Part shown: piece after piece, positions 1 to 64,000 of the stretch
Position numbering within the stretch: the stretch's first letter is position 1
Layout: each line of letters starts with the position of its first letter
Assembly (NCBI GenBank): GCA_002721815.1
Contig: PBLQ01000001.1
Span: 96,379 to 160,378 of the forward strand
DNA: 64,000 nt
Source: Myxococcales bacterium
Lineage (GTDB): Bacteria > Myxococcota > UBA727 > GCA-2721815
Direction of reading: 5' to 3'
The notes under the pieces: model-generated
Databases searched by the model: none
What the model was told of the DNA's origin: nothing
What the model saw: only the letters and a program-made list of their open reading frames with translations
Position numbers and translations under genes: made by a program

Positions 1-109
1 TGTTTCCTTCTTTAAAACCGCGCTGTGACCAATCCCGTGCCGGCGGAAAACAATTCAGCCGAGGAGCGGACACGCCGTATTTTCGGTAGAGGGCCACAGA
101 AGACGTCAT
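1..109 (-). CDS. hemN: HemN-like coproporphyrinogen III oxidase, 5' fragment
   Basis: Only the first 36 codons are inside the window; the gene runs off the left edge. The ATG at 109 lies two bases after the hemE stop, so it is the next gene of the heme operon. The translated start reads MTSSVALYRKYGVSAPRLNC followed by FPPARDWSQRGFKEGN. This resembles the N-terminus of oxygen-independent coproporphyrinogen III oxidase (HemN), where a 'KY..PGPRYTSYPTA' stretch precedes the radical-SAM barrel. The radical-SAM cysteines would lie outside the window, so the call rests on this short similarity plus the operon context (hemE makes the substrate of HemN). A different HemN-family protein remains possible. 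Confidence 0.6.
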   Translation of the reverse strand, partial: MTSSVALYRKYGVSAPRLNCFPPARDWSQRGFKEGN

Positions 110-111
110 GG

Positions 112-1155
112 TTAAAACAATTCCTTAAAGCGCTTCAAAAACAAATCCACATTTTCAGGTTTGGCTTGAGGCACCATGCCATGACCCAAACCGCTCACCC
201 AGCCGCGTCGTTTTTCGGCGGGCAACTTTAAAATATTTTCAAAATAACCTTCGAGCAAAGGTGCGAACTCTTCTTGTGGCAAACACAGCCAATGGGGATC
301 CATGTTGCCCTGAATGGCAAAACGATCGCCAAAGTTGTTGAGCACCTCGGCCAAGTCGTGATGCCAATCCACGCCGATACAATCCACCGGTGTATTAGCT
401 AAGGCCGACCAATACTCGGGCCCCACTTCTTTAGCGTAATAGACGATAGGATAATCCGCGCCCAAACGCTCTTTGGTCATCTTCATAATTTGGTCTAAAC
501 CGGGTAACAATTTTTCCCTAAACACATCTAATCCAAAAAGGCCTGCGGATGTATCTAAAATAGCCATGGCCCCCGCGCCGGCGTTGGCTTGTAACACAAT
601 ATTTTCCACCAAAAGCGATATCACTTTGTCGGCGAAGGCATCGTAACGACCGTCGGCCATGGCCACGAGGCTGGCCTCTTTCTTCTCTTTGAAATGACCG
701 GCGACAGCGTAGCAAAATAAAGTAGCTGGGCCGCCCACAAAACCGATGAGGCTTTTGTCATCTGGCAAGCGTGCACGGGTTTGCGCCACGGCGTCGGCCT
801 GAAATGACATATGCTGTGCGCGTTCGGCACCGCCTTCGAGCTTGGCCATACTGGCTACGTCTTCACACAGCCACGTAAAACGCGGACCTGGTTTGTAATA
901 CAAATCCATACCCATGGCCTCTAAAGGAAAGAGCAGATCCGAAAACAAAATGGCCGCATCGAAATCGTAAGCCTCAATGGGTCCCATGGCCGCTTCGGCC
1001 GCAATCTCAGGTTTTTTACACAGGTCCATAAAAGAGTGAGCCTTGCGCAGCGCTTGGTAATGGGGATGATAGCGCCCCGCTTGGCGCATGAACCACACCG
1101 GAGGCCTGCCGTCGTTTTTCTTTTGTAATGCATCACTGAAACGTTGGTTTGACAT
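112..1155 (-). CDS. hemE: uroporphyrinogen decarboxylase
   Basis: 347 residues, the normal length for HemE. It converts uroporphyrinogen III to coproporphyrinogen III in the cytoplasm by removing four carboxyl groups without a cofactor. Family signatures are clear: the N-terminal PVWFMRQAGRYHPHYQALR contains the substrate-binding RQAGRY signature, DAAILFSDLLFPLEAMGMD carries the active-site Asp region, and GFVGGPATLFCYAVAG is the second HemE signature. The C-terminal GLGHGMVPQAKPENVDLFL closes the barrel. The gene follows the response regulator after an 8-bp gap and is followed within 2 bp by hemN. It therefore sits at the downstream end of a hemA-hemCD-hemL-kinase-regulator-hemE-hemN operon. 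Confidence 0.97.
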   Translation of the reverse strand: MSNQRFSDALQKKNDGRPPVWFMRQAGRYHPHYQALRKAHSFMDLCKKPEIAAEAAMGPIEAYDFDAAILFSDLLFPLEAMGMDLYYKPGPRFTWLCEDVASMAKLEGGAERAQHMSFQADAVAQTRARLPDDKSLIGFVGGPATLFCYAVAGHFKEKKEASLVAMADGRYDAFADKVISLLVENIVLQANAGAGAMAILDTSAGLFGLDVFREKLLPGLDQIMKMTKERLGADYPIVYYAKEVGPEYWSALANTPVDCIGVDWHHDLAEVLNNFGDRFAIQGNMDPHWLCLPQEEFAPLLEGYFENILKLPAEKRRGWVSGLGHGMVPQAKPENVDLFLKRFKELF

Positions 1156-1163
1156 AAGCGTTC

Positions 1164-1868
1164 CTATTCCTGCGGAAGATTGAGTCGGTACCCGACCCCC
1201 CGAATGTTTTGAAAAATTTGTTCTTCGCGGTTTTGGTCACCAAACCGCTTGCGTAAATTAGAGATAAAGTTGTCCACGGTTCGGGTGGTAATTTGGCCAT
1301 CATCAGCCCACACCCGCTCCATAATTTCTTCTCGGCTAACGGCCTGTCCCCGCTTTCGGTACAACAAGCGCAACAAAGCGGCCTCTTTTGCTGACAAGGT
1401 CTCCGTGTCTCCATCGCGCTCGACAGTAAACGCACTCAAGTCCACTTTAACCTCACCAATGGTCAGATTTTGCTCCACCAGGTCCTCGGCCTTGGGTTGG
1501 TATGCTGTTCGCTTCAACGCATTTTGAATCCGCAACAATAATTCACGAAAATGGAACGGCTTAACAATGTAATCTTCAGCCCCCAGCTCTAAACCAAGAA
1601 CTCTTTGCTCAGGTGCCCCGAAGGCAGTCAAAAAAACGATGGCCATATCCAAATGTTTTTCACGAATCGTTCGGGCCACATCAAAACCAGATCCATCGGG
1701 CAGTCCCACGTCTAAAATTGCCAAATGAAAAGGATGTTTATCTATGAGGTGTTTCGCATCGTGAACGCAGCCGGCCACTGCCACAACAAATCCCGCGTCA
1801 ATCAGTCGCTCGGATAAGGTTTGCTGCAGATTGATTTCATCTTCCACCATGAGAATGCGATGGGTCAT
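1164..1868 (-). CDS. OmpR/PhoB-family response regulator in the heme operon
   Basis: 234 residues from the ATG at 1868, which has GGGGA eight bases upstream; a longer reading to 1943 would overlap the kinase gene heavily. The receiver domain (about 1-120) has the acidic pair ED at 9-10, the phospho-acceptor Asp53 in LAILDVGLPDGSG and the conserved Lys in YIVKPFHFREL. The C-terminal winged-helix DNA-binding domain (about 135-234) is of the OmpR/PhoB type and ends in FQNIRGVGYRLN. One base separates it from the kinase stop, so the two form a cognate pair. It is enclosed by hemL and hemE, which suggests (inference) that it controls or responds to tetrapyrrole synthesis. The signal is unknown. 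Confidence 0.92.
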   Translation of the reverse strand: MTHRILMVEDEINLQQTLSERLIDAGFVVAVAGCVHDAKHLIDKHPFHLAILDVGLPDGSGFDVARTIREKHLDMAIVFLTAFGAPEQRVLGLELGAEDYIVKPFHFRELLLRIQNALKRTAYQPKAEDLVEQNLTIGEVKVDLSAFTVERDGDTETLSAKEAALLRLLYRKRGQAVSREEIMERVWADDGQITTRTVDNFISNLRKRFGDQNREEQIFQNIRGVGYRLNLPQE

Positions 1869-1869
1869 A

Positions 1870-2826
1870 TCAATGGTCCCCATCGCTGGTTTGAAATCGC
1901 AACGCAACCTCAAAACCGTTTGCGGCGTCCAATGTAACGACACCGTCCATTTTAGTCATTAGAGAATGAACCAAATAAAGCCCGACGCCAGTCCCAGCCG
2001 CGTCACCTGTACGCTCAAAAAGCTGGGTTACCTGCGTTAACTTTTCGTTGCTACAGCCGTTTCCGTTGTCTTTCAGTTTTAAAACTGTCTCTCCCGAATA
2101 GTGTTCGGATGTAATTTGAAGGGTCACCGGACTTTGCCCGCTGTGCTTAATGGCATTCGCAATAATGTTATTTAAAATCATCACCAGCGCGTGACGGTCA
2201 GCCTTGACTTCACCAAACACGTCTTTCACATCGAAGGCCAGTTGATTTTCAAAGTTGGGCAACCACAACCGGGTTAAATCATCGAAAGCGTATTGAAGAT
2301 CGATGGTTTCCAAAAACAGCTCTCCGCCACCGGTTAACCGCGCCAACTCCAGCGTGTTTCCCACTTGATGCTCCAAACGACTGACGTCCTGCAACAAACG
2401 GTCTACCCACTTCTGGCCTTTGTGGCCAGGCGAAATAGACTCTTGAATGGCTTCGGTCTGTAGCCGAATGCTCGCCAAAGGCGTTTTGAGCTCGTGCGTC
2501 ATGGAGGCGAAAAAGATTTCGAGGGTTTTGATACGTTTCACATCGCGCCAATACAGAATCCCAGACATGATCAAAGTCAGGGCTACCACCAGAACAAAAA
2601 AGCCACCCTCCCAAAACACCATACTTTCGAAATTAGAGCCCAACGAACCGAGGTCCACAGGTTCGTCCACCATCGCGTTGAGTTTCTTTAGGTGCCCGTG
2701 CTGGCGGGACAACAAAAGCCCCCACCATAGGCCCAACACAGAGACCAAGAGCAAACACATGATTTGTACCATGGTAAAAAGCCCAAAACCCGAGGGGCCA
2801 CGTACGCCAGGGGTTTTTCCGGTCAC
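1870..2826 (-). CDS. membrane sensor histidine kinase in the heme operon
   Basis: 318 residues. The GTG start at 2826 directly abuts the hemL stop codon and has AGGTG five bases upstream. Two membrane helices (about 15-40 and 70-92) enclose a short periplasmic segment of about 30 residues with no recognisable ligand domain. A HisKA domain follows, with phospho-acceptor His111 in FFASMTHELKTPLASIRLQ. The HATPase domain shows the N box (IIANAIKHSG), G1 (LKDNGNGC) and a G2-like GTGVGLYLV. The tiny sensor segment suggests intramembrane or membrane-proximal sensing. Its place between hemL and the response regulator ties it to heme synthesis. It is not a recognisable HssS or ChrS orthologue. Confidence 0.92.
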   Translation of the reverse strand: MTGKTPGVRGPSGFGLFTMVQIMCLLLVSVLGLWWGLLLSRQHGHLKKLNAMVDEPVDLGSLGSNFESMVFWEGGFFVLVVALTLIMSGILYWRDVKRIKTLEIFFASMTHELKTPLASIRLQTEAIQESISPGHKGQKWVDRLLQDVSRLEHQVGNTLELARLTGGGELFLETIDLQYAFDDLTRLWLPNFENQLAFDVKDVFGEVKADRHALVMILNNIIANAIKHSGQSPVTLQITSEHYSGETVLKLKDNGNGCSNEKLTQVTQLFERTGDAAGTGVGLYLVHSLMTKMDGVVTLDAANGFEVALRFQTSDGDH

Positions 2827-4137
2827 TTAAGCACCTGCTGATATTTCTTGAAGTGAAGAGGCCAAAGCAGTGGCGAGCATTTGTAAATGTTCCGGCTCGT
2901 GAACGGTTGACAAAAAGCCCACCTCATAGGCGCTGGGTGCTAAATAAACGCCATGATGGCGAATGCGGTGGTACAAATCTTTATACGACTCAGCATGAAC
3001 AGCTGGAATATCATCGGGATTTCGCACCATTTTGGGGCTGTTGCCTTGCCCATGAATCACGCTCCAAAATAAGGAGCCTTCGCGTTGGAGCTGAATGTCT
3101 TCACGGCCCTGTTGCTGACAAATTTCCTTGAGCATGTTCTCCAGCTCGACACCTTTTTGCTCTAATGCGGCGTAGGGCGCCTCATCTTTGAGCAAACGCA
3201 AAGTTTCCAAGCCCGCTACCATGGCCACGGGATTCGCACTCAATGTTCCTGCTTGGTATACCGGCCCCGTCGGCGCCACCCAATCCATGAGTTCGGCCTT
3301 ACCACCGTAACCCCCCACAGGAAAACCACCACCAATCACCTTACCGTAAGTGACCATATCCGGTGCGATCCCCAATCGTTCAGCCATCCCTCCGAATGCC
3401 ATGCGAAAACCGCTGATGACTTCATCGAAAATGAGTAAGGAATTATTTTTTCGAGTCAGAGCTTCTAAATTTTTCAGCCAATCCTTTCGCTGAGGTAATA
3501 ACCCGTTATTGGCAGGAATAGGTTCTAAAATGACTGCTGCAATATCATCGCCGTGACAATCAAAAACGGTTTGTAGTGCGGCTTCGTCATCGAGTGGACA
3601 CACCAACGTATCGCCTGCAACGGATGGTGAAACGCCGGCACTGTCAGGGCTCGGCATATCGGCAAGCCCGGAACCGGCCTTCACCAACATACTGTCCACG
3701 TGTCCGTGATAACAACCCGTGAACTTTAAAATTTTATTGCGGCCGGTGGCGGCACGGGCCACACGTAACGCAGACATCACCGCTTCGGTACCCGAATTCA
3801 CAAAACGAATTTTTTCAACCCAAGGGATGTTTTGAGTGATGAGCTCCGCCAACTCCAAAGAGTAGGACTCGCACGTCCCAAAGGTCCAGCCGCGATCGAG
3901 CGCCTCTGCCACTGCGGCCTTCACCGTTGGAGGTTGATGTCCCAACAACAAGGGGCCCCATGACATACAAAAATCCACCAATCGGTTCCCCTCTTCATCA
4001 AACAAATAGGGACCTTGCGCAGACTTGATGAATGAAGGAACCCCACCCACGCCTTTGAAGGCACGAACCGGTGAGTGCACACCGCCCGGGGATACTTTTT
4101 TCGCACGCGCCCATAACTGTTCTGTCTGTGAGGTCAT
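2827..4137 (-). CDS. hemL: glutamate-1-semialdehyde 2,1-aminomutase
   Basis: 436 residues from the ATG at 4137, chosen because AAGGAG lies eight bases upstream; upstream in-frame codons run into hemCD and add no conserved sequence. This PLP enzyme converts glutamate-1-semialdehyde to 5-aminolevulinate, the second step of the C5 pathway. The N-terminal LWARAKKVSPGGVHSPVRAF is a HemL signature. SGTEAVMSALRVARAATGR and YHGHVDSMLVKAGSG form the PLP-phosphate region, and TYGKVIGGGFPVGGYGG carries the Schiff-base lysine. It follows hemCD by 19 bp and is directly followed by the kinase gene, so the C5 route is encoded in one transcript. Confidence 0.97.
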   Translation of the reverse strand: MTSQTEQLWARAKKVSPGGVHSPVRAFKGVGGVPSFIKSAQGPYLFDEEGNRLVDFCMSWGPLLLGHQPPTVKAAVAEALDRGWTFGTCESYSLELAELITQNIPWVEKIRFVNSGTEAVMSALRVARAATGRNKILKFTGCYHGHVDSMLVKAGSGLADMPSPDSAGVSPSVAGDTLVCPLDDEAALQTVFDCHGDDIAAVILEPIPANNGLLPQRKDWLKNLEALTRKNNSLLIFDEVISGFRMAFGGMAERLGIAPDMVTYGKVIGGGFPVGGYGGKAELMDWVAPTGPVYQAGTLSANPVAMVAGLETLRLLKDEAPYAALEQKGVELENMLKEICQQQGREDIQLQREGSLFWSVIHGQGNSPKMVRNPDDIPAVHAESYKDLYHRIRHHGVYLAPSAYEVGFLSTVHEPEHLQMLATALASSLQEISAGA

Positions 4138-4156
4138 CCTCGCTCTCCTTGATGCA

Positions 4157-5707
4157 TCAATTTTTTTGTCTTTCACTAACCCACGTCTGCCACTGGGCTC
4201 TCGAGGGAAAAACGGTATAGTGTTCCAACCCCACCTCGGCAAGGCGGTCTGCGGTTTTGCCGGGTCCGCAGGCGTGATGGGCCTCCCTAGGGCAAGCTTC
4301 GTGATATTTAAAAAATTGCGATGCGCTCCCCCAAAATACATGGGTGGCGTTTTCCAGCTGCTTTTTGAATTCTAAATCGTTTTGTTTTTCAAAGGCGTAC
4401 GTGAAATGTACCGTTGCGCCGGATTTGCTCCAGCCCAGTGCTTGCTCGTGGGTCAACACATGCCATTGGGCGGCCTGCGGTAAGTCCAAAAGACTGTTTT
4501 CCGTCAAATCCCCCATTCGTCGCCATCCCAAATTATCGGTACAACCCGAGACCAACAAACCTTTTGCCGCTAATTTTCTCCAAGTGCCCACACCCGGTAC
4601 CCAAAAACGGCGGTGTTGGGGATCTCTCAATAATGAATCGGGCAACGCACGCTGGTGACTCACAAACACACAGGCATCTGATGGTATGCCACCGGATAAA
4701 ACCGGTGCGTCTGTTTGCACTTTAGATTTAGCCAAAACACCATCCACCGCACGCAGTTTTACCGGTAACGGAGGAAGCGCTTTGGCCGGCTGCCACATTA
4801 CCTGGCTGACCACTTGGTTTTGTTCGTCCGGCACGGATGACCACATGAATTCATTGAACCGTTCATCAGAAAACGAGGTGGCCCCCAAAGGCAAATGGCA
4901 ACCGCCCCCCATGGCGCTTAAAAGGGCACGTTCTCTTCCCACCGCTTGAGCAGTGGTATTGCAATGTAACGCCTTTAACAGTGCTTTTGTCTCTTCATCA
5001 TCACTGCGACACTCAATGGCCAAGGCCGCTTGCCCTGGCGCCGTGGGAAACAAAGGCAAAGGCAACACCATCATGTGCGTACTCTGCAGTAGGGGACCTA
5101 AGATTGCCCGGGTTTTAGGATGGGCCCACAAACGCTCCAAACCGGCCAAAGCCAAAACAACACCATCAACTCTTGGAAAGCGCTCTGAGGGCTCATACAA
5201 TCGCTTTAGACGGGTTTCTACATTCCCTCGAATGGGCGTGCAGGACACTTGAGGTTTCTCACCAGCCTGAGGTAAGAGATCGGGAAGATGATGTTCGATA
5301 CATGACTTGCGTCGAGGTGAACCGGTGCCAATGACAAGGCGACTGGGCAGTCTGCCATCAGAAAAAATATCAGGCGCGAAGATTAAGACATCGTGAGGTG
5401 TATAGCGAGGCGGAATCGCTGCTAAATAAAGCTCTGCGGGCCGTTCAGTACTCAGATCTTTCAACGAATGTACGGTCAAATCCGTTTCACCCGCGATCAA
5501 AGCTTTATCAAGTTCCGCCACAAAAAAGTCTTTGCCCTCTAATTCAGTTAAAGGCCGATCTTGGATTTGATCGCCACGCGTTTGAATACCGTGTAATGCC
5601 ACTTGGGCCGTAGGGTGATGTTTTTGAATTAAATCACGCATCATTTCACTTTGGCGCCACGCCAAAAGCGATGTTCTCGTCCCGATTTTGAATAGTCTTG
5701 GGGCCAT
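4157..5707 (-). CDS. hemC: fused hydroxymethylbilane synthase / uroporphyrinogen-III synthase-like protein
   Basis: 516 residues from the ATG at 5707, where IGTRTSLLAWRQSEMMRDLI begins a standard HemC. Residues 1 to about 310 are porphobilinogen deaminase: the GTGSPRRKSC and PIRGNVETRLKRL regions are present, and the dipyrromethane-cofactor Cys is in LLSAMGGGCHLPLGA. The remaining roughly 190 residues resemble a divergent, shortened HemD, with VFVSHQRALPD at its start, a GVGTWRKLAAKGL segment and ACGPGKTADRLAEVGLEHYT near the end. The fusion would make hydroxymethylbilane and close it to uroporphyrinogen III in one polypeptide. The HemD half is weakly conserved, so that assignment is less certain. 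It starts 10 bp after hemA. No hemB is seen in this cluster. Confidence 0.88.
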   Translation of the reverse strand: MAPRLFKIGTRTSLLAWRQSEMMRDLIQKHHPTAQVALHGIQTRGDQIQDRPLTELEGKDFFVAELDKALIAGETDLTVHSLKDLSTERPAELYLAAIPPRYTPHDVLIFAPDIFSDGRLPSRLVIGTGSPRRKSCIEHHLPDLLPQAGEKPQVSCTPIRGNVETRLKRLYEPSERFPRVDGVVLALAGLERLWAHPKTRAILGPLLQSTHMMVLPLPLFPTAPGQAALAIECRSDDEETKALLKALHCNTTAQAVGRERALLSAMGGGCHLPLGATSFSDERFNEFMWSSVPDEQNQVVSQVMWQPAKALPPLPVKLRAVDGVLAKSKVQTDAPVLSGGIPSDACVFVSHQRALPDSLLRDPQHRRFWVPGVGTWRKLAAKGLLVSGCTDNLGWRRMGDLTENSLLDLPQAAQWHVLTHEQALGWSKSGATVHFTYAFEKQNDLEFKKQLENATHVFWGSASQFFKYHEACPREAHHACGPGKTADRLAEVGLEHYTVFPSRAQWQTWVSERQKN

Positions 5708-5717
5708 GGTGATGCTC

Positions 5718-6671
5718 TTAAGCAGCAGAACACCAAGCGGGTGTTTTAGCCACGATATGCATGTCTTCCCAACCATGTGCAGTAAATGTCCCTTCACCCA
5801 AAGCGCGCAATGCAGAGCGCGTACTGCACGCCTCGGTGGCCGCGGTCAGTTGGTTTTTGAGGTGCAAGGTTTGACTGGAACCGTATTCGAAGACATCGTC
5901 TAAAGAAAAGTAGGGGGCATAACCCTTCCAAGGGCCTTTGTCCTCGCCGCGACGACCAAGGTGAATGACGAGGGCATCTGGTCTTTTAGAAGATCGTTGG
6001 CTGATACAAGAGAGAAAATGTGACTCTTCTTGCTGCAAAGGGGGTAAGCCAATCACCACAACATCAACGGACGACAGCAAATCATCGAGTTGACTTTGCT
6101 CGGTGACCACATGGGCCCGCTGGCCTGCATCCGATAAGCTTTTTTGTAGTTCTATGCTCCGAGTCGGTGTGCGGTTGTACAACCAAATGTCTTCAGCGTT
6201 TAAACAAGGCGCCACATTTTTTGCCATGTCACCCGCGCCCAAAACCAAAATCGTTCGAGCCTGAGAAGCCTGCTCGGCCAGCAGCTCTTGTACCGCTTGG
6301 CCATAGACGTGAGAACCCACCCCACGAAGAAAATGTGTACGAATAAATTTGGTGTCTTCAAAAAGCTTGGCGTTTAGACGAGCGAGCTGCTTATTGGAAC
6401 CTTGCGCATCCAATAAGGTCTTCTTTATTTGCCCGAACACATTGGTTTCACCGGGTAAATGACTGCAAAGACCCGCTGAAATATTTAAGAGTCTTTCATA
6501 GGCGGCCGGTCCTCTAAAGGTCAGCAAGGGCGACTGCCAACCGGCCGGCAGTGGGCCAAAACCCAACGACAAATGGCGCAGACAAGTTTCCACCACCACC
6601 GCACCCGCAGGTGTCGTCTCGGGTGCATCTTCTTTTGCCGCCTCAAATAGCCATAAGTCATCTAAAAACAT
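5718..6671 (-). CDS. hemA: short glutamyl-tRNA reductase
   Basis: 317 residues against about 420 for typical HemA. The active-site Cys is at 30 in VVVETCLRHL (the STCNR-type motif). The segment GLCSHLPGETNVFGQIKKTL matches the family 'GL.S.V.GE.QI.GQ.K' block. A Rossmann NADPH site follows in ILVLGAGDMAKNV and LYNRTPTRS. The N-terminal domain begins late and the C-terminal dimerisation helix is much reduced, so this is a minimal or divergent enzyme. It would reduce Glu-tRNA to glutamate-1-semialdehyde for HemL. It is the first gene of the heme operon. No good ribosome site precedes the ATG, which is followed upstream by an AT-rich stretch. Confidence 0.85.
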   Translation of the reverse strand: MFLDDLWLFEAAKEDAPETTPAGAVVVETCLRHLSLGFGPLPAGWQSPLLTFRGPAAYERLLNISAGLCSHLPGETNVFGQIKKTLLDAQGSNKQLARLNAKLFEDTKFIRTHFLRGVGSHVYGQAVQELLAEQASQARTILVLGAGDMAKNVAPCLNAEDIWLYNRTPTRSIELQKSLSDAGQRAHVVTEQSQLDDLLSSVDVVVIGLPPLQQEESHFLSCISQRSSKRPDALVIHLGRRGEDKGPWKGYAPYFSLDDVFEYGSSQTLHLKNQLTAATEACSTRSALRALGEGTFTAHGWEDMHIVAKTPAWCSAA

Positions 6672-6694
6672 GAAAAAAATCTAGCAAAGAAAAT

Positions 6695-6711
6695 GCAAAT
6701 GATTGTCATGG
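6695..6711. promoter_or_regulatory. possible Fur/Irr-like box upstream of hemA
   Basis: The 17-bp stretch GCAAATGATTGTCATGG lies 24-40 bp upstream of the hemA start. Its core ATGAT-TG-TCAT is a short inverted repeat matching the centre of the Fur consensus, but the flanks do not match. Iron control of heme synthesis would make sense, yet a match this short can occur by chance. It is recorded as a candidate only. Confidence 0.2.
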
Positions 6712-6778
6712 AAGTGTCACGGCTTCAGACTAAATCCAGGCTTTTGGAAGACTTGGCTTTGCGTGTGTTGTCCCAGGG

Positions 6779-6794
6779 GGGCCTCGTAAGGCCC
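6779..6794. other. 6-bp perfect hairpin in the hemA/cyclase gap
   Basis: GGGCCTCGTAAGGCCC is a perfect six-base stem with a CGTA loop. It lies in the 175-bp gap between the end of the cyclase-like gene and the hemA start. On the minus strand no T-run follows it, so it is not a standard intrinsic terminator for the cyclase gene. On the plus strand an AT-rich stretch follows, but no plus-strand gene ends here. Apart from the Fur-like box the gap shows nothing else. Confidence 0.25.
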
Positions 6795-6846
6795 TGTTAT
6801 TAATAAATTTTTACTTTCTTTAAGTACTGCGCCGCAATAATTTCCT

Positions 6847-8370
6847 TCAAGCACGGGGTTTTCGGCGACGTTCAACCTGGAAAATCTGGGACGGTTCACT
6901 GCGGCCAGCCAAGACTTCGGTGGATCGCATGAAGGATCTCACATCTGGCTCGCCCAATGCAGCAGTTTCATCTCCACACAGGGTTTCTCCCCCCAGGGCC
7001 AACGCTTGTAGGCGATCGGCCACATTCACCACATCTCCCAAAACCGTAAAATCCAATCTGCTTTCGCTGCCCACATTGCCGATCAGCACCTGGCCGGTAT
7101 TTACACCGATACCGACCGATATTGGTGGCCAATCATCCTTTTGCGTTTCAAGCCGCTCTAGCTGCTCATGAATCTGGAGTGCCGCCTGCAAAGCCGCTTT
7201 TGCCCCCCGGGAATCATCGTTACTCTGAAAAACGGCCAACACCTTATCGCCAATAAACTTGTCGATAAATCCACCTGATTTTTCAACAGCATCACCCATG
7301 ATACCATAATATGCGTTGCTCAGCTCGTGCAGGCTCTCAAGGCTCATTTTCTCCGCTACAGCTGTATAACCACGAGCCTTGGCGAAAAGGATCGTACATT
7401 GTGCGCGCTCTCTCTGCTCTGCACTCACGCCACCCTCTTTTAGAATCTGAGCCAGCTTTTCTTCTGAGACATAACGCTTAAATGACGATGTCAGCAATTC
7501 CTTCTCGGTGATGTCTTCAACAATGAGTACGACACCATCAACAGCTTGATCGTAACCCGCGTAGGTTTCAGCGCGAACATAAAACTTTTTGTTTTTATTG
7601 GCTGACGTCGTGACCTCTAGCAAAGACAAAGGCAGTCTCCCATCGCGATACACCACCGCGGCCATCGCCGGGATATCCAAACCACCAGTATCTTTAAATA
7701 CTTCTTGAATGTTTTTTCCAATCGCTGACTGACTGTCGATATCGAGCATCTCGCCCAGTCGGTCAGAAAAATAAATAACATTCAGATCACTGCTGACCAC
7801 GAAAACACCAGACTGCATGCTTTCTAAGACGCGTTGGTTAATCCCCCGCTCATAGGTTAAAGCCCGGTCTTTTTGTTCCACTGCCCGCGATAGATTGTCT
7901 TTTTTCATTTGCAACAGACGGTTGAGTTCCTTGAGCTCTTGATTTTGACGGGTAAACTTTTCTTGCATCGTATTCGAATATAGCGTGGCGATGCGCGACG
8001 ATATTTGATGTAGTTTATTTTCAAAGATTCGATACGCTTCTCCCAACGCCGCATTTTCACGATCGCCCTTTTCTCGTACTAATTTGCTAAACACCGGGAA
8101 CACCGCGTGTATGGCATTCAAGAAACCTCCCATGTCCAAATCTTCTTTGACCCTTTTTTCAGAGATCTCAGCCAAGGTGTTCATGAGTTGGCGTTCGTTA
8201 CTTGAGCGGGCTGCGTCGAAAAGCAAGGTAAGTAAGATTACGACGTTGCGCCGTAACTCGACGGTAGGCACTTGAGCATAGTGAGGTGAAAATTGACGTA
8301 CCTCTTCTATAATCTCAGTCACGAGTTGGGTTTTGTGGGCTTCCAACAGCTCTAAAACACGGTGCGGCAT
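6847..8370 (-). CDS. PAS plus class III nucleotidyl cyclase-like protein
   Basis: 507 residues from the ATG at 8370, five bases after a GGAGG. Residues about 1-140 are helical and resemble the RsbR-type N-terminal sensor fold. A coiled coil follows (about 135-180), then a PAS domain (about 180-290, VLESMQSGVFVVSSDLNVI to VVLIVEDITEKE). The class III cyclase domain (about 320-500) has the adenine-selecting Lys in GGFIDKFIGDKVLAVF, the second metal Asp in the same motif, and the transition-state Asn/Arg in GDVVNVADRLQ. The first metal Asp of the usual 'LFADIRG' is Lys331 here (ILFAKARGYT). Activity is therefore doubtful. There is no membrane segment, so it is cytoplasmic. It lies 64 bp after top6A and may be cotranscribed. 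Confidence 0.85.
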   Translation of the reverse strand: MPHRVLELLEAHKTQLVTEIIEEVRQFSPHYAQVPTVELRRNVVILLTLLFDAARSSNERQLMNTLAEISEKRVKEDLDMGGFLNAIHAVFPVFSKLVREKGDRENAALGEAYRIFENKLHQISSRIATLYSNTMQEKFTRQNQELKELNRLLQMKKDNLSRAVEQKDRALTYERGINQRVLESMQSGVFVVSSDLNVIYFSDRLGEMLDIDSQSAIGKNIQEVFKDTGGLDIPAMAAVVYRDGRLPLSLLEVTTSANKNKKFYVRAETYAGYDQAVDGVVLIVEDITEKELLTSSFKRYVSEEKLAQILKEGGVSAEQRERAQCTILFAKARGYTAVAEKMSLESLHELSNAYYGIMGDAVEKSGGFIDKFIGDKVLAVFQSNDDSRGAKAALQAALQIHEQLERLETQKDDWPPISVGIGVNTGQVLIGNVGSESRLDFTVLGDVVNVADRLQALALGGETLCGDETAALGEPDVRSFMRSTEVLAGRSEPSQIFQVERRRKPRA

Positions 8371-8434
8371 CCGATCCTCCACGAACAGGGATGCATCACC
8401 ATAGCCTTAAGGACAGGATAAAATCAAAGCGCGC

Positions 8435-9697
8435 TTAAGGTAGAAACTTTTTAGTGTTTTTCAATTTTACCGGAAGGTATTCTTCCATAACAAAATTAAG
8501 GCCATGCAGACTTAACGCCTGTTGCTCAGCACGCACGCCGGTTTTGATCATCATTTGAATTGCCTTACGCCACGGGGCGTAAGCCTGGAAAAAAGGATCA
8601 TTTTTAAGTGCGTCTTTGGCGCGTTTCACATCTTGATCACCCAATGGATGCGTCGCATTTTCCAAACCAAAGTCCTTAATGTCTTGAGGCATCAAACCCA
8701 TGTAGGTGGCATGTGGAACACAAAAGAACTGATTGATATGCGCGGCATTACCTGACCCCACCTTCAGGGTTCGATAGATGTTACCAATTCCGTAGGGATC
8801 GCAATCGGTAAATGCGTAGACCGGAATTTTCGCACTTTCTGAAAGTCGTCTAACGAACCGGCGACAAGCACGTGTTGGCACCCCACCCATGCTCACCAAA
8901 ATACAGTTGGCTTTGGACCAGTATTTGTGGCTTTGCAATCGTTGAAACATACCTTGGGTTTCAATGCACATAATAAATTTGGCTTTGGTCTTAAACTCGA
9001 GGTGCTCCACCCATGACGGAACGGAATAAGCTCCCGAACCGAATTTGGTGCAGTCGATTTCGATACGTTCACCGGATTCAATGTCGCGATCGATCACCTT
9101 GAGTGCGCCAGCGACAGCACCACCGTGCTGATCAGGCACGAAACGCAGCTGTTCTCGGGTCACGCCATCAATGGAAAACATGGCCTCCATATCATCCATC
9201 ACAGTATCGGATTCTGGCTGATCTTTAAAACGAGCTTGTCCCCAATTTTTACTTTGGTAATAAGCATCCCGCTTGGTGGCGAAGTCATTGCTTAAAACCA
9301 ACTCTCTGGACAAAGACATCATTTTCAATGTCTGCGCAAATGTTTTTACCGTGTTCACTGACAAGGAACGGGTTTTCATGTTTTTGCCGATTTCAAAAAA
9401 ACCTTTACGCTTATCGTAAGAGACATTGCGCAAAGAGCGAACCGGCATTTTGAGTTCTGGGGCCGTCAGCTTTTTAATCTTCGCGTGGATCCGTTTGGCC
9501 GTGTTTTCGATGGTCTTAACGGTATTGTCGTCTTGCTTTTTTTGATCCGTACCACGAGATTTGGTGATCGTCTTTTTCTTCACGGTTTTCTTCTTCACCG
9601 CTTTTTTCTTTTGGATCTTCTTGGTCGCTTTAGGTTTGGCTTTGGGCTTTGGTGCTGCCTTCGCCTTCGTTTTGCTTTTCTTTTTCTTTGTAGCCAT
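8435..9697 (-). CDS. top6A: DNA topoisomerase VI subunit A
   Basis: 420 residues. This is the Spo11-like DNA-cutting subunit of type IIB topoisomerase. The winged-helix (CAP) domain contains ATKRDAYYQSKNWGQ; by homology with archaeal Top6A and yeast Spo11 the catalytic tyrosine is the second of the YY pair, Tyr147. The Toprim domain has Glu246 (FIMCIETQGMFQRL) and the Asp298-x-Asp300 pair in AFTDCDPYGIGNIYR. The first 48 residues are an unusual Lys/Ala/Pro tail (KAKAAPKPKAKPKATKK and similar), like a histone H1 tail, which is absent from most archaeal enzymes. It starts 17 bp after top6B, so both subunits are made from one transcript and should form an A2B2 enzyme. Confidence 0.95.
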   Translation of the reverse strand: MATKKKKSKTKAKAAPKPKAKPKATKKIQKKKAVKKKTVKKKTITKSRGTDQKKQDDNTVKTIENTAKRIHAKIKKLTAPELKMPVRSLRNVSYDKRKGFFEIGKNMKTRSLSVNTVKTFAQTLKMMSLSRELVLSNDFATKRDAYYQSKNWGQARFKDQPESDTVMDDMEAMFSIDGVTREQLRFVPDQHGGAVAGALKVIDRDIESGERIEIDCTKFGSGAYSVPSWVEHLEFKTKAKFIMCIETQGMFQRLQSHKYWSKANCILVSMGGVPTRACRRFVRRLSESAKIPVYAFTDCDPYGIGNIYRTLKVGSGNAAHINQFFCVPHATYMGLMPQDIKDFGLENATHPLGDQDVKRAKDALKNDPFFQAYAPWRKAIQMMIKTGVRAEQQALSLHGLNFVMEEYLPVKLKNTKKFLP

Positions 9698-9714
9698 GAA
9701 AGTTCCTCAAAATT

Positions 9715-11517
9715 TTAGGAAGAAGGATTCGATCGACCGCCTGGCATATGCCCGCGGGACTCTTCTAAGATTTCTCGTAATGAATCTACGGTTTTGCCTC
9801 GCTCAGTGTCGGAAAAACCGATAATCTCCTGCAAGGCATCGCCAATGGGATCCATGTATTTGATGATGTAAGAACGTTTTTTCTCTTCATCTGCCTCTTT
9901 GCGCTTTCTTCGCAAAAACTTCTGAAGACGTCGCCCACATTCGTTAATCGCCAACCGCAGTTCCTTTAGAATCTCGTCGTAATTGGCAATGGCTTCTTTG
10001 GACTCAGAAGTATAAGGCACCCAAGCAGACGCCATATGAACCATAATCACCACCGGGCCGATGGGCAAAGCGCCGCGGCTTTGACTCAACCCGTAGGTTT
10101 TCCATTTTGTGGATGTGACCGCCTTGGTCATGGCGCAAGCAGAAGCTTGGTATTGCAAAGGTACCCGATTGGCAAAGCGAAACACCCGCGCTTGATCGTC
10201 GGCTGCCAGCCCTTTGCCGTAGAACAAACCCACTTCGATCTGAAATGGATTGCCTCGATAAACATTGGGCGATCGTGTCACAGCCGTAACAAAATAACCT
10301 TTTTGATCAGAAGACAGCGTGCGATCATCGGCAAGTTGTAAGTCCATTTGAACATTCTCACCGTCTTTTTCCACCACCGGCTCGGGCGCTTCTTCCTCGC
10401 CTTCTTTTTCTTTTTTCTCGCCACCCTCAAAAAGATCCTGTTGCGACTTTTTGCGTTTTCGCTCCTCGGCTTCATGTTTTTGCGCCTCGACAAATAACCA
10501 ATACAGTCCTTTGATCAATGCTTCCTCACCGATGGGTGACAAACAATCTGTAGATGGCGCCAGCAACTTGGTGGCCTGAATGGAATTATAAAGCGATTCA
10601 GCGCCAATTCGCCCAGCCTTAGAAGCGGTTGCACCGCCTTTAATTTTTGCCGCCTTGCAAATATCGGCTGCGGTTTTTGATGACACTCTCGAAAAGGTCT
10701 CTTTCAAAAACCCGGAAACCGTCTTGCCTCTTGCGGCCTCGAGCATGTGCATCAGCGTCCCCAACTCGATCCCATGGGGGTGCGGCTTAATTTCTCGGGG
10801 CTCTTTGGGCATCTCATCGATCACCCGTGGATAGTTATGCACTTTCCCTTTGGGGTCTTTAAAAATGAAGATCGTGTGTGGATTGGATAAAGCGCTTTGG
10901 TGCAAATAAGCAGCCACGCCGTGCTTACCGCCCTTGTAAGTGGCCTCTAGGGTGACGGTGATCGCAGTACCCGATTCCTTTTCCCGCCAGTGCTTGTTGT
11001 CCACCACCACATCATCGATGACTTTAGGCTGGTTGCGTTGTGTATCGATCTGCAATTTCAACCGATGCGCAGGCTTTCCTTTGCTGATCTTTGAGATCAC
11101 TTCTGCGGGCTGGCCGGTGGTCATTTGTCCATACATGACTGCGGCAGAAATACCGATGCCTTGCTGCCCACGGCTCTGCTTGAGGCGGTGGAATTTGGAG
11201 CCATACAGTAATTTCGCAAATATTTTAGGTAGTTGGGCCTTTAAAATGCCCGGCCCATTGTCTTCAACCGTCACTTTGAAGCGGGTTTCGTTGAGTTCTT
11301 CGATGGTGACCCGAATTTCGGGCAAAATATGTGCCTCTTCACAGGCGTCCAGGGCATTGTCCACGGCCTCGCGAACGGTGGTCAACAGTGCTTTTGACAA
11401 GTTGTCGAAACCAAGTAAGTGCCTGTTTTTACTGAAAAACTCGCTTACAGCAATCTCTCGCTGACGCGCGGCCATGGTTGTGGCATCTTCTTTTTTCGTC
11501 TTCTTTCGGGTAGCCAA
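9715..11517 (-). CDS. top6B: DNA topoisomerase VI subunit B
   Basis: 600 residues, starting at a TTG with GGGAG six bases upstream. This is the ATPase subunit of topoisomerase VI. Its GHKL domain has the N box VREAVDNALDACEE (Glu50, Asn54), G1 VEDNGPGI and G2 SRGQQGIGISAAVMYGQM. The helix-two-turn-helix region follows (about 250-330). The transducer domain carries FRFANRVPLQYQ, WKTYGLSQSRGALPIGP and the ATP-contacting Lys in YTSESKEAI. An acidic and lysine-rich insertion (about 350-400, EGGEKKEKEGEEEAPEP) interrupts the protein and is probably a flexible linker. It is the first gene of the topoisomerase operon. The enzyme is standard in archaea and plants but sporadic in bacteria. Confidence 0.95.
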   Translation of the reverse strand: MATRKKTKKEDATTMAARQREIAVSEFFSKNRHLLGFDNLSKALLTTVREAVDNALDACEEAHILPEIRVTIEELNETRFKVTVEDNGPGILKAQLPKIFAKLLYGSKFHRLKQSRGQQGIGISAAVMYGQMTTGQPAEVISKISKGKPAHRLKLQIDTQRNQPKVIDDVVVDNKHWREKESGTAITVTLEATYKGGKHGVAAYLHQSALSNPHTIFIFKDPKGKVHNYPRVIDEMPKEPREIKPHPHGIELGTLMHMLEAARGKTVSGFLKETFSRVSSKTAADICKAAKIKGGATASKAGRIGAESLYNSIQATKLLAPSTDCLSPIGEEALIKGLYWLFVEAQKHEAEERKRKKSQQDLFEGGEKKEKEGEEEAPEPVVEKDGENVQMDLQLADDRTLSSDQKGYFVTAVTRSPNVYRGNPFQIEVGLFYGKGLAADDQARVFRFANRVPLQYQASACAMTKAVTSTKWKTYGLSQSRGALPIGPVVIMVHMASAWVPYTSESKEAIANYDEILKELRLAINECGRRLQKFLRRKRKEADEEKKRSYIIKYMDPIGDALQEIIGFSDTERGKTVDSLREILEESRGHMPGGRSNPSS

Positions 11518-11753
11518 TCATCACTCCCTGTGTATTAAATTTCGGAATTTCGTCATTGTTTTTAGGCCTATGCGGTACCGTGCCACCATGCATCCTGTCA
11601 AGAGTCCTGACGCTTGTCTCTCGATTTGGTCCCCCTGATTGCATCCATGACGTTTTGCGTTAAGCCCGTTTTGAAAGCGTTGTTGACAAGCCTTGGTGGA
11701 CTGCAAATGCTTTTGAAACGGTTTTTTTTGCCCCACAAATAGGGGCTTGGAGC
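11518..11753. other. divergent intergenic region between top6B and gdhA
   Basis: These 236 bp separate two divergent genes and must carry promoters for both. TTGACA hexamers occur on each strand (11681-11686 plus; 11607-11612 minus), but neither has a convincing -10 at 16-18 bp. No RNA gene or conserved small reading frame is seen. A hairpin near the gdhA end is listed separately. Confidence 0.4.
11730..11746 (+). other. hairpin just upstream of the gdhA ribosome site
   Basis: GCCCCACAAATAGGGGC folds as a five-base stem with a seven-base loop, directly after a run of eight T. Its 3' arm contains one possible ribosome site (AGGGG) and it ends three bases before the GGAG at 11749-11752. In the mRNA it could mask initiation. 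No T-run follows it, so it is not a terminator. Confidence 0.3.
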
Positions 11754-13085
11754 ATGATTGTGAACGCCAAAAAAATGAATCCCGATACGTTTCACCCCAC
11801 TTCTTTAGAGGGTCACGCCGAGCCAATCGAAGGACGTGCCACCAACCTCTTCGAGGTTGCCGCGGCGCAGTTGGATAAGGCCATAGATGCCATGAACCTG
11901 GATCCCTCCGTGGCGACCGCCATATCCCAACCAAAGAACGAGCTGATCATTCACTTTCCCGTTCGCTTGTCCTCCGGCAAAGTGGAGCTTTTTAAGGGTT
12001 ATCGTGTCCAACACAACAACATTTTGGGTCCTTACAAAGGTGGTATTCGTTTTCATGAAGGCGTTTATCTCGACGAGTGTAAAGCTCTGGCGGCCTGGAT
12101 GACTTGGAAAACCGCGCTGCAAGATATTCCTTACGGGGGCGCCAAAGGTGGGGTGAAATTTAATCCGCGGGATTACTCTAAAGAAGATCAAGAGCGCATC
12201 ACCCGCAGGTTCACCCACGCGCTGGGCACAAACATCGGTCCCGAATGGGATATCCCAGCACCAGATATGGGTACCAATTCAGACCACATGGATTGGATGA
12301 TGGACACTTACAGCAATATCGTGGCGGATAAGCAAGGCGTCAAACGTGTCGTCACTGGTAAAAGTGTTCCTGTAGGCGGCTCACGTGGACGTACCGAGGC
12401 CACCGGCCGTGGCGTGGTGACTTGCATTGAAAAATGGGCTGAACTGAAAAAACTCGATTTGGCGGGTATGACTCTGGCCGTGCAAGGATTTGGTAATGTG
12501 GGCTCACATACCGCCACGATCATATCTCGTCGAGGCGTCATTCTTTTGGCCGCCGGCGATCACACGGGTTATTACTTCAACCCCGAGGGCTTTAACCCGT
12601 ACCGGTTGAGAGATCATGTTAAAGAAACGGGCTCTCTCAAGGGCTACCCTGGTGGCCAAGAGATCAGTCGCGAAGAATTTTTCGCAACGCAATGTGATAT
12701 CCTCGTGCCGGCCGCGCTTGAGCTGCAAATCAGCGCCGAAGAAGCGGAAAAGCTCAACTGTAAAGTGGTGGTGGATGCAGCCAATGGCCCCACCGACTTA
12801 GAGGGTGAACGCGTCATTGCGGAGCGCGGCATCGATATTATTCCCGATGTTTTGGCAAACTCGGGCGGCGTGGTGGTCAGTTACTACGAGTGGCTACAAA
12901 ATAAGCGTTCCGAAACCTGGGAAAAAGATGAAGTCCGCGCCAAACTCGAAGCGAAGATGCGCAAAGCCTATGACCGTGTCATCGAAAAATGCGAAGAGCT
13001 CAAAGTGGACATGCGAACCGCTTGTTATATTTTGGCATTAGAAAACATTCAAACCGTCTACCAGCGTCGAGGCATTTGGCCCTAA
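11754..13085 (+). CDS. gdhA: glutamate dehydrogenase
   Basis: About 443 residues; it interconverts glutamate and 2-oxoglutarate plus ammonia with NAD(P). The catalytic region is intact: GPYKGGIRFHEGVYLDECKA, then MTWKTALQDIPYGGAKGGV with the active-site lysines, and PAPDMGTNSDHMDWMMDTY. The Rossmann site is VQGFGNVGSHTA. Coenzyme choice cannot be read with confidence. The start is ambiguous: ATG at 11754 has AGGGG eight bases before it, while GTG at 11760 has an exact GGAG seven bases before it. The next ATG (11775) has no ribosome site. Its TAA overlaps the stop of the convergent TonB-like gene by 4 nt. Confidence 0.95.
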   Translation: MIVNAKKMNPDTFHPTSLEGHAEPIEGRATNLFEVAAAQLDKAIDAMNLDPSVATAISQPKNELIIHFPVRLSSGKVELFKGYRVQHNNILGPYKGGIRFHEGVYLDECKALAAWMTWKTALQDIPYGGAKGGVKFNPRDYSKEDQERITRRFTHALGTNIGPEWDIPAPDMGTNSDHMDWMMDTYSNIVADKQGVKRVVTGKSVPVGGSRGRTEATGRGVVTCIEKWAELKKLDLAGMTLAVQGFGNVGSHTATIISRRGVILLAAGDHTGYYFNPEGFNPYRLRDHVKETGSLKGYPGGQEISREEFFATQCDILVPAALELQISAEEAEKLNCKVVVDAANGPTDLEGERVIAERGIDIIPDVLANSGGVVVSYYEWLQNKRSETWEKDEVRAKLEAKMRKAYDRVIEKCEELKVDMRTACYILALENIQTVYQRRGIWP

Positions 13086-14311
13086 CGGCTTTTGCTGCCT
13101 CCCGCATTGGCGGTCAAGCGAGCGCGCTTCGTTTTTTTCGGGGTGCGCTTTTTCTTTTTCCATAGCTCAATCCCAAAGAAACCTGCCACATCTTTCACCA
13201 CTCCCGCCATGGCGTAGTGAACATCGATATTCGTTTTAATGGCATCAGAGTTTTTCAGTTGAACACTTTCAAATAAAAGTGGGTCCCCGCTGTGTTGAAC
13301 TAATTCAACCGTCGCGTCACGGTGAAAAACGGCGTCCGCCACCACTTTTAACATGTTTCCATTTTCATCCATGAAGCGCATGGGCACTTGATGCAACGTA
13401 AAAGGAAATAATTTTTTCGGGGTGTAACTAAAGCCGATCAAGCATCGCGCATCCAAAAACCCCAGGGCCACCTTCATGGTCACTGGCGCTTCAATATCGA
13501 GCACCAAAACCTCACCGGGTAACGCCATCTCAAAAGGTGCTATCCTTTTGACTTCTTTGCGTCGACGTTGAAGGACCTGAGTCACCCCTTCAAGGTATTC
13601 CATAATATCCGACTGCGCGGAAAAAGGTGCCAACACCGTAGGAACCACCTTTAGCCACTCGGTCATGTCCCGCTCTCGGTGAATGGGCAGCACTTTTTCG
13701 CGACCTTCCGCGCCGCACAACCAAATACGCTCATGTGGCTCCTTGCCTTTATCTGCTCGTCCCACTGGATCGCGCTTGGGTCGGGCCACCCTCCCCCTAA
13801 GCTTTTTGCTGGCACGGCTTCGCTTCACCCGAGAGCGAATAGCTCTTCGCTTGCCAGCTTTTGATGATTTTGCCACTCGAACCCCTTTGCGCGCCCGAGC
13901 CCGAATTTTACGAATGGGGTTTTTCGCTACCTCTTGGATCTCTTTTCGGGCAGGCGTGGGCTCCTCTGCTTCGGCCACCACAGGCTTGACTGGCGGTTGT
14001 TGGGGGCGGACTTTGGGCTTAGGATTTTGTTTTTTAACGACTTTCTTTTTTAATGCAGGCTTGGGTGTGGGTTTGGGCTTCGGCTTGGGCTTCGGCTTGG
14101 GCGTCTGCACCACCTGAAAAGTCATCTGAATGGGGCCTTTGACCGCCTCTGGCTGCCCCTTCAACCGATCTGCGGATATCCAAATGAGACCATGAAGCAA
14201 AACAGACACGGGCAAGGTGTACCACCACCTCCATCCTTTGATCGCGCCGTGATGTTGCTTAACATCTTGTTTTTTAGCGATTATTTTTACTTCTGAGCTC
14301 TCGTTTGCCAT
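13082..14311 (-). CDS. TonB-like membrane protein lacking a TonB C-terminal domain
   Basis: 409 residues. The N-terminal cytoplasmic part is followed by one membrane helix (about 29-47, WWYTLPVSVLLHGLIWISA) with the Ser and His spacing of TonB/TolA anchors. A periplasmic Lys-Pro repeat follows (about 70-90, PKPKPKPKPKPTPKP), typical of TonB. Next comes a strongly basic Arg/Lys segment (about 130-190). The C-terminal half (about 195-385) is a folded region I do not recognise and lacks the TonB YP motif; it may be a periplasmic binding module. The C-terminus is again Lys-rich. It could be an energy-coupling or envelope-spanning protein, or a nucleic-acid or LPS-binding anchor. It lies alone between gdhA (convergent) and def (divergent). 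Confidence 0.6.
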   Translation of the reverse strand: MANESSEVKIIAKKQDVKQHHGAIKGWRWWYTLPVSVLLHGLIWISADRLKGQPEAVKGPIQMTFQVVQTPKPKPKPKPKPTPKPALKKKVVKKQNPKPKVRPQQPPVKPVVAEAEEPTPARKEIQEVAKNPIRKIRARARKGVRVAKSSKAGKRRAIRSRVKRSRASKKLRGRVARPKRDPVGRADKGKEPHERIWLCGAEGREKVLPIHRERDMTEWLKVVPTVLAPFSAQSDIMEYLEGVTQVLQRRRKEVKRIAPFEMALPGEVLVLDIEAPVTMKVALGFLDARCLIGFSYTPKKLFPFTLHQVPMRFMDENGNMLKVVADAVFHRDATVELVQHSGDPLLFESVQLKNSDAIKTNIDVHYAMAGVVKDVAGFFGIELWKKKKRTPKKTKRARLTANAGGSKSR

Positions 14312-14407
14312 TGGATGCCCCAGGTGACCAGTTGCAAATTCATATCAATTTGCCACATTGTTTGGGTATAGACGTTTATAAATGCATTTTACTTCAAAGG
14401 TGAGCAC

Positions 14408-14938
14408 GTGGCGATTCTAGATATTTTGATCTGGCCAGATCCCAGGCTTTTAGAGGTTTCTCAGCCTGTTACCGAAATTGACGATGATTTACGGCAGTTG
14501 GCCTCCGACATGCTGGAAACCATGTACGATGCCGATGGCGTGGGCCTGGCCGCCCCTCAAGTTGGCATTCGAAAACGAATGGTGATCGTGGACATTCACG
14601 CGGGCGCTGACGAACGCCCTTCTGGAGAGAAACCACTGGTGCTCATCAACCCCGAATTCACCCACAAAGAGGGTGCGCTCAGTTGGGAAGAGGGCTGTTT
14701 GTCTGTACCTGGTGAGTTGGGTGAGGTGACCCGCTCTGCCAAAGTCACCATGAAGTACATGGATCTCGAGGGTCAAGAGCACGTCGTGGAAGCCGATGGG
14801 CTGAAGGCAGTGGCACTTCAACACGAATGCGATCACCTCGACGGAAAACTGTTCGTCGATTATCTCAGCCGACTCAAGCGAAATGTCATTCGACGACGTA
14901 TGAACAAGTTAAGGGCCGAACGCGCTGCGGGAGCCTGA
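14408..14938 (+). CDS. def: peptide deformylase
   Basis: 176 residues with a GTG start preceded by AGGTGAG. It removes the formyl group from nascent proteins. All three family motifs are present: GVGLAAPQVG (45-53), EEGCLSVPG with metal ligand Cys97, and QHECDHLDG with metal ligands His139 and His143 and catalytic Glu140. A basic C-terminal extension (LKRNVIRRRMNKLRAERAA) is typical of class I enzymes. The next gene starts one base after the stop, so the two are cotranscribed. No fmt gene follows here, although def and fmt are often adjacent. Confidence 0.97.
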   Translation: MAILDILIWPDPRLLEVSQPVTEIDDDLRQLASDMLETMYDADGVGLAAPQVGIRKRMVIVDIHAGADERPSGEKPLVLINPEFTHKEGALSWEEGCLSVPGELGEVTRSAKVTMKYMDLEGQEHVVEADGLKAVALQHECDHLDGKLFVDYLSRLKRNVIRRRMNKLRAERAAGA

Positions 14939-14939
14939 G

Positions 14940-15860
14940 TTGAACTGGGGCCCCCTTCTCCACGCTTGCAAATTGCAAATTCATCAAGGCGCCAACCAAT
15001 TTCCATTGGCGGTATGGCAATTGCCGACGCAAGGCCCGACCGTCGCGCTTTCGAGACGCGTACTGTGCGTGCATGGCTTTTTGGATTCGGGACGTTCCTT
15101 CGCGCATTTGGCATCTCATTTACCGAACAACTGGGAAGTGTTTGCCCCCGACTTACGCGGCCACGGGAAAAGCCGGCCCCTCCCACCTGGTGCCGCCACG
15201 CATTATTGGGAACATGCCAAAGACATCAGTATGCTCCTGGAAGAGTTCCAATCGGCTCAAACGCCCTTTGATCTTGTGGTCGGCCACTCCATGGGCGGTA
15301 ATGTGACGGCCTTGGTGGCGGCCAGCAGACCCGCCTTGGCCCCTCAGGTGGTGTTTTTGGATATGCTGGGCGGGCTTCCCGAAGAGCCCCACCAACAAGT
15401 CGACCGTTTTGGCGAGGTGTTGGCCGGACTCCGACATAAAAAAGATTTTAAACGCGCCGCCTCTCAAGCAGAGGCCATCAACCGCATGCAAAAGCTCAAT
15501 CCACATTTAACCGCTCAAGGTGCAGCACTCATGTTCGCCGCCAATTGTGACCAAGATGAGGATGGCTCATGGTCTTTTGCTTTTGAAAAAGATTTGCGGG
15601 GCAAAACGCCCTTTCGCTTCCCACAAGAATTTTGGTTGGCCTTGTTTGAGCGGTTGAAAGGTCGCGCCTGGGTGGTTCGAGGAGAGCATGGCTATGTGCC
15701 GACAGCCCAAGATGAACCCATCGTACAAACACGATTGCACGCATTGGGCTTAAAAGATTTTGTCACGTTCGCAAAAGCAGGACACCACTTACACGTAGAC
15801 GCCGTTCCAGAATTGAGCGAATTTTTAGTTCAGCTTCCGTCGATAAAAAACCAGCAATAA
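14940..15860 (+). CDS. alpha/beta hydrolase
   Basis: 306 residues. The TTG start at 14940 lies one base after the def stop and has GGGAG six bases upstream, inside def. The fold is recognisable from the oxyanion segment VLCVHGFLDSGRSF, the APDLRGHGKSRP strand, the nucleophile elbow VGHSMGG (Ser117) and a C-terminal His in KAGHHLHVDAVPE. It belongs to the broad esterase / peptidase-like group. The substrate cannot be inferred. No signal peptide is present, so it is cytoplasmic. Its last 36 bp overlap the 3' end of the convergent amidase gene. Confidence 0.85.
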   Translation: MNWGPLLHACKLQIHQGANQFPLAVWQLPTQGPTVALSRRVLCVHGFLDSGRSFAHLASHLPNNWEVFAPDLRGHGKSRPLPPGAATHYWEHAKDISMLLEEFQSAQTPFDLVVGHSMGGNVTALVAASRPALAPQVVFLDMLGGLPEEPHQQVDRFGEVLAGLRHKKDFKRAASQAEAINRMQKLNPHLTAQGAALMFAANCDQDEDGSWSFAFEKDLRGKTPFRFPQEFWLALFERLKGRAWVVRGEHGYVPTAQDEPIVQTRLHALGLKDFVTFAKAGHHLHVDAVPELSEFLVQLPSIKNQQ

Positions 15861-17624
15861 GAAACCCAGCAACAGCATCTGTGGTGTACGGCCCGTTGGG
15901 CTTTGGGATGCACATCCACAACCTGATTCTGGGGTGGCATTGGCAGGCACCAAAACCAAATCATAATCATCTTGGTTTTCGGCACTGGGCAAAGGCGTAT
16001 TGTCCACCACAAAGTCCTGGTTGTCACCGGCTCCATTGGGTGAAACGCCTCCATCATTTGTTGAGAGGTTGGTATTGGGCTCGGTGGGCTCGCCTGCATC
16101 CAATTCATCGTATTGGTCGTCATTATTATTGTCATTGACGCCGCTATCACCGCCACTGGCGCTATTGTTATCGTTATCGTTATCGTCTGGTATGTTTGGT
16201 CCAGCATCGGTGGGCTGACTCGTGCCGGCATTGCTTGGCTGCAGACCGAAGGAACTCCACACCTCTGTGTTCGCAACCACCGTCACCGATGCGGAAGCCT
16301 CGTCAAAACCAGGCGCAGAAGCCGTAAAGGTATAAGTCCCAGGAGCCAATGAAAAAGACCAGAAAGCATTGCTGTCACTCACCGACACAGACTCCCCACA
16401 AGAACATGTGATCGTGGCGTTTGTAATGCGCGCATTGTCAGAATCACCCGCAGTCGCCGCCAAAGACAAATCCCAAACAACCCCTTTTACATCACCACGC
16501 TCGTCAGTGGTGGTATCATCGTTCCCCGAAGGAACGTCTTCACCATTGGCAATGTCGCGCAAGTCATCCAACCTAGGGTACAAGTAAGACCCCGGGCACG
16601 ACGTAGATGCCCCGCTGTGATCTTTATGCCCTTTGACGTTTTGTGCATTCACTTCAATGCCGAAATGATCGGCGATGACCCCCAAAAGCAACCCTCCCTC
16701 GTTAATCATGGTTTCAGAAGGTTGGTTGGGCGGCATTAAGATACAATACGGATCGTTGGGGTCATCGTCCTCATCGAAGCAGCCCACAAAACTCACACCA
16801 ATATTGCCAGAGTTTTGATCACCCACGTGGGCGCCTCTGTAGTCCACCGGTCGCCCTTCCCAGGTCGAACCATCGTAGGTCACTAGAAAATGATAACCCA
16901 CGTCACACCAGCCACGGGTATCCATGTGGTATGCTTGGGTGGAGCGGATTTTAGCAGCATAATCCCCGTCGGCAGAAGGCTGACCAGCCGTGTGATGAAC
17001 CGCCATTCGGTAACGGGGCGTGCCATCAATAGCACAACCATCGGAGCTTCTTGCATTCCACACTTCCCGGGCATTCACGCCAGCCGCAAGAAAAACGCCA
17101 TCTAAACCTTGATGAGCCTGCGATACCTGGGCGCCACTGAGACCATCAATCTTTTTGTCCCATTGTCGTTTGGCGGGTGTAATCAAAGACCAAGTCACCT
17201 CATGAATGTATTTTAAATCCTTTTGGGCGATGCGAATTTGCGGATCGAAGACGGGATGCTCAAAATCCACCAAACCCACCCTTTGGGAATGCTCAATCCA
17301 CGTCCAAGACGCTTTCTGCCATGGGGTATGCTCCCCGGAAGTCGCCCAGCCTCGGGCCTCGAAACCCACGGGGCTTTGACCACTGTATTTGCCCCCCAAG
17401 GACACCATCAAACCCACTCGGGTACCCGGATCTGCCGCTCGCAGGCTGGGAGAGTTCCAGTGGCCGTTTTCTTGTTGCCAAGTTTCGGAAATTTTTAGCT
17501 GATTGTCCCAACGTTCGGGCAGTTCGTCACCATCTAGGGGCACTGGTGCCGGTTTTTCGCAGGCTCCGCCGCCGGCCAACAACATACAAACCACTAATTT
17601 TAATAGGCTATTCGTTCTGTTCAT
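15825..17624 (-). CDS. PGRP-type N-acetylmuramoyl-L-alanine amidase with MYXO-CTERM-like tail
   Basis: 599 residues from the ATG at 17624, with GGA seven bases upstream. The N-terminus has a signal sequence ending near LLAGGGAC, an imperfect lipobox. A region of about 170 residues is unassigned. The amidase_2/PGRP domain follows: YRMAVHHTAGQ with zinc His, VGYHFLVTYDG, GNIGVSFVGCF, and KGHKDHSGASTSCPG with the remaining His and Cys ligands. Next are a carboxypeptidase-regulatory-like beta domain (GSFSLAPGTY-type turn) and a long Asp/Asn-rich linker. The C-terminus is CGC, a 15-residue hydrophobic segment, then RRK. This layout matches the MYXO-CTERM sorting signal and implies surface anchoring. 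The enzyme probably cuts peptidoglycan stem peptides, its own or a prey cell's. Confidence 0.85.
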   Translation of the reverse strand: MNRTNSLLKLVVCMLLAGGGACEKPAPVPLDGDELPERWDNQLKISETWQQENGHWNSPSLRAADPGTRVGLMVSLGGKYSGQSPVGFEARGWATSGEHTPWQKASWTWIEHSQRVGLVDFEHPVFDPQIRIAQKDLKYIHEVTWSLITPAKRQWDKKIDGLSGAQVSQAHQGLDGVFLAAGVNAREVWNARSSDGCAIDGTPRYRMAVHHTAGQPSADGDYAAKIRSTQAYHMDTRGWCDVGYHFLVTYDGSTWEGRPVDYRGAHVGDQNSGNIGVSFVGCFDEDDDPNDPYCILMPPNQPSETMINEGGLLLGVIADHFGIEVNAQNVKGHKDHSGASTSCPGSYLYPRLDDLRDIANGEDVPSGNDDTTTDERGDVKGVVWDLSLAATAGDSDNARITNATITCSCGESVSVSDSNAFWSFSLAPGTYTFTASAPGFDEASASVTVVANTEVWSSFGLQPSNAGTSQPTDAGPNIPDDNDNDNNSASGGDSGVNDNNNDDQYDELDAGEPTEPNTNLSTNDGGVSPNGAGDNQDFVVDNTPLPSAENQDDYDLVLVPANATPESGCGCASQSPTGRTPQMLLLGFLLLVFYRRKLN

Positions 17625-17773
17625 GCGCTTTTCCAATTGCTTGCTGCTTCGGTCGTCCGTGGTGTGGGCACGATGGCTCGAACCCGGAGGATTTTCACAG
17701 GATTACCCCTCATATTAGTTATGGTCTGTGCTAACCTTTTGGAGTGTAAATACGTCAAATTGCGGAGAATCCC

Positions 17774-20700
17774 ATGCAAAAACGATCACATCCGACCCGG
17801 GTTATTGCGGCTATAACGCTCATCCTTCTCACCGGGTGTGTGCAAGCCAACAACCCCTACGATCTCGATGCCCCCGCCCACTTACAGCTGGACGGCCAGG
17901 TCATGGGCCGGATTGTTCTCAAAGATCACAATTTTGATGAACAACCCGTTGTGATCGACGTATTGGATCAATCAGAAAACCCTGTGCAAGATGAAAACGG
18001 GCCCATTCAAATCACAACACGCACCAGCGACTCTTCGCTGCCAGGGGGCTTCGAGGATGACGGTCTGGGTGTTGCGGGAACCTTTGCACTCACGCTCCCC
18101 CCCTCAGAAGCCCCTTACATCCTAAAGTTCGACAGCCCAGCCAATAACTTGGCCCTTTATGAAAGCACCCAAAAAATGGTTTGGGTATTTCCCGACGCCA
18201 GCATTCAAATCGAACTCTCCCCCTTGTCCAAAGGGCAAGACGCCTACACGGGCACGGTCACCGTGGCCGTAGAAGGCACTGAAGCGGGCAACTCTTTTTT
18301 GGTGAGCTTGGAACCTAAAAGTGACACTGCTGGTGCACAAACTCAAAGCCTTTCCGGCAGTGCGGATGGCACATTCAGTTTTGAAAATGTGCTTCCCGGG
18401 GCTGTTTACCAAGTGAAAGTCAGTGGCGACGCTTACTTGCCCATCACATCGGCATTGTTTGTGGTGTCACCCAACAGTACCGCCCTCACCACGGTTGATG
18501 AGGTGGACTGGAACCCCTGTGACGGCACCGTTTGCGACGTTGGTACCCTCAAGATGGCCACCTTGGGGAAGATTTTTGAAATCGATTACGAAACCCTCGC
18601 TGCTGAGGACGGCAGTGCTGCCCCCTATACGCGACGCACACAAATACCGGTCAAACTTTCAGTGTCCCAATTGTTTTTAAGTGAAGACAACGGCCTACCG
18701 TACACACTCTTTATTCAAGGCCAAAGCGCTTGGGCTCATGAAAATGGCCTTGTGGATGAAGCGGGTTACGTGGCAGTGGACACGTCCAACATCAACCAAG
18801 AGACCACCATCAATGTAGACCTTCTAGAAGGCCGTGACAGTATTGAGGATGGTGCCCATGCCATCTTGGTTCAATTAAAGGTCTGCCCCGTTGGCCTTGA
18901 GTCCTGTTACGAAAGTGGCAAAGCACAACTGAGTATCACGTTGGATCGTACGCCCCCTACCGCCAGCAGTATTACGGTGGAGAATTTAAACGAAGACCAG
19001 AACCTCAACATCAATTGTGCCCGTTACTCAGATACGCAGTGCCCGCCACCAGGGACGTCCAGTGTTTTTACGCCCACCATTGAAGGCATGCTCTACGATC
19101 GACACAGCCCCATCATCGGTTACACCTTCACCAAAAACCAAAACGATGCCACTGGAGATTGTCCAGAAACCTTTGAAGCGGGTAACCTCTGCCCAGAAGA
19201 CTTTCAAGTCTTGGACAGCGAGGCGGGCTACACGGTATTGCCCACCAGCAATGGGCCTGCATTCGCAGTCGAAGATATCACCGAGGCCAGTGAGTCGCAT
19301 ACCATCGAAGTCTGGGCCAAAGACGCCGCCGGCAACATCGGATTGGTGCACATCCAAAATGCGGTGGCAGATCTCACGCCCATCGATGTGGCACAAGTGG
19401 ACTTGAACATTGCCCCCTCCATCTCTGGTACGGTCGATGGCGAAACTTATCCCCTACTCATCGAAGACTTACTTACTGCTACCTTGGATGCCGATAATGT
19501 AAATGAAGCCTATTCCTGGCAAGTGACCCATGCATCGGGCCTCTCCGTTGGGATGAACGAACCGGTTTCTCATGCAGGTCCTGTGAGCCTTGTGATCACC
19601 GGACTGCATCGTGAAACCGTCGAGCTCAGCTTACGAATGACCGACGGTGTGGGCAACGCAGCCCAAAAGACTTTGAACCCTTACGTAATTTGGAAAAAGG
19701 GCAATGTCCAAGGCACCCTGATCATGGCCAACGGCGCTTCGCCCGCAACCGCGACATTACAGCTCAGCAATTCTGAAACCACCGTCACCACCAGCGCCAA
19801 TGAAGCCGGCGCTTTCGTTTTCGAAGAGGTCGGTGCGGGCGCTTGGCAGTTCGATGCCATTGCAGATGCGTTAGAAACAGTATCGCTTCCATCGGTATCG
19901 GTTTCAAACGGCGAAACGACCAACCTCGGACTCATTGAACTCGCAGACAATACAGATCCAATGGGCAGCTTTACCTTGAACGCCGGAGCGACCACCACCA
20001 ATCAACCCAATGTCACGATTACCTTGAGCGAACTGAGCGATGACGCTCATAAGATTTGGGTGTCTCAATCAGATTTTGTTTCCACCTCAATGGTATCGCC
20101 GCCAGACGAACGAAACCTACCGCTGACCGACGAAACCGAAACCTTCAACTTGACCGGTGATGACGGTGAGAAAACGGTTTACGTTCGGATCTTTGACAGC
20201 GCTGGCAACTTTATCGATCGGCAAAGCAATATTGTTTTGGATCAAACAGCACCCACCTCCCCCGTTTTGGCTTGTACCTCATGCGACTGGGAAGTAGACG
20301 GCATTCTTTACACCAACAATGCCAACCCAACCCTCTCGCTCTCAGCCGATGACAGCACCAGTGGCTTCTCCGGCTTCACACTGCAACAATGCGACGCTCA
20401 AGGTGAGAATTGCAGCGAAGTGACCGAAACGCTTCCGGCCAATGTGGCCACCACGCTGCCGCTTGAAACCAGCAATACCGTGTATACCATTAAAGGACAG
20501 GCCACCGATGAGGCGGGCAATTTAAGCGCCGTTCACGAAATCCAAATCTTGTACACCGAAGAAACCCCATCTTTTTCGGTCTCCTTAAATCCAGACAGCG
20601 ATATTACAAACCACACGTCAGCTGCGTACATCGATATTCAAATTGAGGGCCCCATCCAATCAGACAACACGCTATTGGCCCCCTTGGTTTCCTTTAAAAT

Positions 20701-23700
20701 CGCCAGCACCGATCTCATTGGTACCACGGATTGGGAACACTTCACCGAACCACTCGTAGCCCAGCCAGACGCGCCCGAAACCATTTTAATCATGGATTAT
20801 CTTTTACCCAATCCGGAAACAGATGAAACCAAAACGCTCGCCATTTACGTGGCGGACGCAGCAGGCAATACCGCCAGCCTTGAAACCTCGGTGACGCTCG
20901 ATCGAGATGCACCTTCTTTTTCGAGCATTACCGCGGGCTCCCAAACAGCCACCAACGACATTTTGTATTTCAATGCCACCGATCTTGCGGGCGGGGAAAT
21001 CAATATCCAAGCGCTTGCCACCGACGAACTCACCGGTTCAGATGAACTTCGTTATGTTGTGACCGATGGCATGAATGACACAAACGTGGCCCTGGGCTCA
21101 TGCAATTCGGTGCGCGCCAATCCATTCACCGACTGGCAACTCGGTACCTCCGAAGGCAATTCTTGGACCATCTGTGATCAAGTGGTCAGTGCCGATCCCA
21201 ACTGCGATTCGGAGTTCTTATTCAATGCTACAGAAAGTCGCTATCTTGCTGTTTATGTCATCGACCAAGCCGATAACTGTACCCAGCAAACGTTTCAAGT
21301 TGTGTTAGACCAAACCGGACCTTCCGGGCGACGGCTCGAGGCATGGGGCGACCATGGCGAAGGACAGGTCTTTGCACACACCGGTGTCATGGGCGAAAGC
21401 GATGTTTCTTGTAATGGCGTGCACCCCCCTCTGTATACCTCTGGACGAACCATCGATCTGTGGTGGCGCTCCAATGACGAGACCATTGAAAAATGGGTTC
21501 CTCGAGGCTACGATTCGGATTGGGCCAGTATGCGATTTCAAGAAGTGACGGTGAACGACATGACCAGTAATGCCGACGACATCGCCGTGCTCTTGCAATC
21601 CGCAGAATGGGAATCTCTGGTGGAACGCAAAACGTATTACCTTGAAAATGAAGAATGTGACAATGCGACGCCATGCTTGTTTCTCTTGGGTCAAGCCAAA
21701 GATTTGGCCGGAAACGAAACAGATACCTTCTGCATCCCCGTTTATCTCGATGAAACAGCACCGGCCCAACCCGTCATGGAAGACTTACGGGCCTTTGCGT
21801 CAGACCGGTCCTTCGCGACCGAGAGCGCCTATGGCAATGCCAAATACATTCAGGTTAAACTGGCCAACTCCACCACCAATGATCACAGCTTTTTGCGCTA
21901 TATCGTTCAGAGTGAACAAATCGCAGATGAGGTGACATTGTACCCAGATCTACGGCTCAACGGCTTACCCCAATGCGACGCTGAGATGCAAGGCTTGGAC
22001 CTCGCGTGTGAAGATGAACTGGGCGATGGCGAATGCGCGCTCAACAATGCCCGCTGCCTCATTAACAGCCAGGCCGACCCCAATACGTTCGTGAGAATTC
22101 TGAAATCTGATTTTCGAAATGTAATTCAAGTCAGAACTGAAGACATCGCTGGGAACATGAGTGAAGACACGCTCATCATTTTTGAAGAAGACAACACGCC
22201 ACCCTCGCGCCCCACTGGGCTTGAAATTGAAGAAACCATTGACAGTCTTCACCTTTCTTGGTCACCCAGTGCCTCCAACGATGTGGATTATTACGAAGTG
22301 CATTACGGCACCCTTTCGGGTTCGCTCTCCGATGGCAATTACACCGGGTTTAACGCCAGCAATGGTGAGAGCCCGCTGTCTGCCGGTCAAAATACCAGCT
22401 TCACTCTTTTTGGCCTCCCAGAAGGCACCCGCACCTACGTGGCCATTAAAGCCGTAGACCGCGCAGGACTAAAAAGCGAATTCTCATCCGAAGCCAGTGG
22501 TGTCCCCTCTGCCTTTGCCCCCAAACTCATTAGTCAAATCGGTGGCAATGCGCCCAACATTTGGCGAAATCCAAACACGGGACACGTCTTCGTGCCTGAA
22601 GACAACGGGCTGAGTGTTTACGAATTGGATCAAGCCACCGAAAATGAAAGTGCCAACCATTTGGCTAAAATTGGCAAACTTCCCGATGTGGTTCAAATCA
22701 ATTTCGGGAATGAGAGCCTTTACGTCCACAGTGCCGACCCCAAGGGCGGTCCCGTCCGCTCCAAGGGTGAGGTCATTTTCCATGGTCTCCCCAACGAAAA
22801 CGCCCCCATCCGAACACTCACCAAGTTTAATCAGAGTCTCTCTGACGATGGTGAAACACGGTATATCAAAGACGAAACATTTGACCTTCCTGACGACACC
22901 GCCTTTTTCTACATCGCAGATGATGGAAGCGCAGCGGTTTCTGGGACCCTTGGTGTTCGGCTTAATGAAGGCGATATTCCCGTTTTTAATATGAAAGAAA
23001 GCAGCCTCTCTTATTGGGAACAAAAAAATGGCAGATGGACCATACGCTCCACGGTGAAAACAGGACGAGCCATTGGGGCTTGGCAACATGTGGGGGATAA
23101 AACCCTTGTCTATTACTCTTACGAGCTTCCGCCAGAAGGGACGAACAGTCAGTATTCCCTGTGGGAGTTTTTAGCACTGCCGATCAAAATGACCGCCCGT
23201 GACTTTACCCAACCCCAATTGGAGTCCGAAATCTTGACACCCCAAGTTGAAACATCGGTATTCACCAATGCGTTTGACGATGGCCTGATCGTTTCTTTTG
23301 GCGAAATTGCTAAAATCGGCAATCGACTGGTACAAATCTTCCCCATGGTCTCTGAAGCAAGCACGGTTGATATTTTATTGCCGGAAGATAATGAGGGAGA
23401 GTACGGCATTGAAATTAATGGGCACCTCAATTTGATGACCATGGGTCCCTCCTTGTCGGAGTTGAGTGACGGTCAAACAGCTGAAACGCACCCATTGTAC
23501 CACATGGACGGTAGCCTCCAAACCATGTCCTCTCGAACGGTGAGCCCCTACGAGGCCGCATCGGAGGATGTGCATCAAATACTCCTCAACGATATTGAAA
23601 TCCCCATGGGTACCTTGCTATGGAAAGAAATTTTCCCAAATACTGCGCTCAACACCAACGATGAAAACGCGATTTCCACTCTTGTGTACGATGCCATCAA

Positions 23701-26700
23701 CTGGAACATGGTCATCCAAGGCTTCACCCTCCTCGATTTCATCGAAAATGGACACCTCAATGGCAAATCCATTCAGGTGGGCAACGAAAATGCATTCATT
23801 ACCCGTGCTGAAATCCTCGACAGTCAAGCGCTCTTGACATTATCCAACGCAATCACCCTTTCACCGGGCGAAACAAACGCCACCATTGCCCTGGACAGCA
23901 CCCCAAACCGACAAAATTTATCCCTCGAAAACACCCGTTTTGATGTTCAAACCCTGCCACGTTTTGAATCCATTATCGTTGATGGTAGCGCCTATCTTTT
24001 GGTCGGCAACCGAACGAATATCACAGCCTATGAAATCCACGAGACAGCAGGACAAATCCAAATATCCCGCACGTTAAAAGCGGCTTGCGAGTCCGAGCCT
24101 GAGCTCATGAAATTGTACGAAAAGGACGGTGAAATTGAACTTTGGGTCTCGGGAGATGGGTACCTACAGCATTATTATCTTTCCGATTTTTCTGAGACAG
24201 AAATGGGCGCGCCCACTGGGGGACAAATTAGCATCAACAGTCAATTTGGTTTTGTCACCGCCAACCATGGCTTCCTCCATGCGACCCCATACTCTAAAAC
24301 CAGCGGCAGCGTGGTGAGCATCGACATTACCGATCCCAGCCGCCCCATCACCACCAACCGAATCGCGTTAAGCCAACCCGTGGTAGCGCTTCAACAAGAC
24401 GGCAGTCGACTCTATGCCATCACCAATCAATGCACCGGGAATGCGAACAACGGCGATGACAGAAGCCAAGAAGACGGTGCCACCGGGCTTTGTAATACCT
24501 ACGACAACGTTCATGATACCGAGGGTGTCTACCGCTGTGGCTGTGAGGGGCAAGCGCATTTGGCCAGCTTCTCTCTGAGCCCCACCGACCCCACTTATGA
24601 TGGGATTTGGGGAGGCACTTATCCCGGCAGGCCGCATCTAATCAGTGAGCAGCCTTTGGTTTCAGAAGGAGAAAACCTCAACTATATCAACGGGCTCATC
24701 CCATGGGGGGATCAACTGCTTCTCCATCGCTACGCTGCGAGCAACGTGGATGATACGAGCATTGCTCCCGCGCAAACCAGCCTGCTGCAGACCAACGCAC
24801 TCGATGGCGACGTTCCGGGTACAACGGTGGACTATCTATGGACCACGCAGGGCAATGACACAACAACCAACTCGATCACGGAGCAGTTCGCCTTTGCACG
24901 GTTGGGTAATTATCTTTTTGCAACCGTTGGTAAAGCTTCAGATGAAGATTTCAGTTGTGTGGGGATTTTTGAAATCAATGAGGACAACAACGGTCGAAAC
25001 GCAACCCTTTTACAAGTCATCGAGGACAGCTGTGTCGATAACTCAGCCGTTCTTTTCATGCAGGCCGCTGGAACAAGCTTGTACGTGGTGGAGTCAGGTG
25101 GTCATGGCTTATCGATCTATGACCTGAAACAGTTCATGTACCAAAAAAATGGCAATCTCGATCTTCATGATATTCCAGATGGATATGACGCTGGCCAACT
25201 TGGCTATCTTTGTCAGGGAGGTAACCATTGTGTATCAGTAGATGCCCAGTGCGAAAACAATCTCTGCACCAACCCCAACCTAGAAATGCGCTCGGCGCTT
25301 GGGGCCCCATGTAATTCTGAGAATGACGATGTATGTGTCGAAGGAGAGTGCATCAATAATGTTTGTGCTCAACTTGATGGTGCCAACACCATCTCCAACG
25401 TATCAAAAATCAGCAACTACAGCATCGGAAGTCCTTTTAAAGGTGGGTTGCTCCATGGCAATTATTTTTATTTGATGGGCAATTCAGCACTGCACGCCAT
25501 CGATGTCAGTGATGTCAACAGCCCGAAACTTGGTTACACCTTTGACGTCAGTGCCACTAGCGTCGCGGCAGAGAGTGGGTATCTCTACGTGGCAACAGAA
25601 AAAAATGGTTTGCGTATTTATGAACTGTTGCGAAGAAGAACTTTGAGAAATGGACCCCGTTTTTTCAACGAAGATTACGGCGTCGACAGCTGGCAACTGG
25701 AACAATCCACCATTTTAACCGCCCACGACGGTTACCGGATCACTTATGGCCCTTACAGCACAGTAGATACATCACAATTTCAAGAATACAGTCTTGAAAA
25801 CTGGTTCGCCAATGCTTTACCTACAGAGACACAGCTCACCATTCCTGCATATCTCAGTCATCTTGACCTCGAATTTCACGCGGACAGTGCCAGCTCTGTT
25901 TTTGAGATGAGCTACGGTCATTTTGGCGAAGCATTCACACTCTTCGATGACGCTGTGTCCATGACACAAGCCTATATTTACGAAAACACTATTAGAAATT
26001 TTGAAGTTCGGCTGGTGGATAATGCGTCAGACGAGCCCGATCATTTTAATTCGGAATTTAATCGGTACGCTGTTTCCTTATTGAACGGTCCCACCACCAC
26101 CAGCTCTCGCATCCTGGTGTCTCACACGGGCACCCAGTTAACCGAAGATTATTACAAGCAAGAGGATTACAACGCCTTTGAAGTCGATTCCCAGTGGCTG
26201 CGGCGTACACTATTCGCACTTCCTCATGATGGCCCGGAACATCCCGGCGCTACTTTTCCTTTCAATGATTTCGACCCCGAGAACTTGAGAACATGTACAC
26301 CAAACCAAGATGACGGAGATGCATTTTTTACGGACACAAGCAATTGTGCAGACTGGCAAATTTGTGTGCAACAACCCAATGATATCCATGACAGTTTTTG
26401 CGCCGCCGCCGTACCACGCATTCAGCAACTTCTGCGCGGAAACCAAAACCAATATTTTGCATTGGGTCTCGATGCTGAATACTCGGTGCCAATGGGCGGC
26501 CCCAACGTTGGTATATACGCTTTTAGGCAACACAATCCGCTCAAAGGACTCGTATTTAAAGATGACGATAATACCTATCGAAAATTACTGGTGGGGCAAT
26601 CCGTTACGGGCGACTTACAACGCCCGCTCATCGCTGACACCCGCGCTTTGCTGTGGCACCACGGGGCATTGCTGAGCGGGGGCCGTGGAATTCGTGTGCT

Positions 26701-27295
26701 CAACGCAGTTTCAAATGGGTTCTCAGCGCCAGAAACACAGCCTAGAAAACAGCTTTACCTGAACCGGCCAGATGCATTTTATACCTGGAACGACTTGGAT
26801 GAGGATGATCATTGCATCGATGATCTCAAAGCTTACGGCCGCCACGTTTTTGCCTTGGGATATGAAAACACGCGCGTCAATGGTATAAAAAGGTGCATGA
26901 ATGAAATTAACGACGGCAGAAACACCCTGCTTTTAGCCTATGAAATGGGATTCATGAGCGGCGGTGCCTGCCGAGCCTTTATGGGCATTCAAGGCGATGG
27001 CGCACTGCTCGGCCATGACGGGCACTGTTTAATCTCCGTTGCACAAACCGAGCTGCCAGCAGAAACACGTGCCATGACGGTGCACGGTAACCAGATTTAT
27101 GTGATCGGCGGTTACGGGGATTCTCAGGTTTATATTTACAACCTCAAACTGCCCGACAACCGAGGAGAGGTCCCGGAGTTGGAGCTGGTGGGCTCAGCCG
27201 AATCAGGTGGTACCCACAACAAGAACATTGAGGTTCACGGCGGCTTTCTCTTCGTCAATGGAGATAACGGACTACACCTTTTGGATGGTCGCTAA
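17774..27295 (+). CDS. giant Ig-like / FN3 / propeller-repeat lipoprotein
   Basis: 3173 residues, the largest gene here. The start has GGAGA five bases upstream. The signal peptide ends in the lipobox LLTGC (Cys22), so the protein is lipid-anchored, probably on the outer membrane. Carboxypeptidase-regulatory-like modules lie near 30-230 and 640-710. Ig-like modules are separated by a recurring 'LDxTxP' junction at about 390, 821, 1042, 1177 and 1324. One FN3 domain (about 1472-1580) contains LHLSWSPSASNDVDYYEV. The rest is rich in beta-propeller or LVIVD-like repeats such as ALHAIDVSDVNSPKLGYTF and GYLYVATEKNGLRIYELL. A Cys-rich patch (about 2475-2535) resembles short disulfide knots. Function is unknown; adhesion, or recognition of cells or polymers, is plausible. 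Confidence 0.85.
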   Translation: MQKRSHPTRVIAAITLILLTGCVQANNPYDLDAPAHLQLDGQVMGRIVLKDHNFDEQPVVIDVLDQSENPVQDENGPIQITTRTSDSSLPGGFEDDGLGVAGTFALTLPPSEAPYILKFDSPANNLALYESTQKMVWVFPDASIQIELSPLSKGQDAYTGTVTVAVEGTEAGNSFLVSLEPKSDTAGAQTQSLSGSADGTFSFENVLPGAVYQVKVSGDAYLPITSALFVVSPNSTALTTVDEVDWNPCDGTVCDVGTLKMATLGKIFEIDYETLAAEDGSAAPYTRRTQIPVKLSVSQLFLSEDNGLPYTLFIQGQSAWAHENGLVDEAGYVAVDTSNINQETTINVDLLEGRDSIEDGAHAILVQLKVCPVGLESCYESGKAQLSITLDRTPPTASSITVENLNEDQNLNINCARYSDTQCPPPGTSSVFTPTIEGMLYDRHSPIIGYTFTKNQNDATGDCPETFEAGNLCPEDFQVLDSEAGYTVLPTSNGPAFAVEDITEASESHTIEVWAKDAAGNIGLVHIQNAVADLTPIDVAQVDLNIAPSISGTVDGETYPLLIEDLLTATLDADNVNEAYSWQVTHASGLSVGMNEPVSHAGPVSLVITGLHRETVELSLRMTDGVGNAAQKTLNPYVIWKKGNVQGTLIMANGASPATATLQLSNSETTVTTSANEAGAFVFEEVGAGAWQFDAIADALETVSLPSVSVSNGETTNLGLIELADNTDPMGSFTLNAGATTTNQPNVTITLSELSDDAHKIWVSQSDFVSTSMVSPPDERNLPLTDETETFNLTGDDGEKTVYVRIFDSAGNFIDRQSNIVLDQTAPTSPVLACTSCDWEVDGILYTNNANPTLSLSADDSTSGFSGFTLQQCDAQGENCSEVTETLPANVATTLPLETSNTVYTIKGQATDEAGNLSAVHEIQILYTEETPSFSVSLNPDSDITNHTSAAYIDIQIEGPIQSDNTLLAPLVSFKIASTDLIGTTDWEHFTEPLVAQPDAPETILIMDYLLPNPETDETKTLAIYVADAAGNTASLETSVTLDRDAPSFSSITAGSQTATNDILYFNATDLAGGEINIQALATDELTGSDELRYVVTDGMNDTNVALGSCNSVRANPFTDWQLGTSEGNSWTICDQVVSADPNCDSEFLFNATESRYLAVYVIDQADNCTQQTFQVVLDQTGPSGRRLEAWGDHGEGQVFAHTGVMGESDVSCNGVHPPLYTSGRTIDLWWRSNDETIEKWVPRGYDSDWASMRFQEVTVNDMTSNADDIAVLLQSAEWESLVERKTYYLENEECDNATPCLFLLGQAKDLAGNETDTFCIPVYLDETAPAQPVMEDLRAFASDRSFATESAYGNAKYIQVKLANSTTNDHSFLRYIVQSEQIADEVTLYPDLRLNGLPQCDAEMQGLDLACEDELGDGECALNNARCLINSQADPNTFVRILKSDFRNVIQVRTEDIAGNMSEDTLIIFEEDNTPPSRPTGLEIEETIDSLHLSWSPSASNDVDYYEVHYGTLSGSLSDGNYTGFNASNGESPLSAGQNTSFTLFGLPEGTRTYVAIKAVDRAGLKSEFSSEASGVPSAFAPKLISQIGGNAPNIWRNPNTGHVFVPEDNGLSVYELDQATENESANHLAKIGKLPDVVQINFGNESLYVHSADPKGGPVRSKGEVIFHGLPNENAPIRTLTKFNQSLSDDGETRYIKDETFDLPDDTAFFYIADDGSAAVSGTLGVRLNEGDIPVFNMKESSLSYWEQKNGRWTIRSTVKTGRAIGAWQHVGDKTLVYYSYELPPEGTNSQYSLWEFLALPIKMTARDFTQPQLESEILTPQVETSVFTNAFDDGLIVSFGEIAKIGNRLVQIFPMVSEASTVDILLPEDNEGEYGIEINGHLNLMTMGPSLSELSDGQTAETHPLYHMDGSLQTMSSRTVSPYEAASEDVHQILLNDIEIPMGTLLWKEIFPNTALNTNDENAISTLVYDAINWNMVIQGFTLLDFIENGHLNGKSIQVGNENAFITRAEILDSQALLTLSNAITLSPGETNATIALDSTPNRQNLSLENTRFDVQTLPRFESIIVDGSAYLLVGNRTNITAYEIHETAGQIQISRTLKAACESEPELMKLYEKDGEIELWVSGDGYLQHYYLSDFSETEMGAPTGGQISINSQFGFVTANHGFLHATPYSKTSGSVVSIDITDPSRPITTNRIALSQPVVALQQDGSRLYAITNQCTGNANNGDDRSQEDGATGLCNTYDNVHDTEGVYRCGCEGQAHLASFSLSPTDPTYDGIWGGTYPGRPHLISEQPLVSEGENLNYINGLIPWGDQLLLHRYAASNVDDTSIAPAQTSLLQTNALDGDVPGTTVDYLWTTQGNDTTTNSITEQFAFARLGNYLFATVGKASDEDFSCVGIFEINEDNNGRNATLLQVIEDSCVDNSAVLFMQAAGTSLYVVESGGHGLSIYDLKQFMYQKNGNLDLHDIPDGYDAGQLGYLCQGGNHCVSVDAQCENNLCTNPNLEMRSALGAPCNSENDDVCVEGECINNVCAQLDGANTISNVSKISNYSIGSPFKGGLLHGNYFYLMGNSALHAIDVSDVNSPKLGYTFDVSATSVAAESGYLYVATEKNGLRIYELLRRRTLRNGPRFFNEDYGVDSWQLEQSTILTAHDGYRITYGPYSTVDTSQFQEYSLENWFANALPTETQLTIPAYLSHLDLEFHADSASSVFEMSYGHFGEAFTLFDDAVSMTQAYIYENTIRNFEVRLVDNASDEPDHFNSEFNRYAVSLLNGPTTTSSRILVSHTGTQLTEDYYKQEDYNAFEVDSQWLRRTLFALPHDGPEHPGATFPFNDFDPENLRTCTPNQDDGDAFFTDTSNCADWQICVQQPNDIHDSFCAAAVPRIQQLLRGNQNQYFALGLDAEYSVPMGGPNVGIYAFRQHNPLKGLVFKDDDNTYRKLLVGQSVTGDLQRPLIADTRALLWHHGALLSGGRGIRVLNAVSNGFSAPETQPRKQLYLNRPDAFYTWNDLDEDDHCIDDLKAYGRHVFALGYENTRVNGIKRCMNEINDGRNTLLLAYEMGFMSGGACRAFMGIQGDGALLGHDGHCLISVAQTELPAETRAMTVHGNQIYVIGGYGDSQVYIYNLKLPDNRGEVPELELVGSAESGGTHNKNIEVHGGFLFVNGDNGLHLLDGR

Positions 27296-27669
27296 AAAAT
27301 TTGGCGGCCCAACCAGAAACCCGAAAACGACGCCAGCAAACAAACAATTAATGTGATACCCATGTAGCTAAAGCCAGTGACCAATTGACCTTGGCGCAGC
27401 AGTGACATGGTTTCAAAAGAAAAGGTGGAGTAGGTGGTAAATCCGCCCATCAAACCGGTGGTCAAAAAGAGTTTCACGCCCAGATTTTTATCGCCTTCCC
27501 AGAAAGAAGCGGCCATTAAAATACCTAGAATTAGCGAGCCCAGCAGGTTGACTGTGAATGTGCCGTAAGGAAAATCACCAGCTTTGGCGTTCAGCAACAG
27601 GCTTAAGCCATAGCGACCGCAACTGCCCAGCGCCCCGCCCAGCGCCACCCACAAACAATTTTGAAGCAT
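27292..27669 (-). CDS. crcB: CrcB/Fluc fluoride ion channel
   Basis: 125 residues with four predicted membrane helices. Family signatures are VALGGALGSCGRYGLS, FTVNLLGSLILGI with the conserved Asn, and GLMGGFTTYSTFSFET with the phenylalanine/threonine fluoride path. It exports fluoride as a dual-topology dimer; a single gene suggests a homodimer. It starts only 3 bp after the biotin carrier gene and so ends the carboxylase operon. No crcB (fluoride) riboswitch can precede it at that spacing. Its stop overlaps that of the giant lipoprotein gene by 4 nt. Confidence 0.93.
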   Translation of the reverse strand: MLQNCLWVALGGALGSCGRYGLSLLLNAKAGDFPYGTFTVNLLGSLILGILMAASFWEGDKNLGVKLFLTTGLMGGFTTYSTFSFETMSLLRQGQLVTGFSYMGITLIVCLLASFSGFWLGRQIF

Positions 27670-27672
27670 TAA

Positions 27673-28215
27673 CTACTCGATGGCCACAAGCAAGGTGCCG
27701 GAGTCCACGGTCTGTCCTTCGGTGGCCAGAACCTCACTCACCACGCCGTCTTTGGGGGCTTTGAGTTCGTTTTCCATTTTCATGGCTTCTACCACCACCA
27801 CACCTTGGCCTTCGGTTACTTCGTCGCCCTCTTTGACCATAACGCGAATCACTTTACCTGGCATGGGCGACTTCACGTTCTGCATGCCCGCCATATCAAA
27901 TCCAGACACTTGTGCGTCTTTCATTTTCTTGCGGCGTTCATCGAGGATCTCTAAGCGACTCACCCGCCCTAAAACACGTACAGCCACGCGGCCGTCTAGC
28001 GTATCAGTTTCGGGTGCTTGCCACTCCAAATCGACATCATAGGAACGGTCATTAATGAGCGCGTGTAAAATATGAGAAGGGAGTTCCTGGGCATCCATTT
28101 CGTAGGTGGTGCCTTCATACTCAATGGTGTAGCAACCATCGTCTTGACCATGGTCGTCGACGATCACTTCTTTTTCTTCATCTTCCACATTGGCGATAAA
28201 TGTCATCTTTGCCAT
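27673..28215 (-). CDS. biotin carrier subunit of acyl-CoA carboxylase
   Basis: 180 residues. The C-terminal 70 residues form a biotinyl domain (SPMPGKVIRVMVKEGDEV) with the biotinylation lysine in VVEAMKMENELKAP. The N-terminal 110 residues have the look of the BT (subunit-joining) domain of propionyl-CoA carboxylase-like enzymes, with YEMDAQELPSHIL and YDVDLEW segments. It starts 10 bp after the biotin carboxylase gene. Having separate carrier, carboxylase and transferase genes is usual in Myxococcota-like bacteria. It carries carboxybiotin between the two catalytic subunits. Confidence 0.93.
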   Translation of the reverse strand: MAKMTFIANVEDEEKEVIVDDHGQDDGCYTIEYEGTTYEMDAQELPSHILHALINDRSYDVDLEWQAPETDTLDGRVAVRVLGRVSRLEILDERRKKMKDAQVSGFDMAGMQNVKSPMPGKVIRVMVKEGDEVTEGQGVVVVEAMKMENELKAPKDGVVSEVLATEGQTVDSGTLLVAIE

Positions 28216-28225
28216 TTGTAATCCC

Positions 28226-29785
28226 CTACCATTGCGTGTTGCGTTGAGGTCTTAAACTTCTTCGCCAGTTATTGGCGCTCACGTTCGGGTTCATATCGCC
28301 CACCTTCACTCGGGTGCGGGCTTTCTTTTCTTTTTTGAATGCGTGAATCGCCGACGCCAATACGGCAACCGTTTCATGTTTTTTCGTCACCCAAGATTCT
28401 GGTTCTTCCATGAACTTATCGATGATGCTCGTATCGTACGTGCCATCTTTATAAGGTTCGTGATTCAAAATCTTTCTTAAGAACATGGTATTGGTGGTGA
28501 CACCTTTGACCGTGAACTCAGACAGTGCGCGATCCAATCGCTGTAAGGCTTCAGCTCGGGTAGCGCCCCAAGCGATGACTTTCGCCATCATTGGGTCGTA
28601 ATTGAGCGTAATTTCACTGCCGGAATACACACCTGTGTCTGTACGCACGAAGGGCCCGGCTGGATGCCGCACGTGAAAGATTTTACCTGGCGCAGGCATA
28701 AAGTTGTTATCTGCATCCTCAGCACAGATCCGTGCCTCCATGGCCCAACCGCGGGGTGCGGTCAGATTCAGCGGCACGCGTAGTTTTTCGCCTCTGGCGA
28801 TTTCGATCTGCATGCGAACCAAATCCAGACCCGTGATCATTTCGGTCACAGGATGTTCCACCTGCAAACGGGTGTTCATCTCCATGAAGTAGAAGTTTTT
28901 GTGGGCATCCACCAAAAATTCCACGGTCCCAGCGCCCACGTAGTTGACTGCGCGAGCGGCTTGGCAAGCCACCTCCCCCATTTTTTCGCGCATTTCAGGC
29001 GAAACGAATGGGCTGGGTGCCTCTTCGATCACTTTTTGGTGCCGGCGCTGAACTGAACATTCGCGCTCGAACAAATGCTGTACGTTGCCGTGATTATCAG
29101 CAAAGACCTGCACCTCGATGTGACGCGGTTTTTCGAGGAACTTTTCAATGTAGACCCGATCATCGGCAAAGCTTTTTAGGGCTTCGCTTTTGGCAGCGGT
29201 CCACGCTGAATCAAAATCTTCGACACGGTCTACTTTACGCATGCCTTTACCACCGCCACCCATGGCAGCTTTGAGCATCACCGGGAAACCGATTCGTTCG
29301 GCGTGCCCACGTGCCTCGTCAATGCTTTCCACAGAATCCTCTAAGCCCGGAACCACCGGAACGCCAGCCTTACTCATCACTTGACGGGCAGCAGTTTTAG
29401 ACGCCATGGCCTCCATCGACTCTGGTCTGGGCCCGATAAAAGTGAGTCCTTCCTCGGCGCAACGACGGGTAAACTCTGGGTTCTCAGACAAAAAGCCATA
29501 GCCTGGGTGCACTGCGTCTGCACCAGACCGCTTTGCCACGTCGATGAGCTTATCGATATTGAGATAGCTCTCAGAAGGCAAAGGAGGCCCAATGTGATAG
29601 GCTTCGGTGGCATAACGCACGTGTAACGCATCCCGGTCACTGTCCGAAAAAACGGCGACAGTTGGAATATCCATTTCACGGCAGGTTCGCATAACACGAA
29701 CGGCAATCTCACCACGATTGGCAACCAAAATTTTGTTCACGCGATGTGGCTCATTAGACTCTTCACGCTTTGGCAAAGTAGGCAT
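28226..29785 (-). CDS. accC: biotin carboxylase subunit of acyl-CoA carboxylase
   Basis: 519 residues from the ATG at 29785, which has GGAGG six bases upstream. The ATP-grasp enzyme carboxylates biotin with bicarbonate and ATP. NKILVANRGEIAVRVMRTC opens the biotin carboxylase N-domain. The glycine-rich ATP loop is MGGGGKGMR, FERECSVQRRHQKVIEEAPS holds ligands for bicarbonate and ATP, and MEMNTRLQVEHPVTE is the active-site signature. The last 60 residues are an extension (VKVGDMNPNVSANNWRRSL) beyond the standard AccC end. It lies between the transferase (36 bp upstream) and carrier genes, so it belongs to an acyl-CoA (propionyl- or acetyl-CoA) carboxylase rather than a dedicated AccBC pair. 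Confidence 0.94.
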   Translation of the reverse strand: MPTLPKREESNEPHRVNKILVANRGEIAVRVMRTCREMDIPTVAVFSDSDRDALHVRYATEAYHIGPPLPSESYLNIDKLIDVAKRSGADAVHPGYGFLSENPEFTRRCAEEGLTFIGPRPESMEAMASKTAARQVMSKAGVPVVPGLEDSVESIDEARGHAERIGFPVMLKAAMGGGGKGMRKVDRVEDFDSAWTAAKSEALKSFADDRVYIEKFLEKPRHIEVQVFADNHGNVQHLFERECSVQRRHQKVIEEAPSPFVSPEMREKMGEVACQAARAVNYVGAGTVEFLVDAHKNFYFMEMNTRLQVEHPVTEMITGLDLVRMQIEIARGEKLRVPLNLTAPRGWAMEARICAEDADNNFMPAPGKIFHVRHPAGPFVRTDTGVYSGSEITLNYDPMMAKVIAWGATRAEALQRLDRALSEFTVKGVTTNTMFLRKILNHEPYKDGTYDTSIIDKFMEEPESWVTKKHETVAVLASAIHAFKKEKKARTRVKVGDMNPNVSANNWRRSLRPQRNTQW

Positions 29786-29821
29786 TCTCATCCTCCAAGA
29801 CAAAAACTGTGCGATAACACT

Positions 29822-31447
29822 TTAAAGTGGAATGTTTCCGTGCTTCTTCGGCGGATTGGCATCGCGCTTGTTTTGCAGCAGGCGAATGGCCTGACACAAG
29901 CGAGGTCGCAATTCTTCCGGAGGTAACACCTCGTCGATGTAACCCAATTCGGCAGCCTTATACGGATTTTGAAACTTTTGTTCATAATCCGCGACCAACT
30001 CGGCTTGTTTGGCGGTTGGATCATCCGCGTTTTTCAATTCGTTGCGCATAATAATGTTTACGGCGCCGCCGGCCCCCATCACTGCAATTTCAGCGGTCGG
30101 GGTGGCCAAGTTCACATCGGCACGCAAATGTTTTGGGCCCATCACGCAATAAGCACCGCCGTAGGCTTTACGCAAAATAACGGTCATCTTCGGTACCGTG
30201 GCTTCCGCGTAGGCATAGAGCAACTTGGCCCCGTGACGAATCACCCCACCGTACTCCTGTTCGGTACCTGGCAAGAAGCCCGGTACGTCCACCAGCGTCA
30301 AAATGGGAATGTTAAAACAGTCGCAAAAACGCACAAAGCGTGCCGCTTTATCGGAAGCGTTGATGTCTAACGCGCCCGCCAGTACTTGGGGCTGATTACA
30401 CACCAAACCGACGGTATGGCCCATGAGCCGGGAAAAGCCAATAACGATATTCTGTGCAAAATGCTCCTGCACTTCCATGAAATGGCCATCGTCAACGATC
30501 CCTTTGATCACTTCGCGCACATCGTACGGCTTATTGGGTGACGTAGGAATGATGGTTTTGAGCTTTTCATCCCGGCGGTTCGGTGAATCCTGGCAAGGCA
30601 CCGTAGGTGGATCCTCTCCATTGTTCAGCGGAAGATAAGACAACAAAGTACGAACGGCAGCGATGGCCTGAGCATCATTATCAAAAGCAAAGTGAGCCAC
30701 ACCACTTTTTGCGTTGTGCGTTGTGGCGCCACCCAGCTCCTCTTTGGTGACTTCTTCGTGGGTCACCGTTTTGATCACATCGGGCCCAGTGAGAAACATG
30801 TAGCTGGTGTCTTTCACCATCATGATAAAATCGGTCAGTGCCGGAGAATACACGGCACCGCCAGCGCAAGGTCCCATAATCACAGACAACTGTGGAACCA
30901 CGCCCGAAGCCATGGTGTTGCGACAGAAAATCTCGGCATAACCGGCCAGTGAAGCGACCCCTTCTTGGATGCGTGCACCGCCCGAGTCATTCAAACCAAT
31001 AATGGGAGCGCCCATTTTGATGGCCATGTCTGAGATTTTACAAATCTTCTGGGCCACCGTTTCGGACAAAGAGCCCCCGAATACGGTGAAGTCCTGTGCG
31101 TAAACAAACACTTGACGTCCCTCTACCAAACCATAGCCGGTCACGATGCCGTCTCCATGAACGATTTTCTTGTCCATGTCGAAATCGAGGCAACGGTGGG
31201 TTCGGAGTCGATCCACTTCTACGAAAGAACCGGTGTCCAACAAAACATCGATTCGCTCGCGGGCCGTGAGTTTGCCCACCGCGTGTTGCTTTTCGATGCG
31301 GTCGGCGCCGCCACCTACGAAAGCTTCTTCGTTCAGGTCGTTTAAGCGGGCACGAAGAACATCTCGGCGATCTTCGGTGGGTTTGGATTCACCATTGCTG
31401 GTGGTCTTGGGAGGATTAGAACTCGTATTCTGAGGGGTCGTTTGCAT
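29822..31447 (-). CDS. pccB: carboxyltransferase subunit of acyl-CoA carboxylase
   Basis: 541 residues from the ATG at 31447; codons upstream of it show no conservation. This is a crotonase-fold carboxyltransferase of the PccB type, which moves CO2 from carboxybiotin to an acyl-Co[21 protein letters not shown] is the N-domain acyl-CoA site. [20 protein letters not shown] and the [16 protein letters not shown] segment form the C-domain site. In Streptomyces PccB the residue after GGAY governs acyl-CoA choice (Asp for propionyl-CoA); here it is Cys, so substrate is uncertain. It heads the operon with accC, the biotin carrier and crcB, and is divergent from the Cys-tail surface protein gene. Confidence 0.93.
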
Positions 31448-31603
31448 ATTTTTCTCAGCCTTAAAATCTAATAAAGGGCACAGCCCAAACCATTTTCCTG
31501 ACGCTAGGCGTAGCCCTTTCACATTGTCAAACACTCTTGTATGACATTTTCGTGGATCGACGCAGTGCGCTACAAGGCCGATCCTTTTAAAGGAGTCTCC
31601 CCT

Positions 31604-32917
31604 ATGATTCGAAATTTCATTTTCCCCTTTTTTTTCAGTGTCTTGATGAGTTTTTCACTGTCCCTTAAGGCCGCTGAAACGTCGGTTGTTTTCACCATGG
31701 ATGGGGACGAAGTGGCCAGTGATTACTCTTCGGCCATCTTGGTCAGCGCCAGGGCGCTCAAAGACAATGGAGACCCCCTGACCAATGCCAGGCTCTATTT
31801 TTACGTCACACCGGTACAAGAAGACTCAGATGGCGGAATGAGCCCCACCGGCGAACTGGTCGAAATCGATAATGCCCTCACCGATTCAACGGGTACCGCC
31901 ACCACCCGCTTGGTCCTGGTCAACGGGATTTACGAGGGGCTGGAATTTGTGGCCAGCAACCCCACCGCCACCCAATCGGGCGAGCCCTATCAAATTGTGG
32001 CTAAATTCCAGGGAGATGTAGATAACGAAATGATTTATACCGATGCTGGCCCCCAAGTCATTTCCACCGTGTACGCCCCCAGCGAAAACAGCTTCCCTCT
32101 TTACTTGAGTACAGAGATGACGCGCATTGAAATTGCCGCTGGTAACCGCGTGGCCCTGGGCGAATCTTTGCAACTGATTGCAACCCTCACCGACCCCAAT
32201 GGAGACGCGTCTGAGTCAGGACAACAAACGGATGGCCCTGGCCCCAAGGAATTGGTGAACAAAAAGGTGTCTTTTTATTATGATTCAAATGGGGACGGAC
32301 AAGCTCAAGTGGGCGAGCGACTGGGAAGCAACCAAACCAACAATGCCGGCCAAGCCACGTGGGACTTTGAGGCTGACCCTGAATTTGTGAAAGCTGGTAA
32401 CTTTACCCAAGGCCTTCACGTTCAATTTGGTGGAGATGACAAATACAAACTGGCGGCCAGTATTGCGGAACTCGTGATCGAAGCCGGTGAACCCGACCCC
32501 AACCTCACACTGATGTCTTCAGACATTACACCCATGGTGGCGGACGGTCGCAGTGAAGCCGTGATTAGCATTACGCTGGTTGATAGGTTCAATAATCCCC
32601 TGGGCGTGGATGCGCCCGATTACACGGTCGAAGTAAGCGCCACTTTGGGAACACTGGGGAACGCAGTTGAACGCGACCCTGTGAGCGGTCTTTATACCCA
32701 AACCTTGCTGGCCCCTCTGGAAGGCGAAGAGATCGTTGTCACCGCTGAGGTGGTGGGCTTTGCGGGTCAAACCACGCTTACCATTCCGCTATTGCCAGCC
32801 GAAGGTTGTAACTGTAGCCAGTCTCAAACACCCGCTCCATGGAACGCTTCGGGTGGGCTTTTCGCATTGGTGATGCTCTTCGGTATCAGCCTTCGAAACA
32901 AAAAGCGTCGAAAATAG
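31604..32917 (+). CDS. surface protein with Ig-like domains and MYXO-CTERM-like tail
   Basis: 437 residues from the ATG at 31604, with AAGGAG eight bases upstream. A Sec signal peptide ends near SLSLKAAE. The body is beta-rich, with segments resembling invasin-type (Big_1) Ig domains: the last, about 315-410, has [20 protein letters not shown] and a [15 protein letters not shown] turn. Residues about 245-255 ([13 protein letters not shown]) look like a calcium loop. The C-terminus is CNC, a linker, a hydrophobic segment ([12 protein letters not shown]) and RNKKRRK, matching the MYXO-CTERM sorting layout seen in the amidase at 15825. It is probably displayed on the outer membrane. It is followed after 8 bp by the DUF6178-like gene. 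Confidence 0.8.
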
Positions 32918-32925
32918 GACCCAAC

Positions 32926-34716
32926 ATGGCCAATGAGCAAATGCCACCTGCAGGCACCAACATTCAACTTCTGCAACAAAATCTAAAATCGCTTCGACAG
33001 CCCAAAGAACGTCTCGATGCGATTCTGGCTTGCCCCGACACCTTGAGGGTGGTCCGGTCTTTGCCAGCCCAAGACCTTTTTTCGTTGGTGCAGCAAACCG
33101 GGATCGCCGATGCACTCGATCTGCTGCCCTTGTTACACCCCAAACAAGTACAGCGTTTTTTGGACATGGATGCTTGGCGTCGAGACCGCCTGGATCCCTT
33201 TTCCTTAGGAAAATGGCTTTCAGCACTCTTCGCGGCAGATGGGCAAACGGCCATCCGACAAATGCGTGATATGGACGTGGAGCTTTTGAGCCTGATCTTT
33301 AAGCTGCACACCCAGGTTTATGATCTCAGCAAAGATGAAAATCCCACCGAAGAAGAGCTCAAACTTCACTCCATCACCCCCGATCGTAATTTTGCCATTT
33401 GTTATTTGATTCGCGATGACAATGAAGCTTTGGTCCACGCACTTAAGGCGACCATTGAAGGTTTCTTTCAAAGAGATTTGGCTTTTGTGCTGCGCCTTCT
33501 CGAAGCCATCCGGTGGGAACTGCCGTCAGCGCTCGAAGAAGAAGCCTACCGATGGCGTCGTGCCCGACTGGCAGACTTAGGATTTGCTTCCGACGAAGAA
33601 ATATTTGCTCTGTTTTCTTATGTGGATCCAGACAAAGCCTTGGGTTCATCCATTCGCCCGCACCTCACCCCAGAAGAAGATGATGTGGAAAACCAAGGGC
33701 GCCTATCGAGCAAAGTCCTTTCACAGAGCTTTTTGTTACCCGCAGACCTCAGTGGCAATGCTGTTTTTCAAAAAGCACTGGTGGGCTTGTCGGCCACACA
33801 CCAAGAACGGGTTGCCCACGAACTCTTATTGCTCACCAACCGAGTCCATGGTGGCCTGGGTGGCGACCTAGGTGATGTTGACAGTCTTTCATTCTCCGCC
33901 AAAACCGCCATCGATACAGTGGCCATCGCCTTGTCATACCTCTCGAAAGGCAATTCGAACCAGCTGCACGAACCTTTGCTTCAAGCCAGCCTGCCCCGTC
34001 TGTTTCAAATTGGCTTTTCCCTACCTTTGCGCGTTTCTCGCGCTTTCCGAAAACGAATTCAGGAGCGTAAAAATGGTTTGGCCGGACGAGGCATGCTTAG
34101 ATTGGACCCACCATTGCGAGAAACGGTCGCAGGGATGCTGCAAAAGCGACCGCAAATATTTGTCGGCTTGTTTGATTCACGAGGCACGGCATATCGGTAT
34201 TTTGAGTCTTTAGAAGAGGTCGCGCAAGTCACCGCTGCGCTCAATGAAGCTTCTTTTCGTGCGGCCTTCTTAGGACCTGCGGGGTTGGGCTTCAGCGATG
34301 AAGTGGTATCTCAAAACGGTTTTGATGATATGACCCAGCAACCCTCTCACGGCTTATTGCTTTGCGCCTATGTGGCCCATGACTTCTTAGGAATGGGAGA
34401 GCAACGACGCCAACCCCTCCAAGCGGACCAGTTACAAAACTTATTCGAAAGTATGATTCTTAAAGACGGCAAACGGGCGTTCCCCCCCAGCCTATGGGAA
34501 AAGGCCCAAGCCATAGCCAAGCAAACCGTGGACGGTATGGGGTTACCACCGGAAATGAATGCCGAAGAGCGGGCGACCTCTTATGTCCGCATTGCATTAG
34601 GGGCATTAGAAAACGAGCTGTCTGGAATCAAATCCGAACAGCTCGAAAGCAAATATATTCAAAGTATTTGGCACACCGAAATGAGCGGTGCCGAGACTTT
34701 AGTTGCCGATGGTTAA
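32926..34716 (+). CDS. DUF6178-like protein of unknown function
   Basis: 596 residues from the ATG at 32926. Its AGGA ribosome site overlaps the upstream stop codon region, so it is coupled to the surface protein gene. The N-terminal pattern (RLDAILACPDTLRVVRSLP, QDLFSLVQQTGIADALDLLP, FLDMDAWRRDRLDP) fits the DUF6178 family, which I associate with delta-lineage bacteria; this is from memory of the family pattern and not a search. The protein is mostly helical, has no signal peptide or membrane helix, and no catalytic motif is evident. Its last 18 bp overlap the convergent lipoprotein gene. Function is unknown. Confidence 0.65.
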   Translation: MANEQMPPAGTNIQLLQQNLKSLRQPKERLDAILACPDTLRVVRSLPAQDLFSLVQQTGIADALDLLPLLHPKQVQRFLDMDAWRRDRLDPFSLGKWLSALFAADGQTAIRQMRDMDVELLSLIFKLHTQVYDLSKDENPTEEELKLHSITPDRNFAICYLIRDDNEALVHALKATIEGFFQRDLAFVLRLLEAIRWELPSALEEEAYRWRRARLADLGFASDEEIFALFSYVDPDKALGSSIRPHLTPEEDDVENQGRLSSKVLSQSFLLPADLSGNAVFQKALVGLSATHQERVAHELLLLTNRVHGGLGGDLGDVDSLSFSAKTAIDTVAIALSYLSKGNSNQLHEPLLQASLPRLFQIGFSLPLRVSRAFRKRIQERKNGLAGRGMLRLDPPLRETVAGMLQKRPQIFVGLFDSRGTAYRYFESLEEVAQVTAALNEASFRAAFLGPAGLGFSDEVVSQNGFDDMTQQPSHGLLLCAYVAHDFLGMGEQRRQPLQADQLQNLFESMILKDGKRAFPPSLWEKAQAIAKQTVDGMGLPPEMNAEERATSYVRIALGALENELSGIKSEQLESKYIQSIWHTEMSGAETLVADG

Positions 34717-35673
34717 CGATTTCGTTACCGCCAACCCGTAGTCATACCCATCGTAAGGGGTCACAGATACGGTCACGGTCTCTCCCGCCCCAAAACGAGC
34801 AGATGACAAACTGGATCCGGTTTCATCGCCGAGAGTCACACCGTCAACCTGCCAAACATAGCTGAATTGCACGCTATCACCATCTGCGTCTGACACACCG
34901 AGACTGGAGATGGTCACACTCAGATCCGTGTCCGCATTAGCGTTAGCGGGATCCAGCGCGATCATCGTGGCATCGAGCACAGGCAACGCATTGGCAATAC
35001 TGGTCGACAGGACAATATCTGCACCGTCATCTTCTCCATCATTTGGAGTCACGATGACCTGCCATGTGTCGCCGCGCGTGGTGTGCTCAGAAGACAGAAT
35101 GGAGCCCGTAATGGCCGCACCATCGTCGTCTACATAGGGCGCGCCATTTTTAGACCAAGCGTAGGTCCCTCCAACTTGATCGCCATCGATATCTTCACCC
35201 ACCAAAGTAACCACCAAATCTTCGATCGTGGTTGGTGCCTCAGGCGTTAAGGAGGCTGTTGCGGTGGGCAAGGTATTGGCAATGGTCACTTGGGCGCCGC
35301 CGGGATAACCTTCTGTTTGCCCGTCAAAACCAGCAATTTCGACTTTCCACAATTCGCCCTTGGTGGTCGCGTCAGCGGGAATCTCTAACTGAGACTCGTA
35401 GTCGGTTTGTTCCTCGCCGTTTTTAAACCACTTGATCTTTGGCGTCACCGGATCTTCATCGGGGTCCACCGATGCCTCAACCAACTTCGCCACCAATGCT
35501 TCACTGGTTGTGGGCTCACTGGGGGTTATAGAGACGATAGGTGGCGCAGGCGCCGCGTTCGTATCGGTGTCGCAAACGGGTTCCTCTGTGGTTTCTTCTT
35601 CACCCCCACAGGACACCGCACCGATTGAAAGACATAAAGCAACTAGACAAATAGGTTTTTTCACCAAGGTCAT
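34699..35673 (-). CDS. lipoprotein with three Ig/PKD-like repeats
   Basis: 324 residues from the ATG at 35673, preceded by AGGAGG at five bases. A signal peptide ends in the lipobox GAVSC (Cys22), followed by an acidic GGEEETTEEP linker. Three tandem modules of about 95 residues share 'ITP.EP.T...L...' openings, a W-K/Q-NG strand (KWFKNGEEQ, YAWSKNGAPY, YVWQVDGVTL) and a 'G..W.V...DG...G' close. They look like PKD/Ig-like domains of the kind that mediate binding in secreted proteins. No catalytic domain is present. It is a likely surface or periplasmic binding protein of unknown partner. Confidence 0.75.
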   Translation of the reverse strand: MTLVKKPICLVALCLSIGAVSCGGEEETTEEPVCDTDTNAAPAPPIVSITPSEPTTSEALVAKLVEASVDPDEDPVTPKIKWFKNGEEQTDYESQLEIPADATTKGELWKVEIAGFDGQTEGYPGGAQVTIANTLPTATASLTPEAPTTIEDLVVTLVGEDIDGDQVGGTYAWSKNGAPYVDDDGAAITGSILSSEHTTRGDTWQVIVTPNDGEDDGADIVLSTSIANALPVLDATMIALDPANANADTDLSVTISSLGVSDADGDSVQFSYVWQVDGVTLGDETGSSLSSARFGAGETVTVSVTPYDGYDYGLAVTKSLTIGN

Positions 35674-35959
35674 GATTTCCTCCTGACAACGCTGGAAAAT
35701 ATCCCACAAGATGAAATGGCGGGGCAACTAATAAAGGTAAGATTTTATCCGCTGCTTCCTTTTTTTTGCACAATACCGCCTCACGGACAGGGCCCTCGCA
35801 TTCTTCAGGCCCCATCCACAGCAAAACCCTATGCAAAACTCATCCAAAATTAATACGAAGATCCACGCAAACCCTTGTTTTTTTGATATTTTAATATTTT
35901 TCAGACATTTAACCGGACCAAGACTTGTAATTACCAAACTCAAGGGGTATACAAACCTT
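35674..35959. other. divergent gap upstream of the DUF523-DUF1722 gene
   Basis: This AT-rich 286-bp region separates the lipoprotein gene from the DUF523 gene. Besides the promoter listed at 35925-35953 I see no RNA gene. A 91-codon minus-strand frame covers much of it, but it has no ribosome site or family features and is taken as chance. Confidence 0.4.
35925..35953 (+). promoter_or_regulatory. sigma70-type promoter implying a leaderless mRNA
   Basis: TTGTAA (35925-35930) and TATACA (35948-35953) are separated by exactly 17 bp. The expected start of transcription, about seven bases after the -10, falls on the ATG at 35960. The gene has no well-spaced ribosome site (AAGGGG is 12 bases away), which agrees with a leaderless transcript. 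Confidence 0.55.
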
Positions 35960-36967
35960 ATGCAAACACGATTCAAAGAAGCCCGCAAAGCGGGATCACT
36001 CAACCCCGACCTCCCGACGATTATGGTCAGCGCCTGTGTGCTCGGACATGAAGTCCGTTTCGATGGCGGCCATAAAAAACAAAACTACGTGGTCAACCGC
36101 TTGTCCCAGGTGGTGAACCTCGTGCCTTTCTGCCCTGAAGCGGAATCCGGTCTCGGGATTCCCCGGGAATCCATCCGGCTGGTGGGGGGCCCTGAAGGAC
36201 TTCAAGCCATCGGCAACCGGTCCGAGATCGATCACACACCGGCCCTGCAACGGTGGAGTGAAGCGTTCATTCAAAGTACCGACCCTAACACAATTAATGG
36301 GGTCATTCTCAAAAAAGGTTCGCCCAGCTGTGGCCTGAAACGCGTCCGCATTTATCCATCGACAGCCCAGGGAGCGATTCCAAAACGAGATGCATCTGGC
36401 CTATTTGCGCAAGCTTTCACGGAGGCCTTTCCATTCATGCCTGTGTCCGAAGAAGGTTGGCTGAACGACACGAACCTCCGAGAGAGTTTTCTCATTCAAA
36501 TATTTACGGATTTCAGGTTCAAAAAAGTGTGCGAAACACGTTCCGTCCACGCGCTCTTGGAATTCCACGCGAAACATAAATTTTTACTCATGGCATTCAG
36601 CCCAGCAGGACAAAAAAAGATGGGACGAATCTTAGGAGCGGCGAAAGAGCAATCCTGGGATTCGCTCACCAAGGCTTACCAGCAGGAAATGATTGCGGCG
36701 TTGAGGGTACCCCCGAACCGCAAACGGTACTCTAATGCTCTTCAACACATGGCTGGGTACGTGAAAGACATCATCAGCAACGCAGGACGTCAAGAGCTGG
36801 CGAAAGCCATTCTTCTTTACGCGGATAGAAGGGTGAGCCTCGATGTGCCGCTTTCCTTGATACGCCATCACTCGTTGAATCCCCGCGCACCGGATTATTT
36901 GAAAAAACAAGTTTACCTTTCACCCTACCCAATTAACGCCTTTACCGAACCCGCTGGGGTCCGGTGA
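35960..36967 (+). CDS. DUF523 and DUF1722 fusion protein (TudS/YbgA type)
   Basis: 335 residues from the ATG at 35960. The N-terminal DUF523 domain (about 15-160) has three conserved Cys sites: VSACVLGHEVRFDGGHK, LVPFCPEAESGLGIPRE and KKGSPSCGLKRVRIY. In the related TudS family these bind a [4Fe-4S] cluster used for desulfidation of thiouracil. The C-terminal DUF1722 domain (about 195-310, YbgA) includes LEFHAKHKFLLMAF and LLYADRRVSLDVPLSLIRHH. This two-domain protein is often encoded near photolyase genes; here a photolyase lies 10 kb away in the same light-stress island. The exact substrate is not known. A weak ribosome site and a promoter abutting the ATG suggest leaderless translation. 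Confidence 0.88.
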   Translation: MQTRFKEARKAGSLNPDLPTIMVSACVLGHEVRFDGGHKKQNYVVNRLSQVVNLVPFCPEAESGLGIPRESIRLVGGPEGLQAIGNRSEIDHTPALQRWSEAFIQSTDPNTINGVILKKGSPSCGLKRVRIYPSTAQGAIPKRDASGLFAQAFTEAFPFMPVSEEGWLNDTNLRESFLIQIFTDFRFKKVCETRSVHALLEFHAKHKFLLMAFSPAGQKKMGRILGAAKEQSWDSLTKAYQQEMIAALRVPPNRKRYSNALQHMAGYVKDIISNAGRQELAKAILLYADRRVSLDVPLSLIRHHSLNPRAPDYLKKQVYLSPYPINAFTEPAGVR

Positions 36968-36991
36968 AGGGGACAAAAAGAGGGCGAGTTC

Positions 36992-37339
36992 ATGAATACA
37001 CGTACTTTGATAATGGATGTGACTTTCGGGTTAAGCTTAGGACTGGGCGTTTTATTGTGGCAGAATGTGCACAGCTCAGAAGCAAGCGAGACGTCATTGC
37101 ACGTTGAGAAAGTGTATTCGATTCAAGATGCCGAAGGGGCCGTCCAGGTGTGCGAGGCGTTGGACAAGCTGGCTTTTTCGAGCGAAAACGACGGTAGCGA
37201 GGTTGGGGAGATAGCGGCTGGTAGTACGAAGTGGCACTGCTACGTGGAAGAAAGTATTACGCCTCCAACGGGGAGGGGCATCATCGGCGTTTCTACCGAT
37301 GACGCGGCTCCGCACCGTATTGAAAGATTTGATATTTAG
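36992..37339 (+). CDS. small exported hypothetical protein
   Basis: 115 residues, with GAGGG seven bases before the ATG. The N-terminal hydrophobic stretch (about 8-27, MDVTFGLSLGLGVLLWQNVH) is a signal peptide or single membrane anchor. The remainder is a small acidic domain with two Cys (about 54 and 84) that could form a disulfide. I do not recognise a family. It follows the DUF523-DUF1722 gene by 24 bp and may be cotranscribed. Its stop overlaps that of the glutathione peroxidase gene by 4 nt, as in several other convergent pairs here, which supports it being a real gene. Confidence 0.5.
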   Translation: MNTRTLIMDVTFGLSLGLGVLLWQNVHSSEASETSLHVEKVYSIQDAEGAVQVCEALDKLAFSSENDGSEVGEIAAGSTKWHCYVEESITPPTGRGIIGVSTDDAAPHRIERFDI

Positions 37340-37917
37340 CGCACTTTTGGCACCTTTTTCTTCGCAGAAGAAGCGGTCAAAGCCCGTTCAACTGCACTGA
37401 TAAGGTCTGTGTCCTCAGGGCCAGTAGAGGAGCGAAATCGGGATGTGACGTTCCCGTCTCGACCCACGATGAACTTCTCGAAATTCCAACGGACTTCGCT
37501 GTTGTCACCCACCTTGCTACCCACCAACTTTTGATAAAGCTGGGTTTTCTCGCTCCCTTTTACCTCCTGCTTTTTCAGGATAGGAAAAGTGACTTTATAT
37601 TTGGTAGAGCAAAAAGAACGTATTTCCTTGGCGTCACCGGGCTCTTGCCAGCCGAATTGGTTGCACGGAACACCAAGAATAACGAAACCTTTATCACGAT
37701 ATTTCTGATACAGTTTCTGAAGTCCTTCGTATTGCGACGTGAAACCACAACGGCTCGCCACGTTTACAACCATCACAACTTTGTTTTTCACGGTATCTTT
37801 AGAAACCTTTCGGCCTTCCAGATCTACCAAATCAAAGTTGAAGAGTGGGTTTGCATGAAGCGGCTGTAGCACCCCAAAAAATAGGAATGTAAAGATTAAG
37901 AGTGTTCCTTTTCTCAT
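37336..37917 (-). CDS. exported glutathione peroxidase-family protein
   Basis: 193 residues. The first 22 residues form a signal peptide ending near LQPLHANP, so it acts in the periplasm, which is less usual for the family. The peroxidatic Cys57 is in VNVASRCGFTSQYEGLQ. The catalytic Gln is in GVPCNQFGWQEPG and the Trp/Asn in RWNFEKFIVGRDG. Cys103 in SFCSTKYKVTFP occupies the resolving position of thioredoxin-dependent peroxidases. It probably reduces lipid or alkyl hydroperoxides. A basic tail ends the protein. It is divergent from crtZ by 87 bp and fits the photo-oxidative defence theme. Confidence 0.93.
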   Translation of the reverse strand: MRKGTLLIFTFLFFGVLQPLHANPLFNFDLVDLEGRKVSKDTVKNKVVMVVNVASRCGFTSQYEGLQKLYQKYRDKGFVILGVPCNQFGWQEPGDAKEIRSFCSTKYKVTFPILKKQEVKGSEKTQLYQKLVGSKVGDNSEVRWNFEKFIVGRDGNVTSRFRSSTGPEDTDLISAVERALTASSAKKKVPKVR

Positions 37918-38004
37918 TGTTCGCGCTCCTTCGATCAGCTTGTGAATGAACTTATGTTTTGTTAGAGTAAAACAAATTCTCGAGAAAGATTATTTCTAAA
38001 AACC

Positions 38005-38418
38005 ATGTTTATTTTAATCATCATCGCAACCCCTGTCGTCATGGAGCTTCTCAGTTGGCCCATGCATCGCTTTTTATTTCACGGGCCGCTTTGGCCACTT
38101 CACGAAGACCATCACCGGTCTCATAAAGGAGCCCTAGAGAAGAACGATTTGTTCAGTTCTTTCTTTGCTCTAATCTCCATAGGTTTAATTATGGGCTCCA
38201 TCTATCTCGAGGATTATGGTGTCGCATTGGCGGTTGGTCTGGGCATGGCTTTGTACGGTTTCTTGTATTTTTGGATTCACGATGGGTTGGCCCATAAGCG
38301 CTGGTCTCCCCCTCAATTTATGAGACCCCGCTGGGCGGAGGTGGTTAAACACAATCACAGGCGACACCATCAGAAATCGACCAAGAATGGCCAGGGGCCC
38401 TACGGGCTTTTCTTTTAG
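38005..38418 (+). CDS. crtZ: carotenoid (beta-carotene) hydroxylase, CrtZ type
   Basis: 137 residues, a membrane di-iron hydroxylase of the fatty-acid hydroxylase superfamily. The four His clusters are present: HRFLFH, HEDHHRSH, HDGLAHKRW and HNHRRHH, with three or four membrane helices. CrtZ adds 3-hydroxyl groups to beta-ionone rings, giving zeaxanthin from beta-carotene. The length is slightly shorter than typical CrtZ (about 160-175). No ribosome site is evident. It lies 9 bp from the convergent carH and near the other crt genes, which supports a carotenoid substrate over a sterol or lipid. Confidence 0.88.
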   Translation: MFILIIIATPVVMELLSWPMHRFLFHGPLWPLHEDHHRSHKGALEKNDLFSSFFALISIGLIMGSIYLEDYGVALAVGLGMALYGFLYFWIHDGLAHKRWSPPQFMRPRWAEVVKHNHRRHHQKSTKNGQGPYGLFF

Positions 38419-38427
38419 TCGATCGGC

Positions 38428-39330
38428 TTAACTCAGAGTCTCGATCAATGCCTCTATAGAACCTCCCAGTTGAGCATTGACGGCTGCAAACTGGGTTTGC
38501 TTCCATTCCTTGGTACCGTTACCACCCAAGAATATTTTAACCTCTGTAGGCAACATGCCACGCAGTCTTTCCACGTAGTGAAGCACTTCCGTAAGGGCCA
38601 CAGGGTTCACCACCGAGAGACCAATACTGCTTACCTTTTTGTAAATCGCGGCGTCGGCCACTTCTGAGGCAGGCATGTCACTTCCCAGGTATAAAACGGG
38701 GTGACCTTTGGCCCGGAATTTAATCCCTAAACTCAGTAAGCCAATCTCGTGTCGCTCACCGGCGATACACGCCAGCAAAATACTTTTCTTGGATGCATCC
38801 ACCTCATTCTTCATTTGTTTGAAGAGGGAAAACAAACGTTCCTTCATAAAACTCGAGGAGAAATGCTCTTGGGCAATATTAAATTTTCCGGTTGCCCAAT
38901 TTTCGCCTACTTTAACCGAAACAGGAATGACAATATCATCGATCAATCGCTCGATGGGCAAAGCAGACGCTCTTTCAAAAACCGCATCCATTTGATCGAG
39001 ATCATAATTGCCAATGGCTTCCAATAAGTCCGCTTGGAGCGTTACGGTTTCGCGGGTTTTTTCGAGTTCATCGTTGGCCGAAACAGCGCTTTGCCCTGCC
39101 TTGTCACCATTGAGCACCAACACCGCTGCTTCACTGATTTTGAAGCCCTGCTCCAACAATCCCTTCACCCGGTTAATTACCAATAAGTCGTTGGCAGTAT
39201 AAACCCGATAACCATTTTTCAGGCGTGTGGGCGTAACCAACTCATAACGCCTCTCCCAGGCTATAAGTGTATTCTTTGGTATTCCGGTGAGTCGTGCCAC
39301 CGTCTTTATTTGGTACCCAGCGTTGTTCAT
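38428..39330 (-). CDS. carH: CarH-type B12-dependent photoreceptor repressor (MerR family)
   Basis: 300 residues. The N-terminal MerR winged helix (about 5-72) has YQIKTVARLTGIPKNTLIAW. A four-helix bundle (about 95-175) and a B12-binding Rossmann domain (about 182-300) follow. The CarH light-sensing motif W-x9-EH is intact (Trp145, Glu155, His156). The cobalamin-ligand His is in GERHEIGLLSLG (His194). In CarH, adenosylcobalamin supports a DNA-bound tetramer in the dark and light breaks it, so carotenoid genes are induced by light. It is the last gene of the crtY-E-I-B operon, one base after crtB, giving an autoregulated circuit. Three 11-bp repeats at the crtY promoter are the likely operator. 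Confidence 0.93.
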   Translation of the reverse strand: MNNAGYQIKTVARLTGIPKNTLIAWERRYELVTPTRLKNGYRVYTANDLLVINRVKGLLEQGFKISEAAVLVLNGDKAGQSAVSANDELEKTRETVTLQADLLEAIGNYDLDQMDAVFERASALPIERLIDDIVIPVSVKVGENWATGKFNIAQEHFSSSFMKERLFSLFKQMKNEVDASKKSILLACIAGERHEIGLLSLGIKFRAKGHPVLYLGSDMPASEVADAAIYKKVSSIGLSVVNPVALTEVLHYVERLRGMLPTEVKIFLGGNGTKEWKQTQFAAVNAQLGGSIEALIETLS

Positions 39331-39331
39331 A

Positions 39332-40249
39332 TTACGATACCCCCGGCATTGCAGTTAAAACATGATGTGTTTTAGCAACACTCTGGTTCTTTGTCGGTTT
39401 CCGTGAAAATAATGTCTTGATAAAAAGACCGATTCCTCGAGCCACGCAAATAATTTTTTCGGGACCCGATACAAACATTCGCCCCTTAAGGCTATTTCCC
39501 GACCAGTGTTTTTCAATTTTTCGCCCTATTTCTCGGTAGAGGGTGAGCGCGATACAAATCGCTAAACGGGTTCGAGATGGAATAAAAACAAGCCCTTCAA
39601 TGGCGGAGTTATAATGTGACTCTGCAATGCGAAGCGCCTTTAATACATTTGACGAAATTTCATTTGAGCGTTCATGGTTTGAAGTTATGTCATCGACGGT
39701 TAAAGGTTGTTGAAACCAGGATTGAGGTAGGTAGACCCTCTGGTTCTTCGCATCTTCGAGCACGTCGCGACAAATATTCGTTAACTGCATACCAATGCCC
39801 AAATCGATGGCGTACCCCCAGGCGGTGGGCTCACGCACATTCAACACGGGGCACATCATTAGTCCCACCGTTCCAGCCACGCGATAGCAGTAGAGTAGCA
39901 GTTCTTCTTCGTCCCGAACTTTAACTTCCTCCAGGTCAGATTTCACCCCTAAAAGAAGTTGCTGGGCCGGCTCCATACCGAGCCCACATTGCCGCAACTC
40001 GTTAAACAGCGCGGAGAACTCATTCTCACCATTTTTTTGAACAACAAGCAGCTGTTCCATTTCAATGATGTTTCGGTTAGCGACATCTTCACTGGGTGCC
40101 TCATCAACCGCATCATCCACACGTCGACAAAAACCATATAACGACGCTGCCCGGTCACGTGTGTCCGCCGGCAAAAACACGGACGCCCAGTAAAAACTGC
40201 GCCCGTGCTTCTTGAGTATGGCCTGGTTATCGACGAGAGCTTCTGACAT
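39332..40249 (-). CDS. crtB: phytoene synthase
   Basis: 305 residues. It condenses two geranylgeranyl diphosphates into phytoene. The first Asp-rich motif is YGFCRRVDDAVDEAP and the second is in LTNICRDVLEDAKNQRVYLP. The signature AWGYAIDLGIGMQLTNI lies between. It follows crtI after 2 bp and precedes carH by 1 bp, the tightest part of the operon. A squalene synthase-like HpnC/D protein is the alternative, but the crtE and crtI neighbours make phytoene synthase clear. Confidence 0.95.
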   Translation of the reverse strand: MSEALVDNQAILKKHGRSFYWASVFLPADTRDRAASLYGFCRRVDDAVDEAPSEDVANRNIIEMEQLLVVQKNGENEFSALFNELRQCGLGMEPAQQLLLGVKSDLEEVKVRDEEELLLYCYRVAGTVGLMMCPVLNVREPTAWGYAIDLGIGMQLTNICRDVLEDAKNQRVYLPQSWFQQPLTVDDITSNHERSNEISSNVLKALRIAESHYNSAIEGLVFIPSRTRLAICIALTLYREIGRKIEKHWSGNSLKGRMFVSGPEKIICVARGIGLFIKTLFSRKPTKNQSVAKTHHVLTAMPGVS

Positions 40250-40251
40250 AT

Positions 40252-41772
40252 TTACGACACCATCTTTAACGGGCTGGCCTGTGGGATGGGGTTACCTTTG
40301 ATGGGACGAGGCACTACAGCTTCAAGAACCTTCGCCGAACTCAAAACACCTGGCACACCCGCGCCGGGGTGCGTGGCCGCTCCCACGAAATAAAGCCCCT
40401 GAACATCCTCGGACACATTGTGGTACCGCATGTAAGCAGATTGCTGTAGTAATGGCTCGATCCCAAAAGCATTACCCTGATAGGATCTCAGTTCCGTTTG
40501 GAAGTATCGTGGGTCGACGTTTTTCTGGGTCACCAAGTTCTCTTTCAAACCTGGCAAATGGGATTGGTCTAAAAAGGTAAGGATACGATCCATGTATTCT
40601 TCATTCAGTTCAGACCAATCCAGACCGCTTTTCTGATTAGGCACCGGTGATAACACATAAAAGTTTTCACAACCCTCGGGTGCCAAAGAGGGGTCACTCC
40701 TCGTGGGCGCGTGCAGGTACAGTGAAAAATCATCCGCTAATACCTTGCGGTTAAAAATATCATTCAGCAAGCCTTTGTAACGCGGGCCGAGGATAATCGT
40801 ATGATGCGCAATATCCGGATACGTTTTCTTGGTGCCAAAATAAGCGACAAACAGACTCATGGACTGCTTTTTGCGCGCCACCGAACGGTCCGTGTGCCGA
40901 CGCCGCTGGGTGGGCTCGAGCCATTTTGTGTAGACCGTCGAAGGATCGGCATTCGAAACGACCATATCCGCCATTATGGTTTGACCACCCTCCAGCCGCA
41001 CACCTTTTACTTGTCCATCTGACACTTCGAGACGCTCAACGGGCGAATTGAACCGGAATCCTACCCCAATTTCCTCGAGCAGCTTCACCATCGCTTTGAC
41101 AATGGCGGTCGTTCCACCTTTAGCAAAATGAACGCCCCACTTTCTCTCCAGCCAATGGATCAAAAGGTAAATAGAAGACACATTGAATGGGTTTCCACCC
41201 ACCAGCAAAGGTTGGAAGGTAAATACCTGACGTAGGCGCTCGTCTTTGATGTGGGAAGCCACCATGCTGTAAACACTTTTGTAGCTTTTCAACCGGATCA
41301 TTTGCGGCACAACGCGCAACATATCGGACAAGCGATTAAAGGGAACGTGGGCCAACTCCTCGTAGCCGATGGCGAAAATTTCCTGAGCTTGTTTCACCAA
41401 GTTTTGGTAACCCTGAACATCTGCGGGATTCATTTGCTCAATCTGCGAGAGCAAACGTTCCTCGTCGCCCACGTAATCGAATTGACTGCCATCATCAAAA
41501 GCGACGCGGTAAAAAGGGTCTACCGGCATAAGGTCAAAGTAATCACGTGCATCTCGCCCTACGAGAGAAAACAACTCATCCAACAGGTAAGGCGCAGTAA
41601 TGACCGTAGGGCCAGCATCGAAGGAGAAACCATCTTGCTCGAAGACACGAGCCCTTCCCCCGGGCTGCGAACCCGCCTCGATCATTTCAACATCGTAACC
41701 CAGGGCACGCATTCGAATCGCTGCGGCTAGGCCACCAAAACCTGTTCCTACTACCAATACTTTTTGACTCAT
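40252..41772 (-). CDS. crtI: phytoene desaturase
   Basis: 506 residues from the ATG at 41772, with AAGGAG five bases upstream. It is a CrtI-type FAD enzyme that desaturates phytoene to lycopene or neurosporene. The N-terminal dinucleotide site is VLVVGTGFGGLAAAIRMRA. The C-terminal carotenoid-oxidoreductase signature is YFVGAATHPGAGVPGVLSSA. The number of desaturation steps cannot be read from sequence. Its ATG overlaps the crtE stop as ATGA, giving translational coupling. An in-frame extension upstream lies inside crtE and is rejected. Confidence 0.96.
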   Translation of the reverse strand: MSQKVLVVGTGFGGLAAAIRMRALGYDVEMIEAGSQPGGRARVFEQDGFSFDAGPTVITAPYLLDELFSLVGRDARDYFDLMPVDPFYRVAFDDGSQFDYVGDEERLLSQIEQMNPADVQGYQNLVKQAQEIFAIGYEELAHVPFNRLSDMLRVVPQMIRLKSYKSVYSMVASHIKDERLRQVFTFQPLLVGGNPFNVSSIYLLIHWLERKWGVHFAKGGTTAIVKAMVKLLEEIGVGFRFNSPVERLEVSDGQVKGVRLEGGQTIMADMVVSNADPSTVYTKWLEPTQRRRHTDRSVARKKQSMSLFVAYFGTKKTYPDIAHHTIILGPRYKGLLNDIFNRKVLADDFSLYLHAPTRSDPSLAPEGCENFYVLSPVPNQKSGLDWSELNEEYMDRILTFLDQSHLPGLKENLVTQKNVDPRYFQTELRSYQGNAFGIEPLLQQSAYMRYHNVSEDVQGLYFVGAATHPGAGVPGVLSSAKVLEAVVPRPIKGNPIPQASPLKMVS

Positions 41773-42788
41773 GATCTCTCCTTGAGGTTTTTTAATCCCA
41801 GTGCTGTGGCAACGTCTTCCACCAATCCACGGAGGGGTTGATCGGGTACTGTGGTCACGGCCATTTCTACAAATTCTTCCGCCCACGTCTCGCAGGCCGC
41901 TTTCGCGCCAGAGTGCTCAAACCTACGCTCCCAAAACGCCACATCTTCTGTGGTTACTTCTTCAAACGGCTTTGAAAGGATCTCTGCTGCCACCATCCTA
42001 TCTTCGGGGCATCGCTCTAAATGGGCGATAAGTAACGCGCTGATTTTACCTTCGCGAAGATCGTTACCAACCTGCCCACGGCCTTTATCTGCGTAAAGGT
42101 CCCATATGTCGTCGTAGATTTGAAAAGCGATCCCTAAAGCTTCAAACCCAGAAGCGATCTGACTTGCACGGAGTGGGTCAACCTCGCTGAGGATCAAAGG
42201 CCCCTCTACGGTCAAGGCCAATAATTGTCCTGTCTTCCCACGAAGTGCCTGAATATAGGTGTCCCTATCAAAATTGAGGTTATCCTTTAAAGTCATCTCC
42301 AATGATTGGCCGCGCACGGTCTCCACTGTTCTGTGCGCGAAGGCGCCAAGCAGCTGTCTCAGCTGAGCCGGAGCGAAGTCTGCGCATGAGAGAATCTGAT
42401 AAGGCACCATCAACATTAGATCGCCAACATTAATGGCTTGGCCAACGCCATGCTTTTTCCACACCGTGGGCCGGCCGCGACGGGTGGTGTCCCCATCTTG
42501 GATATCATCGTGAACCAAGGTTGCATTGTGAATGAGTTCCACTGCAGCTGCCCAGTAGATGGCAGATCGCTGGGAAACGCCCAATAAGTCTGCCGCCTGC
42601 AAAGTCATCAAAGCACGAAAACGTTTCCCTCCGGTACCGAGATGCTCTTTCGCCATTTCGGCGATACCAGACGGTCTTTGTCCGATGCTGAATGTTTTCA
42701 TCAACGCACTCACTTGCGGTAGACAAGGATGCTTCCAAAAAAACGGATTCGCAGGCTGAGCGCCTTTTGCATTTTTGCGTTGGGGCAT
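41769..42788 (-). CDS. crtE: geranylgeranyl diphosphate synthase
   Basis: 339 residues from the ATG at 42788, which shares its A with the crtY stop (TAATG) and has AAGGAG eight bases upstream; a GTG two codons earlier is the alternative. It is a trans-prenyltransferase with the first Asp-rich motif in LVHDDIQDGDTTRRGRPTVW and the second in FQIYDDIWDLYAD. KTGQLLALTVEGP is another family block. It supplies C20 precursor to CrtB. Product chain length is inferred from the crt operon and not from sequence alone. Confidence 0.93.
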   Translation of the reverse strand: MPQRKNAKGAQPANPFFWKHPCLPQVSALMKTFSIGQRPSGIAEMAKEHLGTGGKRFRALMTLQAADLLGVSQRSAIYWAAAVELIHNATLVHDDIQDGDTTRRGRPTVWKKHGVGQAINVGDLMLMVPYQILSCADFAPAQLRQLLGAFAHRTVETVRGQSLEMTLKDNLNFDRDTYIQALRGKTGQLLALTVEGPLILSEVDPLRASQIASGFEALGIAFQIYDDIWDLYADKGRGQVGNDLREGKISALLIAHLERCPEDRMVAAEILSKPFEEVTTEDVAFWERRFEHSGAKAACETWAEEFVEMAVTTVPDQPLRGLVEDVATALGLKNLKERS

Positions 42789-44041
42789 TAACACCTCTCC
42801 TTTCGAGTGAATGAGGGTGAGACGGCCTTGAACAGGTGCTCAGAGGCGTGAGAAACCGTATTGTGAACCAAAGAGAAACGTAGGCCCGTCTTAGACAAAG
42901 CAAACATTTTTGACATGGTCAGCCCTAATTCATAAGGGGTCAGGGTGTCATCCAAAAACCCCCGCCATGACTCCAAAGGGAGCTCGAAGAACGCGTTGAA
43001 AAAGTCTCGGTTTCTCTTGGGATCCATTCTCGTCAGCATTTCCAAGCCGATCATATAGAGCTCTCGGGTTCTCCTTCGACTAGAGGGCCAGATTATATTG
43101 AGTACTGCTTTCAACAGTTCCGCCTTAGGTTGTTGCCCGAGATTCGCCGCAATATGTTTTGCAATTTCTGGGGCCGTGGCGATGACTCGTGAGAAAAGAT
43201 AGCCCGAAGCAGGATGTACCATGGAGGCTGCTGCACCAAACGGGATGACTCGCTGTTGGCCTTTAGGCAATGGTAGCCCCAAAGGGATTTTGCAAAATTC
43301 TTCATCCAGAACGCCAGTCACGTCGATGCCCTCTTGCTCCAAACGCATTTCCAGTCGTGCCTTCAGGAAATCGAATGAGACTTGTTGCCGGGTGGCAAGA
43401 ACGGTTTCTTCAACAAATAGCGTGTCGTGCGACAAGGGCATGGCGTAAAGAAAAGTGGCGATGTTTTCGTTGTCCTGCAGTGGGGTAAAATCCATGAAAC
43501 GCATTTCGCCACAACGAAACCCGTGCGGCTTTGTTTGGATCGTTTGACCATAAGCCAGCTGATACGCTTCTTTCCCTTTGCCCTGCTTTTGTACGAAAGA
43601 ACTGTTCGCGCCGGAGGCATCGATGACCAAGTCTGCCGTTAAAACCTGTCCGGATTCGAGCTGCAAATGGTCTTTCTTGCCTTCTGATTCGATCGTTGAA
43701 ACTTTGGTGTCGAAAAAGGAGACGGCATGCTCTTTCAAGGTTGAAAGATAACTTTCTTGTAGTTTCGTTTTATGAATTCGTGCGTACCGGCCGCGAAGCA
43801 CCCGCTCGGAAGCGCCTCCGGAGCCGGACAATCGAACACAAGGCGCAGCGTACGTTTGCTGAAAATAGTTTTTCGCGAAATCATCCGGGAACTGATCTGC
43901 CCACCCCCCGTAATTAGGAACCCAGGCGGCAAATGGATCCGGAGCAACGATGCTCACGGAAACACCAGTTTCAACCAACGATACGGCCACTGAGAGGGCA
44001 GCCGGTCCGGAACCAATCACGACTATTTGATGATTTTTCAT
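42788..44041 (-). CDS. crtY: lycopene beta-cyclase, CrtY/CrtL type
   Basis: 417 residues from the ATG at 44041, with GGAG five bases upstream. It is a flavoprotein that closes beta-ionone rings on lycopene. The FAD site is IVVIGSGPAALSVAVSLVE. Its closest look is the plant/cyanobacterial CrtL group: the VPNYGGWADQFPDDF segment matches CrtL 'NNYGVWVDEF', FLYAMPLSHDTLFVEET matches 'FLYAMPFSPNKIFLEET', and MVHPASGYLFSRVIA matches 'MVHPSTGYMVART'. It therefore differs from the heterodimeric CrtYc/CrtYd of many actinobacteria and myxobacteria. It is the first gene of the crtYEIB-carH operon and has its own promoter with CarH-like repeats. Confidence 0.88.
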   Translation of the reverse strand: MKNHQIVVIGSGPAALSVAVSLVETGVSVSIVAPDPFAAWVPNYGGWADQFPDDFAKNYFQQTYAAPCVRLSGSGGASERVLRGRYARIHKTKLQESYLSTLKEHAVSFFDTKVSTIESEGKKDHLQLESGQVLTADLVIDASGANSSFVQKQGKGKEAYQLAYGQTIQTKPHGFRCGEMRFMDFTPLQDNENIATFLYAMPLSHDTLFVEETVLATRQQVSFDFLKARLEMRLEQEGIDVTGVLDEEFCKIPLGLPLPKGQQRVIPFGAAASMVHPASGYLFSRVIATAPEIAKHIAANLGQQPKAELLKAVLNIIWPSSRRRTRELYMIGLEMLTRMDPKRNRDFFNAFFELPLESWRGFLDDTLTPYELGLTMSKMFALSKTGLRFSLVHNTVSHASEHLFKAVSPSFTRKERC

Positions 44042-44077
44042 GGGATCTCCAACAAAGGTTGATCTTTGAGTAGCGTT

Positions 44078-44106
44078 ACGATAAACCATTAACAAACGCT
44101 TTGCAA
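44078..44106 (-). promoter_or_regulatory. crtY operon promoter
   Basis: On the minus strand TTGCAA (44106-44101) and TATCGT (44083-44078) are separated by 17 bp. Transcription should start near 44071, leaving a 29-nt leader that contains the GGAG ribosome site of crtY. The spacer and -35 are covered by the 11-bp repeats listed next. Confidence 0.5.
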
Positions 44107-44108
44107 AC
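44082..44108 (-). promoter_or_regulatory. three 11-bp direct repeats, probable CarH operator
   Basis: Minus-strand GTTTG, GTTTG and GTTTA begin exactly 11 bp apart (their plus-strand copies are at 44104-44108, 44093-44097 and 44082-44086). They span the -35 and spacer of the crtY promoter. CarH of Thermus binds head-to-tail to 11-bp direct repeats over a -35 element, so the architecture agrees, although the repeat sequence differs from the Thermus one. Confidence 0.5.
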
Positions 44109-44195
44109 CTTATTCATATTTATTAAGTTTTTTATCTGCGGAGAAAAGTCATTTTAAATCTGATAGATAGTCACGTACCCTTTGATCTCAAGTAT

Positions 44196-45266
44196 ATGCA
44201 TACACCCGGTGCATTTACCTGGTGGTATGCGGATCTGGTGGATGAAAACGGGAATGGCATGGTGTTGATCTGGTTTTTTGGCCTGCCTTTTTTCCCTTCA
44301 AAATCCTTAGAAATGGCGCCTGACCATCTCGGCGGACTCACTTTATCGGTGTATAAAGAGGGGAAGCTCGATTTTTACGCATTTCAGACCTACCCGCCCG
44401 AAGGGTTGTACGTCAATTTAGACCAAAATCACTGGTGCCTGGGTAATTCCACCATCACCCTCAAAGAATCAGCTAGTGAAACCTACCTACAAGCTTCGCT
44501 AAATATCAATTATGCGGGTGGGGAAAAGCCACTCATCGCCGACTTAGAAGTGAAGGGCGTACGGAGAAACAGCGCCCTTTCTCTTTTGGAAGATAAAATT
44601 ACCTCACATGTGTGGTCACCCATGATGCTGTGTGCGCAGGGCCAATTCAGCGGGACCATCGCAGGCCAACCATTCCGAATCGAAGGCCCCAGCTACATGG
44701 ACCGCAACCAAAGCCTGGATTCGATTCAAGATCTTGGAATCAAGGATTGGCACTGGGCTCGTATATCCATGAAAGAAAAAACATGGATTCTTTACTTTTT
44801 ACAGGACCACCAAGACGAGTGGACCCAACACGCCTTTTCCGCGACGCCTGACGGGCAAATGGCTTTAGAATACGTTCAATCTTTCGAACAGAAAAAGCTC
44901 ATCAAAGATCGATACGGGATTCGGTGGGCGAGAACTTCGCGTGTAGAACTGTTCAATCAGCATCAGCCCTTGGAACTTTCCTTATCTGACCCGTTAGAAC
45001 ACAGTCCGTTTTACATGCGCCATGTGATTACGGCCAAACAGGGTGACGAGGTAGGTCATGGGGTTTATGAGCGCTTGGTACCAAGCAGAATTAGTTTGAA
45101 GTGGTTACAGCCTTTAATGGCCATGCGTATCAACGAGTGGCATCGCAACAGGTCCATGTGGCTGCCTCTTTTCGAAGGCACATCGAATGACCGGTGGACA
45201 CGCCTTTTGAGGAGTTTTTATCAACCTAAAAAAGACACTGAACTGCACTTAGGGAAAGTCTCATGA
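44196..45266 (+). CDS. crtC: carotenoid 1,2-hydratase-like protein (CrtC family)
   Basis: 356 residues. The N-terminal GAFTWWYADLVDENGNGMV and LIWFFGLPFFPS match the CrtC/AttH lipocalin-like fold ('GGYVWWYFDA', 'LIAFVGSVFSP'). A second block GPSYMDRNQSLDSI sits where CrtC has its 'YhDHNwG' motif, but it is altered. CrtC adds water to the end group of acyclic or monocyclic carotenoids. With a lycopene cyclase present, a monocyclic product is one possibility. The altered motif leaves room for a different lipid or pigment role. It is divergent from crtY over 154 bp and is coupled to the next gene by an ATGA overlap. Confidence 0.75.
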   Translation: MHTPGAFTWWYADLVDENGNGMVLIWFFGLPFFPSKSLEMAPDHLGGLTLSVYKEGKLDFYAFQTYPPEGLYVNLDQNHWCLGNSTITLKESASETYLQASLNINYAGGEKPLIADLEVKGVRRNSALSLLEDKITSHVWSPMMLCAQGQFSGTIAGQPFRIEGPSYMDRNQSLDSIQDLGIKDWHWARISMKEKTWILYFLQDHQDEWTQHAFSATPDGQMALEYVQSFEQKKLIKDRYGIRWARTSRVELFNQHQPLELSLSDPLEHSPFYMRHVITAKQGDEVGHGVYERLVPSRISLKWLQPLMAMRINEWHRNRSMWLPLFEGTSNDRWTRLLRSFYQPKKDTELHLGKVS

Positions 45267-46684
45267 AAGTCTTGATCAGCGGGGCCACAGGGTTTATCGG
45301 TCGGCATCTTACTCAGCGCCTTTTGCGAGACGGGCATGAGGTCACCGCGTGGGTTAGGAATCGGCTCCGCGCCGAAAAAACGCTGGGAACCGAAATTCAA
45401 ATTATCGAGGGGGCACATGGCTATCAGCTTCCTGCAGAAAAACTCGAAGCTTTCGATGCCGTCATCAATCTTGCTGGAGAGTCTATCGTAGGCGGACGTT
45501 GGACCGGGGCGAAAAAGAAACGCATTCTTGAAAGTAGGGTGAGAACCACCGAAGCGCTGGTTAAAGCCATCAATGACTGTAAGAACCCGCCGAAAGTTTT
45601 CTTCTCCGCCAGTGCAACTGGATTTTACGGGCACGGAGACGCACAAAGCCCCTTTGATGAAAATTGTATTTCTGGCGATGACTTCTTAGCTCAAGTGTCA
45701 GAACAATGGGAATCTGCTGCTAAAAAGGTGAACACTGGTACGCGACTCGTCATTGGTCGGATCAGTTTGGTCCTCGGCCTTGAAGAAGGCTTGTTAGGTA
45801 AACTAACACCTCTCTTTGACGCTGGCCTCGGCGGCGTTTTGGGGTCCGGTAAACAGATTATGCCCTGGATACACATTGCAGATCTGGTTGAGATTATCAG
45901 CCATTCTTTAACTGATCCCCGCTTTGAAGGCCCCGTCAATCTGGCCACTCCCAACCCCGTGACACATCGCACTTTCTGTAAGGACCTCGCCAAAACCCTT
46001 GGAAGACCTTGTCTGTTCGGCGTGCCAGGACTGGGGATTCAACTTGCCTTAGGTGAAGCATCCGAAATGATCCTCAAAGGCAGCCTCATCGTCCCGAAAA
46101 AACTAGAAGACATATCTTTTGTGTTTGCCCACCCAACCCTGCCCGGTGCCTTAGAGCACATTTTCAAAAAAAAAGCGCCCATCAATTTTAGTAAACCAGA
46201 ACTAAGAGGAAGGGAGCGACACGTACTCACCAATCAAATGGTCGTGAATACATCCTTTGAAAAAGTACGCCCCTTTTTCTTCTTTCCAAAATCACTCGCG
46301 TTGCTTTCCCCGCCCAGCACAAAACTTGATTTTCTTTATGGGTACGAGGACGCCATGCGAGATGGGCATGAAATGGCTTTTCGCTTTAAGCTGGGCCCCT
46401 TTTCCCAAACTTGGACTGCAGTGATTGAAGAGAATCAACCAGAATATTTCGTAGATACGCAAACCCACGGCCCCATGAGCTACTGGCACCACAAGCATTC
46501 GTTTAAAGAGGTTCCCGAAGGAACTGAACTCACGGACGAGGTGCGCTTTCGGATGCCCTTAGGACCTTTGGGTCAAATGGCCTTTAAATTATTTGCAAAA
46601 GAGTCGATCCGCAGGTTGTTTTTATATCGCAATCACATGCTCGAGATTCGATTTGGTACCCCCCAAGAAGCGTCACCTTCATGA
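45263..46684 (+). CDS. TIGR01777-family epimerase fused to a START/SRPBCC-like domain
   Basis: 473 residues. The N-terminal 300 residues are an atypical SDR (SDR39U1/TIGR01777): MKVLISGATGFIGRHLTQRL is the NAD(P) site, FSASATGFYGHGD the catalytic region and MPWIHIADLVEII a family block. Residues about 315-470 form a second domain with the pattern of SRPBCC/START ligand-binding folds (TSFEKVRPFFFFPKSLALLSP, YWHHKHSFKEVPEGTELTDEV). Substrate is unknown; these fusions occur beside photolyase and carotenoid genes. The ATG overlaps the crtC-like stop and its own stop overlaps the photolyase start (both ATGA), so the three genes are one unit. Confidence 0.88.
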   Translation: MKVLISGATGFIGRHLTQRLLRDGHEVTAWVRNRLRAEKTLGTEIQIIEGAHGYQLPAEKLEAFDAVINLAGESIVGGRWTGAKKKRILESRVRTTEALVKAINDCKNPPKVFFSASATGFYGHGDAQSPFDENCISGDDFLAQVSEQWESAAKKVNTGTRLVIGRISLVLGLEEGLLGKLTPLFDAGLGGVLGSGKQIMPWIHIADLVEIISHSLTDPRFEGPVNLATPNPVTHRTFCKDLAKTLGRPCLFGVPGLGIQLALGEASEMILKGSLIVPKKLEDISFVFAHPTLPGALEHIFKKKAPINFSKPELRGRERHVLTNQMVVNTSFEKVRPFFFFPKSLALLSPPSTKLDFLYGYEDAMRDGHEMAFRFKLGPFSQTWTAVIEENQPEYFVDTQTHGPMSYWHHKHSFKEVPEGTELTDEVRFRMPLGPLGQMAFKLFAKESIRRLFLYRNHMLEIRFGTPQEASPS

Positions 46685-48159
46685 CCATCCCATCTGTCCG
46701 AATCAAAGAATTTAACGACCGACCCGTGAATGCAAAAGGCGACTATCTTTTGTACTGGATGGTCTCCAACCGGCGCGCCCACTATAACTATGCGCTTGAA
46801 TATGCCGTCGAGGAAGCCATCAAGCGGGGTGTTCCTTTGTTGATCTTCGAAGGCCTTAGAACATCTTATCCATGGTCCTCAAAAAGATGTCATCAGTTTG
46901 TTTTGGAGGGGATGCTCGAACAGCAGAAGATTTTCCAAAAACACAAGGTGCAATACATTCCCTACGTGGAACCCCAAGAAAATGCAGGCAAAGGCCTGAT
47001 GAAGGCACTGGCCGAAAAAGCCATGATGGTGGTCACAGATATCTATCCCGCCTACTTTATCCCTAAAATGCAGAAAGCCTTTTCCTCCAAGAGCCCCTGT
47101 CGTGTAATTGGTGTCGATAGCAATGGTCTCATGCCAATTTATGCGCCCGACCGTACTTTTGCCCGTGCGTATGACTACCGACGTTTTGTCCAAAAAAATG
47201 TGGAGCGTTTTTTCCTCGATCGCCCGAAAAAGCAACCGTATAAAAGTGCCAAGCTCATCCGAGAACCAATTGAGCTAACATCCATCTACGAACGATGGAC
47301 AATCCCTCCGCTCCCCGGCAAAGATCAAATGGATGGCTTTCTCAATAACATTAATTATTTGCACGAGATTCCATCGGGCGCCTATGTGGGCGGGCGACAA
47401 GCAGCCCTTTACAAACTCCGAAGCTTTTTGACCGAGCATCTGCCATATTACCACGAAAAGCGAAACGATGCGGAGCAGGAAGGCACCAGTTTTCTTTCGC
47501 CTTATCTACACTTCGGTCACATCAGTCCTCATGAAATCTTTTGGGACATCATCGAAGAAAAAGGATGGAGTCCGCACCAACTTTCGGCCAAAAGAGGGGG
47601 CCAGCGAGAGGGCTTTTGGGGGCTCGATCCGGGCACTGAAGCGTTCCTGGATCAGCTGCTGGTATGGCGAGAATTAGGGTTTAATACCTGCGCGAACAAC
47701 CCTGAGTTCGATTCATTTTCTTCGCTACCGCAATGGGCTCAGCAAACCCTCCTCGATCACAGCAGCGATGAAAAAGAATATGTGTATGAACTTGAAGAAT
47801 TTGAACACTCTAAAACCCATGATGAGATTTGGAATGCCGCCCAACGGCAACTCAAACAAGAGGGCCGCATGCACAACTATCTTCGCATGCTTTGGGGTAA
47901 GAAAATCTTAGAATGGTCGGCCAGCCCCATGGACGCGCTGCATGTGATGATTGAACTGAACAACAAGTATGCCTTGGACGGTCGTGATCCCAACTCGTAC
48001 AGTGGTATCTTTTGGGTGTTGGGGCGTTACGATCGCGCCTGGGGACCGGAGCGGCCTATCTTTGGTAAGATCCGCTATATGAGCAGCGACTCCACAAAAA
48101 GAAAATTGAAACTAAAAAACTATTTGGCCAAATATGGAGAGCAACCCAGTTTGATTTAG
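46681..48159 (+). CDS. phr: deoxyribodipyrimidine photolyase, class II
   Basis: 492 residues. It uses FAD and blue light to split cyclobutane pyrimidine dimers. The N-terminal half is the alpha/beta antenna domain (DYLLYWMVSNRRAHYNYALE). The FAD domain shows the class II pattern: LLVWRELGFNTC, RMHNYLRMLWGKKILEWS, NKYALDGRDPNSYSGIFWVL and RAWGPERPIFGKIRYMSSDS. A class I or DASH enzyme would lack the 'W.KKILEW' and 'DGRDPNSY.GI' blocks. It is translationally coupled to the SDR-START gene and controlled from the crtC-side promoter, so DNA repair and pigment genes probably respond to light together. Its stop overlaps that of ferredoxin by 4 nt. Confidence 0.95.
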   Translation: MTIPSVRIKEFNDRPVNAKGDYLLYWMVSNRRAHYNYALEYAVEEAIKRGVPLLIFEGLRTSYPWSSKRCHQFVLEGMLEQQKIFQKHKVQYIPYVEPQENAGKGLMKALAEKAMMVVTDIYPAYFIPKMQKAFSSKSPCRVIGVDSNGLMPIYAPDRTFARAYDYRRFVQKNVERFFLDRPKKQPYKSAKLIREPIELTSIYERWTIPPLPGKDQMDGFLNNINYLHEIPSGAYVGGRQAALYKLRSFLTEHLPYYHEKRNDAEQEGTSFLSPYLHFGHISPHEIFWDIIEEKGWSPHQLSAKRGGQREGFWGLDPGTEAFLDQLLVWRELGFNTCANNPEFDSFSSLPQWAQQTLLDHSSDEKEYVYELEEFEHSKTHDEIWNAAQRQLKQEGRMHNYLRMLWGKKILEWSASPMDALHVMIELNNKYALDGRDPNSYSGIFWVLGRYDRAWGPERPIFGKIRYMSSDSTKRKLKLKNYLAKYGEQPSLI

Positions 48160-48485
48160 TGCTCAGCCTCTTTGACCAAATTTCGGTTATGAGCAGGGAT
48201 TTCAACGTCGAGATCACCGTTGAGTTCGATCTGACACGCCAAACGCGATGTGGTGGAAAGCATGGGTGCCAAATCTAACATGTCTTCCTCTTCTTCGCTG
48301 GCCTCATCAAGCTGATTGAATCCTTTTTTCACGATCACGTGACACGTGGAGCATGCACATACACCACCACAGGCATGATCGATTTCGATCCCGTTTCGAT
48401 GGGCCACATCTAAAAGTGTATCGCCGGGCTTGCCCTCACAGACCTGCCCTCTTGGTAAAAAAGTAATCTTGTATAACTGACTCAT
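48156..48485 (-). CDS. fdx: ISC-type [2Fe-2S] ferredoxin
   Basis: 109 residues, an adrenodoxin-like ferredoxin. Cluster ligands are visible as [18 protein letters not shown] (three Cys in the C-x5-C-x2-C loop) and a fourth Cys in [13 protein letters not shown]. It donates electrons for cluster assembly on IscU. Its ATG overlaps the hscA stop by 4 nt, the usual end of an isc operon. Confidence 0.96.
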
Positions 48486-50362
48486 GATGATGCCTCGGGT
48501 GAAACAACGTCATTCACGTTTTTATCTTTAAGCACTTCAGCCATACTGGCATCCATACGCCGGCCCGCAAAATCGACGGTGATTTTATCCAAATTTTCTT
48601 TCGCCTGCGAGATGAGTTGACGAACATTCTGACTTAGAGCGTCTTGTAAATTACCCAAAGCATCCTCAATGGCTTCTTTTTCTTCTGTGTTCAACAAACC
48701 GGGATGCTCGGTGATGGCTTTATTCACCACTGACATTAACCGTTCGGCCTCAACCTTGGTATCAATAAGCAAACGCTCTTCCACATCGGCTTCAGCATTA
48801 TCAATGCTCGCCATGAGCATGTTTTCGACTTCTTCGTCGGTCAGCCCGTAACTTGGCTTGATCTCCACACTCTGAGCAAGACCCGTACTCTCTTCGCTCG
48901 CAGTCACTGTTAACAGGCCATCAGCATCCAAGGTAAACTCGACCGCCACCCGCGCCAGGCCTGCTGCCATAGGGGGGATACCGGTAAGCTTGAAACGCGC
49001 CAGACTCTTCACATGAGCGACCGTTTCACGCTCGCCTTGGACCACATGGATGTCCATGGCATTTTGGTTGTCAATATAAGTGGTAAAGGTATGCGTTGCC
49101 TTGCAAGGAATGGTGCTGTTTCGGGGGATCAACTTGTCCACCACACCACCCATGGTTTCAATGCCGAGAGACAGAGGTGTTACATCCAACAACAATAAGT
49201 CTTGGTCGCCGCCGGACAACAGATCGGCTTGCAGGGAAGCGCCTAAGGCCACCACTTCGTCAGGGTGCGCGTCCAATAAAGGTTCTTGCCCAAAAATTTC
49301 TTTCGCCAGGTGTCGCACCTGGGGCACACGCGTTGAGCCGCCCACCAAAATAACACCGTCTAATTGGTCCGCCGTCAAACCTGCATCGTCCAAAGCTTTA
49401 AGGCAGGGTGGTTGTAAACGTTTTAAAATAGGCTGAACCATCGCCTCAAAAATATCACGCTGGAGCACCCATTGATGCTTCTTGCCATTGAGCGGTACTT
49501 CAATCTCTGCTTGGGAGTGGAGGGTTAACTCTTCTTTGAGCCTTCTCGCAGCCAAAGTCATTTGGTTACGATCTGCTTCACTCAAAGCATTGGCACTCAT
49601 GTGCTTCTCCTCGAGCATCCATCGGACAATGGCTTCATCAAAATCATCTCCACCCAAGGCGGTATCGCCACAGGTGGCTTTCACACGAAAAAGACCGCGG
49701 TCAAAATCCAAAACCGATACGTCGAATGTACCACCACCGAGGTCAAATACCACATAAGTGCCCTTGCCTCGCCCTTCGGCCTCTTTATCGAGCCCATAGG
49801 CTACAGCCGCGGCGGTGGGTTCAGCCAACAAACGCATCACTTCTAAGCCGGCCAGACGGCCCGCATCTCGGGTGGCTTGTCTTTGGGTTTCATCGAAGTA
49901 TGCAGGAACGGTGATCACCGCATGCTTAACTTCTTCGCCGAAATGCTTTTCAGCATGTTCTTTCAAGTGTTTTAAAATCGCGGCCGCCACTTCAACGGCT
50001 GACACAACATCGTTGCCACCTTGCCCGTCTGAAATTCTGAATTGGGCCAGCCTCGAATCCATGTTGATCAACTGCGCTTCTCGGTGGCTTTGGGCTAAGA
50101 TTTTCTGGGCGCTATCAAAACCTTTACCGATCACGCGCTTCGTTGACAGTAACAGCGTGCCAGTTTCAATTTTCGCCTGGGCCAAGGCCGCCCGACCAAC
50201 GGAATACGGGGCGCCCTCAACTGCTTCATACCGTTCGGGTACAAAGAGGGCAGAGGGAATCCGACCATCTGCGTTGTCTTTCAGAATTTGGGCCGTCCCT
50301 TCGTTCACTGATGCCACCAGCGAATAGGTCGTTCCCAAATCAATTCCGATGCTCTTTGTCAT
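48482..50362 (-). CDS. hscA: HscA, Hsp70-type chaperone for Fe-S assembly
   Basis: 626 residues from the ATG at 50362. The nucleotide-binding domain has [35 protein letters not shown] and [15 protein letters not shown]. The substrate-binding domain is complete, with [16 protein letters not shown] in the linker region. Its setting between hscB and fdx, and the presence of the LPPVK recognition motif in IscU, identify it as HscA rather than DnaK; a separate dnaK is at 59863. It promotes transfer of clusters from IscU. The gene starts 58 bp after hscB. Confidence 0.95.
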
Positions 50363-50420
50363 GCCTTTCAATCTCCTCAACGTCAGCTATCACACAAGAG
50401 CCAAAGCACAATGGGCAGTC

Positions 50421-51014
50421 TTATACCTCGGGGGCTTGACCTTTCAGCGCATCCAGCACCCTTTGAAAATAACGCAACCGGGTCAATGCACCGGCAGCCT
50501 CTTCAGGGGTACCGGTACCCGCATCGAGGACCTCTCCCAAAATCTCCCGATCTTTGGCAAAACGGCCTTCGAAATCGGTTTGCAGGCTGACTTTATTCGC
50601 TCCAGCATCATGGGCAGATTCTTGCGCCTCCATCATGTCCATTAAAAATTCCTCTGGAGGGAAAATTTCGGTGGGCCAACCCTTTTGTTCAATGAGGAAG
50701 GCGCCTCGCGAGATGTCATTGGAAAGTAGTTTGTAGGCGTCATTGGTAGCGGCCATCTGTTCCACCGCATACCTGCGTTCTGCCGCATCCCGCATGGCAT
50801 ATCGGTCGGGGTGACAACGGCGAGATCGCTTGAGCCAGCGTGTTTCGAGCTCTTCGGCATCAAGATTAAATGAGGGGTTGTCGTATCCGAACACCACATA
50901 GGGGCTGATATTGGGAGCGACTTTTTGAACTTTGCCGCACGCTGAGCAGACCACAGGCTGGGAACCCATCTCCCACTCTTTTTCACAGGACCAGCACAAC
51001 ACTTTTGGGGGCAT
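50421..51014 (-). CDS. hscB: HscB co-chaperone with N-terminal zinc-ribbon-like motif
   Basis: About 197 residues from the ATG at 51014 (a GTG at 51023 is the alternative). The J domain has the HPD motif in RRCHPDRYAMRDAA. The C-terminal three-helix domain that binds IscU follows. Before the J domain there is a tetracysteine segment, CWSCEKEWEMGSQPVVCSAC, absent from E. coli HscB but closely like the zinc-binding N-terminus of human HSC20 ('CWNC ... FCPQC'). It stimulates HscA. It follows iscA by a few bases within the isc operon. Confidence 0.94.
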   Translation of the reverse strand: MPPKVLCWSCEKEWEMGSQPVVCSACGKVQKVAPNISPYVVFGYDNPSFNLDAEELETRWLKRSRRCHPDRYAMRDAAERRYAVEQMAATNDAYKLLSNDISRGAFLIEQKGWPTEIFPPEEFLMDMMEAQESAHDAGANKVSLQTDFEGRFAKDREILGEVLDAGTGTPEEAAGALTRLRYFQRVLDALKGQAPEV

Positions 51015-51026
51015 GGCATTCACGCT

Positions 51027-51434
51027 CTAAAGGGAGAAAGACTCGCCGCAAGAACAACTTTTGACTTCACGTGGGTTCTTCACCGTAAACCCACTGCGCA
51101 TAAGCGATTCGGACCAATCCAATACGGAGCCGCCCACGTAGAGCAATGATTTGGGGTCTACACAGATTTTTGCGTTGTAGGCTTCGAACAAGTGATCTTT
51201 TTCGTCGGGGCTCTGTTGGAAAGAAAAATTATAGGTTAGGCCGGAACAACCACCACCCATTATGCCCACACGCAAAAACCAGCCGGGCTTGCCCTCTCGT
51301 TCGGCGAGCGCAATGGCTTTCTCGGCAGCGGCTTCAGTGATGGCCAGCCTGTTCTTAGGAACGTCCACGGGCGTCGGAGCTTGAGGCTTCGGCGACTCTT
51401 TTTTCTTCGACGTTCCAATACCCATCAAACCCAT
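51027..51434 (-). CDS. iscA: A-type Fe-S carrier IscA
   Basis: 135 residues, with GGAG six bases before the ATG. The three conserved Cys are in MGGGCSGLTYNF and KSCSCGESFSL. An extra N-terminal segment of about 25 residues rich in Lys and Pro (SKKKESPKPQAPTPVDVPK) is not part of the usual IscA fold. It carries or stores [2Fe-2S]/[4Fe-4S] clusters for transfer. It lies 3 bp after iscU. Confidence 0.95.
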   Translation of the reverse strand: MGLMGIGTSKKKESPKPQAPTPVDVPKNRLAITEAAAEKAIALAEREGKPGWFLRVGIMGGGCSGLTYNFSFQQSPDEKDHLFEAYNAKICVDPKSLLYVGGSVLDWSESLMRSGFTVKNPREVKSCSCGESFSL

Positions 51435-51437
51435 GGT

Positions 51438-51830
51438 TTACTCCGTTTTTCCTTCTTGCTTGTCACGGAAGTCTTGGATTGCCGCCTTGATGGCATCTTC
51501 TGCCAATACGGAGCAATGAATCTTGACCGGTGGCAAGGACAGTTCTTCAGCGATATCGCCATTGCTGATGGTCATGGCCTCATCGACGGACTTGCCCTTG
51601 ACCCATTCGGTCACCAAAGAGGAAGAGGCAATGGCCGAACCACAACCAAATGTTTTGAACTTGGCATCTTCGATCACGCCTTCATCGTCAATTTTCAATT
51701 GCAGTTTCATGACGTCGCCGCAGGCTGGCGCTCCCACCAGTCCAGTTCCAACGTTTGGGTCTGCTTTGTCCATGGACCCCACGTTTCGTGGGTTTTCATA
51801 ATGATCGATCACTTCTTTTGAGTAAGCCAT
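51438..51830 (-). CDS. iscU: Fe-S scaffold IscU
   Basis: 130 residues, nearly the same length and numbering as E. coli IscU. Ligands Cys37 (GAPACGDVMK), Cys63 (KTFGCGSAIAS) and Cys106 (KIHCSVLAEDA) are all present, as is the neighbouring Asp39. The LPPVK motif recognised by HscA is at 99-103. Clusters are built on this scaffold with sulfur from IscS. It follows iscS by 21 bp. Confidence 0.97.
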   Translation of the reverse strand: MAYSKEVIDHYENPRNVGSMDKADPNVGTGLVGAPACGDVMKLQLKIDDEGVIEDAKFKTFGCGSAIASSSLVTEWVKGKSVDEAMTISNGDIAEELSLPPVKIHCSVLAEDAIKAAIQDFRDKQEGKTE

Positions 51831-51851
51831 GATTGGCCCCTTTCATGCTTA

Positions 51852-53069
51852 TTAATGCCCAGTCCATTGGACTGTATTTAAATCTACACCTTCTTGAACG
51901 AGTTTCCACAGTGGCGACATGTCGCGGAGACGGGTCACTGCATCAATGACCAAATTCGCCACATAATCCACTTCTTCTTCGGTGGAAAAACGACCCAAAC
52001 CAAATCGAATGGATGAGTGTGCCAGCTCGTCGCCCACACCCAAAGCACGCAAGACGTATGACGGTTCTAGTGAGGCTGATGTACAAGCCGAGCCAGATGA
52101 AACCGCCACATCTTTGTTGATGGCCATCAATAAACTTTCACCCTCCACATAGGCGAAAGAGATATTGAGATTGCCCGATACCCGGTGCTCTTGTGAGCCG
52201 TTCAAATAAACTTCAGGCAACGCATCAGTAATCTTTTTATGCAAACGGTCTCGGAGTGCGGCCACTCGCTTGTCTTCTTCGTGCATCTCAGCTTCGGCCA
52301 AAGCACAGGCTTTACCAAAACCCACAATGCCCGGAACATTGAGCGTACCGGAGCGAAAGCCACGTTCGTGGCCACCACCGTGAATGATCGGCGCCAGTCG
52401 AACCCGTGGTTTACGTCGGACGTATAAGGCACCTACACCTTTGGGCCCATAAAGTTTGTGTCCACTGATGGCAACCAAGTCGACATTGAGTTCATTCACA
52501 TCGAAAGGCAGTCGCCCTATACTTTGTACTGCGTCGCAATGGAAAAATACTTTTCGCTCGCGGGTCAGAGCACCGATTTCTTTAATGGGGTTGATCACGC
52601 CCAGTTCATTGTTCACGTGCATCAAGGACACCAAAATGGTGTCATCTCGCATGGCGGCTTCCACTTGGTCCACCGAAATCAAACCGTCACGACCAGGTGT
52701 AAGGTAAGTGACTTCGAAGCCATCAACCTCTAATGCGCGACAAGCGTCGATAACGGCCTTGTGCTCAATCTTCGAAGTAATGATGTGCTTACCACGCTCT
52801 TGGTAAAAGTGAGCAATGCCCTTGATGGCCAAGTTGTCCGATTCAGTGGCACCAGAGGTCCAGATGATTTCTTTGGGGTGTGCACCCAACAAGGAGGCGA
52901 CCTCTTCGCGCGCTTTCTCAACTGCATCTTCGGCCGCCCACCCGAATGAATGGTTGCGACTTGCAGAATTGCCAAACGTATTGGTCAGGTAAGGCATCAT
53001 GGCTTCGAGCACCCGCGGATCTAATGGGGTGGTGGCATGGTTATCAAAATAAATGGGGGTTTGGACCAT
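51852..53069 (-). CDS. iscS: cysteine desulfurase IscS
   Basis: 405 residues. This PLP enzyme takes sulfur from cysteine and passes it to IscU. The N-terminal [19 protein letters not shown], the PLP lysine in [17 protein letters not shown] and the persulfide Cys loop [17 protein letters not shown] match group I enzymes. The C-terminal [19 protein letters not shown] is also typical. It starts 14 bp after the MerR-family regulator, in the position normally held after iscR. Confidence 0.97.
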
Positions 53070-53083
53070 GGCTAAAATAACTC

Positions 53084-53629
53084 CTAAGAATCTGACCGTT
53101 GCCAGAGGTTATTCAGTAATGAAGGAAACTCTTCAGAGCGGCCGCAACAAGAACACACCTCAGTGGTGTTAGAGGTATTGGCCACATGACTACAAGACGT
53201 ACAACCGGACAAATATTCCAAGGTTTCTTGAAGTTCTGATTGAAGCTGCCCGAGGCGGGTCATTTGTGCGTTAAGGACGGTTAAACGTTGTTCAAATTCG
53301 GCGCGAAGTGTTTCCATGACTTCTTTGGGAACCCCGGGACTTTGGCTGGTGGCCAACAGATCCTGAATTTGAGGTAAGGTGAATCCCACATCTTGGAGCT
53401 TCGAAATCCAAAAAACACGCTCAGCATTGGCTTCGTGGTAAAGACGAAAACCACCCGCGGTACGCTCGTGGGGGACCAGCAAACCCATCTCTTCATACAA
53501 TCGCAAAGCGCGTTTGGTCTTGCCCGTTTTTTCTGCAAGATCCCCAATCCGTAAAGGCGCAGAATCACGGGCCGTGGGCTCGCTTAACTGTATTAAAACA
53601 TTATGTTTTTCAGTAACTTGTTTATCCAT
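53084..53629 (-). CDS. MerR-family regulator with C-terminal Cys cluster, first gene of the isc operon
   Basis: 181 residues from the ATG at 53629, with GGAG seven bases upstream. The N-terminal MerR winged helix (about 26-95) contains [20 protein letters not shown] and [17 protein letters not shown] long dimerisation helix (about 105-140) follows. The tail has Cys143-x2-Cys146-x12-Cys159-x-Cys161-Cys162 (SGCTSCSH and EVCSCCGR), which could bind an Fe-S cluster or a metal, as in SoxR or CueR relatives. It occupies the usual place of iscR, which is absent. A near-palindrome in a 20-bp promoter spacer directly upstream is the expected MerR operator. Autoregulation and cluster sensing are inferences. 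Confidence 0.85.
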
Positions 53630-53644
53630 TGACGCTCTCCCCTG

Positions 53645-53676
53645 TCTAAACTTAACGTTTACGTAAGGGTAAGCAA
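53645..53676 (-). promoter_or_regulatory. isc operon promoter with MerR-type long spacer and dyad
   Basis: On the minus strand TTGCTT (53676-53671) and TTTAGA (53650-53645) are 20 bp apart, the long spacing MerR activators require. The near-palindrome CTTACGTAAACGTTAAG (53667-53651) fills the spacer. The leader would be only about 9 nt, so the exact start of transcription is uncertain. Confidence 0.5.
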
Positions 53677-53746
53677 TGAAAACACGAGCCAGTGAGATTG
53701 TCAACCGGTTTCAGAACGATTATTCTATTTGTTTTTAAGCACTTAG

Positions 53747-54181
53747 CTAGTGTGCGATGTCTAATTTCACACTCACGCGCTCGATCTCGGCGGTTAGCAT
53801 GTGGTGACCCGCGCCAGTGCCCGACTCTCGAATGCGCTCTTCAAGCTCTTCGAGCAGCTTGCGCAGCTCAGGGGCATTCACTTCTTCTGGCAACGCGGCA
53901 TGCTCAGTCAAAACCGTCACATGCTGGTTATCCACTTCAGCAAAACCGCCTGACACCATGAGGCTCAAACTCTGACCGTCTCCGCTCCATGAACCTTCTG
54001 CGCCATCGGGTGCAATGGAATCGCTGGGGCGTTGGAATTCCAACACACCGGTTTTCAGCAAAGTCAAAACCGGTGAGTGACCGTCGAAAACTTCCATTTC
54101 ACCGTCAACACCAGGAAGACGCACGGCATCAGCACGCACAGAGAGCAGTTTTCGATCGGGAGTAATAATATCCAATTGCAT
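53747..54181 (-). CDS. atpC: ATP synthase F1 epsilon subunit
   Basis: 144 residues. LDIITPDRKLLSVRADAVRLP and GVDGEMEVFDGHSPVLTLLK form the beta-sandwich typical of epsilon. An insertion of about 20 residues (PSDSIAPDGAEGSWSGDG) extends one loop, and a helical C-terminal domain follows. It sits 43 bp after atpD. It rotates with gamma and can inhibit ATP hydrolysis. Confidence 0.94.
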   Translation of the reverse strand: MQLDIITPDRKLLSVRADAVRLPGVDGEMEVFDGHSPVLTLLKTGVLEFQRPSDSIAPDGAEGSWSGDGQSLSLMVSGGFAEVDNQHVTVLTEHAALPEEVNAPELRKLLEELEERIRESGTGAGHHMLTAEIERVSVKLDIAH

Positions 54182-54224
54182 AAGCCAACCTTATGACAAA
54201 AGCCCGCCGAAACGGGCTCGGGTG

Positions 54225-55703
<1,479 letters not shown>

Positions 55704-55836
55704 TTACGGGGATCCGTTGGCCCAAAAAGGTCTTCACGCCGCGAAACATGGCAGAAAAATCTGCCTTTTCAACCCCGTTTGATGCATTTTTCATCACTCG
55801 GTTGTTCAAAGCCCCAAACCGGGATAATCAAAAAGC

Positions 55837-58359
55837 ATGGATCCCCAGCAAACCCCGAAAAATAGGGCCCAAAACCCCCTTCTGCTGCCCATTGCGGTCT
55901 TGGATGCTGGATTGACCCATCCCCTCACCTATTTGCCGCCCACAGATGGCCCGTGCCCTCCACCCGGTTCACTGGTCAAAGTCCCCCTGCGTCAGCAGAA
56001 AAAAATGGGAATTGTACTAGAAAACAGGCGCTTAGATAATGAGCAGCGCTTTCAGCTCAAGAAAATCAGCGAAACCGTGGGCCAAAAACCGCTCTTACTC
56101 CCCCACCAATTACACTTGTGTCGCTTTGTGGCCGACTACTATTTCTGCTCCTTGGAGGACGCTTTAATGGCGGCTTTGCCTCCCCTGGCCCCAAAAAAAA
56201 CCCTCACAAAGTGGCGTTTAACCGCTCAGGCCCAGCAAGCCATGGTGTTTGAAGGTGCCTTCGGCTTAAATGCCAAACAAAAAGAGCTGTTGCTTTTTAT
56301 GCAAAACGCTGGGGGCCAAGCCGAAACACAACAGTTGAAAAAAACTGGGTTCCCCATCCGTTTGCTCACCCAACTTCAAAATAAGGGGCTCCTTCAAAGC
56401 CGAGCTGTTCTGCAAAAAGCACAAGCCCAGAAGGTCACTTTCATCGCATCACTGAGCGATGGCCAAGAATTGCCCGCCAATCGGCCCGCCCTCAAACGTT
56501 TAGATGACTGGCTGAGAGCACAGCCACAACCCGTGTTGTACAGCCAGGCGACACAAATTGTTTCGAACCCGAAAAAACAAGTGGAAGCTTTGGTGGCATT
56601 GAACCGTGCCCAAATTCACCAAGAACACAAACAACCGCTCGCTCAGGAACATCGTTTCGAAGAAAAAACATCGGTGACCCTCACGGAAGATCAACAAATG
56701 GCCATGGATGCCATTGGGCCCAAGCTTGGGACGCACCATGCATTTTTAATTGAAGGCATCACCGGCTCGGGAAAAACCCAAGTCTATTTAGAGGCCATGA
56801 AACAAGTGATGGCCCAAGGTAAGAGTGTGCTTTTTATCGTGCCTGAAATCGCCTTAACCCCTCAACTGCTGGCGCGGGTACAGCAGGCGGTGGGGGCAGA
56901 GCAACGCGTGGTGGCTTGGCATTCGGGACTGGCGCCCTCCGAGCGTCGAGACAATTACTATTGGTTACTGGAACAAGACAAAGCCGTGGTGGTGGGGGCA
57001 CGCTCGGCCATCTTTTCTCCTCTCAACAACCTGGGTTTGATCATTGTAGATGAAGAACACGACGGCTCCTACAAACAAGACAAATCGCCTCGGTACCACG
57101 CCCGAGATTTGGCATTGTGGCGCGCCAAAAATGAAAATGCCACCATTTTACTCGGGTCGGCCACCCCTTCCTTAGAAAGCCGACACAACGTGAATACAGG
57201 TAAAATGCAACCGCTCTTTTTGCGTTCTCGCCCGGGTCACGCCACGCACCTGCCGAAAGTGGAAGTGATCGATCTCAAAGCTCGGAAAGAACACAGCACC
57301 ACGCAGTTTCGCGATCGCGCCACTACCGAAGGTCACGGCCTGGCTATTTTGTCAGGCCCTCTCAAAAAAAGCATGGAACAAAACCTCAAAGAAGGAGGCC
57401 AAACCCTGCTCTTTTTGAACCGCCGAGGCTATGCCGCTTTCGTTTTGTGTGAAACCTGCGGTCATGTGAGCGAATGCTCCCATTGTTCGGTATCGCTGAC
57501 CTATCACCGTGCCCAAAACGCACTTAAATGTCACCAATGTGGTTTTTCGCAGAGCATGATCACCCAATGCCCAGAATGCGACAGTGAAGCAGTCATCCCC
57601 TTGGGCTTGGGAACTGAACGGGTTGAAAACGAAGTACGACTGCATTTTCCCAATGCGGTCACCGCACGCTTGGACCGCGATGTGATTCGGCGACCCAATG
57701 AACTCAAAAAACTATTGGAGCGCATGCACGCGGGCGAAATAGATATTTTGATCGGCACCCAAATGCTCGCCAAAGGACATGACTTCCCCAATGTGACTTT
57801 GGTGGGCGTTATCTTGGCCGAAACCGCCTTGGCCTTTCCCGACTTTCGAGCTGCCGAACGTACCTTTCAGCTGTTAACCCAAGTCGCAGGACGTGCCGGG
57901 CGCCGTGAAAAAGAAGGACGTGTTTTAATTCAAACTTTTAACCCCAAACACACGGCCATCACCCTGGCCGCAGAGCACGATGTCGAAACCTTTGTCTCTA
58001 ACGAAATGCAGGTGCGTGAAAGTCGAGATTTGCCGCCATTTAGACACGCCGCTCTGTTTCGTTTGGAAGGTGAAGACGAAGTGGCTGTGGATCATTTGGC
58101 CAGGCGTGTGGGACAAACCATCCGGGATTTTGCCCGCGCACAGTTTGAAGACGGTGACTTTAATGTATTGGGGCCCGCCCCCGCGCCCCTGGAGCGCATC
58201 AAAAACAAAAGTCGATACCATTTATGGTTTTGGGCCAACCAAAGAGAGGAACGCGCCCAACTCCTTCATTACCTCAAGCAGAACGATGCCATGTTTGCAG
58301 CATTGAAAAAGGCGGAGGTGCGTTTGGTCTTAGACGTCGACCCGGTACATGTGTTGTGA
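55837..58359 (+). CDS. priA: primosomal helicase PriA
   Basis: 840 residues. It restarts stalled replication forks. The N-terminal DNA-binding domain (IAVLDAGLTHPLTYLPP) is followed by a superfamily 2 helicase core: Walker A in EGITGSGKTQVYLEAMK, DEEH box in IIVDEEHDGSYKQDKSPRYH, and motif VI in TQVAGRAGRREKEGRV. The zinc-binding Cys pairs lie in CETCGHVSECSHCS and CHQCGFSQSMITQCPEC. No strong ribosome site precedes the ATG. Its stop overlaps the next start as TGATG. Confidence 0.96.
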   Translation: MDPQQTPKNRAQNPLLLPIAVLDAGLTHPLTYLPPTDGPCPPPGSLVKVPLRQQKKMGIVLENRRLDNEQRFQLKKISETVGQKPLLLPHQLHLCRFVADYYFCSLEDALMAALPPLAPKKTLTKWRLTAQAQQAMVFEGAFGLNAKQKELLLFMQNAGGQAETQQLKKTGFPIRLLTQLQNKGLLQSRAVLQKAQAQKVTFIASLSDGQELPANRPALKRLDDWLRAQPQPVLYSQATQIVSNPKKQVEALVALNRAQIHQEHKQPLAQEHRFEEKTSVTLTEDQQMAMDAIGPKLGTHHAFLIEGITGSGKTQVYLEAMKQVMAQGKSVLFIVPEIALTPQLLARVQQAVGAEQRVVAWHSGLAPSERRDNYYWLLEQDKAVVVGARSAIFSPLNNLGLIIVDEEHDGSYKQDKSPRYHARDLALWRAKNENATILLGSATPSLESRHNVNTGKMQPLFLRSRPGHATHLPKVEVIDLKARKEHSTTQFRDRATTEGHGLAILSGPLKKSMEQNLKEGGQTLLFLNRRGYAAFVLCETCGHVSECSHCSVSLTYHRAQNALKCHQCGFSQSMITQCPECDSEAVIPLGLGTERVENEVRLHFPNAVTARLDRDVIRRPNELKKLLERMHAGEIDILIGTQMLAKGHDFPNVTLVGVILAETALAFPDFRAAERTFQLLTQVAGRAGRREKEGRVLIQTFNPKHTAITLAAEHDVETFVSNEMQVRESRDLPPFRHAALFRLEGEDEVAVDHLARRVGQTIRDFARAQFEDGDFNVLGPAPAPLERIKNKSRYHLWFWANQREERAQLLHYLKQNDAMFAALKKAEVRLVLDVDPVHVL

Positions 58360-58784
58360 TGCGCGAAATTGAAGATCTCCACATCATTGGCGGCAGCATG
58401 GAGCCCGTGATATCCAAAAACGAAACCGTGTTTTTGGAAAAGGGCTGTCTCAATGTGGTGCCCGGCGACATTATTTCTTATCAAACGGGCTGCAAAACCA
58501 AAATCGTCGCACACCGGTTGATTCGAAAACAAAAAATTGGAACCCGACTTTATTTTTTGCAATGCCCCGAAAATGGCCATTCAGCCGGGGTCGTTCCGGC
58601 CCATCGGTACCTGGGCAAAGTGTGGTTAGATGAAAAGAAAAAGAATTTACCCAATTATCAGTGGCGACCCATCACCAAAGCTGAAAACGACATGGCCAAC
58701 GCGGCCTTGGCCAAATACCTGTTTCGAAAAGTGGCTAGAAGAGTTTATCACCGGCTGAAGGATCGAATCCCGTTTCTTCCGTAG
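58359..58784 (+). CDS. small soluble S24/S26-type serine peptidase
   Basis: 141 residues from the ATG at 58359, which overlaps the priA stop. [20 protein letters not shown] has the nucleophile Ser in the SMxP box of signal peptidases and LexA-type proteases. [12 protein letters not shown] is the matching 'GDiv' strand, and [11 protein letters not shown] supplies a His where archaeal/ER-type signal peptidases have 'HRV'. The catalytic dyad would be Ser/His rather than Ser/Lys. No membrane helix is present, so it is not a normal signal peptidase I. A basic C-terminal helix ([16 protein letters not shown]) could bind membrane or nucleic acid. Its last 50 bp overlap obgE on the other strand. Target unknown. 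Confidence 0.7.
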
Positions 58785-59838
58785 GCGCTTTTTCCTTTTT
58801 GACAAAGTCCCACAGACCAAAAACAAGTTCTTTCAAACCTTCCTTCTGCGCTGATGATATTTCGAGGACCCTTGCGTCTTGGGATTTTAAAAACGCTTTG
58901 AACCCTTCAACGAGTCCATCGTGCCCATCATGGGCGTCCCATAAATCCTTTTTGGTCATCACGGTAAGCTCGGGCACATTAGCTAAATCTTCACTGTAAT
59001 TTTTGAGCTCCGCTCGCAAAGCCAAATACTTCTCTTTGAGTTTGTTTAATTTCTCTTCATCGCTCAGGTTTTCGTCATTGATCATCCATTCAGGTAAGGG
59101 TTCCACCAAGTGACAAATAACCCGTACCCGCTCTAGATGTTTCAAAAATTGAATGCCCAGGCCCGCACCTTCAGAGGCCCCATCAATCAGACCGGGGATA
59201 TCGGCCATCACGAAACTCTTACCCACCTCCACCTGCACCACACCCAACTGGGGGGTCAAGGTGGTAAAGGGGTAGTCTGCCACCTTGGGCCTTGCAGCGG
59301 AAATGACCGAAAGCAGCGTAGACTTCCCGGCGTTGGGGTAGCCAAGCAGCCCCACATCGGCGAGTACTTTTAAAGAGAGTTTCAAGGTTCGTGATTCACC
59401 CGGTAAACCCGGTTTGGCAAAATCAGGGGCACGACGTGTGGAAGAAGCAAAACGCGTATTTCCGTGTCCCCCTGAACCTCCAAGGGCCACCACCGCTTCT
59501 TCTCCGTCTTCCGTGAGGTCGGCAATCAAGACCTCCGTATCGAAATCGTAAATCTGTGTACCAACGGGAACCCGTGCAATAAAGTCTTTGCCACCGCGAC
59601 CGTGCATGCCTTTGCCTTGCCCATCCGCGCCTTTTTGAGCTCGCAACAAAGGGTTGTAACGAAAGTCCAACAAGGAATGTAGACCCTCATCGGCAATCAG
59701 CTTCACACTCCCGCCATTGCCACCATCACCACCGGCCGGACCGCCTTTGGGGACATATTTTTCTCGGCGCCAAGCAACAATACCGTTGCCGCCATCGCCA
59801 GCTTGAACTTCTATTTTGACTTCATCTACGAAGCGCAC
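58735..59838 (-). CDS. obgE: Obg-family GTPase
   Basis: 367 residues. The glycine-rich Obg fold (about 1-158) includes [14 protein letters not shown] and [18 protein letters not shown]. The G domain (about 160-340) has G1 [15 protein letters not shown]2 [13 protein letters not shown]3 [15 protein letters not shown]4 MTKKD and G5 ISSAQKEG. It is a 50S ribosome-assembly and stress GTPase. It follows dnaK by 24 bp, probably in one transcript. The usual partners rplU-rpmA are not adjacent. The 3' end overlaps the convergent peptidase gene by 50 bp. Confidence 0.96.
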
Positions 59839-59862
59839 AATTAACCTCGGTTACTAAAGATT

Positions 59863-61692
59863 TTAACCTTCGGCTTCAGCGGCTTCGGCGTACATGGCTT
59901 CGGCAATTTTATAGGAAGTGGTTTCAAGTGATGCAATCGCTTCGCGCAAAACGTCCACGTCATCACCATCCATGGCTTCTTTACAGCCCTGCAAAAAGGC
60001 TTCGATGTCTTCGATGTCTTGTTCTTCGAGCGCGTGGCCATATTCTTCAAGAGATTTTTCAGTCGTATAAATCAGGCCATCGGCATTGTTTCGCAAATCG
60101 GCCAGTTCACGCTTCCAAGCATCTTCCGTACGCGCGTTTTCTGCATCGTCAATGGCAGATAGAACTTCTGCCTCGGTGAGCCCCGATGAAGAAACAATAC
60201 GAACCGATTGCTTTTTGCCTGTCCCCAAGTCTTTCGCCGCAACGTGTACGATACCGTTGGCATCGATTTCAAAGGCCACTTCAATTTGTGGTACCCCACG
60301 CGGTGCGGGAGGAATGCCCACCAATTCAAAACGAGCCAACGTTTTATTGTCATCGGCCATGGGCCGCTCGCCCTGCAAAACATGTACCGACACCATGGGT
60401 TGGTTATCCACGGCTGTGGAGAAGACCGTGCTCTTTTTTGCGGGAATGGTGGTGTTACGCGGAATCATGCCGGTCAACACACCCCCTGCGGTCTCAACCC
60501 CCAAGGTCAGCGGCGTCACATCGAGAAGCAAAACATCTTTGACGTCACCACTAAGTACCCCGCCTTGAATGGCGGCGCCTACAGATACCACTTCGTCAGG
60601 GTTAATTTCTTGATTAGGTAGTTTGCCAAAAAATTCTTCGACCCGCGCCTGTACACGTGGCATGCGGGTCATACCGCCCACCAGAAGTACTTCGTGAATC
60701 TGACCCGTGTCGATGCCTGCATCTTCGATGGCCATTTTGCAAGGCTCTAAGGTTCGTTCAATCAAATCGTGCACCAACTCTTCGAACTGCTCTCGGGTAA
60801 TGCTGGTGGTTAGATGCTTGGGACCAGTGGCATCTGCGCAAATAAATGGCAGGTTAATGTCGGTCTCGGTTGACGATGACAGCTCGTGCTTTGCTTTTTC
60901 GGCGGCCTCCCGCAAACGCTGCATGGCCATTTTATCTTTTCGCAAATCAATATTGTGCTCGGCGATAAAGCCTTCGGCCAGCCAATCAATAAGCTTGTTG
61001 TCGAAGTCTTCGCCCCCCAAATAAGTATCCCCGTTGGTGGCTTTTACTTCAAACACACCACTGGATAATTCGAGGATGGAAATATCGAAGGTGCCGCCAC
61101 CCAAATCGTATACGGCAATCATTTGGTTTTCGAGATCTTGTTTATCGATGCCATAAGCTAATGCCGCAGCCGTGGGCTCGTTGATGATCCGCTTAACTTC
61201 CAAACCTGCGATGCGACCAGCATCTTTGGTGGCTTGTCGTTGTGAATCGTCAAAATAAGCAGGGACCGTAATCACCGCTTCTTCCACATCTTCACCCAAA
61301 TAATCTTCTGCGGTTTCTTTCATGCGAGCCAAGATCATCGCGCTCACTTCAGAAGGGCTCTTATCTTGATCGCGCAATTCAACCCAAGCATCTCCATTGC
61401 TTTCAGACTCAACGATCTCGTAGACCACCATGTCTTTCACACGCTGAACGGCTTCATCATCGAACTTTCGACCCACCAATCGCTTCACTGCGGTGATGGT
61501 ATGTTCAGGATTGGTGATGGCTTGTCGTTTGGCCACTTGTCCAACCAAACGTTCGCCACTGTCGGTTAAGGCCACAATGGAAGGGGTAGTTCGCGAGCCT
61601 TCAGCATTGGGTATGACCACAGGCTCGCCGCCTTCAATAAAAGAAACGCACGAGTTCGTGGTTCCTAAGTCAATACCAATGATTTTTCCCAT
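59863..61692 (-). CDS. dnaK: chaperone DnaK
   Basis: 609 residues from the ATG at 61692 ([20 protein letters not shown]). The actin-like domain shows [20 protein letters not shown] and [16 protein letters not shown], and the linker and beta domain begin at [18 protein letters not shown]. The helical lid is present, but the disordered Gly-rich tail of typical DnaK is missing and the protein ends in AEAAEAEG. The lack of the EEVD-like end and the short length are modest deviations. grpE is immediately upstream, separated by 276 bp that must hold a dnaK promoter or a processing region. dnaJ is not in the window. Confidence 0.96.
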
Positions 61693-61968
61693 ACCTACAC
61701 GGCCCCACAGCTCTTCTGAGCGGAGTATTCGAAACAATCTGCTTACATGCTTTAAATACCATTAAAAAGCAACTGTTTAAAAGATTTCGACCCCTTCAAG
61801 GTGAGAATTGCGAAATTGAGCCCATATTGGACCACTTTTGCCTGCTATTTAGGTTGCTTACAGCTGCAATGACTGGTGAAAGCAGAGATCTGGCCATATG
61901 CCGAAATTTGAGGGTTAGTCACGAATTCTGCACTTTTGAGACACCCCGGGTGGCTCCTTCTGACCGTC
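61693..61968. other. grpE-dnaK intergenic region
   Basis: 276 bp between cognate genes on the same strand. No CIRCE element and no clear sigma32 promoter is seen, although a CTTGAA hexamer occurs in the minus-strand sequence near 61800. An inverted repeat lies at its grpE end (listed separately). No small gene is supported. Confidence 0.4.
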
Positions 61969-61972
61969 TCAA
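61936..61972 (-). other. inverted repeat at the end of grpE
   Basis: Seven-base arms TTGAGAC and GTCTCAA (61936-61942 and 61966-61972) enclose a second short GC-rich dyad (CACCCCGGGTG). The grpE stop codon lies in the outer arm. No T-run follows on the minus strand, so it is at best a weak terminator; an RNA-processing or stabilising stem is equally possible. Confidence 0.3.
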
Positions 61973-63222
61973 TCCTCGTCTTTTGGGGGCTCGGATTCGG
62001 CTTCGGGCTCAGAATCTTGCTCTGAAGGCACCTCATTTGTTGGCCCCTCGGATGAATCCTCATCTTCTTGCGAATTGTCTTCGGGAGCCTCTGCGCTCGC
62101 CTCCTCCGATGTTTCCGCAGCCTCTTCACTGCTGGGAGCAGAAGAGGAATGGGACGTCCCGGAATCGGTCTTGGATTCACTGGTATCCCCAACAGGTTCC
62201 CCCTCATCGGTGTCATTGGGTTCGGGCTCGGGTTCATCGGGTGCATGAGCAGCCTCCCATTCCTTGCGCGTCATCCCCCCCGAAGCCACAACCACCATGG
62301 CCGCACGAATTAAGCGCTCTCCCTGTAAGTAGCCTTTGTAATATTCCTCAACCACCCAGCCTTCAGGCACCGAGTCATTTTCCACCCTTTGCACTGCTTC
62401 ATGAAAATTGGGGTCGAAAAAACTGTCCAAAGCACTGAATGAGGTGACTTCCAGTTTATTGAGCGCGGTTTGGACCGAACGAAGCGTCATGTTCACGCCT
62501 TCTAAAACTTTTTGCGCCAAGTCCCCTTGGCTGTCTTCTTGCTCGATTAAATCAATTTGAGTGGCGCGCTCTAGGTTATCAGCGACGTCAAAAAGTACTT
62601 TAAGTACCTCGTCTTGCGCGGCCTTAAATACTTCGTCTTTATCTCGGGCGACACGCTTTTTATAATTTTCAAAATTAGCTGATACGCGTACCAAGCTTTC
62701 TTTGTATTGTTCTTTTTCTTTTTTGTGATCTTTCTTTTCTTGTTCCAAACGCGAAATGGCCAAAGTCATTCGGTTCTTCTCTTTGAGCATGGCCTGCATC
62801 ACCACTTCTTCGGGGGATGGCCCTTTTTTTTCTTCAACTTCTCTCGCTTGCGGCGTTTTTTCGTTTTTCGTCGGCGATTCATCGTCTGTCACCGAAGATT
62901 CTGCATCCGCAGCGGTCGCCTCATGCTTGGGCGGTTCGGGGTCAGGCTCATCCCGTGGCTCATCGGCCTCTTCAGATGGTGACGTAACACTTGTATCCGG
63001 CCCGTTCACCACTTCGATGGCTTCCAAATCCATTTTCTCAATGTCCCAGTTGGCGGGATCGCTGGGGTCTACCGCATCGGTATCGTCAGCACCAGAAGGA
63101 ATGGCCTCTGCCGTGTCTGCTTCGGGCGCATACTTATCCACACTGGCTTCCGCCTCTTTAAACAGATCGTCCAATCCAGACATATGGATTTGATGATCTT
63201 GGTTCTTTTTGTCTTCGGTCAT
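61969..63222 (-). CDS. grpE: GrpE with long acidic extensions
   Basis: 417 residues, about twice the usual GrpE. The core (about 145-325) is normal: a long coiled coil (MLKEKNRMTLAISRLEQEKK and following), FENYKKRVARDKDEVFK, and the beta wing with FDPNFHEAVQRVENDSVPEG and VEEYYKGYLQGERLIRAAM. The N-terminal 140 and C-terminal 90 residues are low-complexity Asp/Glu/Ser/Pro tails. GrpE releases ADP from DnaK. The start has AAAGGC seven bases upstream. It heads the heat-shock group grpE-dnaK-obgE. Confidence 0.95.
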   Translation of the reverse strand: MTEDKKNQDHQIHMSGLDDLFKEAEASVDKYAPEADTAEAIPSGADDTDAVDPSDPANWDIEKMDLEAIEVVNGPDTSVTSPSEEADEPRDEPDPEPPKHEATAADAESSVTDDESPTKNEKTPQAREVEEKKGPSPEEVVMQAMLKEKNRMTLAISRLEQEKKDHKKEKEQYKESLVRVSANFENYKKRVARDKDEVFKAAQDEVLKVLFDVADNLERATQIDLIEQEDSQGDLAQKVLEGVNMTLRSVQTALNKLEVTSFSALDSFFDPNFHEAVQRVENDSVPEGWVVEEYYKGYLQGERLIRAAMVVVASGGMTRKEWEAAHAPDEPEPEPNDTDEGEPVGDTSESKTDSGTSHSSSAPSSEEAAETSEEASAEAPEDNSQEDEDSSEGPTNEVPSEQDSEPEAESEPPKDED

Positions 63223-63490
63223 GAAAAATGCCTTTGGTCAGTTAATCCTATGGATATCCAACGCCCATAATCCAGAAAATCACCTTATTTCCTTTAATTG
63301 ACAAACGAGAGGCCTACAATGGCTTTGACTCAGAGAGACTGATATTCCGCTCAAAGGCCTTAATTTGCCCTTGGAGGGGCCAAAACCTTCAAAAAAGACA
63401 AATGGGTTTTTCATTTTTTATATGTAACAGACCACGTATATTTTTTAGTATTCAACGGACTCCGCTCTAAGTGTTAGGACCTCTTTGCAA
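63223..63490. other. divergent gap between grpE and the right-edge gene
   Basis: 268 bp, AT-rich near the right end. A TTGACA (63299-63304, plus) has no -10 at proper spacing. An imperfect stem pairs GGCTTTGA with TCAAAGGCC (about 63323-63358). No RNA gene is recognised. Confidence 0.35.
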
Positions 63491-64000
63491 ATGCTTTCGA
63501 ACCTACAATTTGAATCCTTTGCTGCTTTATTAAATGGTGCGGCAACCATTCACGGCCTTGATGCTGTTCCCGCCTGGCAGAACCCAAGCCAAGGTTTCAA
63601 GGTGCTACACCCGACCTTAAGAAGCATGGGAGGTCACAACCTTGGACTTTTACTCAAAATCGGTCTGGGTGAAGAATTAGAAGCCGGGGAAAAAAAGCAA
63701 CTCCTCTTCAACTCCCTAACACGACAACAAGTGGCCCAAAAAATCCAGGTGCAGTTTTTCGATCAATCCATTCGGTTTGCTTTTGTCAAAGGAATCGCAC
63801 AAGACGCGAAATACTGGTCTAACCTACCGGCAAGAATGTATTCCGATATCGATATTTGGGTGCACCCCCATGACTTTAACGCTGCACAACAAACTGTGAT
63901 GTCATTGGGCTACGAAAAAATTCGACCCGTTCAAAAATTACCACTCACGCATTTACAAGTCCCAGCCTTGTTCTCTCAACAAGCGAACCCGAAAGTCTGT
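63491..64000 (+). CDS. nucleotidyltransferase-like protein (NTP_transf_5 type), 5' part
   Basis: 170 codons are open to the right edge; the end is outside the window. The start MLSNLQFESFAALLNGAATI has no strong ribosome site. The segment RFAFVKGIAQDAKYWS, then RMYSDIDIWVHPHDFNAAQQ and VMSLGYEKIR match the uncharacterised nucleotidyltransferase family (PF14907), in which 'lKG..l...Y......R..sDiDllV.p.d...a...l...Gy' is conserved. The DxD in SDIDIW would bind metal. Members often sit in surface-polysaccharide or lasso-peptide-like clusters, but nothing here decides the role. Confidence 0.6.
   Translation, partial: MLSNLQFESFAALLNGAATIHGLDAVPAWQNPSQGFKVLHPTLRSMGGHNLGLLLKIGLGEELEAGEKKQLLFNSLTRQQVAQKIQVQFFDQSIRFAFVKGIAQDAKYWSNLPARMYSDIDIWVHPHDFNAAQQTVMSLGYEKIRPVQKLPLTHLQVPALFSQQANPKVC

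Follow-up and report, generated by a model that had tools for sequence, protein, structure and literature searches.

The isc operon and its MerR-family first gene

The window, a stretch of 64,000 nucleotides from a Myxococcales bacterium, carries on its minus strand a MerR-family gene lying 14 bp ahead of iscS, followed by iscU, iscA, hscB, hscA and fdx, with atpD and atpC upstream of the MerR gene on the same strand. The order regulator-iscS-iscU-iscA-hscB-hscA-fdx read in the initial annotation is borne out gene by gene by matches to family models:

53084..53629, minus strand: gene for a MerR-family regulator of 181 aa, heading the isc operon (Pfam, ATG with ribosome-binding site, AlphaFold)
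53348..53554, minus strand: helix-turn-helix and wing, residues 26–94 (Pfam residues 27–93; AlphaFold pLDDT 88–98)
53198..53326, minus strand: long dimerisation helix, residues 102–144, with the first conserved cysteine at its end (AlphaFold secondary structure)
53144..53203, minus strand: four-cysteine motif C143-x2-C146-x12-C159-x2-C162, the presumed sensor site (invariant in the 66-sequence alignment)
51852..53069, minus strand: iscS, cysteine desulfurase (TIGR02006, 681 bits, above cut-off)
51438..51830, minus strand: iscU, scaffold (TIGR01999, 228 bits, above cut-off)
51027..51434, minus strand: iscA-type A-type carrier (TIGR00049, 108.7 bits, above cut-off; ErpA, SufA and IscA models below theirs)
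50421..51023, minus strand: hscB, co-chaperone with an N-terminal CxxC...CxxC domain (Pfam HSCB_C)
48482..50380, minus strand: hscA, chaperone (TIGR01991, 717 bits, above cut-off)
48156..48485, minus strand: fdx, ISC-type [2Fe-2S] ferredoxin (TIGR02007, 125 bits, below the cut-off of 132; Pfam Fer2)

The protein encoded at 53084..53629 belongs to the MerR family, as the initial annotation had it: Pfam MerR_1 (54.7 bits), MerR-DNA-bind (34.4 bits) and MerR all match above their cut-offs, and only MerR models match, not Rrf2 (PF02082 / TIGR02010). The AlphaFold model (mean pLDDT 84) has the N-terminal MerR helix-turn-helix and wing followed by the long helix up to C143, with low confidence for the cysteine loop. 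Foldseek and profile searches return MerR proteins, namely metal sensors, NmlR, MtaN and SoxR. The nearest by sequence and fold are ZntR, CueR, CadR and MerR, from which the window protein differs in ligand residues, promoter geometry and target genes. Its scores against the equivalog models of these four (55–70 bits) are well below the cut-offs of 143–168, and it lies far under every equivalog cut-off shown; the four models match all 66 members of the alignment, with the cut-off comparison shown for the window protein alone. The gene starts at an ATG at 53629 with a good ribosome site, GGGGAGAG, just 5′ of it, while an alternative longer ORF from a TTG at 53704 would span the promoter and the dyad described below.

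The source genome is 4.6 Mb in size and 98% complete. An iscR elsewhere in it had been named in the initial annotation as grounds for dropping the idea of a MerR-type regulator, and a search across the 4.6 Mb found no Rrf2/IscR-type gene (PF02082). SufB/D were also sought in the genome and are absent, therefore ISC is its sole recognised Fe-S assembly system. A check for plasmid carriage gave no match.

HscB (50421-51023) has an N-terminal CxxC...CxxC domain resembling that of human mitochondrial HSC20. Among solved structures the closest is human mitochondrial HscB (3bvo, E 2e-17), in an alignment that covers the cysteines, with E. coli HscB behind (5e-8); comparable domains were found in 11 of 55 related loci checked.

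Conservation of gene position and of the four cysteines

Relatives were sought with the MerR sequence alone, taking one genome per species; a single-sequence query on genome contigs recovered none, while an alignment query gave 80 loci, which are the closest relatives. They are mostly from Myxococcota (among them Nannocystis, Plesiocystis, Enhygromyxa, Polyangium, Labilithrix, Sandaracinus and Kofleriaceae), with four from Eisenbacteria and one from an Oligoflexia bin. Three loci stop at a contig edge, and in 76 of the 77 with readable downstream sequence no more than 116 bp separate the MerR gene from a following iscS (69) or from iscA-sufB or sufB (7), so that the occurrence of this MerR type ahead of iscS elsewhere, which the initial annotation had proposed to look for, is amply documented. 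A first survey of relatives had already placed the gene directly ahead of iscS in ten genomes, the source included, and ahead of sufB in two more. The single readable locus with neither iscS nor sufB downstream, L219, keeps the MerR gene and the dyad; at L177 there is a lone desulfurase, farther off, and at L213 the contig stops after iscA. The MerR-isc order is thus repeated across Myxococcota and Eisenbacteria.

In most lineages the gene accompanies ISC, and in at least two or three separate ones it goes with SUF; the common element of these operons is Fe-S assembly. The tree groups the isc/suf-linked proteins apart from the ten further Myxococcota MerR proteins included (96/93). It implies no fewer than two switches between isc and suf, with two long suf-linked branches weakly placed. 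Rrf2 proteins are present in some MerR-bearing relatives. None of 55 genomes passes the cut-off of the IscR equivalog model, which one genome in the control set passed, and in Myxococcaceae-like and other relatives lacking the MerR gene no IscR was seen upstream of iscS. The earlier suggestion that a MerR-type regulator, and not IscR, is dedicated to Fe-S assembly here is well supported by this result together with the recurrent gene order and the absence of Rrf2 from the source genome. In the reduced genome G014 (L065:505-3136), an iscS-like gene comes straight after atpD-atpC with no MerR gene between them, and the atp-isc synteny is therefore broader than the MerR gene in that order.

The 66 aligned sequences have 13 invariant columns, which include C143, C146, C159 and C162. 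The tail had been read as C-x2-C-x12-C-x-C-C, and all five residues are as described, but C161 is particular to the window sequence and lies outside the conserved set. The pattern CxxC-x7-13-CxxC is present in 78 of 79 complete tails, most often with a spacing of x8 (56/78), which in the window is x12. One relative (G022/L221) is without the four cysteines and without the dyad too. In MerR-family sensors the ligand site is where the dimerisation helix ends, and SoxR, the known Fe-S sensor of the family, likewise has four C-terminal cysteines past this helix on a MerR fold. SoxR is an activator at a long-spacer promoter, responding to redox stress and not to assembly, and its cluster motif, C-x2-C-x-C-x5-C, is not found in the window protein, which has the different spacing given above and scores 37.6 bits on the SoxR equivalog model against a cut-off of 116.9.

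What do these cysteines bind? Judging from the position of the gene, the cysteines and precedent, we somewhat favour an Fe-S cluster as the ligand; Fe-S sensing appears the likeliest reading, with zinc or thiol redox possible. The main competitor is a dedicated isc repressor whose four cysteines hold zinc, either structurally or as a thiol redox switch, and which would sense oxidants or metal and not cluster supply. CxxC-x8-CxxC is also a common zinc site, and paired CxxC knuckles 7–13 residues apart are typical of zinc sites in general. Among curated models those of ZntR, CueR and CadR, all metal sensors, come nearest, though their cut-offs are missed by a wide margin, and a histidine that might serve as an additional ligand lies within three residues of the last cysteine in 55 of 81 tails. 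However, this histidine is missing from the window tail, and the operons that the relatives have in common are ISC and SUF, not metal efflux, so that we regard zinc as rather unlikely. Counterpoints to the Fe-S reading are the different cysteine spacing of SoxR and the related CxxC/CxxC tails of Myxococcota MerR paralogues away from isc. Such tails are found in other MerR proteins of the phylum at L017, L018 and L029, where no isc genes were recognised near L017 and L029 and the flanks of L018 are short. In G025 (L034:4492-4941) there is another MerR gene, a distant one that also has a CxxC/CxxC tail, right behind fdx at the far end of isc.

The predicted operator dyad and promoter

Upstream of the MerR gene we place the following elements:

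53653..53672, no strand assigned: predicted operator dyad TTACCCTTACGTAAACGTTA (sole 0-mismatch match in the genome; conserved ahead of orthologues)
53676..53681, minus strand: -10 element TTTCAT, weak, with a 17-bp spacer (prediction only)
53699..53704, minus strand: -35 element TTGACA (read from the sequence; best promoter by script; placement relative to the dyad conserved)

The 20-bp dyad pattern TNACNNTNACGTNANNGTNA was drawn by eye from upstream regions and, with up to two mismatches, is present upstream in 71 of 81 loci, as compared with 3 of 1363 control windows. Since the pattern derives from some of the same sequences, the weight rests on its uniqueness and on independent loci: it is kept in 63 of 72 loci once the nine loci with genomes from the first reading are excluded, and at 0 mismatches it occurs exactly once in each of nine genomes (G000, G002, G003, G006, G008, G025, G027, G034 and G040), always at this promoter, the window copy being the only such match across the 4.6-Mb genome. 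The near-palindrome noticed earlier at 53651-53667 is therefore real and beyond chance, but its limits have to be moved, as the conserved unit is 53653-53672. When a wider regulon was sought in the source genome, the dyad with up to two mismatches was found 141 times and a reversed control pattern 200 times; the dyad being no commoner than the control, there is no evidence for such a regulon there. In G006 (L033 near 6118) the extended dyad recurs with one mismatch just ahead of an ORF resembling a DEAD-box RNA helicase, which may be a second target. The stretch 53647-53672 can also be written as hexamer steps, TTACCC TTACGT AAACGT TAAGTT, which make up two dyads that overlap with a 6-bp offset, as they do in G025, and multimer binding at this hexamer-stepped operator is possible.

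The sequences themselves show the conserved operon position, the dyad, the cysteines and the absence of IscR, and from these the MerR protein almost certainly regulates the isc operon that it heads. Were it instead an operon passenger acting elsewhere, as L219 with its gene and dyad but no isc alongside might hint and as neighbourhood alone, which does not prove function, would allow, the link would hardly be kept in 76 of 77 informative relatives, even where ISC and SUF were exchanged, together with a promoter dyad that is unique in the genome; we give this option almost no credence.

The perfect TTGACA of the window is 32 bp upstream of the dyad, and the TTGACA-17-TTTCAT promoter puts the dyad at about -3 to +17 of the predicted start. 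In 46 of 67 loci (1.7 on average in the controls) a TTGACA-like -35 precedes the dyad by 26–49 bp; in only 4 of 67 is it in the activator position, with the dyad within a 19–20-bp spacer, which makes this a repressor layout. The initial annotation had read a promoter whose 20-bp spacer is filled by the dyad, as needed by a MerR activator that would untwist it and raise isc expression on signal. The pair TTGCTT-20-TTTAGA does flank the window dyad and MerR-family proteins are mostly activators; yet the pair is not conserved, and it was rejected on these grounds in favour of TTGACA-17-TTTCAT, which is better and conserved in arrangement. The claim thus falls, and we consider an activator of this kind improbable. 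With transcription starts being predicted, the layout favours repression by covering the start site, and we think it likely that the protein is mainly a repressor. Activation or dual control may occur as well, given that MerR proteins are mostly activators and that about 20 loci have a further dyad a short way upstream of the -35.

A proposed feedback loop for Fe-S assembly, and known regulators

In the mechanism that we propose, the MerR protein would be a transcriptional regulator dedicated to isc and encoded by the operon itself. Its dimer would bind the dyad just downstream of the promoter, across the transcription start, and thereby repress the operon that includes its gene. The signal would be bound by the four cysteines at the tip of the dimerisation helix, an Fe-S cluster being the likeliest candidate. 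With an ample supply of clusters the loaded protein would repress; under shortage, loss of the cluster would lift the repression and more ISC machinery would be made. The loop would be the feedback of IscR, RisR and SufR built on another protein superfamily. Taken as a whole, this picture of an autorepressor dedicated to Fe-S assembly, whose four cysteines probably serve to sense an Fe-S cluster, is the one that we regard as moderately probable.

IscR, the Rrf2 protein of E. coli isc, is similarly encoded by the first isc gene and is a self-encoded, cysteine-bearing DNA-binding protein acting near its own promoter, and the MerR gene shares with it both this place and an own conserved operator. 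In contrast to IscR, this type of regulator has a MerR and not an Rrf2 fold, four cysteines of the CxxC-x8-CxxC type and another operator, and the source genome is without an Rrf2 hit. RisR of Myxococcus xanthus, from the same phylum and also controlling isc, is an Rrf2 protein encoded with suf only, whose holo form represses both isc and suf, with the motif TtGAC-N7-GTCC (PMC9973013); it therefore provides a precedent for the repressor reading, and the paper has no mention of MerR. SufR of cyanobacteria and some Actinobacteria is a dedicated autorepressor of an Fe-S assembly operon; it too has its cysteines at the C-terminal end, and its operator is palindromic (PMC8593673). However, SufR is limited to suf and has a DeoR-type HTH and a C-x12-C-x13-C-x14-C [4Fe-4S] site, where the window protein has the MerR fold and other cysteine spacing. 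The same review names IscR and SufR as the primary regulators and leaves MerR unmentioned (PMC8593673). A search of the open-access literature gave no identifiable description of a MerR-type isc or suf regulator, in agreement with the earlier statement that none was known.

The observation extends beyond the single locus from which it started: many ISC operons across a large phylum are headed by an unrelated MerR protein with its own operator. There is about an even chance of a broader scenario, in which Fe-S assembly across much of Myxococcota and in Eisenbacteria is under standing feedback repression by an Fe-S-sensing protein of the MerR family whose cluster site, CxxC-x8-CxxC, is new, and which has moved between ISC and SUF operons and replaces IscR. 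If so, control of Fe-S homeostasis arose anew, with an activator superfamily turned to repression. This would be a convergent design of Fe-S feedback, an apparently undescribed self-adjusting control of an essential pathway, and perhaps a second Fe-S-binding type in the MerR family beside SoxR. The idea is directly testable in a culturable strain such as Nannocystis exedens.
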